Part shown: piece by piece, positions 1 through 64,000 of the stretch
Layout of the letters: each line of letters opens with the position of its first letter
Position numbering within the stretch: the stretch's first letter is position 1
NCBI GenBank assembly: GCA_903833275.1
Contig: CAILEP010000006.1
Location: forward strand, 1 to 64,000
Reading direction: 5' to 3'
Length of the DNA: 64,000 bases
Source of the DNA: an uncultured Bdellovibrionales bacterium
Lineage (GTDB): Bacteria > Bdellovibrionota > Bdellovibrionia > Bdellovibrionales > UBA1609
Notes under the pieces: model-generated
What the model saw: only the letters and a program-made list of their open reading frames with translations
What the model was told of the DNA's origin: nothing
Databases searched by the model: none
Program-made: the position numbers and the translations under genes

Positions 1-614
1 GGAGTTCCCGTCTTCAGCCGACGCACCGAAAAACCAAAATCTCTCAATTGATCAGATATTCCGTAAGTAGCTTTATCACCGATCCGGCCGCCAGAAATTT
101 TTTTAAGGCCAAAATGCATAACTGCATTCATAAAAGTGCCGGTGGTTACAACCACAGACCTTGCGCGAATCTCAGTGCCCTCGATCGATACAACCCCTAC
201 ACACCTTTGCCCCTCTAGAACTAATCGCTGAACCTCAGAGCCAACAACAGTCAGCCCCTCAGTCGAATTCAACTTTTCACTTACAAACTTACTATATAGA
301 TCTTTATCACATTGAGCTCGTGAGCCACGAACGGCCGGGCCTTTGCTCGAATTCAATCTCTTGAATTGTATGCAGGTCTTATCAGCCGCCTCGCCCATCA
401 GGCCGCCTAAAATATCAATCTCTTTGACCATGTGGCCCTTAGCCAGGCCGCCAATCGAAGGGTTACAACTCATGTACCCCATGCGCTCGAGGTTATTAGT
501 AATAAGGAGCGTTTTCGACCCAAGCCTTACACTCGCAAGAGCGGCTTCGACGCCGGCGTGGCCGGCGCCAATAACTATCACATCATAAAATCTATCAGAG
601 CTTTCTTGATTCAA
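1..614 (-). CDS. mnmG: tRNA uridine-5-carboxymethylaminomethyl modification enzyme MnmG (GidA), N-terminal part
   Basis: Only about 204 N-terminal codons are present; the gene runs off the left edge. MnmG is the FAD protein that, with MnmE, installs carboxymethylaminomethyl groups on wobble U34 of tRNAs. The conceptual protein shows the dinucleotide-binding motif GAGHAG at residues 16-21, followed by a CNPSIGG segment and a GPAVRGSRAQCD segment typical of the family. The start is a TTG at 614, because a stop lies in frame just upstream and no ATG is available; an AGGA sits about 10 nt before it, inside the end of mnmE. It lies immediately downstream of mnmE, its functional partner. Confidence 0.95.
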   Translation of the reverse strand, partial: MNQESSDRFYDVIVIGAGHAGVEAALASVRLGSKTLLITNNLERMGYMSCNPSIGGLAKGHMVKEIDILGGLMGEAADKTCIQFKRLNSSKGPAVRGSRAQCDKDLYSKFVSEKLNSTEGLTVVGSEVQRLVLEGQRCVGVVSIEGTEIRARSVVVTTGTFMNAVMHFGLKKISGGRIGDKATYGISDQLRDFGFSVRRLKTGT

Positions 615-615
615 A

Positions 616-1977
616 CTATTTTCCTAAACAAAAATCGCGAAAAACACGATCAATAACTTCATCATCGAACTCTTTGCCGAGCACTTTCATACAAACTTTT
701 AAGCTCGACTGTATTTCAGCAATAACAAATTCGGAGCTAACACGATCTCGAAGCAAACGAAGACCTCGGTCGACAAAATCCATCGAGTCTTTAAGCATTT
801 CAAACTGTCGCAAACTTAGAACTGCCGGCGCTTCGTCGGAAATCTGAATAGAAATGAAGTCCGCAAGTCGTTTAGATAATTGTTCAAGGCCAGTGCCTGT
901 CTTCGCACTCACTAAAAAAGCGCCCTCAGGCGCTTGATACCCAACGACAGTGTCGGCCAAATCACCCTTATTAATCACCCTAACTACCGTCTTATTAAGA
1001 TTGAGCCCAATATCCATTGAATCTTTAGGGGCTGAAGAAATATCGCACACCCAAAGAATAATATCGGCGCGCTCAACTTCTGCACGACTTCTTTCGATGC
1101 CCAACGCCTCTATCTCATCTACGGCTTTGCGAATACCGGCCGTATCAATGAAAACAAACCTCGCGCCTGAAATAATAGCCTCCGCCTCGATAGTATCTCG
1201 TGTCGTCCCGGCATAAGGCGAAACGATCGCGCGGTCCTCGCTAATCAATCGATTTAACAAACTTGATTTACCGACATTTGGCTCGCCGACAATCGCGACC
1301 CGAATGCCTTCAACCAAACTGCGGCCGCTACTATAGGAGTTTACGGCTTTACCCAAATTCTCGTGGGCGCGGGCCAAATGCTCATAAATCGATTCTTCAC
1401 TCGCAAACTCGATATCTTCAGCCGAAAAATCAATATTGGCTTCAAGTCGAGAAAGACCCCAGGTCAAATCATCGCAAATTTCGGTGACTTTTTGCGAAAG
1501 GCCACCGCGCAATTGCCGTAGCGCCGACTTTGCGGCCGATTTGCTTCGACTTTCAATAAGTTGCAAAACACTTTCTGCTTGAATGAGATCGATGCGCCCA
1601 TTTGAAAAGGCGCGGTAGGTAAACTCACCTGGATCTGCCATCCGTGCACCGTGGCTAACCATTAGACGCAAAATCTCGCTTATGATAATTGCGCTGCCGT
1701 GGCATGAAAACTCAACTGAATCTTCGCCGGTAAATGAGCGCCCGGCCTCGAAGTAAGTGGCCACAATTTCATCAACAATTGCGTCATTCGACGGGTCTTT
1801 TAAGAACGAATAATTCGCACGATGAGATTCAATTTTACTTTCTGGGATTTCAGGGCTTAAGGCCTTTAGAATTGCGAGAGATTGAGCCCCACTCAAACGA
1901 ATAATCGCCAACGCCCCTATGCCAGGGGCGGTTGACTGCGCACAAATAGTGTCTCTTTCACGATCTAGCGAAAACAT
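616..1977 (-). CDS. mnmE: tRNA modification GTPase MnmE (TrmE)
   Basis: MnmE is the GTPase and formyl-THF-binding partner of MnmG in wobble-uridine modification. The 453-residue protein has the usual length. The N-terminal tetrahydrofolate-binding domain is followed by a helical domain and an inserted G domain: Walker A GEPNVGKS at 231-238, DTAG at 278-281 and NKGD at 336-339. The chain ends in the conserved FCLGK with the catalytic-type Cys at 450. Its stop is 1 nt from the mnmG start, so the two are co-transcribed. Start ATG at 1977, 10 nt after the end of jag. Confidence 0.97.
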   Translation of the reverse strand: MFSLDRERDTICAQSTAPGIGALAIIRLSGAQSLAILKALSPEIPESKIESHRANYSFLKDPSNDAIVDEIVATYFEAGRSFTGEDSVEFSCHGSAIIISEILRLMVSHGARMADPGEFTYRAFSNGRIDLIQAESVLQLIESRSKSAAKSALRQLRGGLSQKVTEICDDLTWGLSRLEANIDFSAEDIEFASEESIYEHLARAHENLGKAVNSYSSGRSLVEGIRVAIVGEPNVGKSSLLNRLISEDRAIVSPYAGTTRDTIEAEAIISGARFVFIDTAGIRKAVDEIEALGIERSRAEVERADIILWVCDISSAPKDSMDIGLNLNKTVVRVINKGDLADTVVGYQAPEGAFLVSAKTGTGLEQLSKRLADFISIQISDEAPAVLSLRQFEMLKDSMDFVDRGLRLLRDRVSSEFVIAEIQSSLKVCMKVLGKEFDDEVIDRVFRDFCLGK

Positions 1978-1987
1978 CTTGTCTCAA

Positions 1988-2539
1988 CTAAATGCCCTCA
2001 GGCTGTCGATCATCCATCATGTCGTTAACTTCGCTCTTGACTGGGTAAATCTTAATTTTCTTAAAAAGGCCTTCACCGATTGAGCGGCTCTTAACTCGGC
2101 CATCTTCAGCAAGATACTGGTGGATGACTTTACGATCTCGGGGCGGCAATGCTCTGAAATACACAGGCTTGCCCTTTTCGAGAGCCACGTTCTTCAATTT
2201 TTCAGCAAGTTCTGTAAGCTCTTGGTTCGCTTGTTCGCGAAAGCCGGCATTATCAACTTGAATTGTAACGCGCTCATCTTTCATCTGGTGCTGCATTACG
2301 CGCGTCAAGAAAAGTTGAATCGCGTCGAGCAGCTGACCTTCGCGTTCTCTCAAAAGCTCTTCGTCGTCGCCATAAATCTCGACAAACATGATCTCTTTAT
2401 TCTCACTCTGGCTTACGTCAAAGTTAAAATTGAGATTTGAAACTTCGAATAGTCCCGATAGTACGTCCTCAATTAAATTGACCTGTGAACTCTCTTCGTT
2501 CGACTTTTTGCCGAACAACTTACCAAAAAAACCTGTCAT
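1988..2539 (-). CDS. khpB: RNA-binding protein KhpB/Jag (KH-R3H)
   Basis: Cytoplasmic RNA-binding protein usually encoded next to yidC. The 183 residues show a KH-like region at about 45-95 and a C-terminal R3H domain at about 120-166, with the Arg-x3-His signature at R136 and H140. The long N-terminal Jag_N domain of Firmicutes homologues is absent; only about 20 residues precede the KH region. The canonical KH GxxG loop reads REREGQ here (around 64-69), so the usual RNA-gripping loop looks degraded. It sits between yidC and mnmE in the same orientation, as in many bacteria. Confidence 0.85.
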   Translation of the reverse strand: MTGFFGKLFGKKSNEESSQVNLIEDVLSGLFEVSNLNFNFDVSQSENKEIMFVEIYGDDEELLREREGQLLDAIQLFLTRVMQHQMKDERVTIQVDNAGFREQANQELTELAEKLKNVALEKGKPVYFRALPPRDRKVIHQYLAEDGRVKSRSIGEGLFKKIKIYPVKSEVNDMMDDRQPEGI

Positions 2540-2554
2540 AAATCCTCTCCTTGA

Positions 2555-4189
2555 TTAAGATTTGACCGTTAAGGCTACATTCTTTTCTTTCGTAAAATAA
2601 ACCTGCTGCAAAATACCAAACACTGAACTGATGAAAATATACAGAGTCAGGCCGCTTGGTAACGAGAACATTAAGAAGCAAAAAATAATCGGCATAAACA
2701 TCATCACCTTCTGCTGTGCTGGGTCCATGTTGTTCGGGGTAATTTTTTGCTGAATAAACATTGTCACGCCCATAAGAATCGGCAGCACAAAAAACGGATC
2801 TTTCGAGCTCAAGTCTTGAATCCAAAGGGCAAACGGGGCTTTATAAAGCTCTATGCTTTGGCCAATTACCTGATAAAGAGCAAAGAAAATCGGAATTTGC
2901 AAAAGCATCGGCAAACAACCACCCAGGGGATTCGCCTTATTTTCTTTCATCAAGGTCAACATCTCTTGGTTGAGGCGCTGGGTATCATCCTTATATCTTT
3001 CGCGAAGACTTTTAATTTGGGGCTGTATTTTAGCCATCGTTCGCATCTGCTTGTAGCTCATGATGTTTACTGGCAAAACAACCAGACGAACAAGAAGGGT
3101 CAAAAATATAATTGAGATACCCCAATTGCTAAACACCGAATGAATCAACTTCATTAACCAAAAAATGCCTTTGGCAATGCTGGTAAAAAAACCAAAGTTA
3201 ATTAGATCCGTCATCTCTGGCGAAATAGTCTTGAGTAAATCGAAAGACTTCGGGCCAACAAAGCCCGTGTATTTAAGATCAAACGTATTTGAATTATTCA
3301 GTTTCTTGTATTCAAGAATGCTAATGGCCTTTGAGCCATTCGTGATTGTCGCTTTAAACTCTGGCATAACATCAGAGTTATCTATGATGGCCCCGCCAAA
3401 ATACTGCGAACCAAAAGCCGCAACCAAGGTCTTACTAAAAGATTCGGATGTCGGCTTGCTTGGGTCGGCCACAATTCGCGTCGTTGACCCTTCGTGGTTA
3501 ATGAAAAATTCTTGATGTTCAAAGCGCGACTTAAAGAAGCCCCCCGCTTGCGCCTCGACTTTATCAACTGACTCGGTAGACAAGCCGCTAAACGCCGGAT
3601 TCTGGCCCTCAACGTGAACCGTTGTTTCGATTGTATATTTCGACGAATCTATATTTACATTTTTGGTTACTTTTAGGCCCAGTGCCTTAATTTCGGCAAC
3701 GCCCACAAACTGCCGATCGCTGATTTTTTCTATATTAAAGTCCAATGGCTGATTGCTGCCGAGAAGCTTGGTTTCAAAAAGAGAAAAACCCTCTTCATTC
3801 GCAAAAACAATTTTCTCGTCTTTGCGATCGGTATATTGCTTCAATCGTATATTTTTAAAGGCCATGCCAGTAGACGACATACTCAGCGAAATGCTGTCGT
3901 CTTCAAAACTAACAAACTTTTCAACTGGCGTAGCATCATGTTTTGAATCGGTATTTTCGGTCAGGGTCGCCTGACTGCCTGTGCCGGCTTTACTCTTATC
4001 TGCGGTGTTTGCGTCAGTGGGGCGGGCGGCGGCTGTCTGCGTCTCGACCTGCGAAGGGGTCTTTTTGCTATAGGCTTGTGGGTATTTTTTGGTCAGATAA
4101 CTTTGCCAGCCCATCCAGGCAAATCCGATTAATAGAATCGCAGTAATAAAGCGTCGGTCAAACATTTTGGGTTGCTCTGGTGCTGCCAT
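2555..4189 (-). CDS. yidC: Membrane protein insertase YidC
   Basis: Inserts inner-membrane proteins alone or with SecYEG. At 544 residues it has the Gram-negative layout: an N-terminal transmembrane anchor at about 13-28, a linker rich in Thr, Ala and Ser, a large periplasmic domain to about 330, then the five-helix insertase core. The conserved Arg of the hydrophilic groove is seen in LLVRLVVLP, and a cytoplasmic coiled-coil hairpin follows (about 385-415). Gly/Pro-rich GGCLPMLLQIPIF matches the family. It lies 3 nt from yidD and 15 nt from jag, so it is in the rpmH-rnpA-yidD-yidC operon. Confidence 0.97.
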   Translation of the reverse strand: MAAPEQPKMFDRRFITAILLIGFAWMGWQSYLTKKYPQAYSKKTPSQVETQTAAARPTDANTADKSKAGTGSQATLTENTDSKHDATPVEKFVSFEDDSISLSMSSTGMAFKNIRLKQYTDRKDEKIVFANEEGFSLFETKLLGSNQPLDFNIEKISDRQFVGVAEIKALGLKVTKNVNIDSSKYTIETTVHVEGQNPAFSGLSTESVDKVEAQAGGFFKSRFEHQEFFINHEGSTTRIVADPSKPTSESFSKTLVAAFGSQYFGGAIIDNSDVMPEFKATITNGSKAISILEYKKLNNSNTFDLKYTGFVGPKSFDLLKTISPEMTDLINFGFFTSIAKGIFWLMKLIHSVFSNWGISIIFLTLLVRLVVLPVNIMSYKQMRTMAKIQPQIKSLRERYKDDTQRLNQEMLTLMKENKANPLGGCLPMLLQIPIFFALYQVIGQSIELYKAPFALWIQDLSSKDPFFVLPILMGVTMFIQQKITPNNMDPAQQKVMMFMPIIFCFLMFSLPSGLTLYIFISSVFGILQQVYFTKEKNVALTVKS

Positions 4190-4192
4190 GAC

Positions 4193-4486
4193 TTATCTTA
4201 CCTCTGTGTCGAAAGGGACTGGATCGAAACCCTGACCACCCATTGGGTGGCAGCTCGAGAGCCGTCGAAAGCTCAATCGTAATGCCTTATTTAAAGTGAA
4301 TTTAGAAAAACACTCGTGACAATATACTGAGCAGCTCGGGTAATACCGACAGCGGCCGCCAAAAATGGCGCTGAAACTCATTTGATAAATACGAATCAAA
4401 AAAACACAAGTTGCAGAACAGAAACTAAATACTAGTGCTTTCAACTTTTCGAAATGCTTCGAATAAAGCGGCATTAAAAACCTCAC
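4193..4486 (-). CDS. yidD: Membrane protein insertion efficiency factor YidD
   Basis: Small membrane-associated protein that assists YidC-dependent insertion. The family core is clear: CRYYPSCSVY (Cys 46 and 52 region), then a Leu/Arg-rich stretch and SCHPMGGQGFDPVP. With the ATG at 4486 it has 97 residues and overlaps the rnpA end by 62 nt. Typical YidD is 70-85 residues, so a later start is plausible: ATG at 4474, or a TTG a little upstream of the rnpA stop. The position between rnpA and yidC is the standard one. Confidence 0.9.
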   Translation of the reverse strand: MRFLMPLYSKHFEKLKALVFSFCSATCVFLIRIYQMSFSAIFGGRCRYYPSCSVYCHECFSKFTLNKALRLSFRRLSSCHPMGGQGFDPVPFDTEVR

Positions 4487-4790
4487 GAGTCACGTTGCGA
4501 TAGAAGTCCCCGTCTCGACGACGCAACAGAATATTCACATCAATCGGGGTTTTTTTAAGATTTTCTGAAAATGTCCGAAGGTTCTCTCGAACCCATCTCT
4601 TATATTTATTGCGAACCACTGCTCCACCAATATAGGTTGGCATCGTCCAGCCAACGCGCAGCTGCTTCTTGTCGTTCTTCACGAACGAAAGCAATAGCCA
4701 CTTATTAACTCCAACCGAAAATCCTTTGTTACGGATTTTGATGAAATCTAAGCGACTTTTTAAAACTGGAACTGCTTTCTTATTTGCCAC
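4425..4790 (-). CDS. rnpA: Ribonuclease P protein component
   Basis: Protein subunit of RNase P, which matures the 5' ends of tRNAs by assisting the catalytic RNA. The 121-residue basic protein carries the family signature [10 protein letters not shown] at residues 60-69. The start is a GTG at 4790 that lies inside the 3' end of rpmH, giving an 11-nt overlap in another frame. Its own 3' end overlaps yidD. This rpmH-rnpA-yidD packing is the common origin-proximal arrangement and suggests translational coupling. Confidence 0.96.
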
Positions 4791-4932
4791 CGATGGCCAC
4801 GGTAAGGCGCTTGCGGCCTTTCTTGCGTCGGCGTGCTAACACCTGACGACCGTCTTTTGTGGCCATACGAGAACGAAAACCATGAACTCTCTTGCGGCGT
4901 TTACGACTGGGTTGATAAGTTCTTTTGCTCAT
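4780..4932 (-). CDS. rpmH: Ribosomal protein L34
   Basis: Short basic protein of the large ribosomal subunit, 50 residues, starting [19 protein letters not shown] and ending in a Lys/Arg-rich tail with AIGGK. The N-terminal two thirds match the L34 consensus (KRTYQPS, HGFRxRM, GRxVLxxRRxKGR). The tail is a few residues longer than the usual 44-46. Start ATG at 4932 with AGGAG 8 nt upstream. It is the first gene of the minus-strand operon and diverges from dnaA across a 227-bp gap. Confidence 0.97.
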
Positions 4933-5159
4933 TTGCGACTCCTATTTGCGGTACGTCTATTATTGTCTTTCGCATAACAATACGACTTAATTAAACTAAA
5001 TAGTCTTAGGCGCGCGTATAGAACCATATCGGTACGGCTGCGTCAAGACTCGTGTTAACAGTCCATTGAAACATCGCCCGGACCATGTTACTACCACTCC
5101 ACTTTATTCCAGATCAGATTTGTAGCGATTGAAAATTTTCTTAGCTCGGAGGGGGGCGG
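4933..5159. promoter_or_regulatory. Divergent rpmH/dnaA promoter region
   Basis: This 227-bp gap separates the divergent rpmH and dnaA genes and must hold promoters for both. The part near rpmH is AT-rich. A purine-rich run (GGAGGGGGGCGG) directly precedes the dnaA TTG start and can act as its ribosome binding site. I found no consensus DnaA boxes (TTATNCACA) here, in contrast with the gap after dnaA. No promoter hexamers could be assigned with certainty. Confidence 0.5.
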
Positions 5160-6548
5160 TTGAATTTTCACGAACTTTGGATTCAAATTAAGCAGAATAT
5201 CATCTCGAAGAACCATCAAAATCAGCCTTTGATTATGTGGTTTAACCAGACGGAGTATTTAGGCCTTGAAGCAGACGCTAATGAGGCGGGCTTCGTGTTT
5301 AAGCTGAGCGTACCCTCAGCTTTGCATCAATATTGGATCTCGCAAAATTTACTTGAAACAATTTCATCTGAAATATCATCGGTTTATGAGCACCCCTTTC
5401 ATATCGAACTGGTTGTCGTAAAACCTGATCAGTCCAAAAACGATGAAGTTCTTGTTGAAACTGTTGAAGCCGTTAATCAGGTTAACTCTGCCCCTAGGGT
5501 GTCACACAACACAGCTAGAGAGATGTTAAACCCTGAATACACGTTTTCGACCTTTGTGGTGGGCAGGAACAACGAATTTGCCCACGCCGTATCATATAGT
5601 ATTGCCAAAAGACCTGGGGCTGAGAACTATAACCCGCTCTTTATATGTGGGCCGACCGGGATGGGTAAAACCCACCTTTTGAACGCAGTTGGCAACCATA
5701 TTCGCGAACAATACCCCCAGATGTCGATATGTTACTGCTCAGCTGAGCGTTTTTTAAATGACTTTATTTCAAGTATCCGCCGCCACGAAATGGCCCGATT
5801 TCGTCAAAAATACCGAGAAAAATGCGACATTCTACTAATGGATGACATCCAGGTGCTTGGCCGTGGCGATGCTGTACAAGAAGAATTTTTTCATACCTTG
5901 AATGAATTTTTCGAAAAAGGTCAGCAAGTTATTGTGGCTAGCGACCGGATGCCCAAAGATATTAAGAATCTCGAAGACCGAATTCGTACCCGCCTCGAGT
6001 GGGGCCTAATTGCCGATATCCAAATGCCCGATCTTGAAACCAGAATCGCTATCTTACGTTATAAGGCCGAGCGTCGGGGTATTTCACTTAGCCCAGATAT
6101 CGCAAGTTATATTGCACGTATATCAAAAACCTCAATTCGCAAGCTTGAAGGCAACCTAAATAAAATTAAAATGTTCGCAGAACTTCAGGGCGTACCCATT
6201 TCTTTAGAATTAGCTCGAAAAATCTTAGCCACTCATGATGATACAAAAAATCTAACTATAGAAGATGTCCAAAAAATTGTAGCCGACCACTACAAAGTTA
6301 GAGTTGTTGATCTAAAAGCACGATCTCGCACTCAGCCACTCGTAACTGCGCGTCAGATATCTATGTATTTGGTCAAAAAACATCTCGACAAATCGCTGGT
6401 TGAAATTGGCCGATCTTTTGGTGGCAAAGATCATTCGACAGTTATTAACGCTTTACGAAGAGTCGAAGATCAACTGGCGGCGAACCCTGATATCAAGAAT
6501 GATTTCAATGAAATAGAGAACAGAATCCACAATCTCACAGGGGTGTGA
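5160..6548 (+). CDS. dnaA: Chromosomal replication initiator DnaA
   Basis: AAA+ ATPase that binds DnaA boxes, melts oriC and loads the helicase. The 462 residues divide into domain I (about 1-85), a short linker, the AAA+ domain with Walker A GPTGMGKT at 164-171 and Walker B LLMDDIQ at 225-231, and domain IV with the DNA-binding signature FGGKDHSTVINALRR near 420-434. The start is a TTG at 5160 directly after the purine-rich ribosome binding site; the alternative ATG codons would cut domain I. The next genes (dnaN, recF, gyrB, gyrA) complete the classical origin cluster. Confidence 0.98.
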   Translation: MNFHELWIQIKQNIISKNHQNQPLIMWFNQTEYLGLEADANEAGFVFKLSVPSALHQYWISQNLLETISSEISSVYEHPFHIELVVVKPDQSKNDEVLVETVEAVNQVNSAPRVSHNTAREMLNPEYTFSTFVVGRNNEFAHAVSYSIAKRPGAENYNPLFICGPTGMGKTHLLNAVGNHIREQYPQMSICYCSAERFLNDFISSIRRHEMARFRQKYREKCDILLMDDIQVLGRGDAVQEEFFHTLNEFFEKGQQVIVASDRMPKDIKNLEDRIRTRLEWGLIADIQMPDLETRIAILRYKAERRGISLSPDIASYIARISKTSIRKLEGNLNKIKMFAELQGVPISLELARKILATHDDTKNLTIEDVQKIVADHYKVRVVDLKARSRTQPLVTARQISMYLVKKHLDKSLVEIGRSFGGKDHSTVINALRRVEDQLAANPDIKNDFNEIENRIHNLTGV

Positions 6549-6795
6549 ATAGCTGATGTGTATAAACCTGTGCACAACTGTGTGGGTTAAATTGTGAATA
6601 GCTTTTAACCACGTTTTCGGACCTCGGCCCTTGATCGCACAGCTAAAATTATCCACGTCGAATTTTTAATGATTTTAATGATTTAAAGGCAAAAACACGT
6701 TATCAACGTCCCTAGTACTACTACTGTTATTTAATTAATAAAAATAATAGAAATAAGACTCTTAATAAAAATGAACCAAGAATTTGTGGGTCAAT
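6544..6795. other. oriC: Probable replication origin (oriC): DnaA-box cluster in the dnaA-dnaN gap
   Basis: The gap after dnaA holds several DnaA-box-like 9-mers. On the minus strand: CTATTCACA at 6544-6552 and 6593-6601 (one mismatch to TTATNCACA), TTATACACA at 6557-6565 (perfect), TTGTGCACA at 6569-6577 (one mismatch). On the plus strand: TTATCCACG at 6649-6657 and TTATCAACG at 6700-6708. A strongly AT-rich segment follows (about 6730-6780). Genes to the left are on the minus strand and the replication genes to the right on the plus strand, as expected around an origin. GC-skew was not computed. Confidence 0.75.
6700..6732 (+). other. Candidate DnaA-trio unwinding element next to a DnaA box
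   Basis: A DnaA-box-like 9-mer (TTATCAACG, 6700-6708) is followed by a short GC-containing spacer and then by trinucleotides CTA-CTA-CTG-TTA-TTT from 6718. Read on the complementary strand 3' to 5' this gives GAT-GAT-GAC-AAT-AAA, close to the DnaA-trio pattern described at the Bacillus subtilis origin, where DnaA oligomerises on one strand. The AT-rich stretch follows directly. The assignment is by pattern only. Confidence 0.6.
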
Positions 6796-7914
6796 ATGAA
6801 AATAAAAATTAGTAAGCCTGATTTATTAAGCCTCGTAGCCAAGACACAAAACATCGTTGAACGAAGAAGCACCATGCCTGTGCTAATTAATATTCTACTC
6901 GATGCTCAAAAAGATAAATTGAAAGTCTTCGCCACTAATCTCGAAGTCAGTTTAACAGACGAGGCCCCTGCAGAAATTTTGACGGCTGGTAGAGTAGCCG
7001 TTAACGCCAAGAATCTTTTTGATATCGTAAAAGAATTGCCTGACGGCGAAATGCTTTTAACAAAACAAGATAATAATTGGCTGAAAATTACTCAAGGCAC
7101 CTCAGTTTTTAATATCGTAGGTATTAGCCCTGACGAATATCCTGTCTTCCCGACCCACGCCAAACAAGAATCTATGCAAATCGATGCTAAAGTATTAGCC
7201 GACATGATTGGCAAAACAATCTACAGCGTTTCAAACGACGATACTCGTTATCACCTGAATGGTGTTTATTTTGAAAAACGATTATCGGGAGCATCAGGTT
7301 CAAGCCTTTTAATGGTGGCAACTGACGGGCATCGATTGAGTTTGATAAATCGTGAAGGTATTGGAGCAAGTGCGAGCGTACCAGAAGGAGTTATAATCCC
7401 GAGAAAAGGTCTCGTCGAAATCTATAAATTACTTGAAAATGTCGAAGGTAAATTTGGTATGGCCATCGAAGGCCCTCAACTGATTGTTACCCATAAAAAC
7501 ACAGTTTTGATGATTCGATTAATTGAGGGTAAATATCCCAATTATCGACAGCTTATTCCACAAAATCTAAGTGAACATGTGAAAGTAAATCGTGAAGCCT
7601 TGCTTGCGTCACTTCGAAGGGTGTCTTTGCTTTCAAATCAAAAATCAAAAGGCGTCACGCTCAGTTTTTCGAACGGTCGTTTAGAAATCACTTCTAATAA
7701 CCCGGAACTTGGTGACGCAAAAGAAGAACTAGAAATTGATTACAAAGGCACAGGCCTTAAAATCGGTTTTAATGCCAAGTACATCATGGATGTTCTTACT
7801 AGTATTGAAGACGAAGACATTGCAATGGATCTTAAAGATCAATTGTCTCCCGGCGTAATGCGGCCCAATGCCGACAAGGATTACACTTGTGTTATTATGC
7901 CTATGAGAATTTAG
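6796..7914 (+). CDS. dnaN: DNA polymerase III sliding clamp, beta subunit
   Basis: Ring-shaped processivity factor that tethers DNA polymerase III and many partners to DNA. The 372-residue chain has the normal length and ends with the characteristic C-terminal VIMPMRI (consensus MPMRL). Internal family segments such as RYHLNGVYFE and ATDGHRLS are present. I place the start at the ATG at 6796 (MKIKISKPD); an in-frame TTG 12 nt upstream would add only four residues. It lies downstream of the putative oriC and 10 nt before recF. Confidence 0.97.
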   Translation: MKIKISKPDLLSLVAKTQNIVERRSTMPVLINILLDAQKDKLKVFATNLEVSLTDEAPAEILTAGRVAVNAKNLFDIVKELPDGEMLLTKQDNNWLKITQGTSVFNIVGISPDEYPVFPTHAKQESMQIDAKVLADMIGKTIYSVSNDDTRYHLNGVYFEKRLSGASGSSLLMVATDGHRLSLINREGIGASASVPEGVIIPRKGLVEIYKLLENVEGKFGMAIEGPQLIVTHKNTVLMIRLIEGKYPNYRQLIPQNLSEHVKVNREALLASLRRVSLLSNQKSKGVTLSFSNGRLEITSNNPELGDAKEELEIDYKGTGLKIGFNAKYIMDVLTSIEDEDIAMDLKDQLSPGVMRPNADKDYTCVIMPMRI

Positions 7915-7924
7915 GTAACAACTC

Positions 7925-11501
<3,577 letters not shown>

Positions 11502-11527
11502 TTTAATTCTGATTTTAAAGGCGAAAT

Positions 11528-14011
11528 ATGGAAGCGAATGGTTCATCATCGGGTCGAGTAACAGACATCGATATCTCGAAAGAGATGCAAGAGGCGTATC
11601 TACAATATTCCATGAGTGTAATTGTGGGGCGAGCGTTACCAGATGTAAGGGACGGTTTAAAGCCCGTACATCGTCGCGTACTTTACGCGATGAACGAATT
11701 GAGCAACACTCATGATAAGCCTTATAAAAAGTCAGCCCGTGTAGTCGGTGATGTAATTGGTAAATACCATCCGCACGGGGATATGGCGGTCTATGACACT
11801 ATCGTGCGAATGGCGCAGGATTTTTCGCTTCGCTTTCCGTTAATCGATGGTCAAGGTAACTTTGGTTCGATCGATGGGGATTCCCCTGCAGCTCAACGAT
11901 ATACAGAAGTAAGAATGACCTCACTCGCAGAAGAGCTACTCGAAGATATCGATCGCGAGACCGTTCAGTGGGGGCCAAATTACGACGACTCGCTGCAAAT
12001 TCCTTTAGTATTACCGGCGAAATTTCCGAACCTTTTGGTAAACGGAAGCTCGGGTATTGCAGTTGGTATGGCGACAAATATCCCGCCTCACAACTTGGGC
12101 GAAGTCATCGATGGCTGCCTCGAACTTATTAAAAACCCAACTGTTCGAATTGATGAACTATTGAAACTTATACCGGGGCCAGATTTTCCGACAGCAGGCG
12201 TGATCACGGGCTCTAATGGCATTATCCAGGCCTATAAAACTGGCCGAGGCGTAATTACCATAAAAGCCGTGGCCGAGATTATTACCAAAAAAGATCGAGA
12301 TTTTATTATTGTCACTGAATTGCCCTATCAGGTGAACAAGGCACGATTAATTGAAAGTATTGCGGCCCTGGTTAAGGAAAAAAAGATCGAAGGGATCTCT
12401 GATATTCGCGATGAGTCGTCTCGCGAGGGTATGCGAATTTTTATTGCGGTTAAAAAAGGCGAACTGCCACAAGTCATTCTCAACCGACTTTATAAATTTA
12501 CCCAAATGCAAGTCAGCTTTGGGCTTAACATGCTAGCGCTTGATTCGAGAAATCAGCCGCGGCTCTGGACTATTAAAGAAATGCTCGAAGCGTTTCTTAA
12601 CCATAGAAAAGATGTAGTCACCCGTAGATGTATTTTTGATCTTAAGAAAACCGAAGCACGCGCGCATATTCTAGAAGGTTTGAGAAAAGCCCTAGATCAT
12701 ATCGATGAAGTGATCCAGACGATCAAGACATCTCGCGAGGGAGAAATTGCCAAGGCCAATCTAATCGCAAAATTTGCTTTCTCCGAAAAACAGGCTCAAG
12801 CCATTTTGGACATGAGACTGCAAAGAATCACAGGCCTTGAAACCGAGAAAATAAAGGCTGAACTCGCTGAAGCCATGAAACACATTGATTGGCTTAAAAT
12901 GGTGCTTGGTGATGTTAATGAAATTTATAAAATCATTAATGCTGAGCTCGTGGAGATTAAAAAGAAATATAACAATCCACGTCGTTCGAAAATTGAGCCG
13001 GACACGACTGAGCTTGAAGATGAAGATCTTATTGCCAGCGAAGATGTTGTCGTTTGTATCACCAAAGCGGGCTATATTAAGCGCATTCATACCGACGAAT
13101 ATCGCTTACAAAAGCGTGGCGGTAAGGGCCTAAAGGGTGCCGAAAATAAAGAAGAGGATTACGTATCGAAGATTTTGGTGGCCAATACGCTCAGTACGAT
13201 ATTAGTTATTTCTGACAAAGGTAAAATCTACTGGTTGAAAGTTCATAGAATCCCAGAGGGCACTCGAATATCTAAAGGCAAAGCAATTGCGAATGTCTTG
13301 AATATGGCCCCGAATGAAAATGCTCGAGCGTTTATCTGCGTTGATAAGTTCGAAGAAAACAGATTTTTAATTATTATCACTGAAAAAGGCACGATTAAGA
13401 AAACGAGCTTGTCTCAGTTTTCACGCCCGCGACCGTCAGGCATTATCGCGTTAACAACGGAACTTGATGACAATGTAATGGATGCGAAATTATGCGAAGA
13501 AGGGTCTCATATTTTCATCAGCACGACCGAAGGTATGTCGATACGATTTGATCAAGATGATGTACGAGCCATGGGCCGAGTTGCTCGCGGTGTAATCGGC
13601 ATTAAACTTGGCTCACCGACCGATCGAGTGGTTGGGATGGATATTATCCCGGCTGACTGTAAAGAAAAGATTTTGGTTGTGACAAAGAATGGTTATGGAA
13701 AAAAGACGACAGTCGATGAGTACAGAGTTCAGGGCCGTGGTGGCGTTGGCATTATCACTCAAAACGTAACGGATCGGGTGGGCAATGTCGTGTCTGTTCG
13801 TTTGGTTTCGGAGTCTCAGCAAGTGATGATTACGACCGACAAGGGCCAGTCGATTCGTATGAAGGTTTCAGATATTTCGACTCTTGGTCGAAATACCCAA
13901 GGTGTCAGATTGATTAATCTAAACACGGGTGAGTTCGTAACTGGGATGGCGATCATAGAAGATGATGGTCAAGACGAGGAGCAAAACGGGGCTGCTACTG
14001 AACTACAATAG
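11528..14011 (+). CDS. gyrA: DNA gyrase subunit A
   Basis: DNA-cleaving subunit of gyrase. The 827-residue protein opens with the winged-helix/quinolone-region segment (RALPDVRDGLKPVHRR, then HPHGDMAVYD) and has the active-site Tyr in AAQRYTEVRM. The C-terminal beta-pinwheel carries the GyrA-box in the form QKRGGKG near residue 527, which identifies gyrase rather than topoisomerase IV. Start ATG at 11528 with AAAGGCGAA upstream. Its 3' end overlaps the next gene by about 50 nt in another frame. Confidence 0.98.
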   Translation: MEANGSSSGRVTDIDISKEMQEAYLQYSMSVIVGRALPDVRDGLKPVHRRVLYAMNELSNTHDKPYKKSARVVGDVIGKYHPHGDMAVYDTIVRMAQDFSLRFPLIDGQGNFGSIDGDSPAAQRYTEVRMTSLAEELLEDIDRETVQWGPNYDDSLQIPLVLPAKFPNLLVNGSSGIAVGMATNIPPHNLGEVIDGCLELIKNPTVRIDELLKLIPGPDFPTAGVITGSNGIIQAYKTGRGVITIKAVAEIITKKDRDFIIVTELPYQVNKARLIESIAALVKEKKIEGISDIRDESSREGMRIFIAVKKGELPQVILNRLYKFTQMQVSFGLNMLALDSRNQPRLWTIKEMLEAFLNHRKDVVTRRCIFDLKKTEARAHILEGLRKALDHIDEVIQTIKTSREGEIAKANLIAKFAFSEKQAQAILDMRLQRITGLETEKIKAELAEAMKHIDWLKMVLGDVNEIYKIINAELVEIKKKYNNPRRSKIEPDTTELEDEDLIASEDVVVCITKAGYIKRIHTDEYRLQKRGGKGLKGAENKEEDYVSKILVANTLSTILVISDKGKIYWLKVHRIPEGTRISKGKAIANVLNMAPNENARAFICVDKFEENRFLIIITEKGTIKKTSLSQFSRPRPSGIIALTTELDDNVMDAKLCEEGSHIFISTTEGMSIRFDQDDVRAMGRVARGVIGIKLGSPTDRVVGMDIIPADCKEKILVVTKNGYGKKTTVDEYRVQGRGGVGIITQNVTDRVGNVVSVRLVSESQQVMITTDKGQSIRMKVSDISTLGRNTQGVRLINLNTGEFVTGMAIIEDDGQDEEQNGAATELQ

Positions 14012-14804
14012 TCTTTGGGTTATTGTAGTCGCGGTGGCCATGACAGGATGTAACCTGTCGTTTACAAGCCTTGAGTACAAGCGTGGGCAGAAGGCATTGG
14101 GCGCCCAAGATTATCGCGAGGCACTCGGTCACTTTAAAAAAGTTATAAATCGTGACCCTGAGTCAGAAATGGCCCTCAACTCGGCTAGAGAAGCCGCTAA
14201 AATTAGTTTCTTTCAAATACGCGATTTTGCGGTGGCTGAAGAGTTCTATACGCACCTCGTACGATATTCACGAGATGAGCAAGAGCGACGGGCGGCGCAA
14301 AAAGCGATCGCAAACATTTATTTTGAAAAACTAAGTAATTACCCCCGGGCTATCGAGGAGTATAACAAGTTACTAAATCTGCGAAGCTCGAAAGAAGAAC
14401 AGGTTGATTACCACTTCAAGATTGCGCGCTCGCAGTTTTATCTCAATCATTTTCAAGAAGCGCATCACGAAGTCGAATCAGCGCTCAAGATCACCGAAAA
14501 TCGAGATGAGCAATTCGAATTAAAGGTGTTTGGAGCGAATGTCGATTTCAACACGCGACACCTAGACGCTGCGGTCAAAACCTACGAAGAGTTGATAAAT
14601 ACCTTCCCGGAAAAGGCCCGGGCAGAGAACATCGCGATGAATTTAATCGTCTGTTACGAAGAACAAGATCAGTTCGACAAAGCGATAACAGTGCTCGAAG
14701 AATTGCGACCCACCCACAAAGACACCGAATTTATTGATTTAAAAATTAAGCGTCTAAAAGAGCGAAAAGCGAATATGCCGGGCTCAAAAGGCCTTCGAAA
14801 ATGA
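13962..14804 (+). CDS. TPR-repeat lipoprotein
   Basis: Predicted lipoprotein of 280 residues. A hydrophobic segment ends in the lipobox VAMTGC, with the acylated Cys at about residue 30. The rest is alpha-helical, with tetratricopeptide-type repeats (QKALGAQDYREALGHFKKV; YPRAIEEYNKLLNL; LDAAVKTYEELINTFPE; FDKAITVLEELRP). It resembles BamD/YbgF-type assembly factors but I cannot assign a specific role. The ATG at 13962 (or 13965) overlaps gyrA by 50 nt; no later ATG precedes the signal sequence. Its stop overlaps the atpZ start (ATGA). Confidence 0.75.
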   Translation: MMVKTRSKTGLLLNYNSLWVIVVAVAMTGCNLSFTSLEYKRGQKALGAQDYREALGHFKKVINRDPESEMALNSAREAAKISFFQIRDFAVAEEFYTHLVRYSRDEQERRAAQKAIANIYFEKLSNYPRAIEEYNKLLNLRSSKEEQVDYHFKIARSQFYLNHFQEAHHEVESALKITENRDEQFELKVFGANVDFNTRHLDAAVKTYEELINTFPEKARAENIAMNLIVCYEEQDQFDKAITVLEELRPTHKDTEFIDLKIKRLKERKANMPGSKGLRK

Positions 14805-15019
14805 AGAAGGCCACAATTTTCATGGGCATCGGTTTTGAACTACTTGGGCTTATTTTGGGGGCCCTCTTTCTTGGCCGCGAGATTGATCGGCACTTCAATT
14901 GGCCAGGTTATGGCGTGGCCTTTATGGTCATAACAGTAATGGCCGGCTGGATGTATCACCTCATAATACTGCTTAAAAAATTCATGGATGAAGCCACTGA
15001 AGATAAGCCCGATGCCTGA
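14801..15019 (+). CDS. atpZ: AtpZ/AtpI-family small membrane protein
   Basis: 72-residue protein with two transmembrane helices (about 7-25 and 38-61), matching the putative F0F1-ATPase accessory family that includes AtpZ. The start overlaps the upstream lipoprotein stop by 4 nt (ATGA). It opens the F0 block atpZ-atpI-atpB-atpE. Members of the family are proposed to help c-ring assembly or Mg2+/Ca2+ transport; nothing in the sequence decides between these. Confidence 0.75.
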   Translation: MKKATIFMGIGFELLGLILGALFLGREIDRHFNWPGYGVAFMVITVMAGWMYHLIILLKKFMDEATEDKPDA

Positions 15020-15377
15020 CATTAAACAGGTCGCACTTCTACACTTCGCCGTCGTAGCCCTACTTGCCCTCGCGCTATTCGGGCTTAGCTCAACGCAGCA
15101 GAGCCTCAATTGTCTGCTGGGCGGGCTTTTGATCGGCGCCAATATTATTTTGATTGTTTGGGCGATGAAAAGACTCTTCGTTAAGAAATCGATTGCCTTG
15201 GCCGCTTTTGTAATTGTAATTAAGTACGCCGCATTTATTGCAGTCTTGGTTGTGCTTTACACTTTTGGGTGGCGCGCAAACTTCGGTTTTGTCGTAGGTT
15301 TAACCTCGGCGCTTCCGACGGTTGCTTTAGTGGCGTACAGATATTTGAAGCAGAGTGAGAGAGATGGTTCATTTTAA
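15012..15377 (+). CDS. atpI: ATP synthase protein I (AtpI-like)
   Basis: Four-helix membrane protein of about 121 residues, a chaperone for c-ring assembly in characterised systems. Hydrophobic segments lie at about 10-28, 33-51, 62-82 and 89-107. I use the ATG at 15012 (MPDIKQV), which overlaps the atpZ stop by 8 nt; an upstream in-frame ATG at 14988 would make a longer hydrophilic N-terminus overlapping atpZ more. Downstream it overlaps the atpB start. Identification rests on size, topology and position. Confidence 0.75.
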   Translation: MPDIKQVALLHFAVVALLALALFGLSSTQQSLNCLLGGLLIGANIILIVWAMKRLFVKKSIALAAFVIVIKYAAFIAVLVVLYTFGWRANFGFVVGLTSALPTVALVAYRYLKQSERDGSF

Positions 15378-16056
15378 TTGGACACAATTAATCCCCGAAG
15401 TTGGCCACGAGTATGGCCATGTGGCGACTATGGGCATTGCGAGCGTAGTCGTTTTGTCATTGGGTCTCGCTGCCAGAGTGAGCCTCGGGCACGGCGAGCA
15501 AGCAATTGCACCAGTAAAGTCATTTGGCCTTCGCGCGATTTTCGAATCAATTGTTGAGTTTATTGCTTCAATTTCTGAAATGGTGATCGGTGAAGACGGC
15601 CGCGCTTACGTTCCGTTTTTCTCGACTATATTTGCATTTATATTTGTGAATAATTTAATGGGACTACTACCGGGCTTTACCCCGCCAACGGACAATATCA
15701 ATACGACACTGGCGCTCGGCTTGTTTATTTTTGTTTGTTATAATTATTTTGGCTTGAGAGCGAATGGCCTTGGCTACCTGAAACATTTTCTTGGCCCATT
15801 GATGGCTTTAGCGCCAATTATGTTAGTTCTTGAAATCATTTCGCACATTGCAAGACCATTAAGTCTCGGCCTAAGACTTCAAGGTAATATGGTGGGCGAT
15901 CATACAGTGCTAGGGCTATTTCTTGATTTGGCGCCCTATTATTTATTGCCTGTGATTTTTTACGGGCTAGGTTTATTTGTTTGTTTTATGCAGGCTTTCG
16001 TTTTCACGATGCTCAGCATGATTTACGTATCAATGGCAATCGCACACGATCACTAA
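15364..16056 (+). CDS. atpB: F0F1 ATP synthase subunit a
   Basis: Membrane stator subunit that forms the ion half-channels against the c ring. The 230-residue protein has the conserved essential Arg in the helix [18 protein letters not shown] (near residue 170), and the family [13 protein letters not shown] segment. I prefer the ATG at 15364; a GTG 9 nt upstream is in frame. It overlaps atpI by 14 nt. No atpF, atpH or F1 genes follow, so the rest of the enzyme must be encoded elsewhere. Confidence 0.95.
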
Positions 16057-16070
16057 CAAGGGAGAACAGA

Positions 16071-16385
16071 ATGAGAAATTCAATTTTAATCAGCATCGCA
16101 ACGTTGTTAAGCGCGGCCCCAGCGTTCGCAGATGGCGGCGCCTCTTCGGGGACGCTCAGTAACTCAGCGCTTTATGCTTTAGGAGCCAGCCTCGCCATTG
16201 GTATAGCAGCACTCGGCGGCGCCCTCGGCCAAGGTCGAATTGGTGCTTCTGCGATGGATGGTATCGCCCGTAATCCACAAGCGGCAAAAGCGATGTTTGT
16301 TCCGATGATTCTGGGTCTAGTTTTGATCGAATCGTTGGTTATTTACGCGCTTGTTATTGCATTCATGCTTCAAGGCAAAATCTAA
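16071..16385 (+). CDS. atpE: F0F1 ATP synthase subunit c
   Basis: Proteolipid forming the rotor ring. The 104-residue chain begins with a 20-residue hydrophobic signal-like segment ending in APAFA, then a typical two-helix hairpin with the polar loop [15 protein letters not shown]. The ion-binding carboxylate is E87 in the second helix ([10 protein letters not shown]). Q54 (in GQG) and S88 occupy positions used in known Na+-binding c rings. Start ATG at 16071 with GGGAGAA upstream, 14 nt after atpB. A hairpin terminator follows. Confidence 0.93.
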
Positions 16386-16458
16386 ACGATAAAATTTTTA
16401 AACTTTGGTCTGGCCGAGCAAGGTCTAGTCAAATTTTTAAAGAAGTGATCGTTAAAAG

Positions 16459-16490
16459 TGGCTGGGGTTTTAAACCCAGCCATTTCTATT
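16459..16490 (+). terminator. Intrinsic terminator after atpE
   Basis: An 8-bp stem TGGCTGGG/CCCAGCCA (16459-16466 with 16475-16482) encloses an 8-nt AT loop and is followed by TTTCTATT. The T-tract is imperfect, but the position, about 75 nt after the atpE stop and before the next gene's own ribosome binding site, fits transcription termination of the F0 operon. Confidence 0.65.
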
Positions 16491-16582
16491 TAAATCCAAA
16501 AAAAACAAAAGTTTACGAGGTAAAAGCCCGATAAATTATCCGGAGCATGTGATCTTCAATTTAGATTACAACAGGGGCTTTT

Positions 16583-18511
16583 TTGTCTGATGTGAAAGAT
16601 GGCGGTCGCAAGGGCGACGCTACAATTGAAAACCCGCAGGGTCTGCCGCTTAAGGCAGATGGCTCTGTCGACATTGATAAAATTCGACTCAAACTTTTAT
16701 TTATTTGTCGTGCAAAACCACCGCTTGAGGTTGTTGCGAACTACCTTACTCGTCGCGGCTGGGAGACTGTTGTTACGCGCGAAATGGTTGAGGCCTTTAA
16801 AATTGTGTCGACCTTTAAACCTGACTTTGTGTTGGTCAGTGTAAACATACAATCACCAAAGCTGCCACAACTGCCGACAGTGCTCTACCAAACATTTAAA
16901 GTGCCGGTGATCATTTTTGGTGAATCGCTTAATACGAAGACGCTTAAGGGCCTGCAAACGATAGTTGCGAATCATAAAATGCCAGGGGCGCTTAGCGGGC
17001 CAAGCGTGCACAGGCGCCTAAAGCAGATTCTGCAAGACATGTATGCGCCGGAGGCCGCGATCTCGCTAGAGGCTGAGGAGCAAAATAATGGCTCCGTCAC
17101 AAACCAAGAGGGTAAAGGCAAAAAGAAGGGCGCGTTTGGTAAAGCTACAGTTTCAGACGACGAAGCTGACAGTAACGAAAAACAATCTGAAATGATGAGG
17201 TTCTCAAAAGACGAAGAAGAAAAAGGCTCGGGGCTTTACATGCCCGATGGTGAATCAGAGCAGAACCCGAAGTCGGCGAAGAGAAGCGCAAATGATCGGC
17301 ACAAAAGCAAGGATGGAAGCGATGGCGACGTACTTGATGGCGAAGAAGAGGACCTAGATTTTGCCGCATTGGCAGCTCAATATGGCGCTACCAAACAAGA
17401 TGATGAGCCAACCGGAGGGGTTGGATCAGTAACGGCTTTGGATGAGAGCAAAAAAAGAGAGGCGGCAAACAGTGGCCCAAATAAAGCCGCGAATTCGGCA
17501 ACAGAGAATAGCCAAGCAGACGCTAAGACAGCAACCGAAGGTGGCGAAAAGAAGCGCAAACTCATCTATCAAAAGAGTGCCCCCAAGGCCGGAGCTAACG
17601 CAAATCGAACGAATAGCAATGTTGACCTAGAGGATGCCGGCAAAAAAACTGAGTCGGGCAAATTTCAACAAGGAGAAGCGAATCCTACAGATGGGATGTC
17701 GCCTGAAGAGCTAGCGGACTTTCTAGCCGGCCACCCCAAAGCTGAAGCCGAACAAAAGGCTGTCGATAAAAAAACCTCTAGCGTCGTAGTGCCCCAAGGC
17801 AATGCCCCAGATCAAAATACGGCGGTGAAACAAGAAGAGAGTCAGGCGATTTTCAAGGCGATTCAAGAAATTGCAAAAATCAGCATTCTACCCCTTGAAA
17901 CCGGGCCCGAAAAACATCGAACGGTTTTTGAGTGCACAGTTTTCTCTGTGAAGATTGCGGCACAAACTGTCTATGCAATGATCTTTGTCGAAGGCGCCGT
18001 TCACGATGAGATTCAATTTATTTCAAGATTTCACGCAAACCTGGTCGAAAAGCTGCCAATGGAAGTTGATCAAACTTCAGTCAGCGAACCGGTTAGGTTC
18101 GCACAGCAATTTAAAGCCGAAATGTTGCAAAACTCAGTAGAGAAGCCAACGGCAGCCACATTTTCTTTACGAAGCGGAAGGGGTAATGTTCACTTTGTTT
18201 TGGTCGGCTCTGAGCAGGTGACGACAAAAATTGGCCCGGCGCTCGATGGACAAAAAGCCCAAATCACGCCCGAGGATCTTGTTGCTGACTTGCCGGTCGG
18301 GGTCGATGTATTTTTATTTCTGCCGAAAAATAATAAATATTTTCTCTATTTAAAGCCCGAATCGTCGATTGCAAAAGAACAGAAAGATCGCTTCTCTGAG
18401 CGCAAAGCAAAACTCTACATCAGCAAAGATGACATCGAGTCATTCAAAGAATCGCTCAAGCGAAATAAAACGATGGAGCTGATTATCACTCCAAAGAAAA
18501 AAGTTGCCTAA
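16583..18511 (+). CDS. Pseudo-receiver protein with long disordered linker
   Basis: 642 residues, not a recognised named family. Residues about 33-155 fold like a response-regulator receiver (strand-helix pattern, KLLFICRAKPPLEVV, DFVLVSVNI), but the usual phospho-acceptor Asp position holds Ser 86. Residues about 165-410 are low-complexity and charged (Lys, Glu, Asp, Ala, Gly), so probably disordered. The C-terminal 200 residues alternate strands and helices with no motif I know. No signal peptide or membrane segment. The start is TTG at 16583 after AGGGG; a GTG 9 nt later is possible. Convergent with the next gene, overlapping by 4 nt. Confidence 0.7.
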   Translation: MSDVKDGGRKGDATIENPQGLPLKADGSVDIDKIRLKLLFICRAKPPLEVVANYLTRRGWETVVTREMVEAFKIVSTFKPDFVLVSVNIQSPKLPQLPTVLYQTFKVPVIIFGESLNTKTLKGLQTIVANHKMPGALSGPSVHRRLKQILQDMYAPEAAISLEAEEQNNGSVTNQEGKGKKKGAFGKATVSDDEADSNEKQSEMMRFSKDEEEKGSGLYMPDGESEQNPKSAKRSANDRHKSKDGSDGDVLDGEEEDLDFAALAAQYGATKQDDEPTGGVGSVTALDESKKREAANSGPNKAANSATENSQADAKTATEGGEKKRKLIYQKSAPKAGANANRTNSNVDLEDAGKKTESGKFQQGEANPTDGMSPEELADFLAGHPKAEAEQKAVDKKTSSVVVPQGNAPDQNTAVKQEESQAIFKAIQEIAKISILPLETGPEKHRTVFECTVFSVKIAAQTVYAMIFVEGAVHDEIQFISRFHANLVEKLPMEVDQTSVSEPVRFAQQFKAEMLQNSVEKPTAATFSLRSGRGNVHFVLVGSEQVTTKIGPALDGQKAQITPEDLVADLPVGVDVFLFLPKNNKYFLYLKPESSIAKEQKDRFSERKAKLYISKDDIESFKESLKRNKTMELIITPKKKVA

Positions 18512-19875
18512 AGAAGCGGCTGAACGACAGCGTTGATTTCATCCGAAATTTTTCGAAGACCAACCTCAGTGTTCGACTCAAATCGCAAAACAAGAACCGG
18601 CTGCGTATTTGATGCGCGGGCGAGCGCCCAGCCATTTTTAAAGCTAATTCTGATCCCGTCGATAAGGTTTACTTTATAATCCGGCGAGGGTGCCGAATAT
18701 TTCTTCTTAAGGGCCGCGACAATTGAAACCTTTTTTGCTTCTGTCGTGTCGATTCGAATTTCAGGAGTATTATAGGCACCAGGTAGATCGGAAAGAATCT
18801 GTCGAATAGTCTTCTTTGTTTTTGCAAGAATCTCGATGACACGTAGTCCGGCGTAAAGAGCGTCGTCATAGCCGTAATTTCGATCGGCAAAGAACACATG
18901 GCCGCTGAGTTCGCCGCCGAAGGGCGAGCTCTCAACTTTGATTTTTTCCTTAATTAAACTGTGGCCGGTCATCCACATAATCGGGGTGCCGCCATGCTTT
19001 TCGATATAGGCGTAAAGGCGATCAGAGCATTTTACGTCGCCGATAATCTTAGCGCCAGGATGTTTTTCGAGCACAAAGCGAGCGCAAAGGGCAATGAGTT
19101 CATCGCCGTAAATCATGTCACCATTCTCATCGACAACACCGATACGATCTGAATCGCCGTCAAGGCCGATGCCAACAATGGCTTTCGTCGAACGAACAGC
19201 CTCGCTCAGCGCGACGAGATTTTCTTTTACTGTGGGGTCGGGATGATGATTCGGAAAGCGGCCATCTGGCTCTTCGAAAAGAATTGTTGGCTTAAGGCCG
19301 ACAGCTTCGTAGAGGCGTCGCGCAACAACACCGGCCGCGCCGTTACCGCAGTCTAGAATCACCGGCACATTTGGTAACTGGCCGAATTCCTTTTTGTATC
19401 GCTCAACATAGGTAGGGAAGATATCTATTTTGGATTCACTGCCCGTGCCACTCAGAAAATTTGAATCGTTAATTATTTTTTCTAAAGCTTTTATGTCTTG
19501 GCCGAAAATAGTAGTTTTGCCCACTGATATTTTAAAGCCATTGTACTCGGGTGGATTATGGCTGCCTGTAACCATAAATGAGCCATCAATATCGGGCACT
19601 TCAAAAGTTGAAAAATAGGCCATGGGTGTTGTGACCATGCCGAGTAAAATTACATCGGCCCCTGACAAGCGAAGACCCTTGCTAAGAGCCTGAACAATGT
19701 CTGGGCTCGAAAGTCGTGCATCATGTCCGATCGTGATGCGTAATTTTTTTTTGTTGGTTTTCTGGTTTATAAAAGAGACGAGCGACCGGCCAAGTTTTTC
19801 GGCGAAATCGAGGTCAAATTGCCCATTGTAAACGCCACGGATATCGTACTCTCGAAAAATCTCAGGATTAAACAT
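18508..19875 (-). CDS. Phosphomannomutase/phosphoglucomutase
   Basis: Alpha-D-phosphohexomutase of 455 residues, converting hexose 6-phosphates to 1-phosphates for nucleotide-sugar and LPS precursors. It has the active-site phosphoserine S105 in TGSHNPPEYNG, the Mg2+ loop DGDSDR at 239-244, the sugar-binding GELSGHVFF near 318, and a C-terminal phosphate-binding loop (RASNTQPVLVLRFES). This pattern matches AlgC/ManB-type bifunctional enzymes. It is the last gene of the long minus-strand cluster, 11 nt after pdxA. Confidence 0.92.
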   Translation of the reverse strand: MFNPEIFREYDIRGVYNGQFDLDFAEKLGRSLVSFINQKTNKKKLRITIGHDARLSSPDIVQALSKGLRLSGADVILLGMVTTPMAYFSTFEVPDIDGSFMVTGSHNPPEYNGFKISVGKTTIFGQDIKALEKIINDSNFLSGTGSESKIDIFPTYVERYKKEFGQLPNVPVILDCGNGAAGVVARRLYEAVGLKPTILFEEPDGRFPNHHPDPTVKENLVALSEAVRSTKAIVGIGLDGDSDRIGVVDENGDMIYGDELIALCARFVLEKHPGAKIIGDVKCSDRLYAYIEKHGGTPIMWMTGHSLIKEKIKVESSPFGGELSGHVFFADRNYGYDDALYAGLRVIEILAKTKKTIRQILSDLPGAYNTPEIRIDTTEAKKVSIVAALKKKYSAPSPDYKVNLIDGIRISFKNGWALARASNTQPVLVLRFESNTEVGLRKISDEINAVVQPLL

Positions 19876-19886
19876 TTAAAACCTCA

Positions 19887-20867
19887 TCATTTGGCAACTC
19901 GAAGCGCCCAGTTGAGCGCTTCGATCATTGAATTTGGGTTCGCGCGATTCAGTGAGAAAAGATCTTTCGCCGTGCCGTGGTCGACACTCGTTCTCACAAA
20001 AGGCAGGCCCAGAGTCATGTGCGCACCAAAATCCGCTCCATGAACCATTTTGAATGGTATTAAACCTTGATCATGATAGGGACAAACAAAAATAGAATAT
20101 TTGGACCAGTTTTGCTTCAAAAACGCCGCATCGGGCACTAATGGCCCGATAACGCGTATTTTTTTTCTCTTCGCCCAGGCCAAAACGGGTCGATAGAGCC
20201 GCTGTTCGTCGTCACCGATTAAGCCATTCTCTCCGGCGTGAGGGTTGAGGCCCACGAGAGCAAGCGGCCGCTGGCGCTGCACCGGCGGCAGAAGAGCCCG
20301 CAACTTGTTCGCGTGCTGTAGCGCCGTCTGAAGGGCCTTCGCTGTTAGAGCGCGGCTCAGTTTGTGGAGGGCAACATGGCCCGTGGCTAAAACCACGTGA
20401 AAATGTCTGCCTAAAAACCCCATGTTAAGTGGGCCGCTGCGAGCAACGCGACGTAAGATTTCAGTATGACCGATTGAGGTCATCCCCTGCTCGACGATTA
20501 GAGTTTTTGATAGCGGGCCGGTGATCATGCCTGCGAATTTTCGATCGAGACATAATTTGGCGGCCAAAACCACCCATTCGGGCGGGGTCGATGAGCATTC
20601 GACAAAGACAAGCGCGGCTTTTGAATCCGGGATTTTAAAATCGGAAGTAGACCCAAGAGTAAGCGTTGTTGCTCGAAATTTTTTGATCAACTGACGACGC
20701 AATGGTCTTAAAAACTTCGGCGCTACTGACGCCTCAAATACAAACATCTGGGTTCTTTTTGGAATTCTAATTTTAAGCAATGCCTTATAGGTCACCTCAA
20801 GGCCGATGCCATCAAGGTCGCCCGTGGTAATAGCAAAACGCCGGTGATTTCGCGAAGCCAAGGTCAT
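19887..20867 (-). CDS. pdxA: 4-hydroxythreonine-4-phosphate dehydrogenase PdxA
   Basis: Enzyme of the DXP-dependent pyridoxal phosphate pathway. The 326-residue protein shows the metal-binding and substrate segments CPYHDQGLIPFK and GLPFVRTSVDHGTAKDL, as well as GLNPHAGENG. The N-terminal signature is GDLDGIGLE where most PdxA have GDPAGIGPE, a modest deviation. It overlaps surA by 4 nt (ATGA); the surA-pdxA pairing is also known from Escherichia coli. Confidence 0.9.
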   Translation of the reverse strand: MTLASRNHRRFAITTGDLDGIGLEVTYKALLKIRIPKRTQMFVFEASVAPKFLRPLRRQLIKKFRATTLTLGSTSDFKIPDSKAALVFVECSSTPPEWVVLAAKLCLDRKFAGMITGPLSKTLIVEQGMTSIGHTEILRRVARSGPLNMGFLGRHFHVVLATGHVALHKLSRALTAKALQTALQHANKLRALLPPVQRQRPLALVGLNPHAGENGLIGDDEQRLYRPVLAWAKRKKIRVIGPLVPDAAFLKQNWSKYSIFVCPYHDQGLIPFKMVHGADFGAHMTLGLPFVRTSVDHGTAKDLFSLNRANPNSMIEALNWALRVAK

Positions 20868-21829
20868 TGATTTATACGAATAAAAGAATCGCGACGCTTT
20901 TGCTCAACCCATGAGCGAAATTGGCGCTTGAAATTTTCGCCCATAAGCTGTCGACGAATTTCTTCGCGATGCTCTTCAAGATCGGGCGAGGGCACGAGTG
21001 TCTTTTTCAAAACTTTAAATATCTGATAGCCATTCGACATGTGCACAACGTCCGAAACATCGCCGGCCGACAGGCGACCCATAGTTTCACGCACATCTTT
21101 ATTAAAATCAGCCAAACGAAACGTGCCGAAAGCCCCGCCCTGCACAAACTGTGGGTCTTCACTTGATTGTGCGGCAAGAGATTCAAACGGAACCCCTTGC
21201 GAAAGTTTGGTGCGGGCCTCGCGAGCACGTTTAAGCGCGGCATCGGCGCCACCATTAGAATCCATAAAAATAATATGAGCCAAGTTATATTCATAAACGA
21301 GTGCGCCCTGATTTGGATGTTGAGCGATGTAATATGAATTCACTTCTTCGTCAGAAATTTTTATTTTCGAAGAGACTTCTTTCTGCATAAGGGTCTGTCG
21401 TTGAAGACTTGTTTTTATAAAATCTTGATAGTCAGAATAAGCAATCCCCTCTTTTTTTAGGGCGGCTTTGAGTTGCGCGCGTTCAATATGACGGTTTTTG
21501 GCAATATTTCCGATTTCACTCTCAACCTGCTCGACAGGCGAAACGATGCCCTGATGCTTGATTTCAGAGTCGATGGTTTTTTCGTCAATCAAGTAGCTAA
21601 TTAAATATTTTGAATCACTCAACAGCTGCTTATGGTCGTACATGGTAATAAGCGACTCATCTAATAGCCCGTGATTTTTTAACTTCTTTTGAAAAGCAGA
21701 AATGTCAGATTGCGTAATAGCCTCATCGTTTACGATGGCAACAACACGATCAATAACTTCGGCCTTTGCGCCCAGAGTAAACAATATTGAGAAAATTAGC
21801 GGAAGGCCCAGGCGAATTGAAAGGCTCAT
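20864..21829 (-). CDS. surA: SurA-like periplasmic peptidyl-prolyl isomerase/chaperone
   Basis: 321 residues with a signal peptide (about 1-23, cleaving near AKA) and the SurA-type opening EVIDRVVAIVNDEAITQSDI. One parvulin (PpiC) domain lies at about 165-275 (hallmarks AHIIF, GGAFGTF, YQIFKVL). E. coli SurA has two parvulin domains, so this is the shorter single-domain form common outside gammaproteobacteria. It should chaperone outer-membrane proteins in the periplasm. Overlaps neighbours by 4 nt on both sides. Confidence 0.88.
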   Translation of the reverse strand: MSLSIRLGLPLIFSILFTLGAKAEVIDRVVAIVNDEAITQSDISAFQKKLKNHGLLDESLITMYDHKQLLSDSKYLISYLIDEKTIDSEIKHQGIVSPVEQVESEIGNIAKNRHIERAQLKAALKKEGIAYSDYQDFIKTSLQRQTLMQKEVSSKIKISDEEVNSYYIAQHPNQGALVYEYNLAHIIFMDSNGGADAALKRAREARTKLSQGVPFESLAAQSSEDPQFVQGGAFGTFRLADFNKDVRETMGRLSAGDVSDVVHMSNGYQIFKVLKKTLVPSPDLEEHREEIRRQLMGENFKRQFRSWVEQKRRDSFIRINQ

Positions 21830-22824
21830 TTATTACCTCGAGTTTGTACGTAAATTTTGCGCAAGAATTCATCATCTTTGAAAACGCGTGCTTTTAGAAT
21901 CTGGGCTTCAAGCCACCGCGAATAGTTCTCCTGTTCGCGAATGGCTGTTAGATGCTTTTCGATTTTGGCTCGAGCCTCTTCAAAGGCTAAAGACTTGGCT
22001 TGTCGTCGACCGACAACCTCAATCAAATGATATCCGAACGGGCTCTTGAGCACCTGGGTGCGCGCACCAATGGCCAGTTTTGAGGCGGTGTCGAAAAGAT
22101 CAAAAGTGCCTTTTTCGATCCAGCCAAGATCGCCACCAGCGGCACCTTCGGGCGTGATTGAAAATTTCTTGGCAAGTTCGGCAAAATTCTTTCCGGCAGA
22201 GAGTTCTTTTTTAATTAATTGGGCGTGATTTTCAGTTTTGAGAACGATCTGTCGTAAATGGACGGCGGCGCCCAAATTAAATAGACCCCTGTTGGCTTGG
22301 TAATACGCGTTCAGTTCTTCAGCTGCCGGTGGCTTGATTTGCTTTCTCAACTCGTCAAGAACCTGGCGCTCAAGTACAGTCATTTTTAAACGAGACTCCC
22401 AATTATCATAGGTCTGGCCTTCATCCGCGAGGGCTTTACGAAATGCCACGTCGTCTGGGTAGGCTTTTCGGATTTTAGTTAACTCGCTATCGAGAACTTC
22501 TTTTCGAACAAAAATTTGATTTTTTTGGGCCCAATCTTGGGTTACGGTTTGAACAATAAAATCTTGAACAATTGAATTCTTGGCTTGGGCGATAACACCC
22601 GAATCTTTGGCGGCTAGGCCGTTAAAGGCCTTGAGGCGGGCCGCGAGCATATTTGAGAAATCTTCGGCGCTTAAAACGGAATCATTTACTTTAACAACTG
22701 GCCGCGACCCAAGCTTAGCCTCGTTGTGGTTGCAGGCAGACAGCATAAGGCAGAGCGCAACACAGACGGCCCAATTGAAGGGCCTTCTGCGAGCTAACGA
22801 GCACCAAATTTCTGCTAAAATCAT
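21826..22824 (-). CDS. Lipoprotein peptidyl-prolyl isomerase (PrsA/PpiC type)
   Basis: 332 residues: an N-terminal hydrophobic segment ends in the lipobox LMLSAC with the lipidated Cys at 31, followed by a SurA_N-like helical region and a parvulin domain at about 195-285 (HLRQIVLK, GGDLGWIEKG, PFGYHLIEVVGRR). It is a membrane-anchored folding catalyst for exported proteins. It overlaps the preceding isomerase and surA by 4 nt each (ATGA), forming a three-isomerase block. Confidence 0.87.
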   Translation of the reverse strand: MILAEIWCSLARRRPFNWAVCVALCLMLSACNHNEAKLGSRPVVKVNDSVLSAEDFSNMLAARLKAFNGLAAKDSGVIAQAKNSIVQDFIVQTVTQDWAQKNQIFVRKEVLDSELTKIRKAYPDDVAFRKALADEGQTYDNWESRLKMTVLERQVLDELRKQIKPPAAEELNAYYQANRGLFNLGAAVHLRQIVLKTENHAQLIKKELSAGKNFAELAKKFSITPEGAAGGDLGWIEKGTFDLFDTASKLAIGARTQVLKSPFGYHLIEVVGRRQAKSLAFEEARAKIEKHLTAIREQENYSRWLEAQILKARVFKDDEFLRKIYVQTRGNK

Positions 22825-23636
22825 TTCAATGATTTAACTAACTTTTCATTCTTAGTCACTGAGTAATGGGCGGCCAACTGCTTGAAGAGTTGGTCGAACA
22901 ACTCTTTGCGCTTTTCGTCAAAAACAATAGCGCGAAGCTGACGCACATTTGCATCTTGAAATGCATGGCGGCCAGTCATTTTAATAATATGCCAGCCGTA
23001 CTGAGTGCGAACTGGGCCAGAGATTTCATTGGCCTTCATTTTAAGTAAAGTTTCATAGTAAGTGGGCACAACCGTTACGCGATTTTGAAAGCCAATATCG
23101 CCGCCGGCATTCTTACTGAGGGCGTCGTCTGAGTAAAGGTGTACAAGCTCTTCAAAGGGACGTTTGCTCTTCTTTACTTCGGCTAAGATTTCTTCAGCGC
23201 GCTTGCGGGCGACTTCGATTTGCTCAGGTGTTGAGTCGGTTTTAAACTCAATTAAAATGTGGCTCGAGCGAATCTCTGGGTTTTTGTCATAGTGCGAGCG
23301 CAACTCAGCGTCGGTGACTTTGATCCCATCAATTTTCTTGCCAATTTCCTTTTCAATGTAAGTTTTGTAGAGCACCTGATTGATTCCGTCTTGCACAACG
23401 GGGTCATTTCGCAGCTTCTTTTTGTCGGCTTCTTGAACTCCGATATAAAAACGAACTAAATCGTCAAGAAACACTTCTGGAGTCGGCGGGTTTATAGTCT
23501 GCCGCTTAGTTTCTGCGTATTTTTCTTTAAACTCTTGAAGGGTAATTTCGACCCCACCAACCTTCGCCACGGCTTCGGCGTGAGCGTGTTGAGCCAGTGC
23601 GGCAAGAGTCAAAACGATAAACACTTCTTTAAGCAT
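22821..23636 (-). CDS. Periplasmic PpiC-type peptidyl-prolyl isomerase
   Basis: 271 residues from the ATG at 23636: a signal peptide (about 1-18, ending AHA), a short helical region and a parvulin domain at about 125-225 (SSHILIEFK, GGDIGFQNRV, QYGWHIIKMTGRH). The reading frame stays open a further 118 codons upstream, but that part lies over the next gene and lacks any feature of a secreted protein, so I reject it. First of three adjacent isomerase genes. Confidence 0.9.
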   Translation of the reverse strand: MLKEVFIVLTLAALAQHAHAEAVAKVGGVEITLQEFKEKYAETKRQTINPPTPEVFLDDLVRFYIGVQEADKKKLRNDPVVQDGINQVLYKTYIEKEIGKKIDGIKVTDAELRSHYDKNPEIRSSHILIEFKTDSTPEQIEVARKRAEEILAEVKKSKRPFEELVHLYSDDALSKNAGGDIGFQNRVTVVPTYYETLLKMKANEISGPVRTQYGWHIIKMTGRHAFQDANVRQLRAIVFDEKRKELFDQLFKQLAAHYSVTKNEKLVKSLK

Positions 23637-23685
23637 GTTGCGTCCCCAAATGTGTAATAGTCCTAAGAAAACGCTAGCACCCGTG

Positions 23686-24321
23686 TCAGAGAGTCGCAAT
23701 GGTTTTAGCCGCTTGCTGCTTGGCGCCATCAAGGGCTGAAGAGAGCTGCGCAACCCATCTCGGGTCTTTCGGATCATCATCTTTTGTGAGGGCCGCGATC
23801 GGTGCGCCAAAATATAAAACAACTTTTGAAAAGGGCAAGGGCAGTTGGGCTTTGTTCCACGAACGCTCAAATATGTGCGCCTTTTCGATAAATGCTCCAG
23901 ACGGAACAATGGGCGCGCCGCAAAGTCGCGACAGTTCAAATACGCCAGGCTTTGGCACATAAATTGGCCCGCGTGGCCCGTCGACGGCAAACGAAGTGTT
24001 GCGGCCAGATTTACAAAGTCGCACCATCCCCTTGAGCGCCGAGATGGCCCCCCGGGTGGATGAGCCGCGAGAAGTTGAACCGCCCAGTTTGTGAATTACG
24101 AAATCAATAAGCGAGCCGTCCTTACTGGTCGAAGTCATAGTGGCAATTTGATAGCGTTGAACGGCATAGACTAAGGCGAGCTCGTCACCATGCCAGTGGG
24201 CAAATATGAGTGGTGTTTTCTGTGCCAGCATCGCCTTGAGCTCAGGCGCCTCAATAACTTCAATTCGCCAGAGGGCGATTAGAGTGCGGTAGATGAAGTA
24301 GACAAGCCACTTTAGAATCAC
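23686..24321 (-). CDS. DUF374-type lysophospholipid acyltransferase family protein
   Basis: 211 residues with an N-terminal membrane-associated helix. The acyltransferase-like motif HWHGDE lies at about 42-47, and FAVDGPRGP at about 112-120 matches the conserved DGPRGP block of the DUF374/LpxL-like branch. Such proteins are placed with lipid A and phospholipid acyltransferases. The start is GTG at 24321, 8 nt from the etfA stop. Position between etfA and the periplasmic isomerases suggests an envelope role. Confidence 0.82.
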   Translation of the reverse strand: MILKWLVYFIYRTLIALWRIEVIEAPELKAMLAQKTPLIFAHWHGDELALVYAVQRYQIATMTSTSKDGSLIDFVIHKLGGSTSRGSSTRGAISALKGMVRLCKSGRNTSFAVDGPRGPIYVPKPGVFELSRLCGAPIVPSGAFIEKAHIFERSWNKAQLPLPFSKVVLYFGAPIAALTKDDDPKDPRWVAQLSSALDGAKQQAAKTIATL

Positions 24322-24328
24322 GTCAGCG

Positions 24329-25291
24329 CTATTGTAGAATTTTTTTAAATTCTGCGGTTAGGGTCGGCAGAATCTCGAAAACATCGCCGACAAGCCCGTA
24401 GGAGGCCTTTTGAAAAATCGGGGCATCGGGGTCTTTGTTGATGGCGACAATAACCTTACTGCCGCTCATGCCGGCGAGATGCTGAATAGCGCCCGAAATG
24501 CCGCATGCGATGTAAAGAGTCGGCGCAACAGTTTTGCCGGTCTGACCGACCTGCATAGAGTGAGAAACCCAGCCGGCGTCGACAACGGCTCGCGAAGCAC
24601 CAACAGTGGCGCCGAGAACGGCGGCGAGGTCATCGAGCAATTTGAAGTGCTCGGCACCTTTCATCCCGCGACCGCCGGCAACGATAATATTGGCCTCAGT
24701 CAAATCAAGTTTTTCGGTCGCACCCTTTACGATTTCTTTGATTCGAGTTTTTAAATCGACTGGAGTAAGAGCAATTTTTTTAACTGTAGTTTGACCCGAG
24801 CCAGCTGTCCCAACCGGAAGTTGATTGGCGCGCATGAGAATAATTTTGATTGCGCAGTTCTGAAAATCGACTTGGGCAGAACACTTGCCAGAATAAAGCG
24901 GCTTTCGAACTTGCGCCGCGCCACCCGTAAAGGTCAACTCGGTGCAATCGCTAGCAACGCCCGCGCCGATTTTTTGCCCTACCCGCGGAAAAAGATCTCG
25001 GGCGAGCATTGAGGCAGATGCTAAAACATAATCGGGCTTTTCGCTTGCGAGGAGATCGCTAACAAGCTGGCTGTACAGTTCGGGGTTGTAATTTTTCAAA
25101 GATTCGTCGGCACACGCGAGCACTTCACTGACGCCCCAGGCACCAAGCTGAACCCCAATTGAATCGGCGCTCGGCCCAACGACCAGTGCTTTCACCGTGT
25201 GGCCCGATTTTTGGGCGGCGGTTAATAACTCAAAAGCGCTTCGCTTAAACTCTTTTCCGTTGTGTTCGGCGAATACAAGAACTGAACCCAT
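24329..25291 (-). CDS. etfA: Electron transfer flavoprotein alpha subunit
   Basis: FAD-binding subunit of the heterodimeric ETF that passes electrons from acyl-CoA and other dehydrogenases to the quinone pool. The 320-residue chain has the C-terminal FAD domain with VAGGRGMKGAEHF, GASRAVVDAGW, QVGQTGKTVAP and ISGAIQHLAGM. The order is etfB then etfA, spaced by 11 nt, with a clear GGAGTT-type ribosome binding site. No dehydrogenase gene adjoins it here. Confidence 0.96.
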   Translation of the reverse strand: MGSVLVFAEHNGKEFKRSAFELLTAAQKSGHTVKALVVGPSADSIGVQLGAWGVSEVLACADESLKNYNPELYSQLVSDLLASEKPDYVLASASMLARDLFPRVGQKIGAGVASDCTELTFTGGAAQVRKPLYSGKCSAQVDFQNCAIKIILMRANQLPVGTAGSGQTTVKKIALTPVDLKTRIKEIVKGATEKLDLTEANIIVAGGRGMKGAEHFKLLDDLAAVLGATVGASRAVVDAGWVSHSMQVGQTGKTVAPTLYIACGISGAIQHLAGMSGSKVIVAINKDPDAPIFQKASYGLVGDVFEILPTLTAEFKKILQ

Positions 25292-25302
25292 TTGTGAACT
25301 CC

Positions 25303-26079
25303 TTAAAGAACTTTAGCTTCTTCGCGTAACATGCGAGCTAATTCGTGTGATTGTGCGGCGGCGTCGCCCGAAAGCATTTTTACAGCCGGCTTTTCTGGCG
25401 GAAGTTTGAAATTTGAATAACGCAAACGGGCTTGGCCGGCGTCGACACCAAGCGCCGAAAGGTCGTAGTCTTTTAGCACTTTCTTTTTTGCTTTCATAAT
25501 GCCGGGCAGACTTGCATAGCGAGGCATATTTAAGCCTTTGTTGGCGCCAATAAGGGCGGGCAACGAAAGTTCAACAACTTCTTTTGTACCGCCCTCGATC
25601 TCTCGCTCGACGGTAAGCACGTTGCCCACCAAAGTCATTTTCGAAATAACGGTCGCGTGCGGGATACCAAGTTCGGAGGCAATCATTTGGCTGACGCTCG
25701 CCGCATTGTCATCGATTGCAAGGCGGCCCGTAAGCACCAGATCAAATGGGCCTTCTTTTTTTATCGCAGCGGCAAGGGCCTTTGCGGCCAATGAATTATC
25801 AAGGCCATCTGCGCCTTCGATTGCAATGCCTTCATCCGCGCCCATAGCCAGGGCGGTTCGCAATACTTCAGACGCACGGGGCTTTGGTCCAACTGTAAAA
25901 ACAAAAACGGTCGAGCCGGCGTTGGCCTCTTTCAATTTTATGGCCTCTTCAATTGCATGCTCGTCGTACGGGTTAACCACCCATTTTACGGCGGCCGTAT
26001 CGATACCTGAGTTATCAGGCTTGAGTTTGATCTTGGTTTCGGTGTCGGGCACTTGTTTTACGCAGACTGCGATTTTCAT
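25303..26079 (-). CDS. etfB: Electron transfer flavoprotein beta subunit
   Basis: AMP-binding partner of etfA, 258 residues. It starts MKIAVCVKQVPDTE and carries NPYDEHAIEEA, the AMP-site region DGLDNS and the ETF beta signature stretch (VEREIEGGTKEVVELSLPALI; GLNMPRYASLPGIMKAKKK). First gene of the long minus-strand cluster and divergent from sdhC across a 120-bp gap. Confidence 0.96.
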   Translation of the reverse strand: MKIAVCVKQVPDTETKIKLKPDNSGIDTAAVKWVVNPYDEHAIEEAIKLKEANAGSTVFVFTVGPKPRASEVLRTALAMGADEGIAIEGADGLDNSLAAKALAAAIKKEGPFDLVLTGRLAIDDNAASVSQMIASELGIPHATVISKMTLVGNVLTVEREIEGGTKEVVELSLPALIGANKGLNMPRYASLPGIMKAKKKVLKDYDLSALGVDAGQARLRYSNFKLPPEKPAVKMLSGDAAAQSHELARMLREEAKVL

Positions 26080-26199
26080 AAATCCCTCATAGAAATACCT
26101 GATGAATGGTCAGTATGGATTTATATCGGTGAGCGAAAGAAATTGCAAATGCAATGCTCGTCCGTTAGCCTTAGACAATAAAATCTGAGGTAGCGTTCA
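26080..26199. promoter_or_regulatory. Divergent etfB/sdhC promoter region
   Basis: A 120-bp gap between divergent operons for electron transfer flavoprotein and succinate dehydrogenase. Both need promoters here, and shared control of respiratory genes is conceivable. I see an AGGTAG ribosome-binding-like stretch before sdhC but no confident hexamers. Confidence 0.4.
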
Positions 26200-26871
26200 A
26201 TGTCTAGATTTGGGTCTTACTTATTCTCGACTGTTGGTCGAAAGCAATCGATGGCGGTGGCGGGGCTTGGCCTTTGTGGCTTCGTGCTCACTCATGCTGC
26301 GGGCAATATGCTGCTATTTAAAAGCGCAGAAGCCTACAATCGGTACAGCCATGCGCTGGTCACGAATCCACTCATTTATGTGGCAGAAGCCGGGCTTTTG
26401 GGGCTCTTTCTTTTGCATATAGTTTTTGGCATTGCGCTTACGATTCGCAATCGCATGGCGAGGCCGACTCCATATGCCATGCATGCAGAGGGCGCGAAAG
26501 AGACGTCCCGCACGACTCGATTGATGGCCGTTCAAGGCGTTGTGGTCTTGCTTTTTGTCGTTCTTCACTTGATTACCTTCAAATTTGGCACCTATTACGA
26601 CGTGACATACGAAAACATTCAGATGCGGGATATTTTTAGGCTTGTGCACGAAGTTTTTCAAAATCAACTCTACGTTTGGTGGTATGTCGTCGCGGTCACC
26701 CTACTCTGCTTTCACGTGAGCCATGGGTTTCAGTCTTCACTTCAAACGCTCGGCATGAATCACCCGCAATATACTCCAGCGATTAAAAAAATATCGTTGC
26801 TATATGCAGTGGCTGTGACGCTGATGTTTATTTCTCAACCCGTCTACATGCTGTTCATCTTCAAAGGATAG
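26200..26871 (+). CDS. sdhC: Succinate dehydrogenase cytochrome b subunit
   Basis: Membrane anchor and heme subunit of complex II, 223 residues with about five transmembrane helices and several conserved His on helix ends ([35 protein letters not shown]). The single large cytochrome b with no separate sdhD gives a three-subunit, di-heme type B enzyme as in Bdellovibrio, Bacteroides and epsilonproteobacteria. Followed by sdhA after 11 nt. Confidence 0.93.
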
Positions 26872-26882
26872 GTAACGTTCTC

Positions 26883-28805
26883 ATGGCAAAGCTTGACGCA
26901 AAAATACCACCAGGGTCCGTTCAAGAAAAGTGGGAGAAACACAAGTTTGATATGAAGCTTGTGAACCCGGCCAATAAACGAAAATTTGATATTATAGTGG
27001 TGGGCACAGGTCTAGCGGGGGCATCAGCCGCGTCGAGCCTGGCAGAGCTAGGTTACAATGTAAAATCGTTTTGCATTCAAGATTCTCCGCGCCGCGCACA
27101 CTCGATTGCTGCCCAGGGAGGCATTAATGCGGCAAAAAATTATCCTAACGATGGCGACTCAATTTATCGTTTGTTCTATGACACTGTAAAAGGTGGTGAT
27201 TTTCGTGCTCGAGAGGCCAACGTTTATCGTTTGGCAGAAATCTCAACGCACATTATCGATCACTGTGTAGCGCTCGGCGTGCCCTTTGCGCGCGAATATG
27301 GTGGCTTACTTTCAAACCGCTCTTTTGGTGGCGCGCAAGTGTCACGAACATTCTATGCGCGTGGCCAGACGGGGCAGCAGCTATTGCTTGGGGCCTACTC
27401 GTCGATGATGAGACAAGTGGCTCTCGGCAAAGTTCAATCGTACGACCGCCGCGAAATGCTTGATCTCGTTATGGTCGATGGTTTCGCGCGAGGCATCACC
27501 TGCCGCAACCTTGTGACAGGCGAAATTGAATCACATGCCGGTCACGCTGTTGTTCTTGCGACTGGCGGATATGGCAATGTGTTTTATCTTTCTACCAACG
27601 CGAAAAACTCAAATGTCACGGCCAGCTGGCGTTGCCACAAGAAAGGCGCGTCCTTTGCGAACCCGTGCTTTACACAAATTCACCCGACCTGCATCCCGGT
27701 TTCTGGAGACTATCAGTCAAAGCTAACGCTAATGTCAGAGTCGCTTCGCAATGATGGTCGAGTTTGGGTGCCCAAAGCCAAGGGCGATAAACGCCATCCG
27801 AGCGAAATTCCAGATGCCGAGCGCGACTATTATCTTGAAAGAGTTTACCCAAGCTTCGGAAATTTGGCTCCACGCGATGTTTCGTCGCGACAAGCGAAGT
27901 TTCGTGTCGACGAGGGCCACGGGGTCGGCGAAACCGGCATCGCAGTTTATCTCGACTTCAGAGATGCAATTAAACGTTTGGGTCAGGCCGCGATTAGCGA
28001 AAAGTACGGCAATCTTTTCGAAATGTATGAAAAAATAACCGGAGAGAACCCCTACCGTCAGCCGATGCGAATTTACCCCGCCGTACACTATACAATGGGC
28101 GGGCTGTGGGTTGATTACAATTTAATGAGCACAATCCCCGGCCTTCATGTTCTGGGTGAGGCTAACTTTTCTGATCATGGTGCAAATCGCTTAGGGGCAT
28201 CGGCCCTCATGCAAGGTTTGGCTGATGGTTATTTTGTGATACCGAACACAATGGGTCATTTCTTGGCCTCGAATTCGCTTAAGCCCGTCACCACCGAGCA
28301 CGATGCGTTTAAGGCGAGTCGTGATGAGGTAAAAAAACGTCTCGATCAGTTTTTACACATGAAGGGCAAGAGAACGGTCGATGATTTTCATCGCGCGCTT
28401 GGGCACATCATGTGGCAAAAGGTCGGAATGTCACGAAATGCGAAGGGGCTAAAAGAGGCCATTTCCGAAATTCAAAAGCTACGTTCTGAATTTTGGCAAG
28501 ACGTGCGCGTGCCGGGCGAGATGAATTATAAAAATGAAGAACTTGAAAAAGCCGGCCGCGTTTCTGATTTTCTAGAGCTGGGCGAACTAATGGCGCTCGA
28601 CGCCCTTACCCGCGAAGAATCTTGCGGCGGCCACTTTCGGGATGAATTTCAGACGCCAGATAACGAAGCAAAGCGCGATGACACCAACTTCTGTCATGTC
28701 GCCGCTTGGGATTATAAAACTCAAGGCAGTCAGATATCTTGGGCGCTTGAAAAAGAAGCACTCGAATTTGAAAACGTTCACCTCGCGACTAGAAGCTATA
28801 AGTAA
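26883..28805 (+). CDS. sdhA: Succinate dehydrogenase/fumarate reductase flavoprotein subunit
   Basis: Catalytic subunit with covalently bound FAD, 640 residues. It has the dinucleotide fold [19 protein letters not shown] at about 40-58, the flavinylation segment [19 protein letters not shown] in the active site, [10 protein letters not shown] and [21 protein letters not shown]. Length and insertions fit the type B family found with a single cytochrome b subunit. ATG at 26883; flanked by sdhC and sdhB. Confidence 0.97.
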
Positions 28806-28816
28806 CAGGAGTCACC

Positions 28817-29617
28817 ATGTCGGGTTCATCAAAAGAAAAATTGAATCTTAAGCTCAAAGTATGGCGTCAAAAAGGCCCGAACGATAAGGGCGAGTTTATG
28901 GAGTACGACGCGAAAGATATTTCGACCGACATGTCGTTTCTCGAGATGCTCGATGTGATGAACAACGATCTTATTCGAAACGGCAAAGACCCCGTTGAGT
29001 TCGATCACGATTGTCGCGAGGGTATTTGCGGCGCCTGTTCGCTCGTTGTAAATGGTTCGCCTCACGGGCCAGAGGTCGCAACGACGACCTGCCAATTGCA
29101 TATGAGAAAATTTAAAGATGGCGAAACGATTTACGTCGAGCCCTTTCGCGCTAAAGCCTTTCCGGTAGTGAGAGACCTCGTTGTCGACCGCAGCTCTTTT
29201 GATCGAATTCAACAGGCCGGCGGGTTTATTTCAGTCAACACCGGCAATGCTCAAGACGCCAATGCGATTGCTGTCGCAAAAGATAACGCTGATGCAGCCT
29301 TTGAAGCGGCGGCATGCATTGGTTGTGGCGCTTGCGTTGCGGCCTGCAAAAATGCGTCTGCAAGTTTATTTGTGGCCGCAAAAATCACGCATCTTGGATT
29401 GTTGCCGCAAGGGCAGCCCGAGAGAGATAAGCGCGCACTAGCGATGATTGCACAGATGGACGCGGAAGGTTTCGGTGGTTGCACCAATACCGGCGCATGC
29501 TCGGCCACTTGCCCCAAAGAAATTAGCCTTGAGACAATTGCCAAAATGAATCGAGATTACCTTGTTGCCACGGTGCGTGATCGGCCGAAAAGCGAAACAC
29601 TAGGCGCAGGGATCTAA
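28817..29617 (+). CDS. sdhB: Succinate dehydrogenase iron-sulfur subunit
   Basis: Electron-transfer subunit of complex II, 266 residues. The N-terminal ferredoxin domain has the [2Fe-2S] ligands in [10 protein letters not shown] plus a later Cys; the C-terminal domain has [13 protein letters not shown] and [15 protein letters not shown] for the [4Fe-4S] and [3Fe-4S] clusters. Start ATG at 28817 with AGGAG upstream, 11 nt after sdhA. Last gene of the sdhCAB operon. Confidence 0.97.
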
Positions 29618-29666
29618 AGTCTCCCAATCACCAAATTTAGTAAACTTGTAGACAGTTTGCACACAC

Positions 29667-29706
29667 TTACCCACATCTGGGGCGGCGATCCACAGGTTTA
29701 TCCACA
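29667..29706 (+). promoter_or_regulatory. DnaA-box cluster upstream of a small hypothetical gene
   Basis: Three same-strand 9-mers related to the DnaA box lie within 40 bp: TTACCCACA at 29667-29675, CGATCCACA at 29686-29694 and the perfect TTATCCACA at 29698-29706. They are between sdhB and the 85-residue gene. Such a cluster could titrate DnaA or regulate the downstream gene. Confidence 0.5.
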
Positions 29707-29729
29707 TAGTTTAGCTTATTCGGCTAACC

Positions 29730-29754
29730 GATAGACCTCTGTCTAGTGTCTATC
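29730..29754. repeat. Inverted repeat downstream of sdhB
   Basis: GATAGAC (29730-29736) and GTCTATC (29748-29754) are perfect inverted copies around an 11-nt spacer, followed by CTTTTG. It may be a weak terminator for sdhCAB or an operator for the downstream small gene. The 7-bp stem and short T-run make either reading tentative. Confidence 0.4.
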
Positions 29755-29838
29755 CTTTTGTCGGCGGATATTTCAGTTTCAACTCGAGTAGCACCTCAAC
29801 GAATCCAGACAAACGGCCGATATAGAAAAGAGGGCGCT

Positions 29839-30096
29839 ATGAAATCCATAAAAGAAATTATGAGTGAACTAGGCTTTAACGCAGATGCGCCGTTAGACAC
29901 CCAGAAGGCATTTTTCAAGAACTTAGTCGCGGCGGCGAATGCAACCGCGCCTTTTTCACAACACAAAACGCAAATAATCCCGACGATGGTCGAGAAAAAA
30001 GCGTCGGAACCGACACCGGCACCAATTAAGAAACAAAAAACACCAGTGCCCGAGCAACTCGCGTTCGACTTCGCATCTATCAATCGCGTCTCTTGA
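29839..30096 (+). CDS. Small hypothetical protein with possible sliding-clamp motif
   Basis: 85 residues from the ATG at 29839, with AGAGGG upstream. I do not recognise the family. The N-terminal 40 residues are likely helical (MKSIKEIMSELGF); the middle is Pro/Lys-rich and probably disordered; near the C-terminus EQLAFDF resembles the QxxLxF-type peptides that bind the beta clamp. An in-frame extension upstream to 29746 exists but reads through the inverted repeat region and has no ribosome binding site. Downstream, an inverted repeat and a protease gene follow. Confidence 0.55.
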   Translation: MKSIKEIMSELGFNADAPLDTQKAFFKNLVAAANATAPFSQHKTQIIPTMVEKKASEPTPAPIKKQKTPVPEQLAFDFASINRVS

Positions 30097-30099
30097 TCA

Positions 30100-30134
30100 A
30101 AGTACTAAAAACATAATTCTAAAAAATAGTACTT
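30100..30134. repeat. Inverted repeat with AGTACT cores before the subtilase gene
   Basis: AAGTACTA (30100-30107) and TAGTACTT (30127-30134) are perfect inverted copies separated by 19 nt of AT-rich sequence. Each arm itself contains the palindrome AGTACT. The element starts 4 nt after the upstream gene's stop and about 78 nt before the protease start, so it could be an operator or a leader hairpin. Confidence 0.45.
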
Positions 30135-30211
30135 AGTTGAACTCTTCTAAGTTGGTACCATTTTGGAACTACTAGTGGAGATGGATTTCGCTAGCTTTAG
30201 GGGGGTCATCA

Positions 30212-31831
30212 ATGGTTCACGGAAGAATAACTGTAGCCACCTCATTGTTTTTACTTTTGGGGGCATCAACAGTTTTTGCTGCTACCCCAACCGTTGAAGC
30301 TGTGCCGGGTGAATACTTAGTACAAGTTAAAGATCAGAAGGTATTTCGCAAAGAGGTTGCATTGCAAGCTCTCGGCGCAGAAAGCACAAGGGTGGTTTCG
30401 AAAGATCGAAACATCTATTTGGTTAAACGAAATATATTAGAAAAATCCGAATATGCGATTTCTCAATTGAAATCGTCGAATGCGGTCATCGTTGAGCCAA
30501 ACTTTATCTATCATATAGTTAAAGCTCCAAACGACCCGATGTACGGCGAACTTTGGGGTATTCATAACACCGCTCAAAAGGGTGGCCACGAGGGCGTTGA
30601 TATCGATGCTGAGCGCGCCTGGGACGTTACGACAGGAAGTCGTGATGTACTGGTTGCAGTCATTGACACTGGGGTTGACTACACGCACCCCGATATCGCA
30701 CCAAACATCTGGACGAACCAAGCCGAAGCTAATGGCAAGGCGGGTGTCGATGATGATAACAACGGCTATATCGATGATATCCACGGTTACGACTTTGCAA
30801 ATGACAAAGGCGATTCGATGGACGATCACGGCCACGGCACGCATGTGTCGGGCACGATCGGTGCAAAAGGCAACGATGGTAAAGGTATCGTCGGTGTAAA
30901 TTGGGACGTTACAATCATGGGCGTTAAGTTTCTTGATGCCAGTGGTAGTGGCAGTCTTGAGGGCGCAATCAAGGCAATCGACTACGCGACCAAAATGGGC
31001 GCGATGATAGAAAGTAACTCATGGGGTGGCGGCGGCTTCTCTGATCTTTTGAAACAATCGATCGAGCGCGCTCGCGACAAAAACGTATTGTTCGTAGCCG
31101 CAGCCGGCAACGAATCAAACGATAATGATGCGAACCCCTCTTATCCGTGCACATACGATACCGCAAATATCGTTTCGGTTGCGGCGGTAGACAACAACGG
31201 TAATATGGCCGACTTTTCGAATTGGGGCCACAGCACAGTTCACGTAGCCGCACCCGGTGTAAACATTTACAGCAGTCTTTTCGGCAACAAATATGATTCG
31301 TGGAGTGGGACGTCAATGGCGACACCACACGTATCTGGAGTTGCGGCGCTGATTAAATCTGTAAACCCAACGTTCGGTTACAAAGAGTTAAAGGCCCGCC
31401 TGATTTCTTCGGCTCGCCCGCTCTCTTCAGTTCGCGGTAAGGTTTCGACTTCAGGCCTTGTAAATGCGTACTACGCCGTAACAGGCCTAACGCCTCCGCC
31501 AGACCCAGAAGATCCGATGAACTGGCCGACGGCAGCGAACCCGCTTTCGTCACCGCACCCGTACACTGAAAAAATGCACAAGGATTACACGATCAAAATA
31601 GACGGCGCGAAATCAGTCGCAGTTTTCTTTGATCGCTTTGAGTTAGAAAAAAACTATGACTTTGTGCAATTCAAAGATGCAAGCGGCAACACCGTGGCCT
31701 CTTGGACCGGCGTACACAATGGTGAGTTTAGCCCAGCCGTCGCTGGAGACACTCTAACGATGACAATTGTTTCAGACGATACAGTTGATGCTTACGGCTT
31801 CGACATTTCAAAAGTCGCGGCAAGAAAATAA
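30212..31831 (+). CDS. Secreted subtilisin-like serine protease (S8)
   Basis: 539 residues. A signal peptide (about 1-23, ending VFA) is followed by an inhibitor-I9-type propeptide (GEYLVQVKDQ to about 100), then the S8 domain: catalytic D152 in VIDTGVDYTHPDI, H208 in HGHGTHVSG, oxyanion N300 in AAGNE, and S368 in SGTSMATPHVSG. After a Pro-rich linker (about 427-445) a C-terminal beta domain resembling a CUB/pre-peptidase domain (about 450-539) follows. Strong GGGGGG ribosome binding site. It is a monocistronic exported protease, possibly used on prey or environmental protein. Confidence 0.92.
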   Translation: MVHGRITVATSLFLLLGASTVFAATPTVEAVPGEYLVQVKDQKVFRKEVALQALGAESTRVVSKDRNIYLVKRNILEKSEYAISQLKSSNAVIVEPNFIYHIVKAPNDPMYGELWGIHNTAQKGGHEGVDIDAERAWDVTTGSRDVLVAVIDTGVDYTHPDIAPNIWTNQAEANGKAGVDDDNNGYIDDIHGYDFANDKGDSMDDHGHGTHVSGTIGAKGNDGKGIVGVNWDVTIMGVKFLDASGSGSLEGAIKAIDYATKMGAMIESNSWGGGGFSDLLKQSIERARDKNVLFVAAAGNESNDNDANPSYPCTYDTANIVSVAAVDNNGNMADFSNWGHSTVHVAAPGVNIYSSLFGNKYDSWSGTSMATPHVSGVAALIKSVNPTFGYKELKARLISSARPLSSVRGKVSTSGLVNAYYAVTGLTPPPDPEDPMNWPTAANPLSSPHPYTEKMHKDYTIKIDGAKSVAVFFDRFELEKNYDFVQFKDASGNTVASWTGVHNGEFSPAVAGDTLTMTIVSDDTVDAYGFDISKVAARK

Positions 31832-31845
31832 TATCAAGATCATTA

Positions 31846-32745
31846 TCAGGGCGATTCGAAAGTTTCGCCCGGATAACCCACCGACTCTAAAAATTTCTCA
31901 ATACGCAAATTTACAAAATCAGGCATGTCGAGTTGAGTGCAATGCGAGCCGTAAGGCACCATTAAAAACTGACTTTTCTTAATTTTTAAATTCATTTCTT
32001 CTTGATACTTTTGCGGAGTAACGCTGTCCTTCTTTCCGCCAATCACCAACGTTGGCACGTCGACGCGATCAAAAACAGGTCGCGCGTCATACTCCATCAT
32101 ATTCTCAAATAGTTTCAAAAAGGCATTTACGTCGATTGCGGCGACGCCCTTCAAGTAAATCTCTATATCTTTTAAGTGGGTCAGAGTTATATTGAAGCCG
32201 CCAAGTAAAGCCGTGCCCTGCGCGGCCAAGGGGTTGGTCAATATTTTTTGCCAAACGTAAGAAAGTGTTTCGGGCGCGAGATCAAAGCCAGCTTTAAACA
32301 ATTTAAACGATTGGGTTGCGAGATCGTTGCCAAACATGCCAGCGATCGGGTTTGAGGCAAAACCGTTAATGAAAACAAGATTATGAAAATATTTAGGGTC
32401 AATGTCGTAGGAGCGTAAAAGAACCTGAGTGCCGAATGAGTGACCAAAGAGGCTCGCCTGCTCGATGCCGAGATGATCAAGCATTCGGTGAATGTCGCGG
32501 GCGATAGCATCAATAGAAATCTGCTCGCGGTCTTGGGGCATCTCGCTTTTATGATGCGCTCGAAAATCAAAGACGATAGTTTGATAGCGCTGCGAGAAAT
32601 ATTTAATTTGATTCTGCCAATGATTGATTAAGCAGCCGATACCATAAGCCATGACGATAGGTCGGCCCTGCCCGCGCACTTCGTAATAAATTTTGGTGCC
32701 ATCAAAACTTTTAAAATATCCAGTCGATTTTTTAACTGCGTTCAT
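31846..32745 (-). CDS. Alpha/beta hydrolase
   Basis: 299 residues, alpha/beta hydrolase fold with nucleophile elbow GHSFG (S103), catalytic Asp at D240 in GGKKDSVTP and His at H268 in YGSHCTQ. No signal peptide, so cytoplasmic. Substrate unknown; the family includes esterases and haloperoxidase-like enzymes. Its ATG overlaps the stop of the FHA gene by 4 nt, so the two form a bicistronic unit. Convergent with the protease gene. Confidence 0.88.
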   Translation of the reverse strand: MNAVKKSTGYFKSFDGTKIYYEVRGQGRPIVMAYGIGCLINHWQNQIKYFSQRYQTIVFDFRAHHKSEMPQDREQISIDAIARDIHRMLDHLGIEQASLFGHSFGTQVLLRSYDIDPKYFHNLVFINGFASNPIAGMFGNDLATQSFKLFKAGFDLAPETLSYVWQKILTNPLAAQGTALLGGFNITLTHLKDIEIYLKGVAAIDVNAFLKLFENMMEYDARPVFDRVDVPTLVIGGKKDSVTPQKYQEEMNLKIKKSQFLMVPYGSHCTQLDMPDFVNLRIEKFLESVGYPGETFESP

Positions 32746-33602
32746 TCTCGATAACTGACGCGAATCACGGTGTCGCCGATAGTGATTTGGTCATCTCCTC
32801 TAAGTGTTTCGGCCGAAAGACTCTTATTATTAAGTCGAACCTTCTTCGGCGCAGTGGTTTCAAATAATGCAAACGGCCCTTTTGGCGTAACTGTAAATGC
32901 AATGCCCGGGGCGTGGCTGTCAAACAGTGGCAAATCGACCGTGTCGAGACCGACATTACGAGGGCCATACCCGACTGTCCATTCGGTGCCGATTTGTGGG
33001 CCCTGAATGATCGAGAGAACAAGAATTGGGTCAAACGGAGCAAGAGGAGTAGAGTGATCCGACACTTTTTTTTGAGATCGAGCAGCGAATTGAGAAAGAT
33101 ATTCGGCCCAGCCAACCGGGGCTGCCGGCTGTATTGGGCGGTCCAACTCTAGAGTTTTGAGATTCGGGCCCGTTTTGGCCATCGAGACTTCGTTTGGTAG
33201 CTCAGGGGGTTTTGATGGAATGGGGTCGGCGGCAGTGGGTATTGCCGGGACTTTCGCAATTGGTACTGGGGGTAGCGGCAAAAGTGGCGGCGGCGCGGCA
33301 GCGATCAGCGGATCGGGGGCCGAGATCACCTCGAAATCGGTATTGCCGATTTTCAAAACTAAGCCGGCGCTTAGGGTCACCTGAGCCAGTCGCTTGCCAT
33401 CAATTTTAATGCCGTTTCGTGACCCCAGATCAGAAATAACCCACGCGCCAGAGGGGTCTTTTTCAATTTTAGCGTGTTGTCCCGATATCTTAGCGTCATC
33501 GATTGAGATGTCAGCGTCGGTTCGGCCGAGGGTGACCCCGGCCTTCAATTCGAATTCATTGCCGGCTTGAGGGCCTGATTTTATCAGAAGCTTGAGAACC
33601 AT
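32742..33602 (-). CDS. Double FHA-domain protein
   Basis: 286 residues. An N-terminal forkhead-associated domain (about 1-95) has GVTLGRTDADISIDD, SGQHAKIE and DLGSRNGIKIDG, the phosphothreonine-binding pattern. A Pro/Ala-rich linker (about 98-150) leads to a second, degenerate FHA-like domain (about 190-286) ending GDDQITIGDTVIRVSY. FHA proteins read Ser/Thr phosphorylation. No kinase gene is in the window. Coupled to the hydrolase gene and divergent from rpsF. Confidence 0.87.
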   Translation of the reverse strand: MVLKLLIKSGPQAGNEFELKAGVTLGRTDADISIDDAKISGQHAKIEKDPSGAWVISDLGSRNGIKIDGKRLAQVTLSAGLVLKIGNTDFEVISAPDPLIAAAPPPLLPLPPVPIAKVPAIPTAADPIPSKPPELPNEVSMAKTGPNLKTLELDRPIQPAAPVGWAEYLSQFAARSQKKVSDHSTPLAPFDPILVLSIIQGPQIGTEWTVGYGPRNVGLDTVDLPLFDSHAPGIAFTVTPKGPFALFETTAPKKVRLNNKSLSAETLRGDDQITIGDTVIRVSYRE

Positions 33603-33694
33603 AGGGTCAATATAAACTAAAACATCAGAATAATTAAGAAATCTTGTCTGAAATTTAAGACCATGTTAGAACCTGCGTCTTAATAAAAATCCTT

Positions 33695-33730
33695 GCTCCT
33701 TCGAACCGTCAAAGCGGTGAACGAAAGGGC
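33695..33730 (+). promoter_or_regulatory. Candidate rpsF leader structure (S6-type autoregulation)
   Basis: The rpsF leader can fold into a long hairpin: GCTCCTTCG (33695-33703) pairs with CGAAAGGGC (33722-33730) with one mismatch, then an internal loop, then ACCG/CGGT (33705-33708 with 33715-33718). S6 or the S6:S18 complex represses its own mRNA through a structured leader with a conserved CCG in several phyla. The match is by position and general shape only. Confidence 0.35.
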
Positions 33731-33749
33731 TTTAACCGGAAGGAACAAT

Positions 33750-34337
33750 ATGAGCACACCGACCAACACAATTTTGTCAAAAGATGAGCGTTCAGCGCGC
33801 AATTATGAAGGGGTTATTATACTTCACCCCGACGTGACCGAAGCCGAGCAGAAAGTATTCTTCAAGCGCAACCAAGACACCATTCAACAGTTTTCTGGTC
33901 GCGTGAATCATATCGATTCTTGGGGCAAACGTCGCCTAGCTAACCCAATCGAAAAAATGAAACTAGGCAGCTATTTTCACACTACCTTTGAAGCCAAAGG
34001 TGACTGCGTAGCCGAACTTGAGCGCTTGATGAGAATCGACGAGCGCGTATTGCGGTTCATGCACATGAAACTCGACGATCGCAAACCGCTTACTCAACAC
34101 GTTGAAGAATTTCATCTTGCTCTTGCTGAATCACATAAGCGCGAACAAGAAAAAGAAGCGAAGGCCCAAGCTCGTCGAGCCGCAATGGGCGGTGGCGGGG
34201 GCGATCGCGGAGACCGCGGTGATCGCGGCGACCGTGGTGGCGATCGAGGCGGCTTTGGCGCTCGTGGCCCACGCGAAGTTTCTTACGGCCGCAAAAGCGG
34301 CGGGCACGAGGACGACGAATCTGGCGAGGAGAACTAG
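33750..34337 (+). CDS. rpsF: Ribosomal protein S6 with acidic Gly/Arg/Asp-rich tail
   Basis: Small-subunit protein of 195 residues from the ATG at 33750, which has AAGGAAC just upstream; an in-frame ATG 57 nt earlier lies in the leader structure. The ferredoxin-like S6 core spans about 17-120 (YEGVIILHPDV, WGKRRLANPIEK, YFHTTFEA, RIDERVLRFM). A tail of about 55 residues follows: Gly-rich, GDRGDRG repeats, then an acidic end. Standard S6 is about 100-135 residues. Followed at zero spacing by a membrane protein gene rather than rpsR. Confidence 0.95.
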   Translation: MSTPTNTILSKDERSARNYEGVIILHPDVTEAEQKVFFKRNQDTIQQFSGRVNHIDSWGKRRLANPIEKMKLGSYFHTTFEAKGDCVAELERLMRIDERVLRFMHMKLDDRKPLTQHVEEFHLALAESHKREQEKEAKAQARRAAMGGGGGDRGDRGDRGDRGGDRGGFGARGPREVSYGRKSGGHEDDESGEEN

Positions 34338-35237
34338 TTGCGAAACCCGCACCTCGGCCTGAAAGTTCCGTTCTTAATATTATGGGCCGTCATTTTATCT
34401 GCATTTACAGCTGTGCTCAGCGGAGCGCCGCTTAAGGTGTTACGCACATTGGTTGGCCCCGCCGCCTATTGGATGGTGGGGTTTGCCCTTGCGTTTACTA
34501 CCTGGGGTCTTCACCTTTATCCCCTTGCCTTCATCATAGTGACTCAAACAATTCTGGTCGGGGCTTATTGTGAATTCGACGAACGCGACTTCTCGATTCG
34601 GCAGTCGGCCCTCTTATCTCTGGTTTTAACGGCTCTTGTTATAAGCTCCACGTTTTATCTCTGGGTCGCGATTCGTGGTAAAAATTGGCTCGGCACGCTG
34701 ACGGATTGGATGAGCCAATTCTTGCTAAAAGCAACCGCGCTTAATATTCAGATTCTTGATGGTGTAAAGCCCGAGATGCTGATTGCGCAGATACCTTCGG
34801 CCATATTGATATTTCTCATTCTCTCACTCGCATTCTCTCTTGTTTTTGAAAAAACAATTTCGAAATGGGCCGGTTTGCCGATCAAAAGACGCGAGAAGCT
34901 TTCAGATTTTTCGGTTTTTGACGCAATGATTTGGCTCTTTATTGTTTCATTACTGGGGACTTTCGCGCAGACCGGCGTGAAGTCGCTAGAGATTGTTTCT
35001 CTTAATGTTTTTAATGTTTGTGTAGCGGCCTATTTCTTTCAAGGCCTAGCGATCTTAGCGAAATACTTTGAGATTTTTAGAGTAGGGCCCATTTGGCGAG
35101 CTCTTTGGGTGTTCTTATTGGTAATTCAATTGCCAATAGTTTTAAGTTTAGTAGGCGTGATTGATCTGTGGGCGAACTTTCGCAAATTTTTTTCGCGTCG
35201 GGCCGCAGATTTAAGAAAAAAACGAATTCAAGAATAA
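34338..35237 (+). CDS. DUF2232-like multispan membrane protein
   Basis: 299 residues with about eight hydrophobic helices (segments near 10-28, 40-58, 60-77, 90-110, 150-170, 195-212, 225-245, 255-275) and a basic C-terminus. In many bacteria a DUF2232/YybS-type membrane protein lies between the S6/S18 genes and rplI; this fits by location and topology. The start is TTG at 34338, 1 nt after the rpsF stop. Function unknown. Confidence 0.72.
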   Translation: MRNPHLGLKVPFLILWAVILSAFTAVLSGAPLKVLRTLVGPAAYWMVGFALAFTTWGLHLYPLAFIIVTQTILVGAYCEFDERDFSIRQSALLSLVLTALVISSTFYLWVAIRGKNWLGTLTDWMSQFLLKATALNIQILDGVKPEMLIAQIPSAILIFLILSLAFSLVFEKTISKWAGLPIKRREKLSDFSVFDAMIWLFIVSLLGTFAQTGVKSLEIVSLNVFNVCVAAYFFQGLAILAKYFEIFRVGPIWRALWVFLLVIQLPIVLSLVGVIDLWANFRKFFSRRAADLRKKRIQE

Positions 35238-35255
35238 TATAAAAGAGAGGTAGTT

Positions 35256-35696
35256 ATGAAAATCATACTGCAAAAAGATGTTAAAAACGTAGGCAAGGTT
35301 GGCGATGTTGTGAGTGTAGCGACGGGCTACGCGCGTAACTTTCTATTTCCTAGAAAATTAGCGGTTCTTGCGGCCGAGAAGAGTGTTAAGGCGTGGGAGC
35401 ATCTTAAAAAAGTTTCAGAACAAAAAAAGAAGAAAGCACTGGCAGAGCGCCGAGCGACTCTTGATAAATTAGCGGGTGTTACTTTGACGTTCAAACTTGT
35501 AACAGGCGAACACGATAAAGTTTTCGGTTCTGTAACAACAACAGACATCTCGCGTGAGCTTGAGGTTAAAGGTTTTTCAATCGATCGCCGTGATATCCAA
35601 TCTGAAGCGATTCGCGTACTCGGTCAGCACAAAGTGACCGTGAGCTACGGTGAAGGCCTAAGCGCTGAACTAACGATTGTTGTTGAGAAGGCGTAG
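35256..35696 (+). CDS. rplI: Ribosomal protein L9
   Basis: 146-residue large-subunit protein. The N-domain signature MKIILQKDVKNVGKVGDVV with GYARNFLFPRKLAV is exact, joined through a long Lys-rich helix (about 40-75) to the C-terminal domain (VFGSVTTTDISREL...). ATG at 35256 with AGAGAGG upstream. Last gene of the rpsF operon. Confidence 0.97.
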   Translation: MKIILQKDVKNVGKVGDVVSVATGYARNFLFPRKLAVLAAEKSVKAWEHLKKVSEQKKKKALAERRATLDKLAGVTLTFKLVTGEHDKVFGSVTTTDISRELEVKGFSIDRRDIQSEAIRVLGQHKVTVSYGEGLSAELTIVVEKA

Positions 35697-35702
35697 TCGA
35701 AG

Positions 35703-35894
35703 TTAGCCGTTTTCGATTTGGGCGAGCAAAGTTTCCTGTAGGTATGCTGCAAGCAGCTCGCGCAAATGGTCCAATTGAAGATTGTCGATAGAGAGAGAGC
35801 GAGCCTGTGCGAGTCGCGCAAGCTCGTTGCGAACTGCCTCTTTGGGCAGCCCGGTCGCAGATACAATGAGTTCAATAAGATCTAAGCCATTCAT
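35703..35894 (-). CDS. Small helical hypothetical protein
   Basis: 63 residues, Leu-rich and probably all-helical (LDLIELIVSATGLP; KEAVRNELARLAQ; LDHLRELLAAYLQETL). I do not recognise the family. The composition is protein-like and the frame is bounded by ATG at 35894 and a stop at 35703, but there is no good ribosome binding site, so its status is uncertain. A perfect 7-bp palindromic hairpin lies 11 bp upstream. Confidence 0.5.
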   Translation of the reverse strand: MNGLDLIELIVSATGLPKEAVRNELARLAQARSLSIDNLQLDHLRELLAAYLQETLLAQIENG

Positions 35895-35904
35895 GGCAAT
35901 TTAA

Positions 35905-35921
35905 GTAGACAGCCTGTCTAC
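35905..35921. repeat. Short perfect palindrome upstream of the 63-residue gene
   Basis: GTAGACA (35905-35911) and TGTCTAC (35915-35921) pair perfectly around a GCC loop. It lies just upstream of the minus-strand start at 35894. It could be an operator or a leader hairpin. Confidence 0.35.
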
Positions 35922-35974
35922 CCCTCCAATTTGAAGACATAAATAGTAGAGCAAATGGTTAAAAGCCGAACAAT

Positions 35975-35999
35975 AGCTGGTCAAAAATCTAGACCAGCT
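35975..35999 (-). terminator. Candidate terminator after dnaB
   Basis: AGCTGGTC (35975-35982) and GACCAGCT (35992-35999) form a perfect 8-bp stem around a 9-nt loop, about 45 nt past the dnaB stop on the minus strand. The downstream T-run on that strand is poor, so efficiency is uncertain. Confidence 0.45.
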
Positions 36000-36043
36000 G
36001 GGCGGCGCTAATTGGCATTAAGGCGACAAATTTGTTTGGGGGA

Positions 36044-37489
36044 CTAAACGTTCGGAGCGAAGTTTCGTGGCTTGCCGCTGTTATATGGTGGCACCTGCGA
36101 TAGTCGACCACCCGAGCCGTGCTGTTGCCCGCCTTGTGGTGGAGTTGGTGCCGGCCCGTTCGGCGTAGCTTCGATATTATTATCAAATAAACCGTACTCG
36201 GGGCGCCAGCGCAATTTTACTGCACCTGTAGGCCCGTTTCTGTGTTTGCCGATAATAACTTCAGCAAGACCCTTAATCTCCGGAGTATCTCGATCGTAAT
36301 AGTCTTCGCGATAGAGCATCATAATAACATCGGCATCCTGCTCGATTGAGCCGGACTCTCGAAGATCTGAAAGCATTGGGCGCTTGTTTTCTCGACCCTC
36401 AACACCTCGATTGAGCTGGGCAAGCGCGATAACAGGTATACGTAATTCGCGAGAGATCCCCTTGAGAAGCTTAGATATTTCTGAAACTTCACGTTCGCGA
36501 CTTTCAACCTTTTGCTTGAGGCTCATCATCTGCAAGTAATCGACAATAATCATATCAAGGCCGTGCTGAGCCTTCATTCGACGAGCTTTGGCGCGAATAT
36601 CAAAGGGGCTGATCGCCGACGTGTCGTCGATAAAAAGTGGAGCTTCGCTCATTTTGGCGGCCGTATTAATTAATTTCGGCCAGGCGAACTCGTCGATATT
36701 ACCACTTCGAAGTTGTGAAGCCGGAATTCTGGCCTCGCTCGAAAGCATACGCATCATTAACTGCTCTTTGCCCATCTCGACTGAGAAGTAGGCCACTTTC
36801 TTTTTTTCTCGAAGCGCCGCGTTCAGCGCAAGATTAAGACTAAACGCTGTTTTACCCATCGAGGGGCGGGCGGCGACGACGATCAATTCACCAGGCTGAA
36901 AGCCCGAGGTCATTTTATCTAATTCAAAGAAGCCAGAGCCAACGCCCGTGACCTCGCCCTTTTGGGCATAGAGTTGCTCAAGTTTTTCAAGGCTGAGCTT
37001 AACAAGCGAAGAAGCATCCATCAGGTCGTTGCTGCTTGTGGTCTCGGCAACCTTAAAAACTTCGCTTTCAACATAATTTAAAAAACTATCAAGATCGACG
37101 AACTCTTGAGTGTAAGCTTTCTCAATAAAGCCGTGACTCAAATGGATAATTCGACGAAGAAGAGATTTCTCGCGCACTATCTGCGCATAGCTCTTAATAT
37201 TTACGGTCGATGGAGTCTGATCCATCATCTCGGCGAGATAAGTGGGCCCACCAACGGCGTCAAGCTGCCCAGTCTGCATTAAATAATTTGAGATGGTAAC
37301 AAGGTCAGTGGGGTGGCCGCGTTTATTTAGCTCGCGAATAGAGCCATATACAGTGCGATGGCTGGGCTTATAGAAATCATTTTCGGTGAGGATGTCTGAA
37401 ACGTGATCCCAGGCATCTTGCTCGAGCATAAGGCCGCCCAAGACAGATTGCTCAGCTGGAATATTTTGAGGTGGTACGCGACTTTCCAT
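36044..37489 (-). CDS. dnaB: Replicative DNA helicase DnaB
   Basis: Hexameric helicase at the replication fork, 481 residues. The N-terminal helical domain (about 1-155; PPQNIPAEQSVLGGLM) is followed by a RecA-like motor with Walker A ARPSMGKTAF near 208-217, Walker B MIIVDYLQMM near 313 and LAQLNRGVEGRENKRPMLSDLRESGSIEQDAD. The C-terminal tail is Pro/Gly/Gln-rich. No intein. Start ATG at 37489. Confidence 0.97.
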   Translation of the reverse strand: MESRVPPQNIPAEQSVLGGLMLEQDAWDHVSDILTENDFYKPSHRTVYGSIRELNKRGHPTDLVTISNYLMQTGQLDAVGGPTYLAEMMDQTPSTVNIKSYAQIVREKSLLRRIIHLSHGFIEKAYTQEFVDLDSFLNYVESEVFKVAETTSSNDLMDASSLVKLSLEKLEQLYAQKGEVTGVGSGFFELDKMTSGFQPGELIVVAARPSMGKTAFSLNLALNAALREKKKVAYFSVEMGKEQLMMRMLSSEARIPASQLRSGNIDEFAWPKLINTAAKMSEAPLFIDDTSAISPFDIRAKARRMKAQHGLDMIIVDYLQMMSLKQKVESREREVSEISKLLKGISRELRIPVIALAQLNRGVEGRENKRPMLSDLRESGSIEQDADVIMMLYREDYYDRDTPEIKGLAEVIIGKHRNGPTGAVKLRWRPEYGLFDNNIEATPNGPAPTPPQGGQQHGSGGRLSQVPPYNSGKPRNFAPNV

Positions 37490-37584
37490 GTTTCAGAGCC
37501 CCCCAACCCCTCACCAAAAGACGATGTTTATAAAATTTTGCGGGCCTTAACCAAGATGCAAATCGAGAACACCCGCTGATGTAA

Positions 37585-37893
37585 TTAAGCGTTAATTCGA
37601 CTAGTTCTAACTCGTATTTTGTAAGTATCAATCTTTTTCTTAAGAGTATTGCGATTGATGCCAAGCCACTGGGCTGCGCGCAATTGGTTGCCGCGGCAGT
37701 TCAGGAGCGTGAGCTCAATCAAGGCCTTCTCTACCTGTTCTATGACAAAGCTGTGAAGCCCGTTCATTTCAACTTGGGTTTCTTTCTGCTGTTGAAAAAG
37801 AACTTCAAGTTTACTTTTTACAAGTTTCTCAAGGCTGACGGATTGTAGGTTTGCAACTAATAAATGATCTGAATTATTCAGAGAAGGAACCAA
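37585..37893 (-). CDS. Fis-family DNA-binding protein
   Basis: 102 residues. The C-terminal half has the Fis/NtrC-type helix-turn-helix: VEKALIELTLLNCRGNQLRAAQWLGINRNTLKKKI at about 55-90, close to E. coli Fis in length and in the RGNQ...RAA..LGINR.TL.KK pattern. The N-terminal part could form the dimer helices. Probable nucleoid-associated or regulatory protein. It lies between queE and dnaB on the same strand. Confidence 0.8.
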   Translation of the reverse strand: MVPSLNNSDHLLVANLQSVSLEKLVKSKLEVLFQQQKETQVEMNGLHSFVIEQVEKALIELTLLNCRGNQLRAAQWLGINRNTLKKKIDTYKIRVRTSRINA

Positions 37894-37916
37894 GGCAGCG
37901 ACCCCCGAAAAAACAG

Positions 37917-38555
37917 TTAAACTCCGCGTGAATCAGGTGACCAGATATACTTATGCAGCTGCAATTGCAACCGCGCAGATGATTTTTCTTTTAATATTTT
38001 TTCTGCGAGCCATCGAGGGCTAATGGCGTCAAACATGGGGCTGAATAACACTTCATATTTTTCATTTAAACGGTGTGTGCGCACAAACTTATCAGACCAA
38101 TAAAAATCTTCTTCGTTGCAGATCACAAATTTAAATTCTGAGTTGACATCGGATAAATCCAAATTTTCAACGCAAAATGAATTGCCTTCACCGCTGCCTG
38201 GCGTTTTAACATCAATTATTTTTCTGACCCGCGGGTCAACCTCACGGCAGCTGATGTGGCCGCCGGTCTCCATCGAAACGTGATAGCCCAGATCGCAAAG
38301 TGAGCGCATCAGTGCCAGCGATTCTTTCTGCAGAAGTGGCTCGCCTCCCGTAAGACAAACGCGGTCAGCGGGGTGGGCTTTGATTTGCTCAATAATATCT
38401 TCGAGTGAAACCTTTTTGCCCTCGTAATAGGCGTAAGTCGTGTCGCAATAGTGACAGCGCAAATCACAACCAGACAAACGTATAAACACGGTCGAAAGCC
38501 CGGCGGAGGTTGACTCGCCTTGGATACTAAAAAAAATTTCGTTAACTTTTAACAT
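37917..38555 (-). CDS. queE: 7-carboxy-7-deazaguanine synthase
   Basis: Radical SAM enzyme converting 6-carboxytetrahydropterin to 7-carboxy-7-deazaguanine for queuosine. 212 residues, starting LKVNEIFFSIQGES, with the cluster-binding Cys 30, 34 and 37 in SGCDLRCHYCDTTYAYYEG and the SAM-binding GGEPLL near 91-96. The other queuosine genes are not in the window. Divergent from ftsK with a 52-bp gap. Confidence 0.92.
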   Translation of the reverse strand: MLKVNEIFFSIQGESTSAGLSTVFIRLSGCDLRCHYCDTTYAYYEGKKVSLEDIIEQIKAHPADRVCLTGGEPLLQKESLALMRSLCDLGYHVSMETGGHISCREVDPRVRKIIDVKTPGSGEGNSFCVENLDLSDVNSEFKFVICNEEDFYWSDKFVRTHRLNEKYEVLFSPMFDAISPRWLAEKILKEKSSARLQLQLHKYIWSPDSRGV

Positions 38556-38607
38556 CGGGCCTCAAAACCGGACTACTTTAAACCCTGATGCGATGTAAAC
38601 TATTGAA

Positions 38608-41043
38608 GTGCGTAATCTATTTAAACGTTTTGCGAGAGATATCACAGGGCTTCTTTGGCTGTCTATGGGTATTTTTTTAACCCTAGCGCTGGCAAGCTAC
38701 CATTCGACAGATCCGTCGTTAAACACTATTGGCAGAAGCCTAAAAGTTCAAAACTATTGCGGTTACTTTGGCTCTTTTTTAGCCGACGTTTTGTATCAGT
38801 TACTTGGCTTAAGCGCCTGGTTAATTGCACTAATTGGCCTACGTTTGGGCTATCAGAATTTTCGCGGACAAGCACGAAAAACAGAAAGATTGCACGGCCT
38901 ATGGATCAGTCTTTTGCTTCTGACTGGCGCGAGTCTGTTGTCTTTATATTTGCCAGAAAAAAAGATTTTTGGCGGACAGGTTTGGATTGGTGGTCTCGTC
39001 GGCCAGGTTACATCAAAAGCGCTCGTGCGAGTATTTAACCCAGCCGGTGTCGCTGTCATACTATGGACCTCAGCGCTTATTTGGATCGTTTTTTACACCG
39101 AACAGTCGCTTGGTGAGCTATTTAAATACCCCCAACTGTTGCTTGAGAAATTAAGTTCGCCCGTAAAGGGGCTCGGTCTTGGTGGCCGTCTCAAAAATAT
39201 ATTAGGCCTCACGGTTGCGCGGGCGCGGCAATGGCTTGAAGAGCCGCCACTGCTCGCGGCGAGTGGGCCAGGGTTTGAGCGAAATCGATTTTTACCAATC
39301 GAAAAAGACGAGCCGCGAATAAGCGCAAGGCTGAAACTTGCTAACTCGACGGAGCTGCCCGATTTGTCAAACGCAGGCGAGAGCGATAACGAAGAAAATT
39401 CAGATTTGGCTGAGCGTGATTTGGCTGGCGAAGACGCTGTAGCAGAAAGCCAGGAATCGGCAAAGGCACCTGGGGACATCCCGCGAAGAAAAATAAGCCT
39501 AAAAGCAAAAGTTCAGCGTCGAATCGAAAATTGGGAGCTACCAAAAATCTCGATTCTCGAGGACCCACCATATAATCGTAAAAAGGTGGATGAGCGCGAA
39601 ATTCGCGATAAGGCGACGCGCCTGTTAAATAAACTTAAACATTTTGGTATTTCAGGCGAAGTCGCAGGGGCAAAGCCGGGCCCCGCGGTGACGATGTTCG
39701 AATTTAAGCCAAGTGCCGATGTCAAAATCAGTCGGATAACAGATTTGGCAGACGACTTGTCGCTTGAGCTCAGTAGCGAATCGGTGCGTATTATTGCGCC
39801 GATACCTGGTCGAGATGTAGTGGGCATTGAAACTTCAAATGCACATCGAGAAACGGTGTATCTGAAAGAAATTCTAGCAAGCGAAGAATTTTGGTCGGAA
39901 AAAATAGCCTTGCCGTTAGCGCTCGGCTGCGAGGCCGATGGCTCGCATAAGGTTGTAGATCTGCGAAAAATGCCACATATGTTAGTGGCGGGCACGACGG
40001 GCTCGGGCAAATCAGTATTTGTTGTATCGCTACTGACGGGGCTGCTCTTCAGACATTCGCCGAAGACGCTACGAATGATTTTAATTGACCCTAAGCAAGT
40101 CGATCTTGCGGCGTTTAGTAAAATTCCGCACTTGATAATGCCCCCCATTCGTGACCCGAAGAAAGCCATTAACGCTCTTCGCTGGGCGATACGCGAAATG
40201 GAAAAACGCTATCGTTCAATGGCCAAATTCGGCGCTCGAGATCTCGAGTCTTTTAATAAGATTGTAGGCGGTTTTTCGACAAGCGAGATCGCTGATCATG
40301 AAAAAATAAATCAAGAGGCCGAGGCCGCCCAGCATCATCAGGCGACCTATTACTACAATTCGCAGCCCTACCAGATAATAGTAGTCGAAGAATTTGGCGA
40401 CCTAATGGCCGTCGATAAATCGAATGTTGAAAACTGCGTAGTTCGGTTGGCTCAAATGGCCCGGGCGTGCGGCCTGCATTTGATTCTTGCCATGCAGAGC
40501 CCCAGAAAAGACGTTGTGACGGGTATGATTAAAACCAACATACCCGGAAGAGTTAGCTTTAAAGTGGCAAGCAAAATGGATTCGCGAATCATTCTTGATG
40601 AGAGTGGCGCCGAGCGACTTCTCTCGCGCGGGGATATGCTCTTTCTTGCCCCTGGCGTTTCAAAACCGCAGCGCCATCACGGGCCGTGGGTGACCGATGC
40701 CGAAATTGAAGAAGTTTCGAGGTTTTGGACAAATCAGGCGGAACCTGAGTTTGACCCTCATGCCATGAGAATGCTGGAAGGCGTTTCGAGCAGCCTCGGC
40801 GGGGCTGAGTCGTCTGACGATTTGGGCGGCGGCTCAGGGGATAGCGAGTATGATGAGCGCTATGACGAAATTTTGGCCTATGTTTCGGCCCTTAAAGAGG
40901 TGAGCGCCTCTCATATTCAGACCAAATTTCGCCTAGGCTACCCTCGCGCAGCGCGGCTTATGGAAGTTTTTGAACAACAAGGCGTCGTTGGGCCCACGAA
41001 TGGTAGTAAAAAACGCATAGTCCTAATTAATGAATTAAAATGA
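38608..41043 (+). CDS. ftsK: DNA translocase FtsK
   Basis: Septal DNA pump that coordinates chromosome dimer resolution with division. 811 residues: about four N-terminal transmembrane helices (to about 180), an acidic linker (about 240-310), the alpha-beta motor with Walker A GTTGSGKS near 467-474 and Walker B IIVVEEFGDLMA near 592, and a C-terminal winged-helix gamma domain (about 748-811). The start is GTG at 38608. The motor and gamma domains are intact, so a full translocase is expected. Confidence 0.96.
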   Translation: MRNLFKRFARDITGLLWLSMGIFLTLALASYHSTDPSLNTIGRSLKVQNYCGYFGSFLADVLYQLLGLSAWLIALIGLRLGYQNFRGQARKTERLHGLWISLLLLTGASLLSLYLPEKKIFGGQVWIGGLVGQVTSKALVRVFNPAGVAVILWTSALIWIVFYTEQSLGELFKYPQLLLEKLSSPVKGLGLGGRLKNILGLTVARARQWLEEPPLLAASGPGFERNRFLPIEKDEPRISARLKLANSTELPDLSNAGESDNEENSDLAERDLAGEDAVAESQESAKAPGDIPRRKISLKAKVQRRIENWELPKISILEDPPYNRKKVDEREIRDKATRLLNKLKHFGISGEVAGAKPGPAVTMFEFKPSADVKISRITDLADDLSLELSSESVRIIAPIPGRDVVGIETSNAHRETVYLKEILASEEFWSEKIALPLALGCEADGSHKVVDLRKMPHMLVAGTTGSGKSVFVVSLLTGLLFRHSPKTLRMILIDPKQVDLAAFSKIPHLIMPPIRDPKKAINALRWAIREMEKRYRSMAKFGARDLESFNKIVGGFSTSEIADHEKINQEAEAAQHHQATYYYNSQPYQIIVVEEFGDLMAVDKSNVENCVVRLAQMARACGLHLILAMQSPRKDVVTGMIKTNIPGRVSFKVASKMDSRIILDESGAERLLSRGDMLFLAPGVSKPQRHHGPWVTDAEIEEVSRFWTNQAEPEFDPHAMRMLEGVSSSLGGAESSDDLGGGSGDSEYDERYDEILAYVSALKEVSASHIQTKFRLGYPRAARLMEVFEQQGVVGPTNGSKKRIVLINELK

Positions 41044-41070
41044 CAATGTAACTTGTGCTAAAAGAACCGA

Positions 41071-41916
41071 ATGCGAATTAAGAAAACGGCGTTAATTTGT
41101 CTTCACCTTATGGCGTTCAGTGGCCCGTATTTAGCCCATGGTGCCATTTTGCCGGCTATAAAAGAAGCTCGCGAAAAGCTCGCGGACCGCAATCGCAGTG
41201 AAGCGATCACTATTTTGCTTACAGCAATTAAAAAAGAGTGGACAGCCGGGCGTCGGGACGAGCTCGAGGCCGAACTTAAGAAAACCACCGAAATATTTTT
41301 AACCAACGAGGGCCAGCGGCTTTTTGAATTGGCCGAATCAGCTCGCCATGGGGGCAAGCCGGGCTTCGTCGCGCACTATGAAGAAGCGCTGAAGGCCGAG
41401 CCGCAAAATGCAAAAGTAATAGCGGGTTACGTTTTAGCTTTAATGGCCACCAAAAAATGTCGAGCGGCGAATGATCCGCTCACGCAGTTTGAGGCCGTAA
41501 ACCCCTATTCTGAAGAATATAAATTGTTGAAATTTAAATATCAGGTTTGTTCAGAGCCAACAGCAATCACCTTGGCGCAAGAAATCGAGCTTGAGGGCAA
41601 TCGTGATTTTGCAGTTATAAAGAAAACCGCGCGGGCGCAGGCTGAATTTGCAAAGGCGCACTATGATTTGGCACTCAATTTGGCACGTGCTGCTGCAAAG
41701 AGTGACGACCGCTTTGCGAGCCCTTACTTCTGGGCCTGGAAAGTGCTGGCGCGTGATGGCCAGGGCCTCGACGAGGCACAGCGCTATTTAAGTTTATGTA
41801 AAAACATTTCACCTGAGACTAGGCGAAAATACTCTTATGACCCTGAGCTATGTGGCAACACTGAAGAGGTCGAAGAGTTTCTACGAGATGAGGAGTCTGG
41901 AAAGCATGTGCAGTAA
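41071..41916 (+). CDS. Exported TPR-like hypothetical protein
   Basis: 281 residues with a signal peptide (about 1-24, ending AHG) and a helical body suggestive of tetratricopeptide repeats (EALKAEPQNAKVIAGYVLALMATK; ARAQAEFAKAHYDLALNLARAAAK). No lipobox. I cannot assign a function. It follows ftsK by 27 nt and overlaps the next lipoprotein gene by 11 nt. Confidence 0.72.
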   Translation: MRIKKTALICLHLMAFSGPYLAHGAILPAIKEAREKLADRNRSEAITILLTAIKKEWTAGRRDELEAELKKTTEIFLTNEGQRLFELAESARHGGKPGFVAHYEEALKAEPQNAKVIAGYVLALMATKKCRAANDPLTQFEAVNPYSEEYKLLKFKYQVCSEPTAITLAQEIELEGNRDFAVIKKTARAQAEFAKAHYDLALNLARAAAKSDDRFASPYFWAWKVLARDGQGLDEAQRYLSLCKNISPETRRKYSYDPELCGNTEEVEEFLRDEESGKHVQ

Positions 41917-42181
41917 ATTTCGCAAGAATTTTAAAAAAATAGAACTTATCGCCCTGGGCTTCGCTGCAGCGGTAGCGCTCATTAACTGTGGCGTTAAGGG
42001 CGACCCCCTGCCTCCAGAAAAAACGATAGAACTTGGACATGGCCACGCGAACTATGCGGGGGCGTTTGCCAAAAGAAAAGCCGAAGACTCGGCGCAATCA
42101 GTAGGCCCGTCAAAGAAAAAGGTAGATGATGACGAAGATCAAGATGAAAAAGAAGAAGGCAGCGAAGATAACGCCGAATAA
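41906..42181 (+). CDS. LptM-like small lipoprotein with acidic tail
   Basis: 91 residues from the ATG at 41906: basic start, hydrophobic segment and a lipobox-like ALINC, then GVKGDPLPPEK. That sequence resembles the short LptM (YifL) lipoproteins that start with acyl-Cys, G(L/V)KG and a Pro-rich stretch, and in E. coli sit beside dapF. Here it precedes dapA and dapB. The tail is long and highly acidic (DDDEDQDEKEEGSED), unlike short LptM. Asn before the Cys is unusual for a lipobox, where Gly or Ala is common. Confidence 0.6.
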   Translation: MCSKFRKNFKKIELIALGFAAAVALINCGVKGDPLPPEKTIELGHGHANYAGAFAKRKAEDSAQSVGPSKKKVDDDEDQDEKEEGSEDNAE

Positions 42182-43064
42182 TGGCTCACAGTTTGCCGGA
42201 GTAATTACGGCCCTAATCACGCCTTTTAAAAAGGGGCGAGTGGATTTGCCATCACTAAAGCGCCTTGTTGAGCACCAGCTAGAAAACGGCGTGCAGGGCT
42301 TTGTGGTCAATGGCACCACTGGCGAAAGCCCAACCCTCGAACGTGATGAGATTGAAACGATTTTTCGACTGGTAAAGAAGATAGTTGGTAAAACGGTGCC
42401 GCTTCTTATTGGCACGGGCTCGAATAGCACAAAAGAAACATTGAAGAAAACATTGCATGCCCAAAAGCTAGGTGCGGACGGCGCGCTTGTTGTCGTGCCC
42501 TACTACAATAAGCCCCCGCAGCGCGGTCTCATCGCTCACTATAAAACCGTGGCCGATGGGGTGCGTTTGCCCGTGGTTCTTTACAATGTGCCCGGCAGAA
42601 CAGTCGTTTCGCTCAGGGCTGAAACAATTATAGAACTTTCTCGAGTCAAAAATATCGTGGGGGTTAAAGAGGCCTCGGGAGACCTGAGTCTTTTTGGTGA
42701 GATTCGAGAAAAGGTTTCGAAACAATTTTTGCTTTCAAGCGGCGACGACGTGACAGCAGTTGATTTCTGTAATCGCGGTGGCCATGGGGTCATCTCTGTC
42801 GTTTCACATGTTATCCCTGCTGAAATGGTCGATTTGATTGCCCGGGCCAGAAGGGGTGATGCCAAATCAACACAGAGCTATCAAAAGTTCACGGCGCTCA
42901 ATAAATTAATGGGCATTGAGCCTAACCCAATCCCAGTTAAAATGGCCCTGCATCTCATGGGGATAATAGATTCGCCCGAGCTGCGGTTGCCACTAGTCAC
43001 GCTTAACGATGGTGACCAGCGCTTGTTGGCAAAAGAGCTTGAAAATCTAGGGGTTTTAAAATGA
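42126..43064 (+). CDS. dapA: 4-hydroxy-tetrahydrodipicolinate synthase
   Basis: First committed enzyme of the diaminopimelate/lysine pathway, 312 residues. Catalytic features: GTTGES near 63-68, Tyr in VLYNVPGR (Y153) and the Schiff-base Lys in GVKEASGDLS (K181). The family normally begins close to the GVITALITPF strand; the listed ATG gives a basic leader of about 22 residues that overlaps the lipoprotein gene by 56 nt. An ATG 18 nt later is an alternative; no in-frame start is nearer the core. Followed by dapB with an ATGA overlap. Confidence 0.93.
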   Translation: MMTKIKMKKKKAAKITPNNGSQFAGVITALITPFKKGRVDLPSLKRLVEHQLENGVQGFVVNGTTGESPTLERDEIETIFRLVKKIVGKTVPLLIGTGSNSTKETLKKTLHAQKLGADGALVVVPYYNKPPQRGLIAHYKTVADGVRLPVVLYNVPGRTVVSLRAETIIELSRVKNIVGVKEASGDLSLFGEIREKVSKQFLLSSGDDVTAVDFCNRGGHGVISVVSHVIPAEMVDLIARARRGDAKSTQSYQKFTALNKLMGIEPNPIPVKMALHLMGIIDSPELRLPLVTLNDGDQRLLAKELENLGVLK

Positions 43065-43765
43065 AGGCAAAGGCGAAGGCGCAAATTATTTTAGTTGGTT
43101 CGGCGGGTCGCGTGGGCCAAGAGATTACAAAACACATTGAATCAAGCGCCGCGGCCGAGCTTTATGCTTCGATTGATCACAAGGGCCGCGGTGATTTTGT
43201 AGCAATTGATCGCGTACGGCCAATTAAAAATGCAGTTGTGGTCGACTTTTCAACCACTGCGAATTTTCGCGAGTCATTGGCCTGGGCAGTTAAAATGAAG
43301 CTGCCCTTTATTAGTGGCACAACGGGTCTTAGCGCAAAAGATTTCGCCGCGCTTGGCACCGCCGCCAAGACGGTGCCACTAATTTGGTCATCAAATATGA
43401 GCCCAGGCATTTGTTTGTTTCTCGATTTTATCGAAAACTTTGGTAAGCGCTTGGCGGAGTATGACCTTTTAATCGAAGAGGCCCACCACAAGCGTAAAAA
43501 AGACGCCCCAAGCGGTACGGCAAAGACTCTTCAGAGCGTATTGGTTAGGTCGACCAAGAAAAAGTGGCCAGAGCCTATCTCAATTAGGGGCGGGGGTATT
43601 TTTGGCGTACACAAACTTTGGGTTATGGGTGAAGAAGAGACTATCACCTTTGAGCATACCGCACTCAATCGAAAGGTCTTTGCTCGCGGGGCTATTGCCG
43701 CCGCGGCCTGGATTAATAAAAAGAAACCTGGGCTTTACGCGATGAGAGACGTTTTTCGTTCATGA
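43061..43765 (+). CDS. dapB: 4-hydroxy-tetrahydrodipicolinate reductase
   Basis: NAD(P)H-dependent second enzyme after DapA, 234 residues. The Rossmann motif is GSAGRVGQ at about 13-20, and the substrate-binding and catalytic block EAHHKRKKDAPSGTAK lies near 143-158. It is shorter than the approximately 270-residue E. coli enzyme. ATGA overlaps with both dapA and the following gene indicate translational coupling. Confidence 0.93.
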   Translation: MKAKAKAQIILVGSAGRVGQEITKHIESSAAAELYASIDHKGRGDFVAIDRVRPIKNAVVVDFSTTANFRESLAWAVKMKLPFISGTTGLSAKDFAALGTAAKTVPLIWSSNMSPGICLFLDFIENFGKRLAEYDLLIEEAHHKRKKDAPSGTAKTLQSVLVRSTKKKWPEPISIRGGGIFGVHKLWVMGEEETITFEHTALNRKVFARGAIAAAAWINKKKPGLYAMRDVFRS

Positions 43766-44301
43766 CAAAAAAAACGATCTTTGCCTCAATCAAAACTTTT
43801 TCTAACGAAGGCCTAGAGCCCATGAGGCGGGTGCTACGGCACCTGACTCCAGATTTTGAGTTACTACGTATTTCGTCAATCTATCAGGTCGATCGGCTGG
43901 CCGAGAGTTTAACCGGGCTGCGCGATGTGCGAAAAGAAGAGCATCTTCAGGGGCTGGCGGTCGTATTCAAGGCCCGAACTGAGCTTGCGCCGGAGGCGGC
44001 CTTGGCCGCGCTACAAAGCGCTGAAAGAGTGAATCAAAAAGAGTTTTTGCGACGAAGCGTGAGCCTTAATCTACTGTTATATGAAAATTTAGTGATGATG
44101 AACCCGGGCCTAGCGCTACCGCACCCCGAAATGCATCTTAGGCCCGAAGAGATTGTTTTGATCAATGAAATACAAAACGATATTGTACATCCCGTATTGG
44201 GCGAGAAACTAACGAGCTTAGCTGAAAGATTTGTTCACGAACCATGGGGCGATTTTTTTGCGCAGGGGTCGGCCGTCCTTGAATCCATTTTAAAGACTTA
44301 A
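43762..44301 (+). CDS. Degenerate HPPK/FolK-like protein
   Basis: 179 residues resembling 6-hydroxymethyl-7,8-dihydropterin pyrophosphokinase along its length: a SSIYQ strand near 38-42, [16 protein letters not shown] near 62-77, then [13 protein letters not shown] near 97-109 and [11 protein letters not shown] near 119-129. In active FolK the central strand carries two Mg2+-binding Asp (DxD); here these positions are Ser 101 and Asn 103, so pyrophosphokinase activity is unlikely. No pterin motif GSN is kept at the N-terminus. Coupled to dapB by ATGA. Confidence 0.65.
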
Positions 44302-44314
44302 ACCAGAGGTAACT

Positions 44315-44959
44315 ATGAAGTTTTATATCGACACAGCGGACATCGAAGAAATTAGAACTGCCAATCGCAGAGGCTGGGTTGACGGGGTAACGACCAACCC
44401 AACGCTGGTGGCGAGAACGGGCCGCCGCCATCACGAGCTTATTAAAGAAATATGCAAAGAAGTGAAGGGTCTCGTTTCGGCAGAGGTCATTTCAATCGAG
44501 TCAGAAAAAATGTTTAAAGAAGGTCTAGAGCTCGCGAAACTTGCCGACAACGTCGTGGTGAAAGTGCCGATGATTGAAGAGGGGCTCGTGGCGGTAAAGA
44601 AGTTTACGGCTGAGGGCATTAAGACCAACGTCACGCTGGTGTTTTCGGCGATTCAGGCGATGATGGCCGCTAAAGCGGGTGCAACTATCGTTTCGCCATT
44701 CGTCGGACGCGTTGATGATACCGGAACAAATGGAATGAGCTTGGTTAGTCAGATTATTCAAATCTATCAGAACTACGATATGACTAGTCAGGTTTTGGTC
44801 GCGAGCATTCGCCACCCAGTTCACGTACTCGAGTCAGCTCTATTGGGGGCGCATATAGCAACTATGCCACTCAGCGTAATGAAAGGATTGGTTAGTCATC
44901 CACTTACCGACAAAGGCCTGGCTCAGTTCTTGAAGGATGCTGAGAAAGTGCCACAATAG
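44315..44959 (+). CDS. Transaldolase (short TalC/Fsa-type)
   Basis: 214 residues, the small transaldolase/fructose-6-phosphate aldolase class. It begins [14 protein letters not shown], has [15 protein letters not shown], the Schiff-base Lys 83 in [11 protein letters not shown], and SPFVGRVDD. It acts in the pentose phosphate pathway; sequence alone does not separate transaldolase from Fsa. RBS AGAGGT before the ATG at 44315, 13 nt after the FolK-like gene. Confidence 0.92.
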
Positions 44960-44963
44960 AATA

Positions 44964-45416
44964 ATGAATTATCGAGTTAAGTTCGTTTTTGTGTCAATAG
45001 CGACCCTAATTCTCTCGATTGCCGGATGCGCTTCAGGCACGGTTTCAATCGATGATCTAGACATCTCTATTTCTGACTTACAAAAGGCTGTTCACGAGTC
45101 TTTGCCGGCAAAATCTCGAGGGCAAAGTGCTTCGGGTCGAGAATTCAAGACAGTCTATTTTGTTCAAAAAAAGGGTGAGTTTGAAGAAGTAGAGGGCGGC
45201 CTCTATCGTTCTTATGCGTCGATTGAAATCCACGGCGATCGACGACCCTATTCAATTGTGGTGCAGGTCCCGGTAGAAAAACGCACCAGCGAAGGCCACT
45301 ACGAACTATTCAAATATGACGAGGGCACAGCGCGTGTGATTACTCGCCGTATTCAGAAGGCCCTCCACGAACGTCGAGAAGATCGGAACATCATTGACGA
45401 TTTTCGGGCTTTCTAA
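44964..45416 (+). CDS. Lipoprotein of unknown function
   Basis: 150 residues from the ATG at 44964: hydrophobic signal with lipobox SIAGC (Cys near 22), followed by a short helical region and a predicted beta-rich region (TVYFVQKKGEF; YASIEIHGDRRPYSIVVQV) and a helical, charged end. No known motif. It begins 4 nt after the transaldolase stop, so is probably in the same transcript. An in-frame extension into the transaldolase gene is rejected. Confidence 0.75.
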   Translation: MNYRVKFVFVSIATLILSIAGCASGTVSIDDLDISISDLQKAVHESLPAKSRGQSASGREFKTVYFVQKKGEFEEVEGGLYRSYASIEIHGDRRPYSIVVQVPVEKRTSEGHYELFKYDEGTARVITRRIQKALHERREDRNIIDDFRAF

Positions 45417-45439
45417 TTAGACTACTCATGACTGGTCAA

Positions 45440-45451
45440 GGTTGATCAACC
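45440..45451. repeat. 12-bp perfect palindrome
   Basis: GGTTGATCAACC lies 24 nt downstream of the preceding stop and about 22 nt upstream of the next ATG. The position and perfect symmetry suit an operator for a homodimeric regulator, but no regulator gene adjoins it. Confidence 0.4.
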
Positions 45452-45473
45452 CGAACAACGTAGAGTGGCTCAC

Positions 45474-47633
45474 ATGAAATCGCGAGTCTTAGGTCTTCTA
45501 TCATTACTATTTCTTTCGGCCTGGTCGATGCCACATCGACTTTCGGGCACTGACTTTCGTGCCTCCTTGCGCCCGCGACCAATAATTCTGGATGTATCAT
45601 CGCCGGCCTTTGCTGCGGCCGAAGATGTTCGCCTCAATATATATGACAGAAACACAATAGATCGAAATGCACCAATCGGGTCCGCCGCCACTATCGTTGC
45701 GGGCGATAATCGCCGTGGCGCAAAACAACAGCTTAAAATTGGCACCCGCTTTTCTTGGCCGGTGGCAGAGACTAAAAGAGTTTTGGTTTTGCCGGCGACC
45801 GTTATCTCAAGCGGCAGTAAAGTTGATCATCTTCGCGCGTTGATTGCCTCGGTTAATGAAGCTCCGCCGGCAGAAGTTTCAGTTACTGACTATGCCGAGA
45901 TTTTGGTTAAAGAAGAGCTGCATAAGAGAAATAAAATTTCGCCAAATGCCCCACGTGAAATTCTTTCGACGACGGGCACGACTATCGTGGTTTCTGGCCC
46001 GTTGGCGCCAACCGTAAAAGCGGGGACATTGGTGCTGCCAAACGGCCTTGGGCCCAAGCCCACTCGAGTGATTGCGAGCAATATTTCTCCGGCCGCTCTT
46101 GGTCGAAACGAGCCCAAGATTCTCGAGGCCTTTAACCCAAAACAAAAAATTCTATTGGCCGGCGCACCAGCAAAGAACGGGTTTGAGATTTCAGGGCTTC
46201 TCACGTTTGCGAAAGGGGCCGCTCTAATCGGCGGTCGCCAGGAGCTAACCGTGCGCCATATGTTAGATGGCGTGGTGAACGAAGAGGGCGTGGTCAACAT
46301 ACCCGATGGAAGTTATCACATTTCGACGGCGAAACTCGAGGGCGAAATTTTGGCAGAAGTGCGATCGCGTGAGGGCCAATTATTGGCGCGCGCAAAAGTA
46401 AATTTAAACGATCTTGCTGAAAAGTATGGACATGTGGCGCGAATTCGAGATCTTTCTCTCACAATCGAGCCGGCATTTAGTAGTTTGCAGGCCGAAGTGG
46501 TCGGCGCCGGTGATGTGGGCGATCGCAAATTTACGATAGCTGATGCGCACTTGCGAGTGCAGGGCCTTGATCGCGAAATCGCTTACGATCGAATCAAAAA
46601 ACAATTCTCAGACGAAACGGTCGTGGCGCCATCAAGCTTTATTGCAAGAGCCAGCCACCTTATGCATTGGCCAACAATTTCAATTGCGCAAAGTGGTGAG
46701 AAGTTTCAATTGCAGCTTCTTCAAAATAAAGTCGTCGAGGCTTTGCTAAATATAACTCTCGACAAATTTAAAGCGCGTGAGGCACTCGAGCAGGGCCTTA
46801 TTTGGGGCCGCGTAATGATGGGGTTGCAGCCAGTTTCGGGGGCGCAGATTCGAATTGTCGGCGAAACTGAAAAGCGGCCGATATATTTAAACGGTTCGAT
46901 GCCTGAAAAAGATAGAACCACGACGGCAGCAAGTGGGGCCTATGCCTTCACATTGGCAGAAGCTGGCGAAAAAATGTTACGAGTTAATTTGGGCGAAAAA
47001 CTCTATTGGCCGATTCTCGTGCACACCGAGAAGAAAACCGTTTCTTATGCCGACATGAAAATTGAACCCCGGCGTAATGTTACGATAAAAAGCGTCGAAG
47101 CGTTCACCCAAAAGCCGAACAATTCAGAGGTCGCGCCGCTAGGCACGGACGAAAAGTACTTTATTTCTGACAACGGGCAAACTCGAATTGCAGTCGACAC
47201 GGTGAGCGGCCTTAACTACCTCGAAGCATTTTGCGATGACAAGCATGTAAATATTCGATCATTACTGCGCTCCGGGCAGACGGAGCTCAATTTCGAATTC
47301 GTTACAAAAGAATGGCTAAAGCATGCTCGCGAGCACCTTGGCCTCAAAGAAGTTTCGGGTGCCGGCGCAGCGCTCTTTTTTGTAAACGGAGACGAATACG
47401 AAGTCACTCTTGGTGCGGGCAGCGAATACAAGGACAAAAACATTGTCTATTTTGATTCGACCGGCCGCCTCATTGATCAGCCAGTCGATGACGGCGGCTT
47501 TGTTGTCTTGAATGAGCCGAGCGGGCTTCAATCGATTACGGTCATTCCGCAGAAATCCAAGAAAGTAATAACCCGCCTCGTGTATTTTGATGATGTTGCG
47601 GTCGCAAACGAAACGATCAGCCTGACGTATTAA
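45474..47633 (+). CDS. Large exported protein with carboxypeptidase-regulatory-like repeat
   Basis: 719 residues from the ATG at 45474 (a GTG 9 nt upstream is also in frame). A signal-like hydrophobic N-terminus (about 5-20) is followed by mostly beta-rich sequence. Residues about 440-520 (LIWGRVMMGLQPVSGAQIRI, ASGAYAFTLAEAGEKMLRVNLG) resemble a carboxypeptidase regulatory (transthyretin-like) domain. I recognise no enzymatic motif. Its 3' end overlaps the convergent lytic transglycosylase gene by 17 nt. Probably a periplasmic or cell-surface protein. Confidence 0.7.
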   Translation: MKSRVLGLLSLLFLSAWSMPHRLSGTDFRASLRPRPIILDVSSPAFAAAEDVRLNIYDRNTIDRNAPIGSAATIVAGDNRRGAKQQLKIGTRFSWPVAETKRVLVLPATVISSGSKVDHLRALIASVNEAPPAEVSVTDYAEILVKEELHKRNKISPNAPREILSTTGTTIVVSGPLAPTVKAGTLVLPNGLGPKPTRVIASNISPAALGRNEPKILEAFNPKQKILLAGAPAKNGFEISGLLTFAKGAALIGGRQELTVRHMLDGVVNEEGVVNIPDGSYHISTAKLEGEILAEVRSREGQLLARAKVNLNDLAEKYGHVARIRDLSLTIEPAFSSLQAEVVGAGDVGDRKFTIADAHLRVQGLDREIAYDRIKKQFSDETVVAPSSFIARASHLMHWPTISIAQSGEKFQLQLLQNKVVEALLNITLDKFKAREALEQGLIWGRVMMGLQPVSGAQIRIVGETEKRPIYLNGSMPEKDRTTTAASGAYAFTLAEAGEKMLRVNLGEKLYWPILVHTEKKTVSYADMKIEPRRNVTIKSVEAFTQKPNNSEVAPLGTDEKYFISDNGQTRIAVDTVSGLNYLEAFCDDKHVNIRSLLRSGQTELNFEFVTKEWLKHAREHLGLKEVSGAGAALFFVNGDEYEVTLGAGSEYKDKNIVYFDSTGRLIDQPVDDGGFVVLNEPSGLQSITVIPQKSKKVITRLVYFDDVAVANETISLTY

Positions 47634-48972
47634 ACTTAAGACGTAGAGCGGCCTCTCGAACCGGCCTGTGTTTAGAGCGAAAAGCCTGAATGATTTGATC
47701 GCGCGCGGTCATCGGAAGTATCAAATGATAGCCGCGTGGTAAAACCGAGTTTTGTTCGACCGCTTTTCGCAAATCCAAATTATAAATAAGTAAGTCTTCG
47801 CGCGAAAGGCTCAACTGTTTCATGAGTGCCCTTACATGCGCGGGGTGCTCAAGCGCGACAACGTGATACTCAAGCCCAGCAGCAGACTCGAGCAATAGAT
47901 TCGGAAAGATCTCGTGGTGATATCTTTGAGCGTGAAGAGCCGCGAGAAAGCAGGTGAAAAAATTAGAAGAGGCAAATTTAAAAGACTTGGCGTGGTAGCT
48001 CTCAATTAAATTTGCGATATCATCTGAATGAAGTTTTCGGCTGGCTTCGCGCAACCCCTGCCCGCCGTGGTTGTACGCGGTAATGGCAAATGACCATGAT
48101 TTAAATTGTCGAAAGTTTTCTTTAAAAAGTTGGCCAGCGACAAGCGTGGCTTTTAAAGGCGAATTACGTTCGTCAATCGTGCTATTAACTGTTAGAAACT
48201 GCCGGCCCGTGTGAGGCATTATTTGCCAAATCCCACTCGCGCCAACTTTGCTCTCAGCTTTGACATTAAAGCTGCTCTCAACAAAGGGCAATCGGGTGAG
48301 TTCTGTCGGCAGCCCGGCGGCCGAAAACTCTTGCTCCATGATCGGCAAATAACTAGCGCTATAAATGAGGCCAGAAACGAAAAAGTCTTTCTGGCCAAGC
48401 TGAACTCGTAAATTACGAGCCGCGATCTGTACATTTTTATTAAGGCGGCCAGGCAATACCGAAAGTTTGTCTAATACAGCACGTTCAGCGAGGGTGAGGC
48501 TTCGGGTGTCGCTAAGGTTTTTCTTTTGGGCAAGGTGGCGCAGGGTGTTTCGAATTGCGGACACTTCGGCGCGAATATAGTTTTCGGCATTATGAAACTT
48601 TGTCCATTTCGGCAGGCTTGAGTTTAGAATTTCGCTCGTGTCGATTACTTTATAAACAAGCCAAGGGTATAGGACGTGATGAACAATGTGCTCATTGCTG
48701 CCATATCGAGTATAGACGTCAAACCAAAATGCAGTCCGATCACGAAGCCGAGCCGGCACCTTAAATTCTGCGTCGATTCGATTTTGCGGATCGGTGAGCG
48801 CATCTACGCGCTCGAAGGCGGAGACTGCATAGCTCAAGTGCATGTTAGGCTCAGTGTTCAAGGGGCCGATTGCAGCAAAGCCAGGCGAACCGATACAAAA
48901 GCAAAGCACGACGGCGACAAACGCCGATAAACTCTTGTTTTTAGTTTGAAAACTACGCACGTCCTGCATCAT
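47617..48972 (-). CDS. Membrane-bound lytic murein transglycosylase (MltD-like)
   Basis: 451 residues with a signal peptide (about 14-34). The SLT domain (about 205-345) shows the catalytic Glu 232 in LPFVESSFN, followed by SKVGASGIWQIMPHTG and AITAYNHGGQGL. A C-terminal LysM-like module (about 370-430, VVALEHPAHVRALMKQLSLSREDL) would bind glycan. It cleaves peptidoglycan to anhydro-muropeptides. No lipobox is visible, so it is probably periplasmic rather than lipidated. Convergent with the large exported protein gene. Confidence 0.88.
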   Translation of the reverse strand: MMQDVRSFQTKNKSLSAFVAVVLCFCIGSPGFAAIGPLNTEPNMHLSYAVSAFERVDALTDPQNRIDAEFKVPARLRDRTAFWFDVYTRYGSNEHIVHHVLYPWLVYKVIDTSEILNSSLPKWTKFHNAENYIRAEVSAIRNTLRHLAQKKNLSDTRSLTLAERAVLDKLSVLPGRLNKNVQIAARNLRVQLGQKDFFVSGLIYSASYLPIMEQEFSAAGLPTELTRLPFVESSFNVKAESKVGASGIWQIMPHTGRQFLTVNSTIDERNSPLKATLVAGQLFKENFRQFKSWSFAITAYNHGGQGLREASRKLHSDDIANLIESYHAKSFKFASSNFFTCFLAALHAQRYHHEIFPNLLLESAAGLEYHVVALEHPAHVRALMKQLSLSREDLLIYNLDLRKAVEQNSVLPRGYHLILPMTARDQIIQAFRSKHRPVREAALRLKFNTSG

Positions 48973-49109
48973 AATAGGGTGGTTAATAGCAATATGGGTG
49001 CCGTTAGGGCCGCCAAAAAGCTGAAGAATATCAGCCGGTTAATTTTCAGTTTCGGGCTGAGGGTGTTGATGTTTTTGACGTTCTTAGAAATTTTGCAGAA
49101 AATAGGCCT

Positions 49110-50618
49110 ATGAGCTCATCTAATTCGAACCAAAAATACCCCGATTTTTCACGCGCCGAGTGCACGGCAGTAGTGAGTGACCTGCATCTATGCGAAGAAG
49201 AGCCGATTAACAAAAAATTTCCACTCTGGAAGAAATATAAAACGCGACAGTTTTTTTTCGACCAAGACTTTATGCTATTCATCGATCGACTTGAAGAAAT
49301 GGCCAAGGGTCGATCGATTGAGCTCATTCTCAATGGCGACATATTCGACTTTGATAGCGTCATGAGCCAGCCGACCGATGCGCCCTATTCAGTCACATGG
49401 CTTGAAAACCACAGGGGTCTACACCCTCAAGAAGAAAAAAGCGTTTATAAAATTGAAGTTATTTTGGCGGCGCATGAAGAATGGGTCGCAGCGATCCGAA
49501 AATTTTTACTGCGCGGCCATCGCGCGATTTTTACTATTGGCAATCACGATCTCGAAATGCATTATCCGAAAGTTCAAGAGGCCATTGTGCGAGCCCTGCA
49601 GTTGCCCGGGGCGCAAAAGCAAAACGTGCGCTTCAACGAATGGTTCTACATCTCAAACGGCGACACGCTCATTGAGCACGGAAATCAGTACGACCCTTAT
49701 TGTATGGCACAAGACCCGGTAAGCCCCTTTATCGTCAAGTTCAATCAAATTGAAGTGCGCCTGCCCTTTGGCAATTTGACGACCAGATATTTAATTAACG
49801 GAATGGGTTTTTTTAATCCGCATCTCGACACAAACTTTATTATGACTCCGAAGGAGTATGTGTCTTTTTTCTTAAAGTATATGCTTCAGGCCCAGCCCGA
49901 TTTAATTTTAACCTGGTTTTGGGGTTCGATGGTGACGCTTGTGCAGTCGTTTTTTGATCGGCTGCGCCCGACCATTTCTGATCCGCTGGGTATCGAAGAT
50001 CGAATCGAAACTGTGGCCGAGAAGGCCAACACCACTCCGCGAGTGGTGCGAGAATTGAAAGAACTATTTGTGGCACCTGCCGCGAGTTATCCATCCATTA
50101 TTTTGCGCGAGCTTTGGCTCGATAGAGCCTTTTTGGTTCTGCTGACAATTTTTGTGCTTTATTTTATATTTCTTCAGATTGATCATCTCTTTAGAATTTC
50201 AATATTTTGGACGTTCATCCCGTTTTTTCTCTTTATTCCGTTCTTTCTTTTCTACGCGCGCTCAGTGCGCTCAGAAGTTCACAACTACAAAGAGCCGCGC
50301 GAGCGAGAAATGAATTTAGCGGGCGTCATCGCCAAAGTTTCGCGAATCATTTATGGCCACACCCATATAGTTCGGCACGAAATGATTGGCGCCATTGAGC
50401 ACCTAAATAGCGGCACCTGGTCTCCGGCCTTTCAAGATGTGGAGTGCAATCGGCCCATGGGTCAAAAGACCTTCATTTGGATACAGCCCAGCGATGAAGG
50501 GCGGCGCGAGGCGCGCGCTTTTCAAATTAAAGATGGTGAAGTTATTGACGTTTTTCCGGGAGCGGGCGGAAAAATCGATCGCAAAAAAATGGGCAAAAAA
50601 GAACCAAATGACGCATAG
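49110..50618 (+). CDS. Membrane-associated calcineurin-like metallophosphoesterase
   Basis: 502 residues. Metal-binding blocks of the calcineurin-like fold are present: VVSDLHL near 22-28, LNGDIFDFD near 72-80, TIGNHDLEMHY near 145-155, and a late YGHTHIVRHE near 412-421. Between them, hydrophobic segments near 343-380 suggest two transmembrane helices. The domain order (N-terminal D-x-H, late G-H-x-H) is that of the full phosphoesterase, with a large insertion. Substrate not evident; it could act on nucleotides, phospholipid or UDP-sugar derivatives. Confidence 0.82.
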   Translation: MSSSNSNQKYPDFSRAECTAVVSDLHLCEEEPINKKFPLWKKYKTRQFFFDQDFMLFIDRLEEMAKGRSIELILNGDIFDFDSVMSQPTDAPYSVTWLENHRGLHPQEEKSVYKIEVILAAHEEWVAAIRKFLLRGHRAIFTIGNHDLEMHYPKVQEAIVRALQLPGAQKQNVRFNEWFYISNGDTLIEHGNQYDPYCMAQDPVSPFIVKFNQIEVRLPFGNLTTRYLINGMGFFNPHLDTNFIMTPKEYVSFFLKYMLQAQPDLILTWFWGSMVTLVQSFFDRLRPTISDPLGIEDRIETVAEKANTTPRVVRELKELFVAPAASYPSIILRELWLDRAFLVLLTIFVLYFIFLQIDHLFRISIFWTFIPFFLFIPFFLFYARSVRSEVHNYKEPREREMNLAGVIAKVSRIIYGHTHIVRHEMIGAIEHLNSGTWSPAFQDVECNRPMGQKTFIWIQPSDEGRREARAFQIKDGEVIDVFPGAGGKIDRKKMGKKEPNDA

Positions 50619-50668
50619 CTCGGGGCTAAAAACGAACACAACGCAGCTAAAGTCTGGACTTCGCCTTT

Positions 50669-50696
50669 TTGGTCTGATAGTTCCAGTCATTATAAC
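50669..50696 (+). promoter_or_regulatory. Candidate promoter for the histone gene
   Basis: TTGGTC (50669-50674) and TATAAC (50691-50696) are separated by 16 bp, close to a sigma-70 promoter. The start codon lies 20 bp downstream after AAAGGGG. The short leader suggests efficient translation. Assigned from hexamers alone. Confidence 0.5.
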
Positions 50697-50716
50697 GATC
50701 CGAAAGGGGTATTCTA

Positions 50717-50911
50717 ATGGCTGAAGTTCTTGTCGTAACAAGCAAAGTAAAAAAGTTTATCAAATCAATGGGCGACTGCAATACGTCAGCGGAGACCGTA
50801 GCCGTTTTGAGCGCAGCCGTTGAAAAACTCTGCCGCAAGGGCGTTGATAGCGCAAAAGCTGACGGTCGCAAAACCGTTATGGCTCGCGATATCGTTATCG
50901 ATCATATTTAA
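50717..50911 (+). CDS. Bacterial histone-fold protein (Bd0055-like)
   Basis: 64 residues with a compact histone fold: a short helix 1 (TSKVKKFIKS), a long helix 2 (SAETVAVLSAAVEKLCRKGVDSAKA) and the hallmark C-terminal loop and helix DGRKTVMARDIVIDH. The archaeal histone equivalent is AKHAGRKT(I/V)KAEDIEL, so R51-K52-T53 and D58 are shared. It closely resembles the short bacterial histone Bd0055 of Bdellovibrio, reported as an abundant chromatin protein. Start ATG at 50717 with AAAGGGG. It is a single-histone protein without tails, expected to dimerise. Neighbour ligA is on the opposite strand. Confidence 0.93.
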   Translation: MAEVLVVTSKVKKFIKSMGDCNTSAETVAVLSAAVEKLCRKGVDSAKADGRKTVMARDIVIDHI

Positions 50912-50922
50912 TTATTAATAAT

Positions 50923-53064
<2,142 letters not shown>

Positions 53065-53069
53065 CTAAA

Positions 53070-53345
53070 GTGATTGATGTAAAGAAGGTTGCCCATTTGG
53101 CTCGCCTCGCCATTAGCGACGATGAAGAAAAAACGTACAAAGCTCAGATGAGCACGATCTTTAAACATTTCGAAGAAATTGCGAGTGTTGATACTAAGAA
53201 TGTTGAGCCGCTGATTACTCCAACAGATATGAAGCTCGTCTTTCGCGAAGATAAGCGCGAGGTTGTGCTAACGGTTGAAGAGGCGATGAAAAATGCTCCA
53301 GAAAAATCAGGTAACTTGTTTAAAGTTCCGCCGGTCGTGGGGTAG
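53070..53345 (+). CDS. gatC: Aspartyl/glutamyl-tRNA amidotransferase subunit C
   Basis: Small GatCAB subunit that stabilises GatA and GatB, 91 residues. The helical start VKKVAHLARLAISDDE, EEIASVDTKNVEPL and the C-terminal PVVG tail are typical. Start GTG at 53070 with AAGGAG upstream. First gene of gatC-gatA-gatB; divergent from ligA. Confidence 0.95.
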   Translation: MIDVKKVAHLARLAISDDEEKTYKAQMSTIFKHFEEIASVDTKNVEPLITPTDMKLVFREDKREVVLTVEEAMKNAPEKSGNLFKVPPVVG

Positions 53346-53348
53346 GCG

Positions 53349-54824
53349 ATGAGCATTATTGAAAAAAACCTTACAGAACTTTGTGATGCCGTACAAAAGC
53401 GCGAACTTAAATCTGAAGCGATTACTAAGGCGTTTTTGGATCAATCGACTCGTCTCAATCCAAAACTTAACGCCTACATAACGATGAACGAGAAGGCGCT
53501 TGAGCAAGCGCGCGACGTGGATAAAAAAATCGCGAGTGGCGCTAAAGTGGGCCGCTTGGCGGGTGTGCCGATTGCGATCAAAGATATGCTTTGCACAAAA
53601 GGCATAAAGACCACGGCGGGTTCGAAAATTTTGCATAACTTTATACCGCAATATTCGGCAGCGGTTGTTGAGAAGCTTGAGGGTGCTGGCGCGATCACCA
53701 TCGGCAAAACAAACCAAGACGAATTTGCTATGGGTTCAAGTACAGAAACTTCGCATTACGGCATTTGTCGAAACCCCTGGTCAACAGACTATGTGCCCGG
53801 CGGCTCAAGCGGTGGCTCGGCAGCGGCTGTTTCGGCCAGAATGGCGCCGATGGCAATCGGTACCGACACGGGTGGTTCGGTTCGGCAGCCTGCAAATTTT
53901 TGCGGCATCGTTGGCGTTAAGCCCACATACGGTCGAGTTAGTCGTTATGGGATTGTAGCCTACGCGTCGAGCCTCGATCAGGCGGGCCCAATGGGGCACA
54001 CCGTTCAAGATTGCGCGACAATCATGGAAGTTATTTCTGGCAAGGACGTTCGAGATACGACCTCGGCCCAAGAGGCTGTACCTGAATGGTCAAAAAATTT
54101 AACCGACAATTTAAAGGGCCTTAAGATTGGTTTGCCGAAAGAGTATTTTGCTGAAGGCGTTAGCGATGATGTTCGCAAGGTCGTAAAAAATGCGATTGAT
54201 ATAGCCAAAGCAGCGGGGGCTGAAATTGTTGATGTCAGTTTGCCACTGACTCATTTGGGCGTGGCCGTTTATTACTTGGTTGCAACCTGTGAGGCGTCTA
54301 GCAATCTTGCGCGCTATGATGGCGTTCGATTTGGATATCGATCTGACTTTGAAAAAAGCCCAGCCGTTGACGTTGACGACTTTTATAGCCGCAATCGAGG
54401 CGAAGGGTTTGGCTCAGAGGTGAAGCGTCGAATTATGCTTGGCACCTACGCGCTTTCAAGTGGCTACTACGATGCCTACTATAAAAAAGCCTGCCAAGTG
54501 CGGCGGCTCTTGAGACAAAACTTTCTCGACGCATTTAAGAAATGCGATGTGTTGTTGAGCCCCGCCAGCACTACTCCGGCGTTTAAGATTGGCGAACGCA
54601 TTGAGAGCCCAATTGAAATGTACTTAAACGATATTTACACCACTTCGACAAATTTGGCCGGCCTGCCGGGGATGAGTGTTCCGGGTGGCTTTAGCAAAGA
54701 CAAGTTGCCGATCGGTGTGCAGATTATGGCCGCCCATTTTCAAGAACAAAAAATGCTCAATGTTGGGTACGCAATTGAAAAAAGTTTAAATCTAACTCGC
54801 GAGGTGCCCAATGTCGTACGGTAA
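53349..54824 (+). CDS. gatA: Glutamyl-tRNA(Gln) amidotransferase subunit A
   Basis: Amidase subunit that makes ammonia from glutamine for transamidation of misacylated tRNA. 491 residues with the amidase-signature triad: Lys 78 in GVPIAIKDML, cis-Ser 153 in PGGSSGGSAAA and nucleophilic Ser 177 in TGGSVRQPANFCG. The presence of the complex implies that Gln-tRNA and/or Asn-tRNA is formed indirectly. gatB overlaps its end by 14 nt. Confidence 0.97.
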   Translation: MSIIEKNLTELCDAVQKRELKSEAITKAFLDQSTRLNPKLNAYITMNEKALEQARDVDKKIASGAKVGRLAGVPIAIKDMLCTKGIKTTAGSKILHNFIPQYSAAVVEKLEGAGAITIGKTNQDEFAMGSSTETSHYGICRNPWSTDYVPGGSSGGSAAAVSARMAPMAIGTDTGGSVRQPANFCGIVGVKPTYGRVSRYGIVAYASSLDQAGPMGHTVQDCATIMEVISGKDVRDTTSAQEAVPEWSKNLTDNLKGLKIGLPKEYFAEGVSDDVRKVVKNAIDIAKAAGAEIVDVSLPLTHLGVAVYYLVATCEASSNLARYDGVRFGYRSDFEKSPAVDVDDFYSRNRGEGFGSEVKRRIMLGTYALSSGYYDAYYKKACQVRRLLRQNFLDAFKKCDVLLSPASTTPAFKIGERIESPIEMYLNDIYTTSTNLAGLPGMSVPGGFSKDKLPIGVQIMAAHFQEQKMLNVGYAIEKSLNLTREVPNVVR

Positions 54825-56247
54825 TTGGGAGCCCGTTATCGGTCTCGAAATTCACGCGCAACTCATGACAGACAGCAAAATGTTCGCGCCCGAATCAGCA
54901 GCGTACGGTGGGGCTGACAATGAATACACCAGCCCGATAAGTCTCGGGATGCCAGGTGCGCTTCCGTCAATTAATCATCGGGCGGTCGAGTTTTCGATTC
55001 GCATTGGCCTCGCGCTCAATTGCCGAATCAACCCGCATTCGGTCTTCGCGCGTAAAAATTATTTTTACCCTGATTTGCCCAAGGGCTATCAGATCTCGCA
55101 ATTTGACCAACCACTTTGTGAAAAGGGCTTCTTGGACGTTTTTATCGACGGCAAGGCAAAACGGATAGGCATTACCCGCGCACACATGGAAGAAGACGCC
55201 GGCAAGTCGACCCACCACGGCGACTATTCGTTAATAAATCTAAATCGCGCGGGCGTACCATTGCTCGAGATTGTTTCAGAGCCCGATATAGCTTCAGCAC
55301 AAGAGGCGGCGGAGTATGCCCGTTCAGTTCGAAATATATTGCGCTACCTCGAGGTTTGCGACGGCAATCTCGAAGAAGGTTCGATGCGCTGTGATTGTAA
55401 CGTGTCTGTTCGAAAAAAGGGCGACACAAAACTTGGCACCAGAACCGAAATTAAAAACGTAAACTCTTTTCGCTTTGTAGAAAAGGCGATTGATTACGAA
55501 ATTCAAAGGCAAATCGCGAGCATTGAATCGGGCGAGCGCATTGTGCAAGAAACCCGACTTTATGATTCGACCAAAAACAGAACATTTACGATGCGAAGCA
55601 AAGAAGAAGCGCACGACTATCGTTATTTTCCGGACCCTGATCTATTGCCGCTTGTTTTTGATAGTTCGTGGACGGATCAAATTCGCGCCAAATTGCCCGA
55701 ACTACCGCGCGAAAAGGCGACGCGATTTCAAACGCAATACGGGTTGCCCGAGTATGATGCGCTTGTGCTGACTCAAGAGCGGGGCGTTTCAGAATATTTT
55801 GAGGCGGTTGCTAAAATTTGCGGCAACGCAAAGGCCGCGTCAAACTGGGTGATGGTTGAGCTGATGCGTGAGCTGAAAGAGACCGACAAATCTATCGAGG
55901 CACAGCCGATTAAATCTAACCAGTTGGGCGATTTGATTCTACTTATCGATAAAGGCACGATTTCAGGCAAAATAGCCAAATCGGTCTTTGCCGAAATGTG
56001 GGCAAGCGGTGGTAACCCGGCTGATATTATTAAAGCTAAGGGCCTTGTTCAAATTAGTGACACCGGTGCGCTTGAGAAAATAATTGCCGATGTAATTGCG
56101 GCTAGCCCTGGGCAAGTTGCTGAATATCGATCAGGCAAAGAGAAGCTTTTTGGATTTTTTGTCGGTCAAGTGATGAAGGCCTCTAAGGGCCAAGCGAACC
56201 CAGATCTGGTTAACCAAATTTTGAAAGAGAAACTGAAGGGGTCGTAA
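54811..56247 (+). CDS. gatB: Aspartyl/glutamyl-tRNA(Asn/Gln) amidotransferase subunit B
   Basis: tRNA-binding and kinase-type subunit of GatCAB, 478 residues. Family blocks are GLEIHAQL near the start, LGMPGALPSIN, KNYFYPDLPKGYQISQ, EEDAGKSTH, RAGVPLLEIVSEPD and the C-terminal helical YqeY-like tail. It overlaps gatA and is directly followed (0 nt gap) by the Ppx/GppA gene. Confidence 0.97.
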   Translation: MSYGNWEPVIGLEIHAQLMTDSKMFAPESAAYGGADNEYTSPISLGMPGALPSINHRAVEFSIRIGLALNCRINPHSVFARKNYFYPDLPKGYQISQFDQPLCEKGFLDVFIDGKAKRIGITRAHMEEDAGKSTHHGDYSLINLNRAGVPLLEIVSEPDIASAQEAAEYARSVRNILRYLEVCDGNLEEGSMRCDCNVSVRKKGDTKLGTRTEIKNVNSFRFVEKAIDYEIQRQIASIESGERIVQETRLYDSTKNRTFTMRSKEEAHDYRYFPDPDLLPLVFDSSWTDQIRAKLPELPREKATRFQTQYGLPEYDALVLTQERGVSEYFEAVAKICGNAKAASNWVMVELMRELKETDKSIEAQPIKSNQLGDLILLIDKGTISGKIAKSVFAEMWASGGNPADIIKAKGLVQISDTGALEKIIADVIAASPGQVAEYRSGKEKLFGFFVGQVMKASKGQANPDLVNQILKEKLKGS

Positions 56248-57159
56248 ATGAAAATTGCGGCGCTCGATCTTGGCTCTAACACTTCATTGCTTTTGGTCGC
56301 GGACGTCGAAGGCGGCCTAGTGACAAAGGTTTATCGTGACGAGCTGACGGTTACCAGAATGGGTCAAGGCGTGCACGCAACCAAAAAACTGCACCCCGAG
56401 GCGCTCGCTCGAATGGATCAGTGTCTCAAAAATTATTCGCAAATTATAAATATCGAAAAGCCTGACCGCGTGATTGCAATGGCGACAAGCGCGGCGCGAG
56501 ATGTGTCGAATGCCAGCGAGCTATTTGAGATTGGTAAGCGCAACAACATTGCTATAGAAATTATACCCGGCGAGCGAGAGGCTCAGATTACTTTTGATGG
56601 GGCCGTTTTTGATCGAAAAAACAAAGCTCATCTTGGGGTGATCGATGTCGGGGGTGGTTCGACTGAGGTTATTGCGCTCGGTTCAGATGGCCGCGTTGTG
56701 GGCGCAAGCGTAAACGTGGGCAGCGTGCGGTTGACCGAGTTGTTTGTGACCAAGTACCCGACCCCATTGAGCGAGGTGAATAAAATTTTAGAATACTCGC
56801 AACAAAAATTTGCCGACATGAGGGCCCAGTTGCCGAACGGCCGCATCGATGAAGTGATCGCAGTAGCGGGTACACCGACAACGTTGGCGGCGGTATTGCA
56901 AAAACAGAAATACAGCGATGAGACTGTGAATGGATTTGTGATTAAGATAGAGACTCTTGAAGAGTGGCTTTATAAAATTGCCGAACTCAACCTCGAACAG
57001 CGCATGCAGCTGACGGGCATGGACCCAAAACGCGCCGATGTTATCGTTGCAGGTTCGGCCGTCCTTTTGACAGCCCTTAAGTTTCTAAATGCAAAAAAAA
57101 TGACGGTGTCGACCCGCGGGGTTCGCTACGGTATCGCGCTTTACGGGGCCCAGAAGTGA
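56248..57159 (+). CDS. Ppx/GppA-type exopolyphosphatase/pppGpp phosphatase
   Basis: 303 residues of the ASKHA fold: DLGSNTSLLLVAD at about 6-18, TSAARDVSNASE near 83-94 and GVIDVGGGSTEV near 131-142. It is the short single-domain form that lacks the C-terminal HD region of E. coli Ppx. Likely acts on polyphosphate or on pppGpp. Start ATG at 56248; GTGA overlap with the next gene. Confidence 0.9.
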   Translation: MKIAALDLGSNTSLLLVADVEGGLVTKVYRDELTVTRMGQGVHATKKLHPEALARMDQCLKNYSQIINIEKPDRVIAMATSAARDVSNASELFEIGKRNNIAIEIIPGEREAQITFDGAVFDRKNKAHLGVIDVGGGSTEVIALGSDGRVVGASVNVGSVRLTELFVTKYPTPLSEVNKILEYSQQKFADMRAQLPNGRIDEVIAVAGTPTTLAAVLQKQKYSDETVNGFVIKIETLEEWLYKIAELNLEQRMQLTGMDPKRADVIVAGSAVLLTALKFLNAKKMTVSTRGVRYGIALYGAQK

Positions 57160-57644
57160 GTCGCGGCGTACTTTTAAAATTATTTTCAGCGTTTATGATC
57201 GGCGGGCCCATGGCAAGTTTTCTTTCGACAGAGGCGAGTGCGGCCGAAGTGCAGTTTTCTAAAGCGCGCCTGAAGCTTGGCTCGACCACTCTCGCAATTG
57301 AACTGGCAGAGACGAGTGCCCAGCTTGAGCGCGGCCTTATGTTTCGAAAAGAACTAACAGAGTCAGGTGGGATGCTTTTTGTTTACAAAAGAGAGGCGCC
57401 GCTGACGTTTTGGATGAAAAATACATTTATTCCGCTCAGTATTGGTTTTTTTAATGCCAAAAAAGAACTTATTGATATTCAAGATATGGAGCCCGTTAAG
57501 TCAGAAATGCAGGCCCAGGTGCCGACCTATGAAAGCAGAGGGGCTGCCCAATATGCGCTCGAGGTGAGGCAAGGATGGTTTGAGCGCCATAATATTAAAG
57601 TGAAAACCAAATTTGCTTTAGAAAAAGAAAAAGCCCGACCATAG
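57156..57644 (+). CDS. DUF192 family exported protein
   Basis: 162 residues with a signal peptide (about 1-29) and the DUF192 beta fold: LAETSAQLERGLMFRKEL, GGMLFVYKREAPLTFWMKNTFIPLSIGFF and ALEVRQGWFERHNI. Function of the family is not established. GTG start at 57156 overlaps the ppx stop. Confidence 0.88.
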   Translation: MSRGVLLKLFSAFMIGGPMASFLSTEASAAEVQFSKARLKLGSTTLAIELAETSAQLERGLMFRKELTESGGMLFVYKREAPLTFWMKNTFIPLSIGFFNAKKELIDIQDMEPVKSEMQAQVPTYESRGAAQYALEVRQGWFERHNIKVKTKFALEKEKARP

Positions 57645-57777
57645 TCTAGGCCCGCACGGCTTAGTCGAGGGCGACTTTAGTTTGGCGCCGAAACTAAATG
57701 TTTCTTCTAATAGTTTTCATGTGTTTAAATGTGAAAGTGAGAAAGGATTCTCACTACATAACGCAAGGGCTTGTAGC

Positions 57778-59097
57778 ATGAAAAACAAGATTCTCGTAGT
57801 TCTCTCATTAACCCTCATGATTTTCTCCGTGGGTTGCACAACAAAAAATGTCGACCAGAGCGCGCCCGATGGCGACGCGGCCGAATTGACCGGCGACTCT
57901 ACTGGCGGTGACGCAGCAGCAACTGCGAAAGCTGATAGCAAGAGCGGTTCTTCAGAGCTTGGCGATGATTTTGGTTCTGACGATCAGAGCAAAGCGAGCA
58001 CTGAAACCGCGAAGACCGGCGATGCAGCGGCAACGCCACCAGCCGCCGGCGGCACCGATGATCTCGCGGGCCTTGATGATGCTTCAGCGACTCCGCCGAT
58101 GGATACAACTCCACCACCGTCAGGTGATTTAGCGGCGACGCCACCGGCAATGGATGATACCCAAGGTTTGTCAGGCGCAGCAGCGATGGGTTCGGTCGAT
58201 ACACCGAAGCCCGTTATCCCGCTTCAAAAAATGGTGAGCGCGCCTTACACCAAGGGTGGGGTTCTCGCGAACGCGCTCTATGTTGCGCGGCCAAGCGACA
58301 CACTAAAATCAGTATCGCAAAAAATTTACGGCCAAGATAAAGTGGCTGAGCTCAAAAAAGTAAACCCAAATCTTGCGCACCGAAAATTGAAAGTCGGCGA
58401 TAAAGTTTACTACAATTCGCCCCAAAGACCGGGCGACAATTCGCAAATGCTGACTTACTACGAAGACAAGGGTCTGGCGCCTGAAGTTTATTTGGCACAA
58501 TCGGGTGACAGCCTAAAAGCAGTGAGCAAAAAGTTGCTCGGTGATAGCAATAGTTGGAAAGAACTTTGGGCGACCAATCTTGATGTTGAATCAAAAGGTG
58601 ATTTAGCAGAGGGCACGCGCCTTCGCTACTGGAGTAATGAGTCAGCTCCGGCTGCGCCGATGAACGAACCTCCGCCGCCGGCCCAAAACTTAGCGGCGAA
58701 CACGCCGCCTCCTCCGACCGCAGCGCCAGCGCAAGTGGCGCCACCACCGATGCCGGCAGAAGCGCCCCAAGCGGCACCACCACCACCTCCGCAAGCGGCA
58801 GCAATGCCAGCTGAACCGCCACCACCTCCGCAAGCTGCAGCAATGCCGGCCGAACCGCCACCACCTCCGCAAGCAGCGGCAGCCGTGCCGCCGCCTCCGA
58901 AAAAAGCTCCGAAGGCACCGGGCGCAGCGGCCGATAAAGATGCGGGCGGTCTTGGCGATGATCCAGATCAAATGATGGCTCTTGGCGTAGGAGTTATTTT
59001 ACTTCTGGCCGCCGCAGCACTGGTTATTATTATTCGTAAGAAAAGAGCGAAGCGCTCCATCGATTTTCAAACGGCTTCGCACACTCAGATCGAATAG
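57778..59097 (+). CDS. LysM lipoprotein with Pro/Ala repeats and C-terminal TM helix
   Basis: 439 residues from the ATG at 57778. The signal peptide ends in lipobox FSVGC (Cys 20). A Gly/Asp/Ala-rich disordered region (about 25-150) is followed by two LysM-like modules (YVARPSDTLKSVSQKIYG and VYLAQSGDSLKAVSKKLLG, about 160-285), a Pro/Ala-rich segment with 13-residue repeats, and a hydrophobic helix (about 402-421) with a basic tail. A lipid anchor at one end and a membrane helix at the other is unusual. An upstream in-frame extension from 57682 is rejected. Confidence 0.8.
   Translation: MKNKILVVLSLTLMIFSVGCTTKNVDQSAPDGDAAELTGDSTGGDAAATAKADSKSGSSELGDDFGSDDQSKASTETAKTGDAAATPPAAGGTDDLAGLDDASATPPMDTTPPPSGDLAATPPAMDDTQGLSGAAAMGSVDTPKPVIPLQKMVSAPYTKGGVLANALYVARPSDTLKSVSQKIYGQDKVAELKKVNPNLAHRKLKVGDKVYYNSPQRPGDNSQMLTYYEDKGLAPEVYLAQSGDSLKAVSKKLLGDSNSWKELWATNLDVESKGDLAEGTRLRYWSNESAPAAPMNEPPPPAQNLAANTPPPPTAAPAQVAPPPMPAEAPQAAPPPPPQAAAMPAEPPPPPQAAAMPAEPPPPPQAAAAVPPPPKKAPKAPGAAADKDAGGLGDDPDQMMALGVGVILLLAAAALVIIIRKKRAKRSIDFQTASHTQIE
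58780..58884 (+). repeat. 39-bp tandem repeat (PPPPQAAAMPAEP units)
   Basis: Units starting at 58780, 58819 and 58858 begin CCACCACCTCCGCAAGC and differ by few bases; two are complete and the third is partial. Each encodes 13 residues of the Pro/Ala region of the LysM lipoprotein. Copy number may vary between strains. Confidence 0.85.
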
Positions 59098-59126
59098 TTG
59101 CAATTTAATTTTAGAGATGAAGTGGT

Positions 59127-59156
59127 TGGCCTAGAAGTTTTCTAGGCCACTTTTTT
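59127..59156 (+). terminator. Strong intrinsic terminator of the LysM lipoprotein gene
   Basis: TGGCCTAGAA (59127-59136) and TTCTAGGCCA (59140-59149) form a perfect 10-bp stem with a 3-nt loop, followed by C and six T. It starts 30 nt after the stop codon. The opposite-strand PilZ stop codon (59142-59144) lies inside the hairpin's 3' arm. Confidence 0.92.
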
Positions 59157-59522
59157 AAAGATGCTATCAAGCACTTCGCGCTGACTATCGCGAGAATTTT
59201 CAACGAAATACATAAGGTCGTCCACAATTTGAACGTCGCGATTATTGGTCGGCAAAAACTTAAGGCCGCAGCCAGAGTCACTGTTCCAAATCACATGTGC
59301 GCTGATTTGCCGGGCGCGCCCGCTCACAAAAAGCGTGATTAGGACTTTATCTTGGGGTGATAATTTGCGCGGTAACGCCGTCTCAAGCTCAAGAAAGGCA
59401 CCGGTTAAACTAATATTCTTTAATCGGCCCTTTTCTCCACGGCGCGCGTAACTACGGCGAAATTCGATTTCTAGTTGCAATGGCATGCGCGGGGCTGGGC
59501 TGCTCACGTTTTCACCGTCCAT
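59142..59522 (-). CDS. PilZ-domain protein (c-di-GMP binding)
   Basis: 126 residues with the PilZ c-di-GMP signature: Arg-x3-Arg at R23/R27 (RSYAR) and the (D/N)xSxxG block NISLTG at 36-41, followed by beta strands. Both motifs are intact, so binding is expected. Output partner not evident; the neighbour is a LysM lipoprotein. Start ATG at 59522 with GGAGG-like sequence upstream. Its last codons form part of the terminator of the convergent gene. Confidence 0.85.
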   Translation of the reverse strand: MDGENVSSPAPRMPLQLEIEFRRSYARRGEKGRLKNISLTGAFLELETALPRKLSPQDKVLITLFVSGRARQISAHVIWNSDSGCGLKFLPTNNRDVQIVDDLMYFVENSRDSQREVLDSIFKKVA

Positions 59523-59899
59523 AAAGACCTCCGAGGCTATCTATTCTATCGGCTAAAGAAGCGAAATCATTTAGACCAAACGGCCAGGCTCTCATTCTGA
59601 TACGATTTGACGTCCCAAAATAAGACGGGGTTGCAATGGCCGCTCATTTCGTGCAGTAATAAGGGGGTTGACAAACCTTGTCGGTACTCGCTAGACATGG
59701 AGCTGTCTTTCAAGGGGATACCAGAAATACCCGTACGTACAATACGCCGCGAGCGCCCAATAGGGCGGGTTTTAGACAATAATTTTTAGCTTTAGATAAT
59801 AAATAAAAATAAAATAATAAAATATAAGACGGGCTTTGTGCCTGCAAAAATAAACAAATAAAACAATAAAACCCATACAACCTAAAATAGAGAGTGCGA
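59523..59899. promoter_or_regulatory. Non-coding rho leader region
   Basis: About 377 bp without a gene. It should hold the PilZ promoter (minus strand) and the rho promoter and leader (plus). A candidate -35 TTGACA lies at about 59668. A 5-bp hairpin CGCCC-AATA-GGGCG (59754-59767) is followed by GGTTTTA, a possible attenuator. The stretch 59770-59885 is very AT-rich and holds no coding potential. rho genes often have long autoregulated leaders, which would fit. Confidence 0.4.
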
Positions 59900-61567
59900 A
59901 TGTCAGATTCTTCTGAAAACAACGATAAGTCTCCAGAAACAAAACCGCCAGCAGCAGCAAATGAACGATCAGAAAAGCCTTCAGAGGGCTCGAGCTCATC
60001 AGGGCACGAAGGTGACGACGACGGTGGCAGACAAAACCGATTTCGTCATGGCGGTGGTGGCGGCGGCAAGCCCAGAAGCTTCGGCGGCGGTGGCCGCAGC
60101 AATAATCAGCGAGGCGGTGGCGGACATCGTCAACAGCACGGTGGCGGCGGGGGCGGCGGCTATCGCAACAATAATAGTGGTCAGTCGAGTTTTAGGTCTC
60201 AACGGGCCCCGGTGCCGGATGATGACTTCGTACCAGGAGGGGCTTCTACGCCCCCAATAACACCTGTTTCAGCTTCTGATTTGGCAGACATCAATCTGAC
60301 CGACGAAGAGAAAAAAGCCCTCTCAAGCGAGCATCTAAAATCAAAAGATATCCAATACATCATCAATCTCGCCGAAAAGCTAAAAATTGAAAACGCAGCT
60401 GGCATGCGCCGCCAAGATATTATTTTTGAAATCTTGAAGCGTGCGGCCCTTCTTGGCGATATTTATGGTAACGGCGTTCTTGAGATTCTGCCCGATGGCT
60501 ACGGCTTTTTGCGATCGCCCGACTACAACTATTTGCCAGGCCCCGATGATATTTATGTAAGCCCCTCGCAAATCCGTCGCTTTGGCTTGAGGACTGGCGA
60601 TACGGTGACCGGCACTGTTCGGCCGCCAAAAGAAGGCGAGCGTTATTTTGCCCTCTTGAAGGTCGATGCCCTCAACTACGAACCACCAGAAAATTCAAAA
60701 AACAAAATATTATTTGATAACTTGACGCCGCTCTACCCGAGCAAGCGACTGTTGCTTGAGTTCGAGCCAAACGAGTGGACCACTCGTGTTGTTGATATGA
60801 TGTCTCCGCTTGGCAAAGGCCAGCGTGGTCTCATTGTAGCGCCTCCACGAACCGGCAAAACGGTGCTGATGCAAAATATCGCCAATGCGATTGCCAAAAA
60901 TCATCCTGAAGTAAAACTGATCGTTCTTTTGATCGATGAGCGCCCTGAAGAAGTGACAGACATGTCACGTTCTGTAAAAGGCGAAGTGATCAGTTCAACT
61001 TTCGACGAACCGCCAACCCGCCACGTTCAGGTGGCCGAGATGGTAATCGAAAAGGCGAAACGCCTGGTTGAGCACAAACACGACGTCGTTATTTTGCTCG
61101 ATTCGATTACGCGACTTGCCCGGGCTTACAACACCGTTGTGCCGCCATCTGGCAAAATTCTTTCTGGTGGTGTGGACTCAAACGCTCTTCACAAGCCGAA
61201 AAGATTTTTTGGAGCCGCTCGAAACATCGAAGAGGGCGGCAGCTTGACGATTATCGCTACGGCCCTAATCGACACTGGCTCGCGTATGGACGAAGTTATT
61301 TTCGAAGAGTTTAAAGGTACCGGTAACTCGGAGATCCATCTTGATCGCAAGTTGATGGAGAAGAGAATCTTTCCGTGTATGGACATCAATAAGTCTGGAA
61401 CACGTAAAGAAGATATGCTTATGAAAAAAGAAGACCTCAACCGGCTATGGATACTGCGCAAGGTTTTGGCGCCTATGAACGTTGTGGATAGCATGGAGTT
61501 CTTGCTCGACAAAATGAGAGCTACGAAATCAAATGTTGATTTCTTAAAAAGTATGGGCGGCCAGTAA
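59900..61567 (+). CDS. rho: Transcription termination factor Rho with Gly-rich N-terminal extension
   Basis: Hexameric RNA-dependent ATPase that terminates transcription, 555 residues from the ATG at 59900 (a GTG 6 nt upstream is possible). The first about 110 residues are low-complexity: acidic, then Gly/Asn/His/Arg-rich (GGGGG blocks). The usual Rho follows: N-terminal helices, cold-shock-like RNA-binding domain ([14 protein letters not shown]), Walker A PPRTGKT near 315-321, [14 protein letters not shown] and [17 protein letters not shown]. coli Rho is 419 residues. Confidence 0.96.
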
Positions 61568-61591
61568 ACTATCGAAATAATTAGGAAAAAA

Positions 61592-61620
61592 TAGCTGACT
61601 TCTGTAAAAGAAGTCAGCTA
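61592..61620 (-). terminator. Hairpin after rho with U-tract on the minus strand
   Basis: TAGCTGACTTCT (61592-61603) and AGAAGTCAGCTA (61609-61620) form a perfect 12-bp stem with loop GTAAA. There is no T-run downstream on the plus strand, but six A precede it (61586-61591), giving a U-tract after the hairpin on the minus strand. It would terminate antisense transcription and may stabilise the 3' end of the rho mRNA. Confidence 0.7.
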
Positions 61621-61648
61621 CGCAGAAAGCAATGCTGCGCATCAAAAA

Positions 61649-61657
61649 TGTGGATAA
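61649..61657 (-). promoter_or_regulatory. Perfect DnaA box in the rho-prfA gap
   Basis: TGTGGATAA on the plus strand is TTATCCACA on the minus strand. It is a single consensus DnaA box between rho and prfA; no cluster is present, so it may be a chance or titration site. Confidence 0.45.
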
Positions 61658-61831
61658 CCCTGTGAGTAAGTAGGCCTCGAGCGAAAGCTGAGGGCTTCTA
61701 AAAGAACATTTCGCAATTTCTTGATGAGTTGGGTAAAAACCCTAGAGCACCGACGAAACTTCGACTGTAGTTAAATTGTGAAAAAAATTTATAGTTTAAA
61801 ATCACTGATGTTGTAAAGAAAATAAATCGAA

Positions 61832-62908
61832 ATGCTTAAAAAACTTGAAGAAGTCGAAAAAAAATTTGAACGAATCAGTTCTGACCTGCAGGCGCCGGGC
61901 GTTGCCGATAACCAAAAGACCTATCGCGAATTGATGAAAGAGTACGCAAACCTAGAGAAGGTTGTGGTTACTTTTCGTGAATTTAAAAAGCTCCTAAAGA
62001 ACATTTCTGAAAATAAAGAGCTCTTAGGTAGTGAGAACGATGAAGAAATGCGAAAACTCATCAAAATTGACCTCACTGAACTTGAGAAACAAAGAGACCT
62101 AAAAGAAGAAGAGCTGAAGCTCTCGCTTTTACCGAAAGACCCCAACGACGATAAAAACATTGTGCTCGAAATTCGGGCAGGCGCTGGCGGTGACGAGGCG
62201 AGTCTTTTTGCCGAAGAACTTTTTCGAGCCTATTCAATTTATGCGAGCCATCGCGGCTGGAAGATGACGGCTGTGTCTCTTTCGGCGGGCAATGTTGGTG
62301 GCTACAAAGAAATAATCGCGATGATCACCGGCGATAAGGTTTATAGCGTTATGAAATTCGAGAGCGGCGTGCATCGTGTTCAACGCGTGCCAAAGACTGA
62401 GGCCCAGGGCCGCATTCATACTTCAACAATCACGGTCGCGGTTTTGCCAGAGGCTGACGAAGTTGATGTTCAAATTAACCCGGCTGATTTACGAATCGAC
62501 GTTATGAGGGCCAGTGGCGCGGGCGGGCAGTCGGTGAATCGTACCGAGTCAGCCGTTCGAGTGACCCATTTACCTTCGGGTATTGCGGTGGCCTGCCAAG
62601 AAGGTAAGTCTCAGTTAAGCAATAAAGAGCGCGCCATGCAGATTCTTTATGCAAAGCTAATGTCTCTTGAGGAAGAAAAATTTCGTCGAGAAGCTTCAGA
62701 TGCCCGTCTTGCCCAAATCGGCACAGGCGATCGGTCTGAGCGAATTCGAACATACAACTTCCCGCAATCGCGCATAACCGATCACCGAATTGGGTTTACC
62801 ACTCACCAGCTGAGCTCGGTTATGGATGGTGCTTTCGAAGTGATGCTTGACCCAGTTGTCAGTTATTTCAGAGCAGAGCAGTTAAAGCAGCAAACGGTGG
62901 GCGCTTAA
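61832..62908 (+). CDS. prfA: Peptide chain release factor 1
   Basis: Recognises UAA and UAG stop codons and triggers release, 358 residues. It has the codon-reading tripeptide of the RF1 class in VPKTE (187-189), the GGQ loop at 231-233 in [18 protein letters not shown], and [11 protein letters not shown]. This matches RF1, not RF2. prmC follows by 4 nt, as expected since PrmC methylates the Gln of GGQ. Start ATG at 61832. Confidence 0.97.
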
Positions 62909-62912
62909 TTCA

Positions 62913-63785
62913 ATGCGCGTTCAAGACCTCTATTCGACAGTGACCAAAGCATTGCGGTCAGGCGGAGCGCTTTCTTTAAAGCCTAATATAGAGTTAGAGG
63001 CCAATTGGATTGTCGAACATTACACCGAGCTTAACTTTCTCGATCGCGTTAGAGACCCAGCCAAAGAGATTTCAGAAATTGCCGCAAATAAGGCCATAGA
63101 GGCCGCACAGAGATGTTTAGCCGGCGAACCGCTTGCGTATATTTTGGGTTATAAAGAATTCTTTGGGCTCAAATTTCAGGTGAACTCGAACGTGCTTATC
63201 CCGCGGCCCGAGACCGAGCTGCTTGTCGAGTGGGGCCTTGAATGGCTTCAAGACCACACCACGGTGATGGACGAAACGCGCGTACTTGAGCTCGGTACGG
63301 GTTCGGGCTGTATCGCAACAGCCTTGGTAAAACACTTTAAAGGGCTAAGGGTTGTCGCCGTTGAAAAGTCGCCTGGGGCATTGGTGGTGGCAAAGGCCAA
63401 TGCTTATGCTCACGGTGCTCAGAACCATATAGAGTTTCTCAATATTGACGCAGCTAATGTCGCCCAAGAGTTAAATGGTCAAAGTTTTGATTTGATTTTA
63501 GCGAACCCGCCGTACATTGACCCAAACGACACCGAGATTGAGGCGTCAGTAAGAGACTACGAGCCGGCCGAAGCGCTGTTCGCAATGGGCGGGCTTTCTG
63601 CGGTGCAGTCGTGGCTGCATGCGGCGGCACCGCTTTTAAAAAATCATTCGGCGCTGGGGTTTGAAATTGGCGCGCGCCAGGGAGCTGATGCTCTCAAACT
63701 CGTTCGTGACCTAAATGTTTTTTCGAAGCAATATGTGCTGCAAGATTTGTCAGGCCGAGACCGTTTTGTTTGTGGTGAAAAATAG
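62913..63785 (+). CDS. prmC: Release factor glutamine methyltransferase
   Basis: SAM-dependent N5-glutamine methyltransferase acting on the GGQ of RF1 and RF2, 290 residues. It shows IPRPETE at 96-102, the SAM site ELGTGSGCIA at 126-135 and the NPPY catalytic motif at 198-201. An N-terminal helical domain precedes the Rossmann fold. Immediately downstream of prfA; ATG at 62913. Confidence 0.96.
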   Translation: MRVQDLYSTVTKALRSGGALSLKPNIELEANWIVEHYTELNFLDRVRDPAKEISEIAANKAIEAAQRCLAGEPLAYILGYKEFFGLKFQVNSNVLIPRPETELLVEWGLEWLQDHTTVMDETRVLELGTGSGCIATALVKHFKGLRVVAVEKSPGALVVAKANAYAHGAQNHIEFLNIDAANVAQELNGQSFDLILANPPYIDPNDTEIEASVRDYEPAEALFAMGGLSAVQSWLHAAAPLLKNHSALGFEIGARQGADALKLVRDLNVFSKQYVLQDLSGRDRFVCGEK

Positions 63786-63805
63786 GCCGCGAAGGGTAAC
63801 AAGCG

Positions 63806-64000
63806 ATGGATTCTGTTTTAGTTAAAGGCGGGCGTGTTCTTAACGGTGAAGTTGAGGCAAGTGGCGCGAAAAATTCGGCCTTGCCGCTGATGTTTGCAAC
63901 ATTGCTGGCTGAGGGCGATCATGTTTTTCACAATACTCCGCGGCTAAAAGACATTCAGTCGACTTGCGAACTACTAAATCTTTTTGGATGCCAGACTCAA
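63806..64000 (+). CDS. murA: UDP-N-acetylglucosamine 1-carboxyvinyltransferase, N-terminal part
   Basis: First committed enzyme of peptidoglycan synthesis. Only 65 codons are present before the right edge. The conceptual start MDSVLVKGGRVLNGEVEASGA, then KNSALPLMFATLLAEG and NTPRLKDIQS match MurA. The ATG at 63806 lies 21 nt after prmC, so co-transcription is likely. Confidence 0.93.
   Translation, partial: MDSVLVKGGRVLNGEVEASGAKNSALPLMFATLLAEGDHVFHNTPRLKDIQSTCELLNLFGCQTQ

Follow-up and report, generated by a model that had tools for sequence, protein, structure and literature searches.

Does the gap between dnaA and dnaN in this genome hold the chromosomal origin, and by what kind of element would the duplex be opened there? 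The window, i.e., the whole 64,000-nucleotide stretch analyzed here, covers the first part of a 366,382-bp contig belonging to a 3.08-Mb assembly of an uncultured Bdellovibrionales bacterium, and a first-pass annotation made from its letters had read positions 6544–6795 as an oriC-like region with DnaA boxes and a DnaA-trio-type element.

Gene Context, GC Skew and the DnaA Protein

Family matches placed mnmE and yidC on the minus strand, followed on the plus strand by dnaA, dnaN, recF, gyrB and gyrA. Between yidC and dnaA lie rnpA-like and rpmH-like frames, whose names come from gene order alone; no NCBIfam model matched the rnpA-like frame. The two genes that border the gap are:

5160–6548, plus strand: dnaA, 462 aa, TTG start (TIGR00362 DnaA, 472.7 bits, cut-off 343.9)
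6796–7914, plus strand: dnaN, ATG at 6796, alternative TTG at 6784 (TIGR00663, 331.5 bits, cut-off 137.65)

The cumulative GC-skew minimum of the contig was found at 7250, with just 6.5 kb of contig to its left. In two relatives the minimum falls inside dnaA itself, at 30000 in genome G005 and at 454001 in genome G029, where 10 of 10 bins are negative to the left and 10 of 10 positive to the right. The skew switch, proposed at first pass as a check on the origin reading, is therefore found where an origin at this place predicts it.

In an alignment with the B. subtilis DnaA taken from the BUS structure 8btg, residues E196, N200, I203, R215, E242 and R278 of the protein correspond to E183, N187, I190, R202, E228 and R264, for which roles in base capture, ssDNA binding and oligomerization/arginine finger are described (PMC10721633). 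B. subtilis N196, K222 and E223 are replaced by H209, G236 and D237. DnaA is present in 55 of 59 relatives, in 104 of 106 class genomes and in 154 of 156 phylum genomes, the latter two sets having completeness limits of 90 and 95%, respectively. Besides the main dnaA, second, diverged DnaA-like matches (25–32% identity) were seen in G078 (contig 93), G092 (contig 1, near 2346888) and G002 (contig 381); the copy in G092 contains stop codons.

The Gap Carries a Cluster of DnaA Boxes With a Split Polarity

With up to two mismatches to TTATCCACA, eight boxes were counted in 6549–6795, where shuffled sequences gave a mean of 1.06 and none of 500 dinucleotide shuffles reached eight, which confirms the cluster of DnaA-box-like sequences seen at first pass; it is the densest 247-bp stretch in the whole contig. 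For three-mismatch boxes in the same interval the excess was absent (10 vs 7.31 expected, 77 of 500 shuffles being as high). The boxes of the locus are:

6523–6531, plus strand: DnaA-box-like GAATCCACA, within the dnaA 3′ end, 2 mismatches
6544–6552, minus strand: DnaA-box-like CTATTCACA, overlapping the dnaA stop codon, 2 mismatches
6557–6565, minus strand: DnaA box TTATACACA, 1 mismatch
6569–6577, minus strand: DnaA-box-like TTGTGCACA, 2 mismatches
6581–6589, minus strand: DnaA-box-like TAACCCACA, 2 mismatches
6593–6601, minus strand: DnaA-box-like CTATTCACA, 2 mismatches
6605–6613, plus strand: DnaA-box-like TTAACCACG, 2 mismatches
6649–6657, plus strand: DnaA box TTATCCACG, distal (R5M-like) box of the trio-side pair, 1 mismatch
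6700–6708, plus strand: trio-proximal DnaA box TTATCAACG (R1-like), 2 mismatches, aligned gap-free over 81 loci

In the window, the boxes of the dnaA-proximal half point away from the opening site and those of the trio-side half towards it. The same split was found in the class set, which comprises 81 loci from 58 genera, window included (52 + 30 sequences minus L052, which is without dnaN). Over all the sets read, in this class and in others, dnaN was out of reach in L052, in L188, L189, L193 and L196, and in L233, L236, L237, L239 and L241, which were left out; G002, G003 and G004 were left out of the gap reading because their dnaA is broken off at contig ends. Among boxes with up to one mismatch in the 81 loci, 83 reverse boxes lie within 40 bp downstream of the dnaA stop, and the forward ones lie mainly 40–160 bp after it. 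Counted between box starts, a forward box (at least 7/9) precedes the trio-proximal one by exactly 51 bp in 56 of the 81 loci, which leaves 42 bp between the two trio-side boxes.

The last box, placed at 6700–6708 at first pass, indeed reads TTATCAACG there. This trio-proximal box is weak in many relatives and has up to two mismatches in just 42 of the 81 loci. Reading the window sequence by eye, we found no tandem second box with up to four mismatches abutting 6700–6708. Two loci, L034 and L194, have two head-to-tail boxes (TTATCCAC-TTATCCAC) abutting the trios, which is the tandem arrangement of B. subtilis and differs from the single proximal box of the window.

A Seven-Triplet Trio Array Leads Into an AT-Rich Element

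Downstream of the proximal box follow, in this order:

6709–6711, plus strand: GC-rich spacer TCC, 3 bp (CCC, GCC and similar in relatives)
6712–6732, minus strand: DnaA-trio array of 7 triplets, CTA GTA CTA CTA CTG TTA TTT on the top strand
6726–6790, no strand assigned: AT-rich DNA-unwinding element, 88% AT in the 50 bp from 6726, low duplex stability

The strand that would be bound reads 3′-GAT CAT GAT GAT GAC AAT AAA-5′, and all seven trios have a middle T on the top strand, i.e., a middle A on the trio strand. The first-pass annotation had given CTA-CTA-CTG-TTA-TTT at 6718–6732; its letters stand, and its extent was too short, since the in-frame array already starts at 6712. The AT-rich stretch that it had placed after the trios is present as well: among 366,333 windows, the 50-bp one that starts at 6726 is the 18th least stable as a duplex, and the third least stable place in the contig begins at 6726–6727. 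The lowest-stability 50 bp of the contig start at 59778, within 59727–59830, a segment that is probably the leader of the frame directly downstream, which by eye resembles Rho (transcription terminator).

The published BUS rule asks for a box with up to two mismatches, a spacer of 0–16 and at least three NAN trios (PMC8287927). The window, with TTATCAACG at two mismatches, a spacer of 3 and seven trios, falls under this rule. By itself the rule is unspecific: with overlapping frames included, it gives 257 box-plus-trio matches in the contig. The combination of a box and a following CTACTACT is seen a single time there, at this site.

The Trio Array Is the Best-Conserved Part of the Gap

The 81 loci of the class set could be aligned without gaps from the upstream box via the trio-proximal box to the trios, and 79 of them have at least two exact CTA trios. 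The array lies 160–163 bp from the dnaA stop in 65 loci, the dnaA-dnaN gap itself ranging from 185 to 565 bp. Over the 58 genera, the trio columns hold 1.53 bits each, the proximal box 0.69, the AT-rich part 0.67 and the non-motif parts of the gap 0.18–0.31, so that the trio array is by far the best-conserved part of the gap and the conservation of the trinucleotides in relatives, which the first-pass annotation had named as a check, is borne out. A run of at least three NTN triplets, in any frame, was found in 69 of the 81 loci, and the full BUS rule holds in only 36, since many loci have a degenerate proximal box and some trios differ in their middle base.

The sample from other classes consisted of 20 loci, 16 of them with dnaN in reach. 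Seven of these 16 have a CTA-type array by a box, and L192 has a degraded array. In none of the eight loci of family f12 (L179–L186), from another class, were CTA-type trios found beside a box; most of the eight have a TATAATATATA-like stretch shortly after the last box, which may be a diverged opening site. In L189, L193 and L196, also from other classes, dnaN is absent within about 1 kb downstream of dnaA, which suggests that the origin context has changed or that dnaA has moved.

Natural Changes in the Trios Follow Base-Capture Chemistry

In the structure of the B. subtilis BUS, bases one and two of every trio are captured, with Asn187 holding the middle base via its amino group; both in vitro and in vivo, C can stand in for the middle A, and G and T are tolerated much less (PMC10721633). 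We counted changes by parsimony over four trios on a DnaN tree with 114 of 116 loci (two had a short DnaN). On the top strand, the middle base changed from T to G 18 times, from T to A 10 times and from T to C twice, whereas in 13 T-rich control columns T changed to A 121 times, to C 38 times and to G 37 times. T to G, which is A to C on the bound strand, is thus enriched at the middle base compared to the controls (p = 7e-6), counts that come from an approximate tree under parsimony, a frame chosen by score and unlike sequence contexts.

At the first trio base, 9 of 14 changes were C to T, and at the third 10 of 17 were A to G. Transitions are therefore scarce at the middle base (2 of 30) compared to the other two trio bases (19 of 31; p = 7e-6). 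The depletion of T to C at the middle base relative to the control columns was not significant (2 of 30 vs 38 of 196, p 0.12), and both T to C cases (L160 and L176) sit in doubtful frames. T to A (A to T on the bound strand), disfavored in the assays, is still seen 10 times. A first count had omitted six of the 116 loci with unclear anchors (L024, L153, L159, L161, L176 and L240) and still included misframed TAA triplets (g91 and g92). When the middle base changes in nature, A thus mostly gives way to C and hardly ever to G, which is what the B. subtilis biochemistry predicts.

C-centered trios (CGA on the top strand) occur among the first four trios in 17 of the 114 loci, in several families; the carriers include L151, L155, L158, L160, L161, L165, L166 and L004, the last of which belongs to the genus of the window itself. 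We found no earlier report of C-centered natural trios in the main texts of the open-licence papers searched.

An IHF-Like Element Lies at a Fixed Place Between the Trio-Side Boxes

Between the two trio-side boxes we found one further conserved element:

6673–6685, plus strand: IHF-like element TTTTAATGATTTA, 7/9 to the IHF consensus WATCARNNNNTTR

In the 58 genera, the columns from -27 to -15 relative to the proximal box read W W T Y A R N N N N T T A. The TT is found in 55 and 54 of the 58 genera, the four central columns are uninformative, and the resulting pattern of six informative, four uninformative and three informative columns is the form of WATCARNNNNTTR. The mean IHF score at this place is 7.12 of 9, a value that none of 400 permuted consensi matched at any offset on either strand; a first permutation control with 51 loci was slightly weaker, one of 200 permuted consensi equalling the real one. 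At least 7/9 is reached at the fixed place in 48 of the 58 genera; for the remaining plus-strand offsets the median is 2 genera and the highest count 10. A perfect element is seen in 5 of the 81 loci. We consider it moderately probable that IHF or an IHF-like protein would bind at 6673–6685.

As to subunit genes, the genome itself has an IHF-alpha gene (142.1 bits, cut-off 111), an IHF-beta-like gene below its cut-off (101.9 bits, cut-off 115) and a third HU/IHF-like gene; IHF-alpha matches were obtained in all 59 relatives, 37 of them over the cut-off, and IHF-beta exceeded its cut-off in none of 59 genomes. The site score and the IHF-alpha model score show no relation (rho -0.05, p 0.74, n = 50), so that this test lends no support to the IHF reading.

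Candidates other than IHF fitted the 6673 element less well, with 0.65 of letters for a Fis site, 0.62 for CtrA and 0.52 for an FNR-type site, and a poorer fit than IHF also for a PhoB-like site; for CtrA and FNR-type sites we used what we take to be their consensi. No parS was found near the origin at up to three mismatches.

The element at 6673–6685 could instead be a weak DnaA site or serve another protein, e.g., a lineage-specific regulator; we give this reading a real but lower probability than IHF. It would account for the imperfect copies (7/9 in the window, 6/9 in the probable B. bacteriovorus HD100 locus L202), for consensus position 2, where the expected A is mostly T (T in 37 and A in 18 of the 58 genera), and for the absent link to the IHF-alpha score; C at consensus position 4 is found in just 25 of the 58 genera. 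It leaves unexplained why the column pattern equals WATCARNNNNTTR and why no permuted consensus was as good, and the fit to IHF, at 0.79 of letters, lies above those to Fis, CtrA and FNR-type sites.

Comparison With Known Origins and Other Modes of Opening

The origin of B. bacteriovorus has four DnaA-trios by box 1 with a short GC-rich region between, two boxes within the dnaA 3′ end, and a gap to which DnaA binds both in vivo and in vitro, as footprinted, and which opens in vitro as seen with P1 (Makowski et al., 2016; PMC5124646), so that a trio-type origin was already known for the group. The origin described here resembles it in gene context, in a gap of ~230 bp, in boxes that reach into the dnaA 3′ end, and in the order of box, short GC-rich stretch, DnaA-trios and AT-rich DUE. 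It differs in the proximal box, which is TTTTCCACG in L202 and TTATCAACG in the window. The 232-bp gap of L202 matches the published length, and this locus very probably belongs to B. bacteriovorus HD100. In the text of Makowski et al. (PMC5124646), IHF appears once, in the title of a reference, and an IHF-like site is thus undescribed there.

With the B. subtilis BUS, the locus shares a box, a short spacer, repeated 3′-GAT-5′ trios on one strand and an AT-rich DUE (PMC8287927, PMC6669920, PMC10721633), and also the base-capture residues of DnaA. Unlike that system, the window is without an abutting tandem box and has an IHF-like element and a distal box in fixed phase upstream. A tandem box by the trios was reported for 57% of predicted BUS, single-box BUS being accepted, and BUS were predicted in 1755 of 2070 origins (Pelliciari et al., 2021; PMC8287927).

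The left half of E. coli oriC (R1, IBS1 and R5M) has the order of opening site, box, IHF site and box (PMC10380432), which the locus here would match with its IHF-like element. In both origins, the pair of boxes faces the opening site, and the other half has its boxes in the opposite orientation; the E. coli origin differs in that the CTA-type trio array is a feature of the locus here, that, relative to the boxes, the IHF consensus is found on the other strand, and that the center is displaced by ~4 bp. The spacing is nearly alike, with 46 bp between R1 and R5M in K-12, IBS1 being inside, and 42 bp here, R1, R5M and the IBS1 core having been located by us in the K-12 sequence from their motifs. 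According to Richardson et al. (2019), IHF joined the E. coli origin at a later stage.

This likeness raises the possibility of an opening of the E. coli type, in which DnaA on the boxes would capture a T-rich strand returned by the IHF bend (ssDUE recruitment) and the CTA repeats would be a mere secondary contact or a relic. The box-IHF-box layout with its similar spacing, the fixed place of the IHF-like element and the adjoining AT-rich stretch are what such an opening would lead one to expect. We nevertheless judge it unlikely, since the best-conserved columns are those of the in-frame CTA array and not those of the AT-rich part, the changes in the trios obey the capture rule, and the strand of the IHF consensus relative to the boxes is not that of E. 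coli. That the trinucleotides arose by chance, or belong to a dnaN leader or promoter, with no role in an origin, is very improbable, because, common as a box with three NTN triplets may be (the 257 matches in the contig), a box with CTACTACT occurs once in 366 kb and the place of the array is nearly fixed over 58 genera despite a gap of 185 to 565 bp.

Proposed Course of Opening and Significance

The boxes, the trio array, the skew, the conservation and the DnaA residues together indicate that the region is very probably an oriC with a Bacillus-type BUS. That 6544–6795 is the chromosomal oriC we regard as practically certain, and the first reading of the region as an oriC with DnaA-trios is upheld by the box excess, the skew minimum and the conservation of the trios. 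Opening via the trios is strongly favored by the sequence evidence, and with similar confidence an oriC with a trio-type opening and a probable IHF/HU bend is the best explanation as a whole.

From the place, boxes, trios, conservation, skew, DnaA residues and IHF genes computed here, we infer the following binding of DnaA and IHF, opening and order of events. DnaA would occupy the boxes of both halves, those near dnaA facing away from the opening site and those on the trio side facing it. By analogy with IHF between R1 and R5M in E. coli, 6673–6685 is probably bent by a protein of the IHF or HU type, and the bend would bring the box at 6649–6657 with its DnaA near the opening site. From 6700–6708, DnaA-ATP would then extend over the 3-bp GC-rich spacer onto the lower strand of 6712–6732, with one DnaA protomer per trinucleotide and the first two bases of each trio captured. 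The duplex would thereby open into the AT-rich 6726–6790, where the helicase would be loaded.

As to what is new, this kind of origin is known, while the IHF-like element and the pattern of middle-base changes were met in none of the open-licence papers searched, whose main texts gave no earlier report of an IHF-like site in an origin of the Bdellovibrio group. The chances appear evenly balanced that the origins of the class are composites, with a trio opening site, two boxes in fixed phase and a conserved IHF bend between them, in which C-centered trios work.

The trio-type opening site is extended here from B. bacteriovorus to the whole class, with a very rigid layout, and the changes in the trios allow the nucleobase-capture model to be checked independently, from evolution. 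If the composite reading is true, trios evolve by the base-capture rule, so that C-centered 3′-GCT-5′ trios would work and yet escape searches that ask for a middle A. A 2023 review describes the regulator of initiation as unidentified for the group (PMC11318664). The element at 6673–6685 is a specific candidate site for an initiation factor in the group, and the IHF bend, if real, would be the first named candidate regulator of initiation in these predators.

Follow-up and report, generated by a model that had tools for sequence, protein, structure and literature searches.

The window, a 64,000-nucleotide stretch of DNA from an uncultured Bdellovibrionales bacterium, encodes a 64-residue ortholog of Bd0055 (HBb), the histone of Bdellovibrio bacteriovorus HD100 (Q6MRM1). 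Orthology is evident from sequence, fold, and a gene order common to both organisms, and the protein is almost certainly an HBb-type chromatin histone. Histones of this kind are already published (PMC10627809, PMC11317129, PMC11390915); that bacterial histones challenge the notion of DNA organization by HU-type proteins only is a point made between 2023 and 2025 with Bd0055/HBb and the Leptospira histone HLp. The present locus adds a close HBb ortholog and shows a stable histone gene neighborhood across the order. Of greater use, as a by-product, is the finding of a clade whose syntenic orthologs lack the RD clamp, an element common to archaeal, eukaryotic, and bacterial histones.

The hbb gene and its product

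The hbb reading frame (Table 1) comprises an ATG start, 64 codons, and a TAA stop, and is a real gene. A phmmer search against solved structures returned the B. bacteriovorus histone (8FVX, 8FW7, 8CMP, 9EZZ, and 9F0E) with an E-value of 2.1e-27 across residues 1–64, which excludes a match by chance. A gene on the opposite strand of the same interval was ruled out, as stops close the reading, and phage origin was rejected, matches to PHROGs being at chance level only. A promoter scan found no sigma-70-like site, the count lying below the shuffled mean.

Table 1. Coordinates of the hbb locus and of related features; positions after an L number refer to that locus, all others to the window
Feature	Position	Strand	Basis or remark
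hbb (bd0055 ortholog), 64-residue bacterial histone	50717..50911	+	ORF list, translation, PDB phmmer, AlphaFold2, Foldseek, ortholog alignment
Shine-Dalgarno-like purine-rich GAAAGGGG	50702..50709	+	7 nt upstream of the hbb ATG, by sequence
Metallophosphoesterase-like, C-terminal membrane segments, upstream neighbor	49110..50618	+	Name from sequence reading; kept upstream in most relatives
ligA, NAD-dependent DNA ligase, convergent neighbor	50923..52935	-	ORF runs to 53058, likely start ATG at ~52935; adjacency kept in relatives
Weak terminator-like hairpin inside ligA 3' end	50951..50963	+	Chance level (found 1, expected 0.7)
gatC-gatA-gatB, conserved surroundings	53070..56247	+	ORF list, relatives' loci
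Clamp-less homologues	L115:4995-5198, L116:4995-5207, L118:2959-3168, L119:2986-3195, L137:1501-1701, L138:885-1085	+	
Clamp-less homologues	L117:4929-5153, L134:1501-1710	-	
Short ORFs preceding the clamp-less histone	L115:4580-4828, L116:4579-4842, L117:5160-5375(-), L118:2612-2923, L119:2480-2770		
Intermediate HBb of G013	L120:2938-3144	-	
Second histone-domain protein, contig C32	L002:1204-1695		

The product, MAEVLVVTSKVKKFIKSMGDCNTSAETVAVLSAAVEKLCRKGVDSAKADGRKTVMARDIVIDHI, has a calculated pI of 9.1 (8.85 for HBb). It aligns to HBb, also of 64 residues, without gaps and with 51 identities (80%); the 13 substitutions spare all of the reported main DNA contacts. The next phmmer match after HBb is the archaeal histone HTkC (9f2c, 4e-7), followed by weak matches to other archaeal and Leptospira histones. 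Among family models, PF00808 (CBFD_NFYB_HMF) scored 22.0 bits, narrowly over its cut-off of 21.4, and the NCBIfam archaeal histone model NF043032 scored 27.5 bits, under the cut-off of 50 that marks nucleosomal archaeal histones. A PF00808 search of the protein's own genome returned no match at E 0.001, though the protein passes the hmmscan cut-off. The model is therefore too weak for surveying the bacterial histone class, and protein and alignment queries were used in its place.

Structure prediction with AlphaFold2, given 39 orthologs, yielded with moderate confidence (pLDDT 74) a short helix α1 (residues 9–17), a long α2 (24–48), and a one-turn α3 (56–58). These are joined by the loops L1 (18–23) and L2 (49–55); the motif D49-G-R-K-T53-V, with its GRKTV in L2, is followed by A56-R-D-I59. 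The five best Foldseek matches in the PDB are HBb chains; HTkC comes next, and HLp lies lower in the list. Superposition of the single-chain model on HBb gave a TM score of 0.57 with an rmsd of about 6 Å, probably because the model is mispacked, the fold needing its dimer partner. What can be drawn from the model is the helix order and the Foldseek matches, and not the exact pose. These results bear out a sequence-only reading of the same DNA, which had described a 64-residue protein with GRKT and ARDI, a short first and a long second helix, a likeness to Bdellovibrio Bd0055, and a position beside ligA: the convergent ligA is indeed the next gene, its stop codon 11 bp away.

DNA contacts, class, and binding mode

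The main DNA contacts of HBb are N22, R57, S9, T53, T8, S24, K10, K12, K52, and K16, and its RD clamp joins R51 to D58 with the aid of D49 (PMC11317129). All of these residues are identical in the window protein, which also resembles HBb in length and locus. Across 63 aligned sequences, S9, K10, K16, N22, T23, R51, K52, T53, R57, and D58 are invariant. Dimer-core positions of the window protein are hydrophobic: V11, L31, V35 (I in HBb), L38, and I59.

Comparison with other histones places the protein in a class. It has the features of bacterial dimers: the RKT...D motif; the α1 lysines; S9-K10; a shortened α2; and a one-turn α3. The α3-truncated fold and the RD clamp are common to HLp of Leptospira perolatii (9QT0), which forms face-to-face (FtF) tetramers through R49 and N53 (PMC12701072). 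Counted from the common clamp arginine, the matching positions hold S45 and D49 in the window protein. With the tetramer residues absent, it is filed as a "bacterial dimer" α3-truncated histone in the scheme of PMC11390915, the assignment to the Bd0055/HBb cluster being made by identity and E-value, and the CLANS clustering itself being that of the published scheme. Dimerization, DNA binding, and bending would carry over from HBb. The archaeal histones HMfB and HTk share the histone fold and the RKT and RD-clamp motif, but differ in their longer α2 and α3, sprocket arginine, tetramer interface, and hypernucleosome wrapping. ZZ histones (PMC11390915) have a similar, bacterial-dimer-like C-terminal domain, and differ in carrying an N-terminal zinc-binding domain; the 64-residue window protein consists of the histone fold without a zinc finger.

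In the proposed working mode, two chains would form a head-to-tail pair joined by their long α2 helices. The dimer would grip the DNA backbone at minor grooves by means of its L1-L2 loops (N22, T23, and S24 with K52, T53, and R57), and the α1 ends (T8, S9, K10, K12, and K16) would provide further backbone grips. DNA would be bent irrespective of sequence, with neither tetramers nor long wrapped stacks being formed. Such bending is quite probably how the window protein works, by analogy with the HBb dimer, whose sequence-independent minor-groove binding produces a bend of ~84 degrees over 36 bp (PMC11317129).

The two co-crystal studies of HBb conflict on its mode, however: Hocher et al. describe straight DNA within a dimer sheath (PMC10627809), as opposed to bending (PMC11317129). 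The same histone might thus bind end-on, forming a nucleohistone filament on straight DNA rather than isolated bending dimers. This arrangement was seen in the Bd0055-DNA co-crystal 8FW7, and the contact residues are conserved in the window protein. Both modes draw on the conserved residues, and the sequence therefore does not tell them apart; the solution bending, second crystal interface, and bent-DNA simulations of Hu et al. (PMC11317129) make the end-on mode unlikely. (Hocher et al. also found that exchanging S45, A48, and I61 led to Bd0055 bringing DNA ends together (PMC10627809); the window protein has the Bd0055 residues at all three positions.) An FtF tetramer wrapping about 60 bp, as in HLp, is far less probable. 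The FtF-forming HTkC is the next relative in sequence and fold, with HLp further down, but the replacement of both HLp tetramer residues and the 80% identity to HBb argue against it. Least probable of all is a role outside chromatin, as a DUF1931-type protein or a histone-fold transcription factor, given that the weak DUF1931 match (14.7 bits, under the cut-off of 21.8) stands against a far stronger HBb match, retention of every DNA contact, and near-universal presence in the order.

Bd0055 is the top nucleoid-fraction protein in B. bacteriovorus, and resists deletion (PMC10627809). By analogy, high abundance and near-essentiality would extend to the window protein, which presumably serves as a major chromatin protein here, as the earlier reading had proposed; measurements to that effect come from B. 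bacteriovorus and Leptospira only. The genome also carries three HU/IHF-family genes, so histone and HU-type proteins coexist. In addition, contig C32 encodes a 163-residue protein whose N-terminus bears Cys and His residues and whose C-terminal domain is HBb-like (49% over residues 3–59). It is a ZZ-histone candidate, its putative zinc finger recognized by the cysteine pattern only; no Pfam ZZ model scored on it. B. bacteriovorus has one ZZ histone, of low expression (PMC11390915), which is probably Bd3044.

Gene neighborhood and distribution

The typical gene order is metallophosphoesterase, histone, convergent ligA, and gatCAB, and close orthologs (60–86% identity) are nearly all found in it. 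By manual count, 76 of 80 loci have ligA within the fetched 4 kb, in convergent orientation with few exceptions; gatCA(B) follows it, and the metallophosphoesterase usually precedes the histone. The order metallophosphoesterase-hbb-ligA-gatCA recurs in B. bacteriovorus kdesi (L068). A typical Bdellovibrio-type hbb-ligA-gatCA locus also occurs in a contig titled Streptomyces griseus (L094, CALQIT020000112.1), probably a mislabelled MAG.

A histone match was found in 58 of 60 relatives. Real loss from G004 and G028 was rejected: the contigs of both genomes break off inside or at ligA, short of the histone site, which makes the missing match an assembly effect. Searching with a divergent-clade profile gave matches in 102 of 103 good genomes of the order, in which the HBb-type histone is close to universal. 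The description of such proteins as rare thus stands across bacteria, but not within this order. Of 223 genomes sampled from the phylum, 206 match, a count that takes in longer paralogs.

Selection on the gene is strongly purifying. Among 62 ungapped orthologs, differences average 10.5, 8.2, and 35.2 of 64 at codon positions 1, 2, and 3, respectively, and the median dN/dS is ~0.08 (37 pairs with unsaturated synonymous sites).

A clade without the RD clamp

Eight genomes of 1.4–2.0 Mb, from three genera of one family (G006; G017, G032, and G140; G018, G033, G133, and G134), encode a homologue of 67–74 residues, with no canonical HBb detected. It lies directly beside ligA in G006, G018, G133, and G134, and a gap separates it from the nearby ligA end in G017 and G140; the contigs that carry it in G032 and G033 have no ligA match. 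Its loop reads DKLKTVKxxHVP, compared with DGRKTVMARDIV in HBb: R51 is replaced by L; D58 by H; and R57 by N, A, S, or H. Six of the eight keep T53 and two have V there; K10, K12, K16, S24, and K52 are retained, and the C-terminal tail is longer.

A profile from five members matches HBb with an E-value of 6.5e-11. For one member, AlphaFold2 run on an alignment that included HBb relatives gave a model at pLDDT 90, whose best structural matches are HBb and HLp (TM 0.69–0.73 by query). From this modeling, the homologue can confidently be predicted to keep the histone fold. The members form one group on a long branch with 100/100 support, in a midpoint-rooted tree of 64 columns whose bootstrap is not fully settled, and which speaks to the grouping only, not to nesting within canonical HBb.

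A generally fast rate of evolution does not fully account for clamp loss, because other fast-evolving or small genomes retain HBb. The LigA of G013 is about as diverged (39–43%), yet its HBb is 58% identical with an intact clamp; the 1.2–1.3 Mb genomes G021 and G034 retain HBb at 69–72%. (The G013 histone, an intermediate HBb with a slightly extended N-terminus, adjoins the fast-evolving ligA.) Tentatively, and at somewhat less than even chance, the clade may have an altered mode of DNA binding or use a rebuilt L2 loop for it; if so, it would be a natural test of the role of the RD clamp. This clade was not found in the main texts of the bacterial-histone articles cited here, though their supplementary tables may include it. 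The usual metallophosphoesterase site, ahead of the histone, is taken in this clade by a short ORF whose N-terminus resembles a signal peptide (L115–L119; Table 1).
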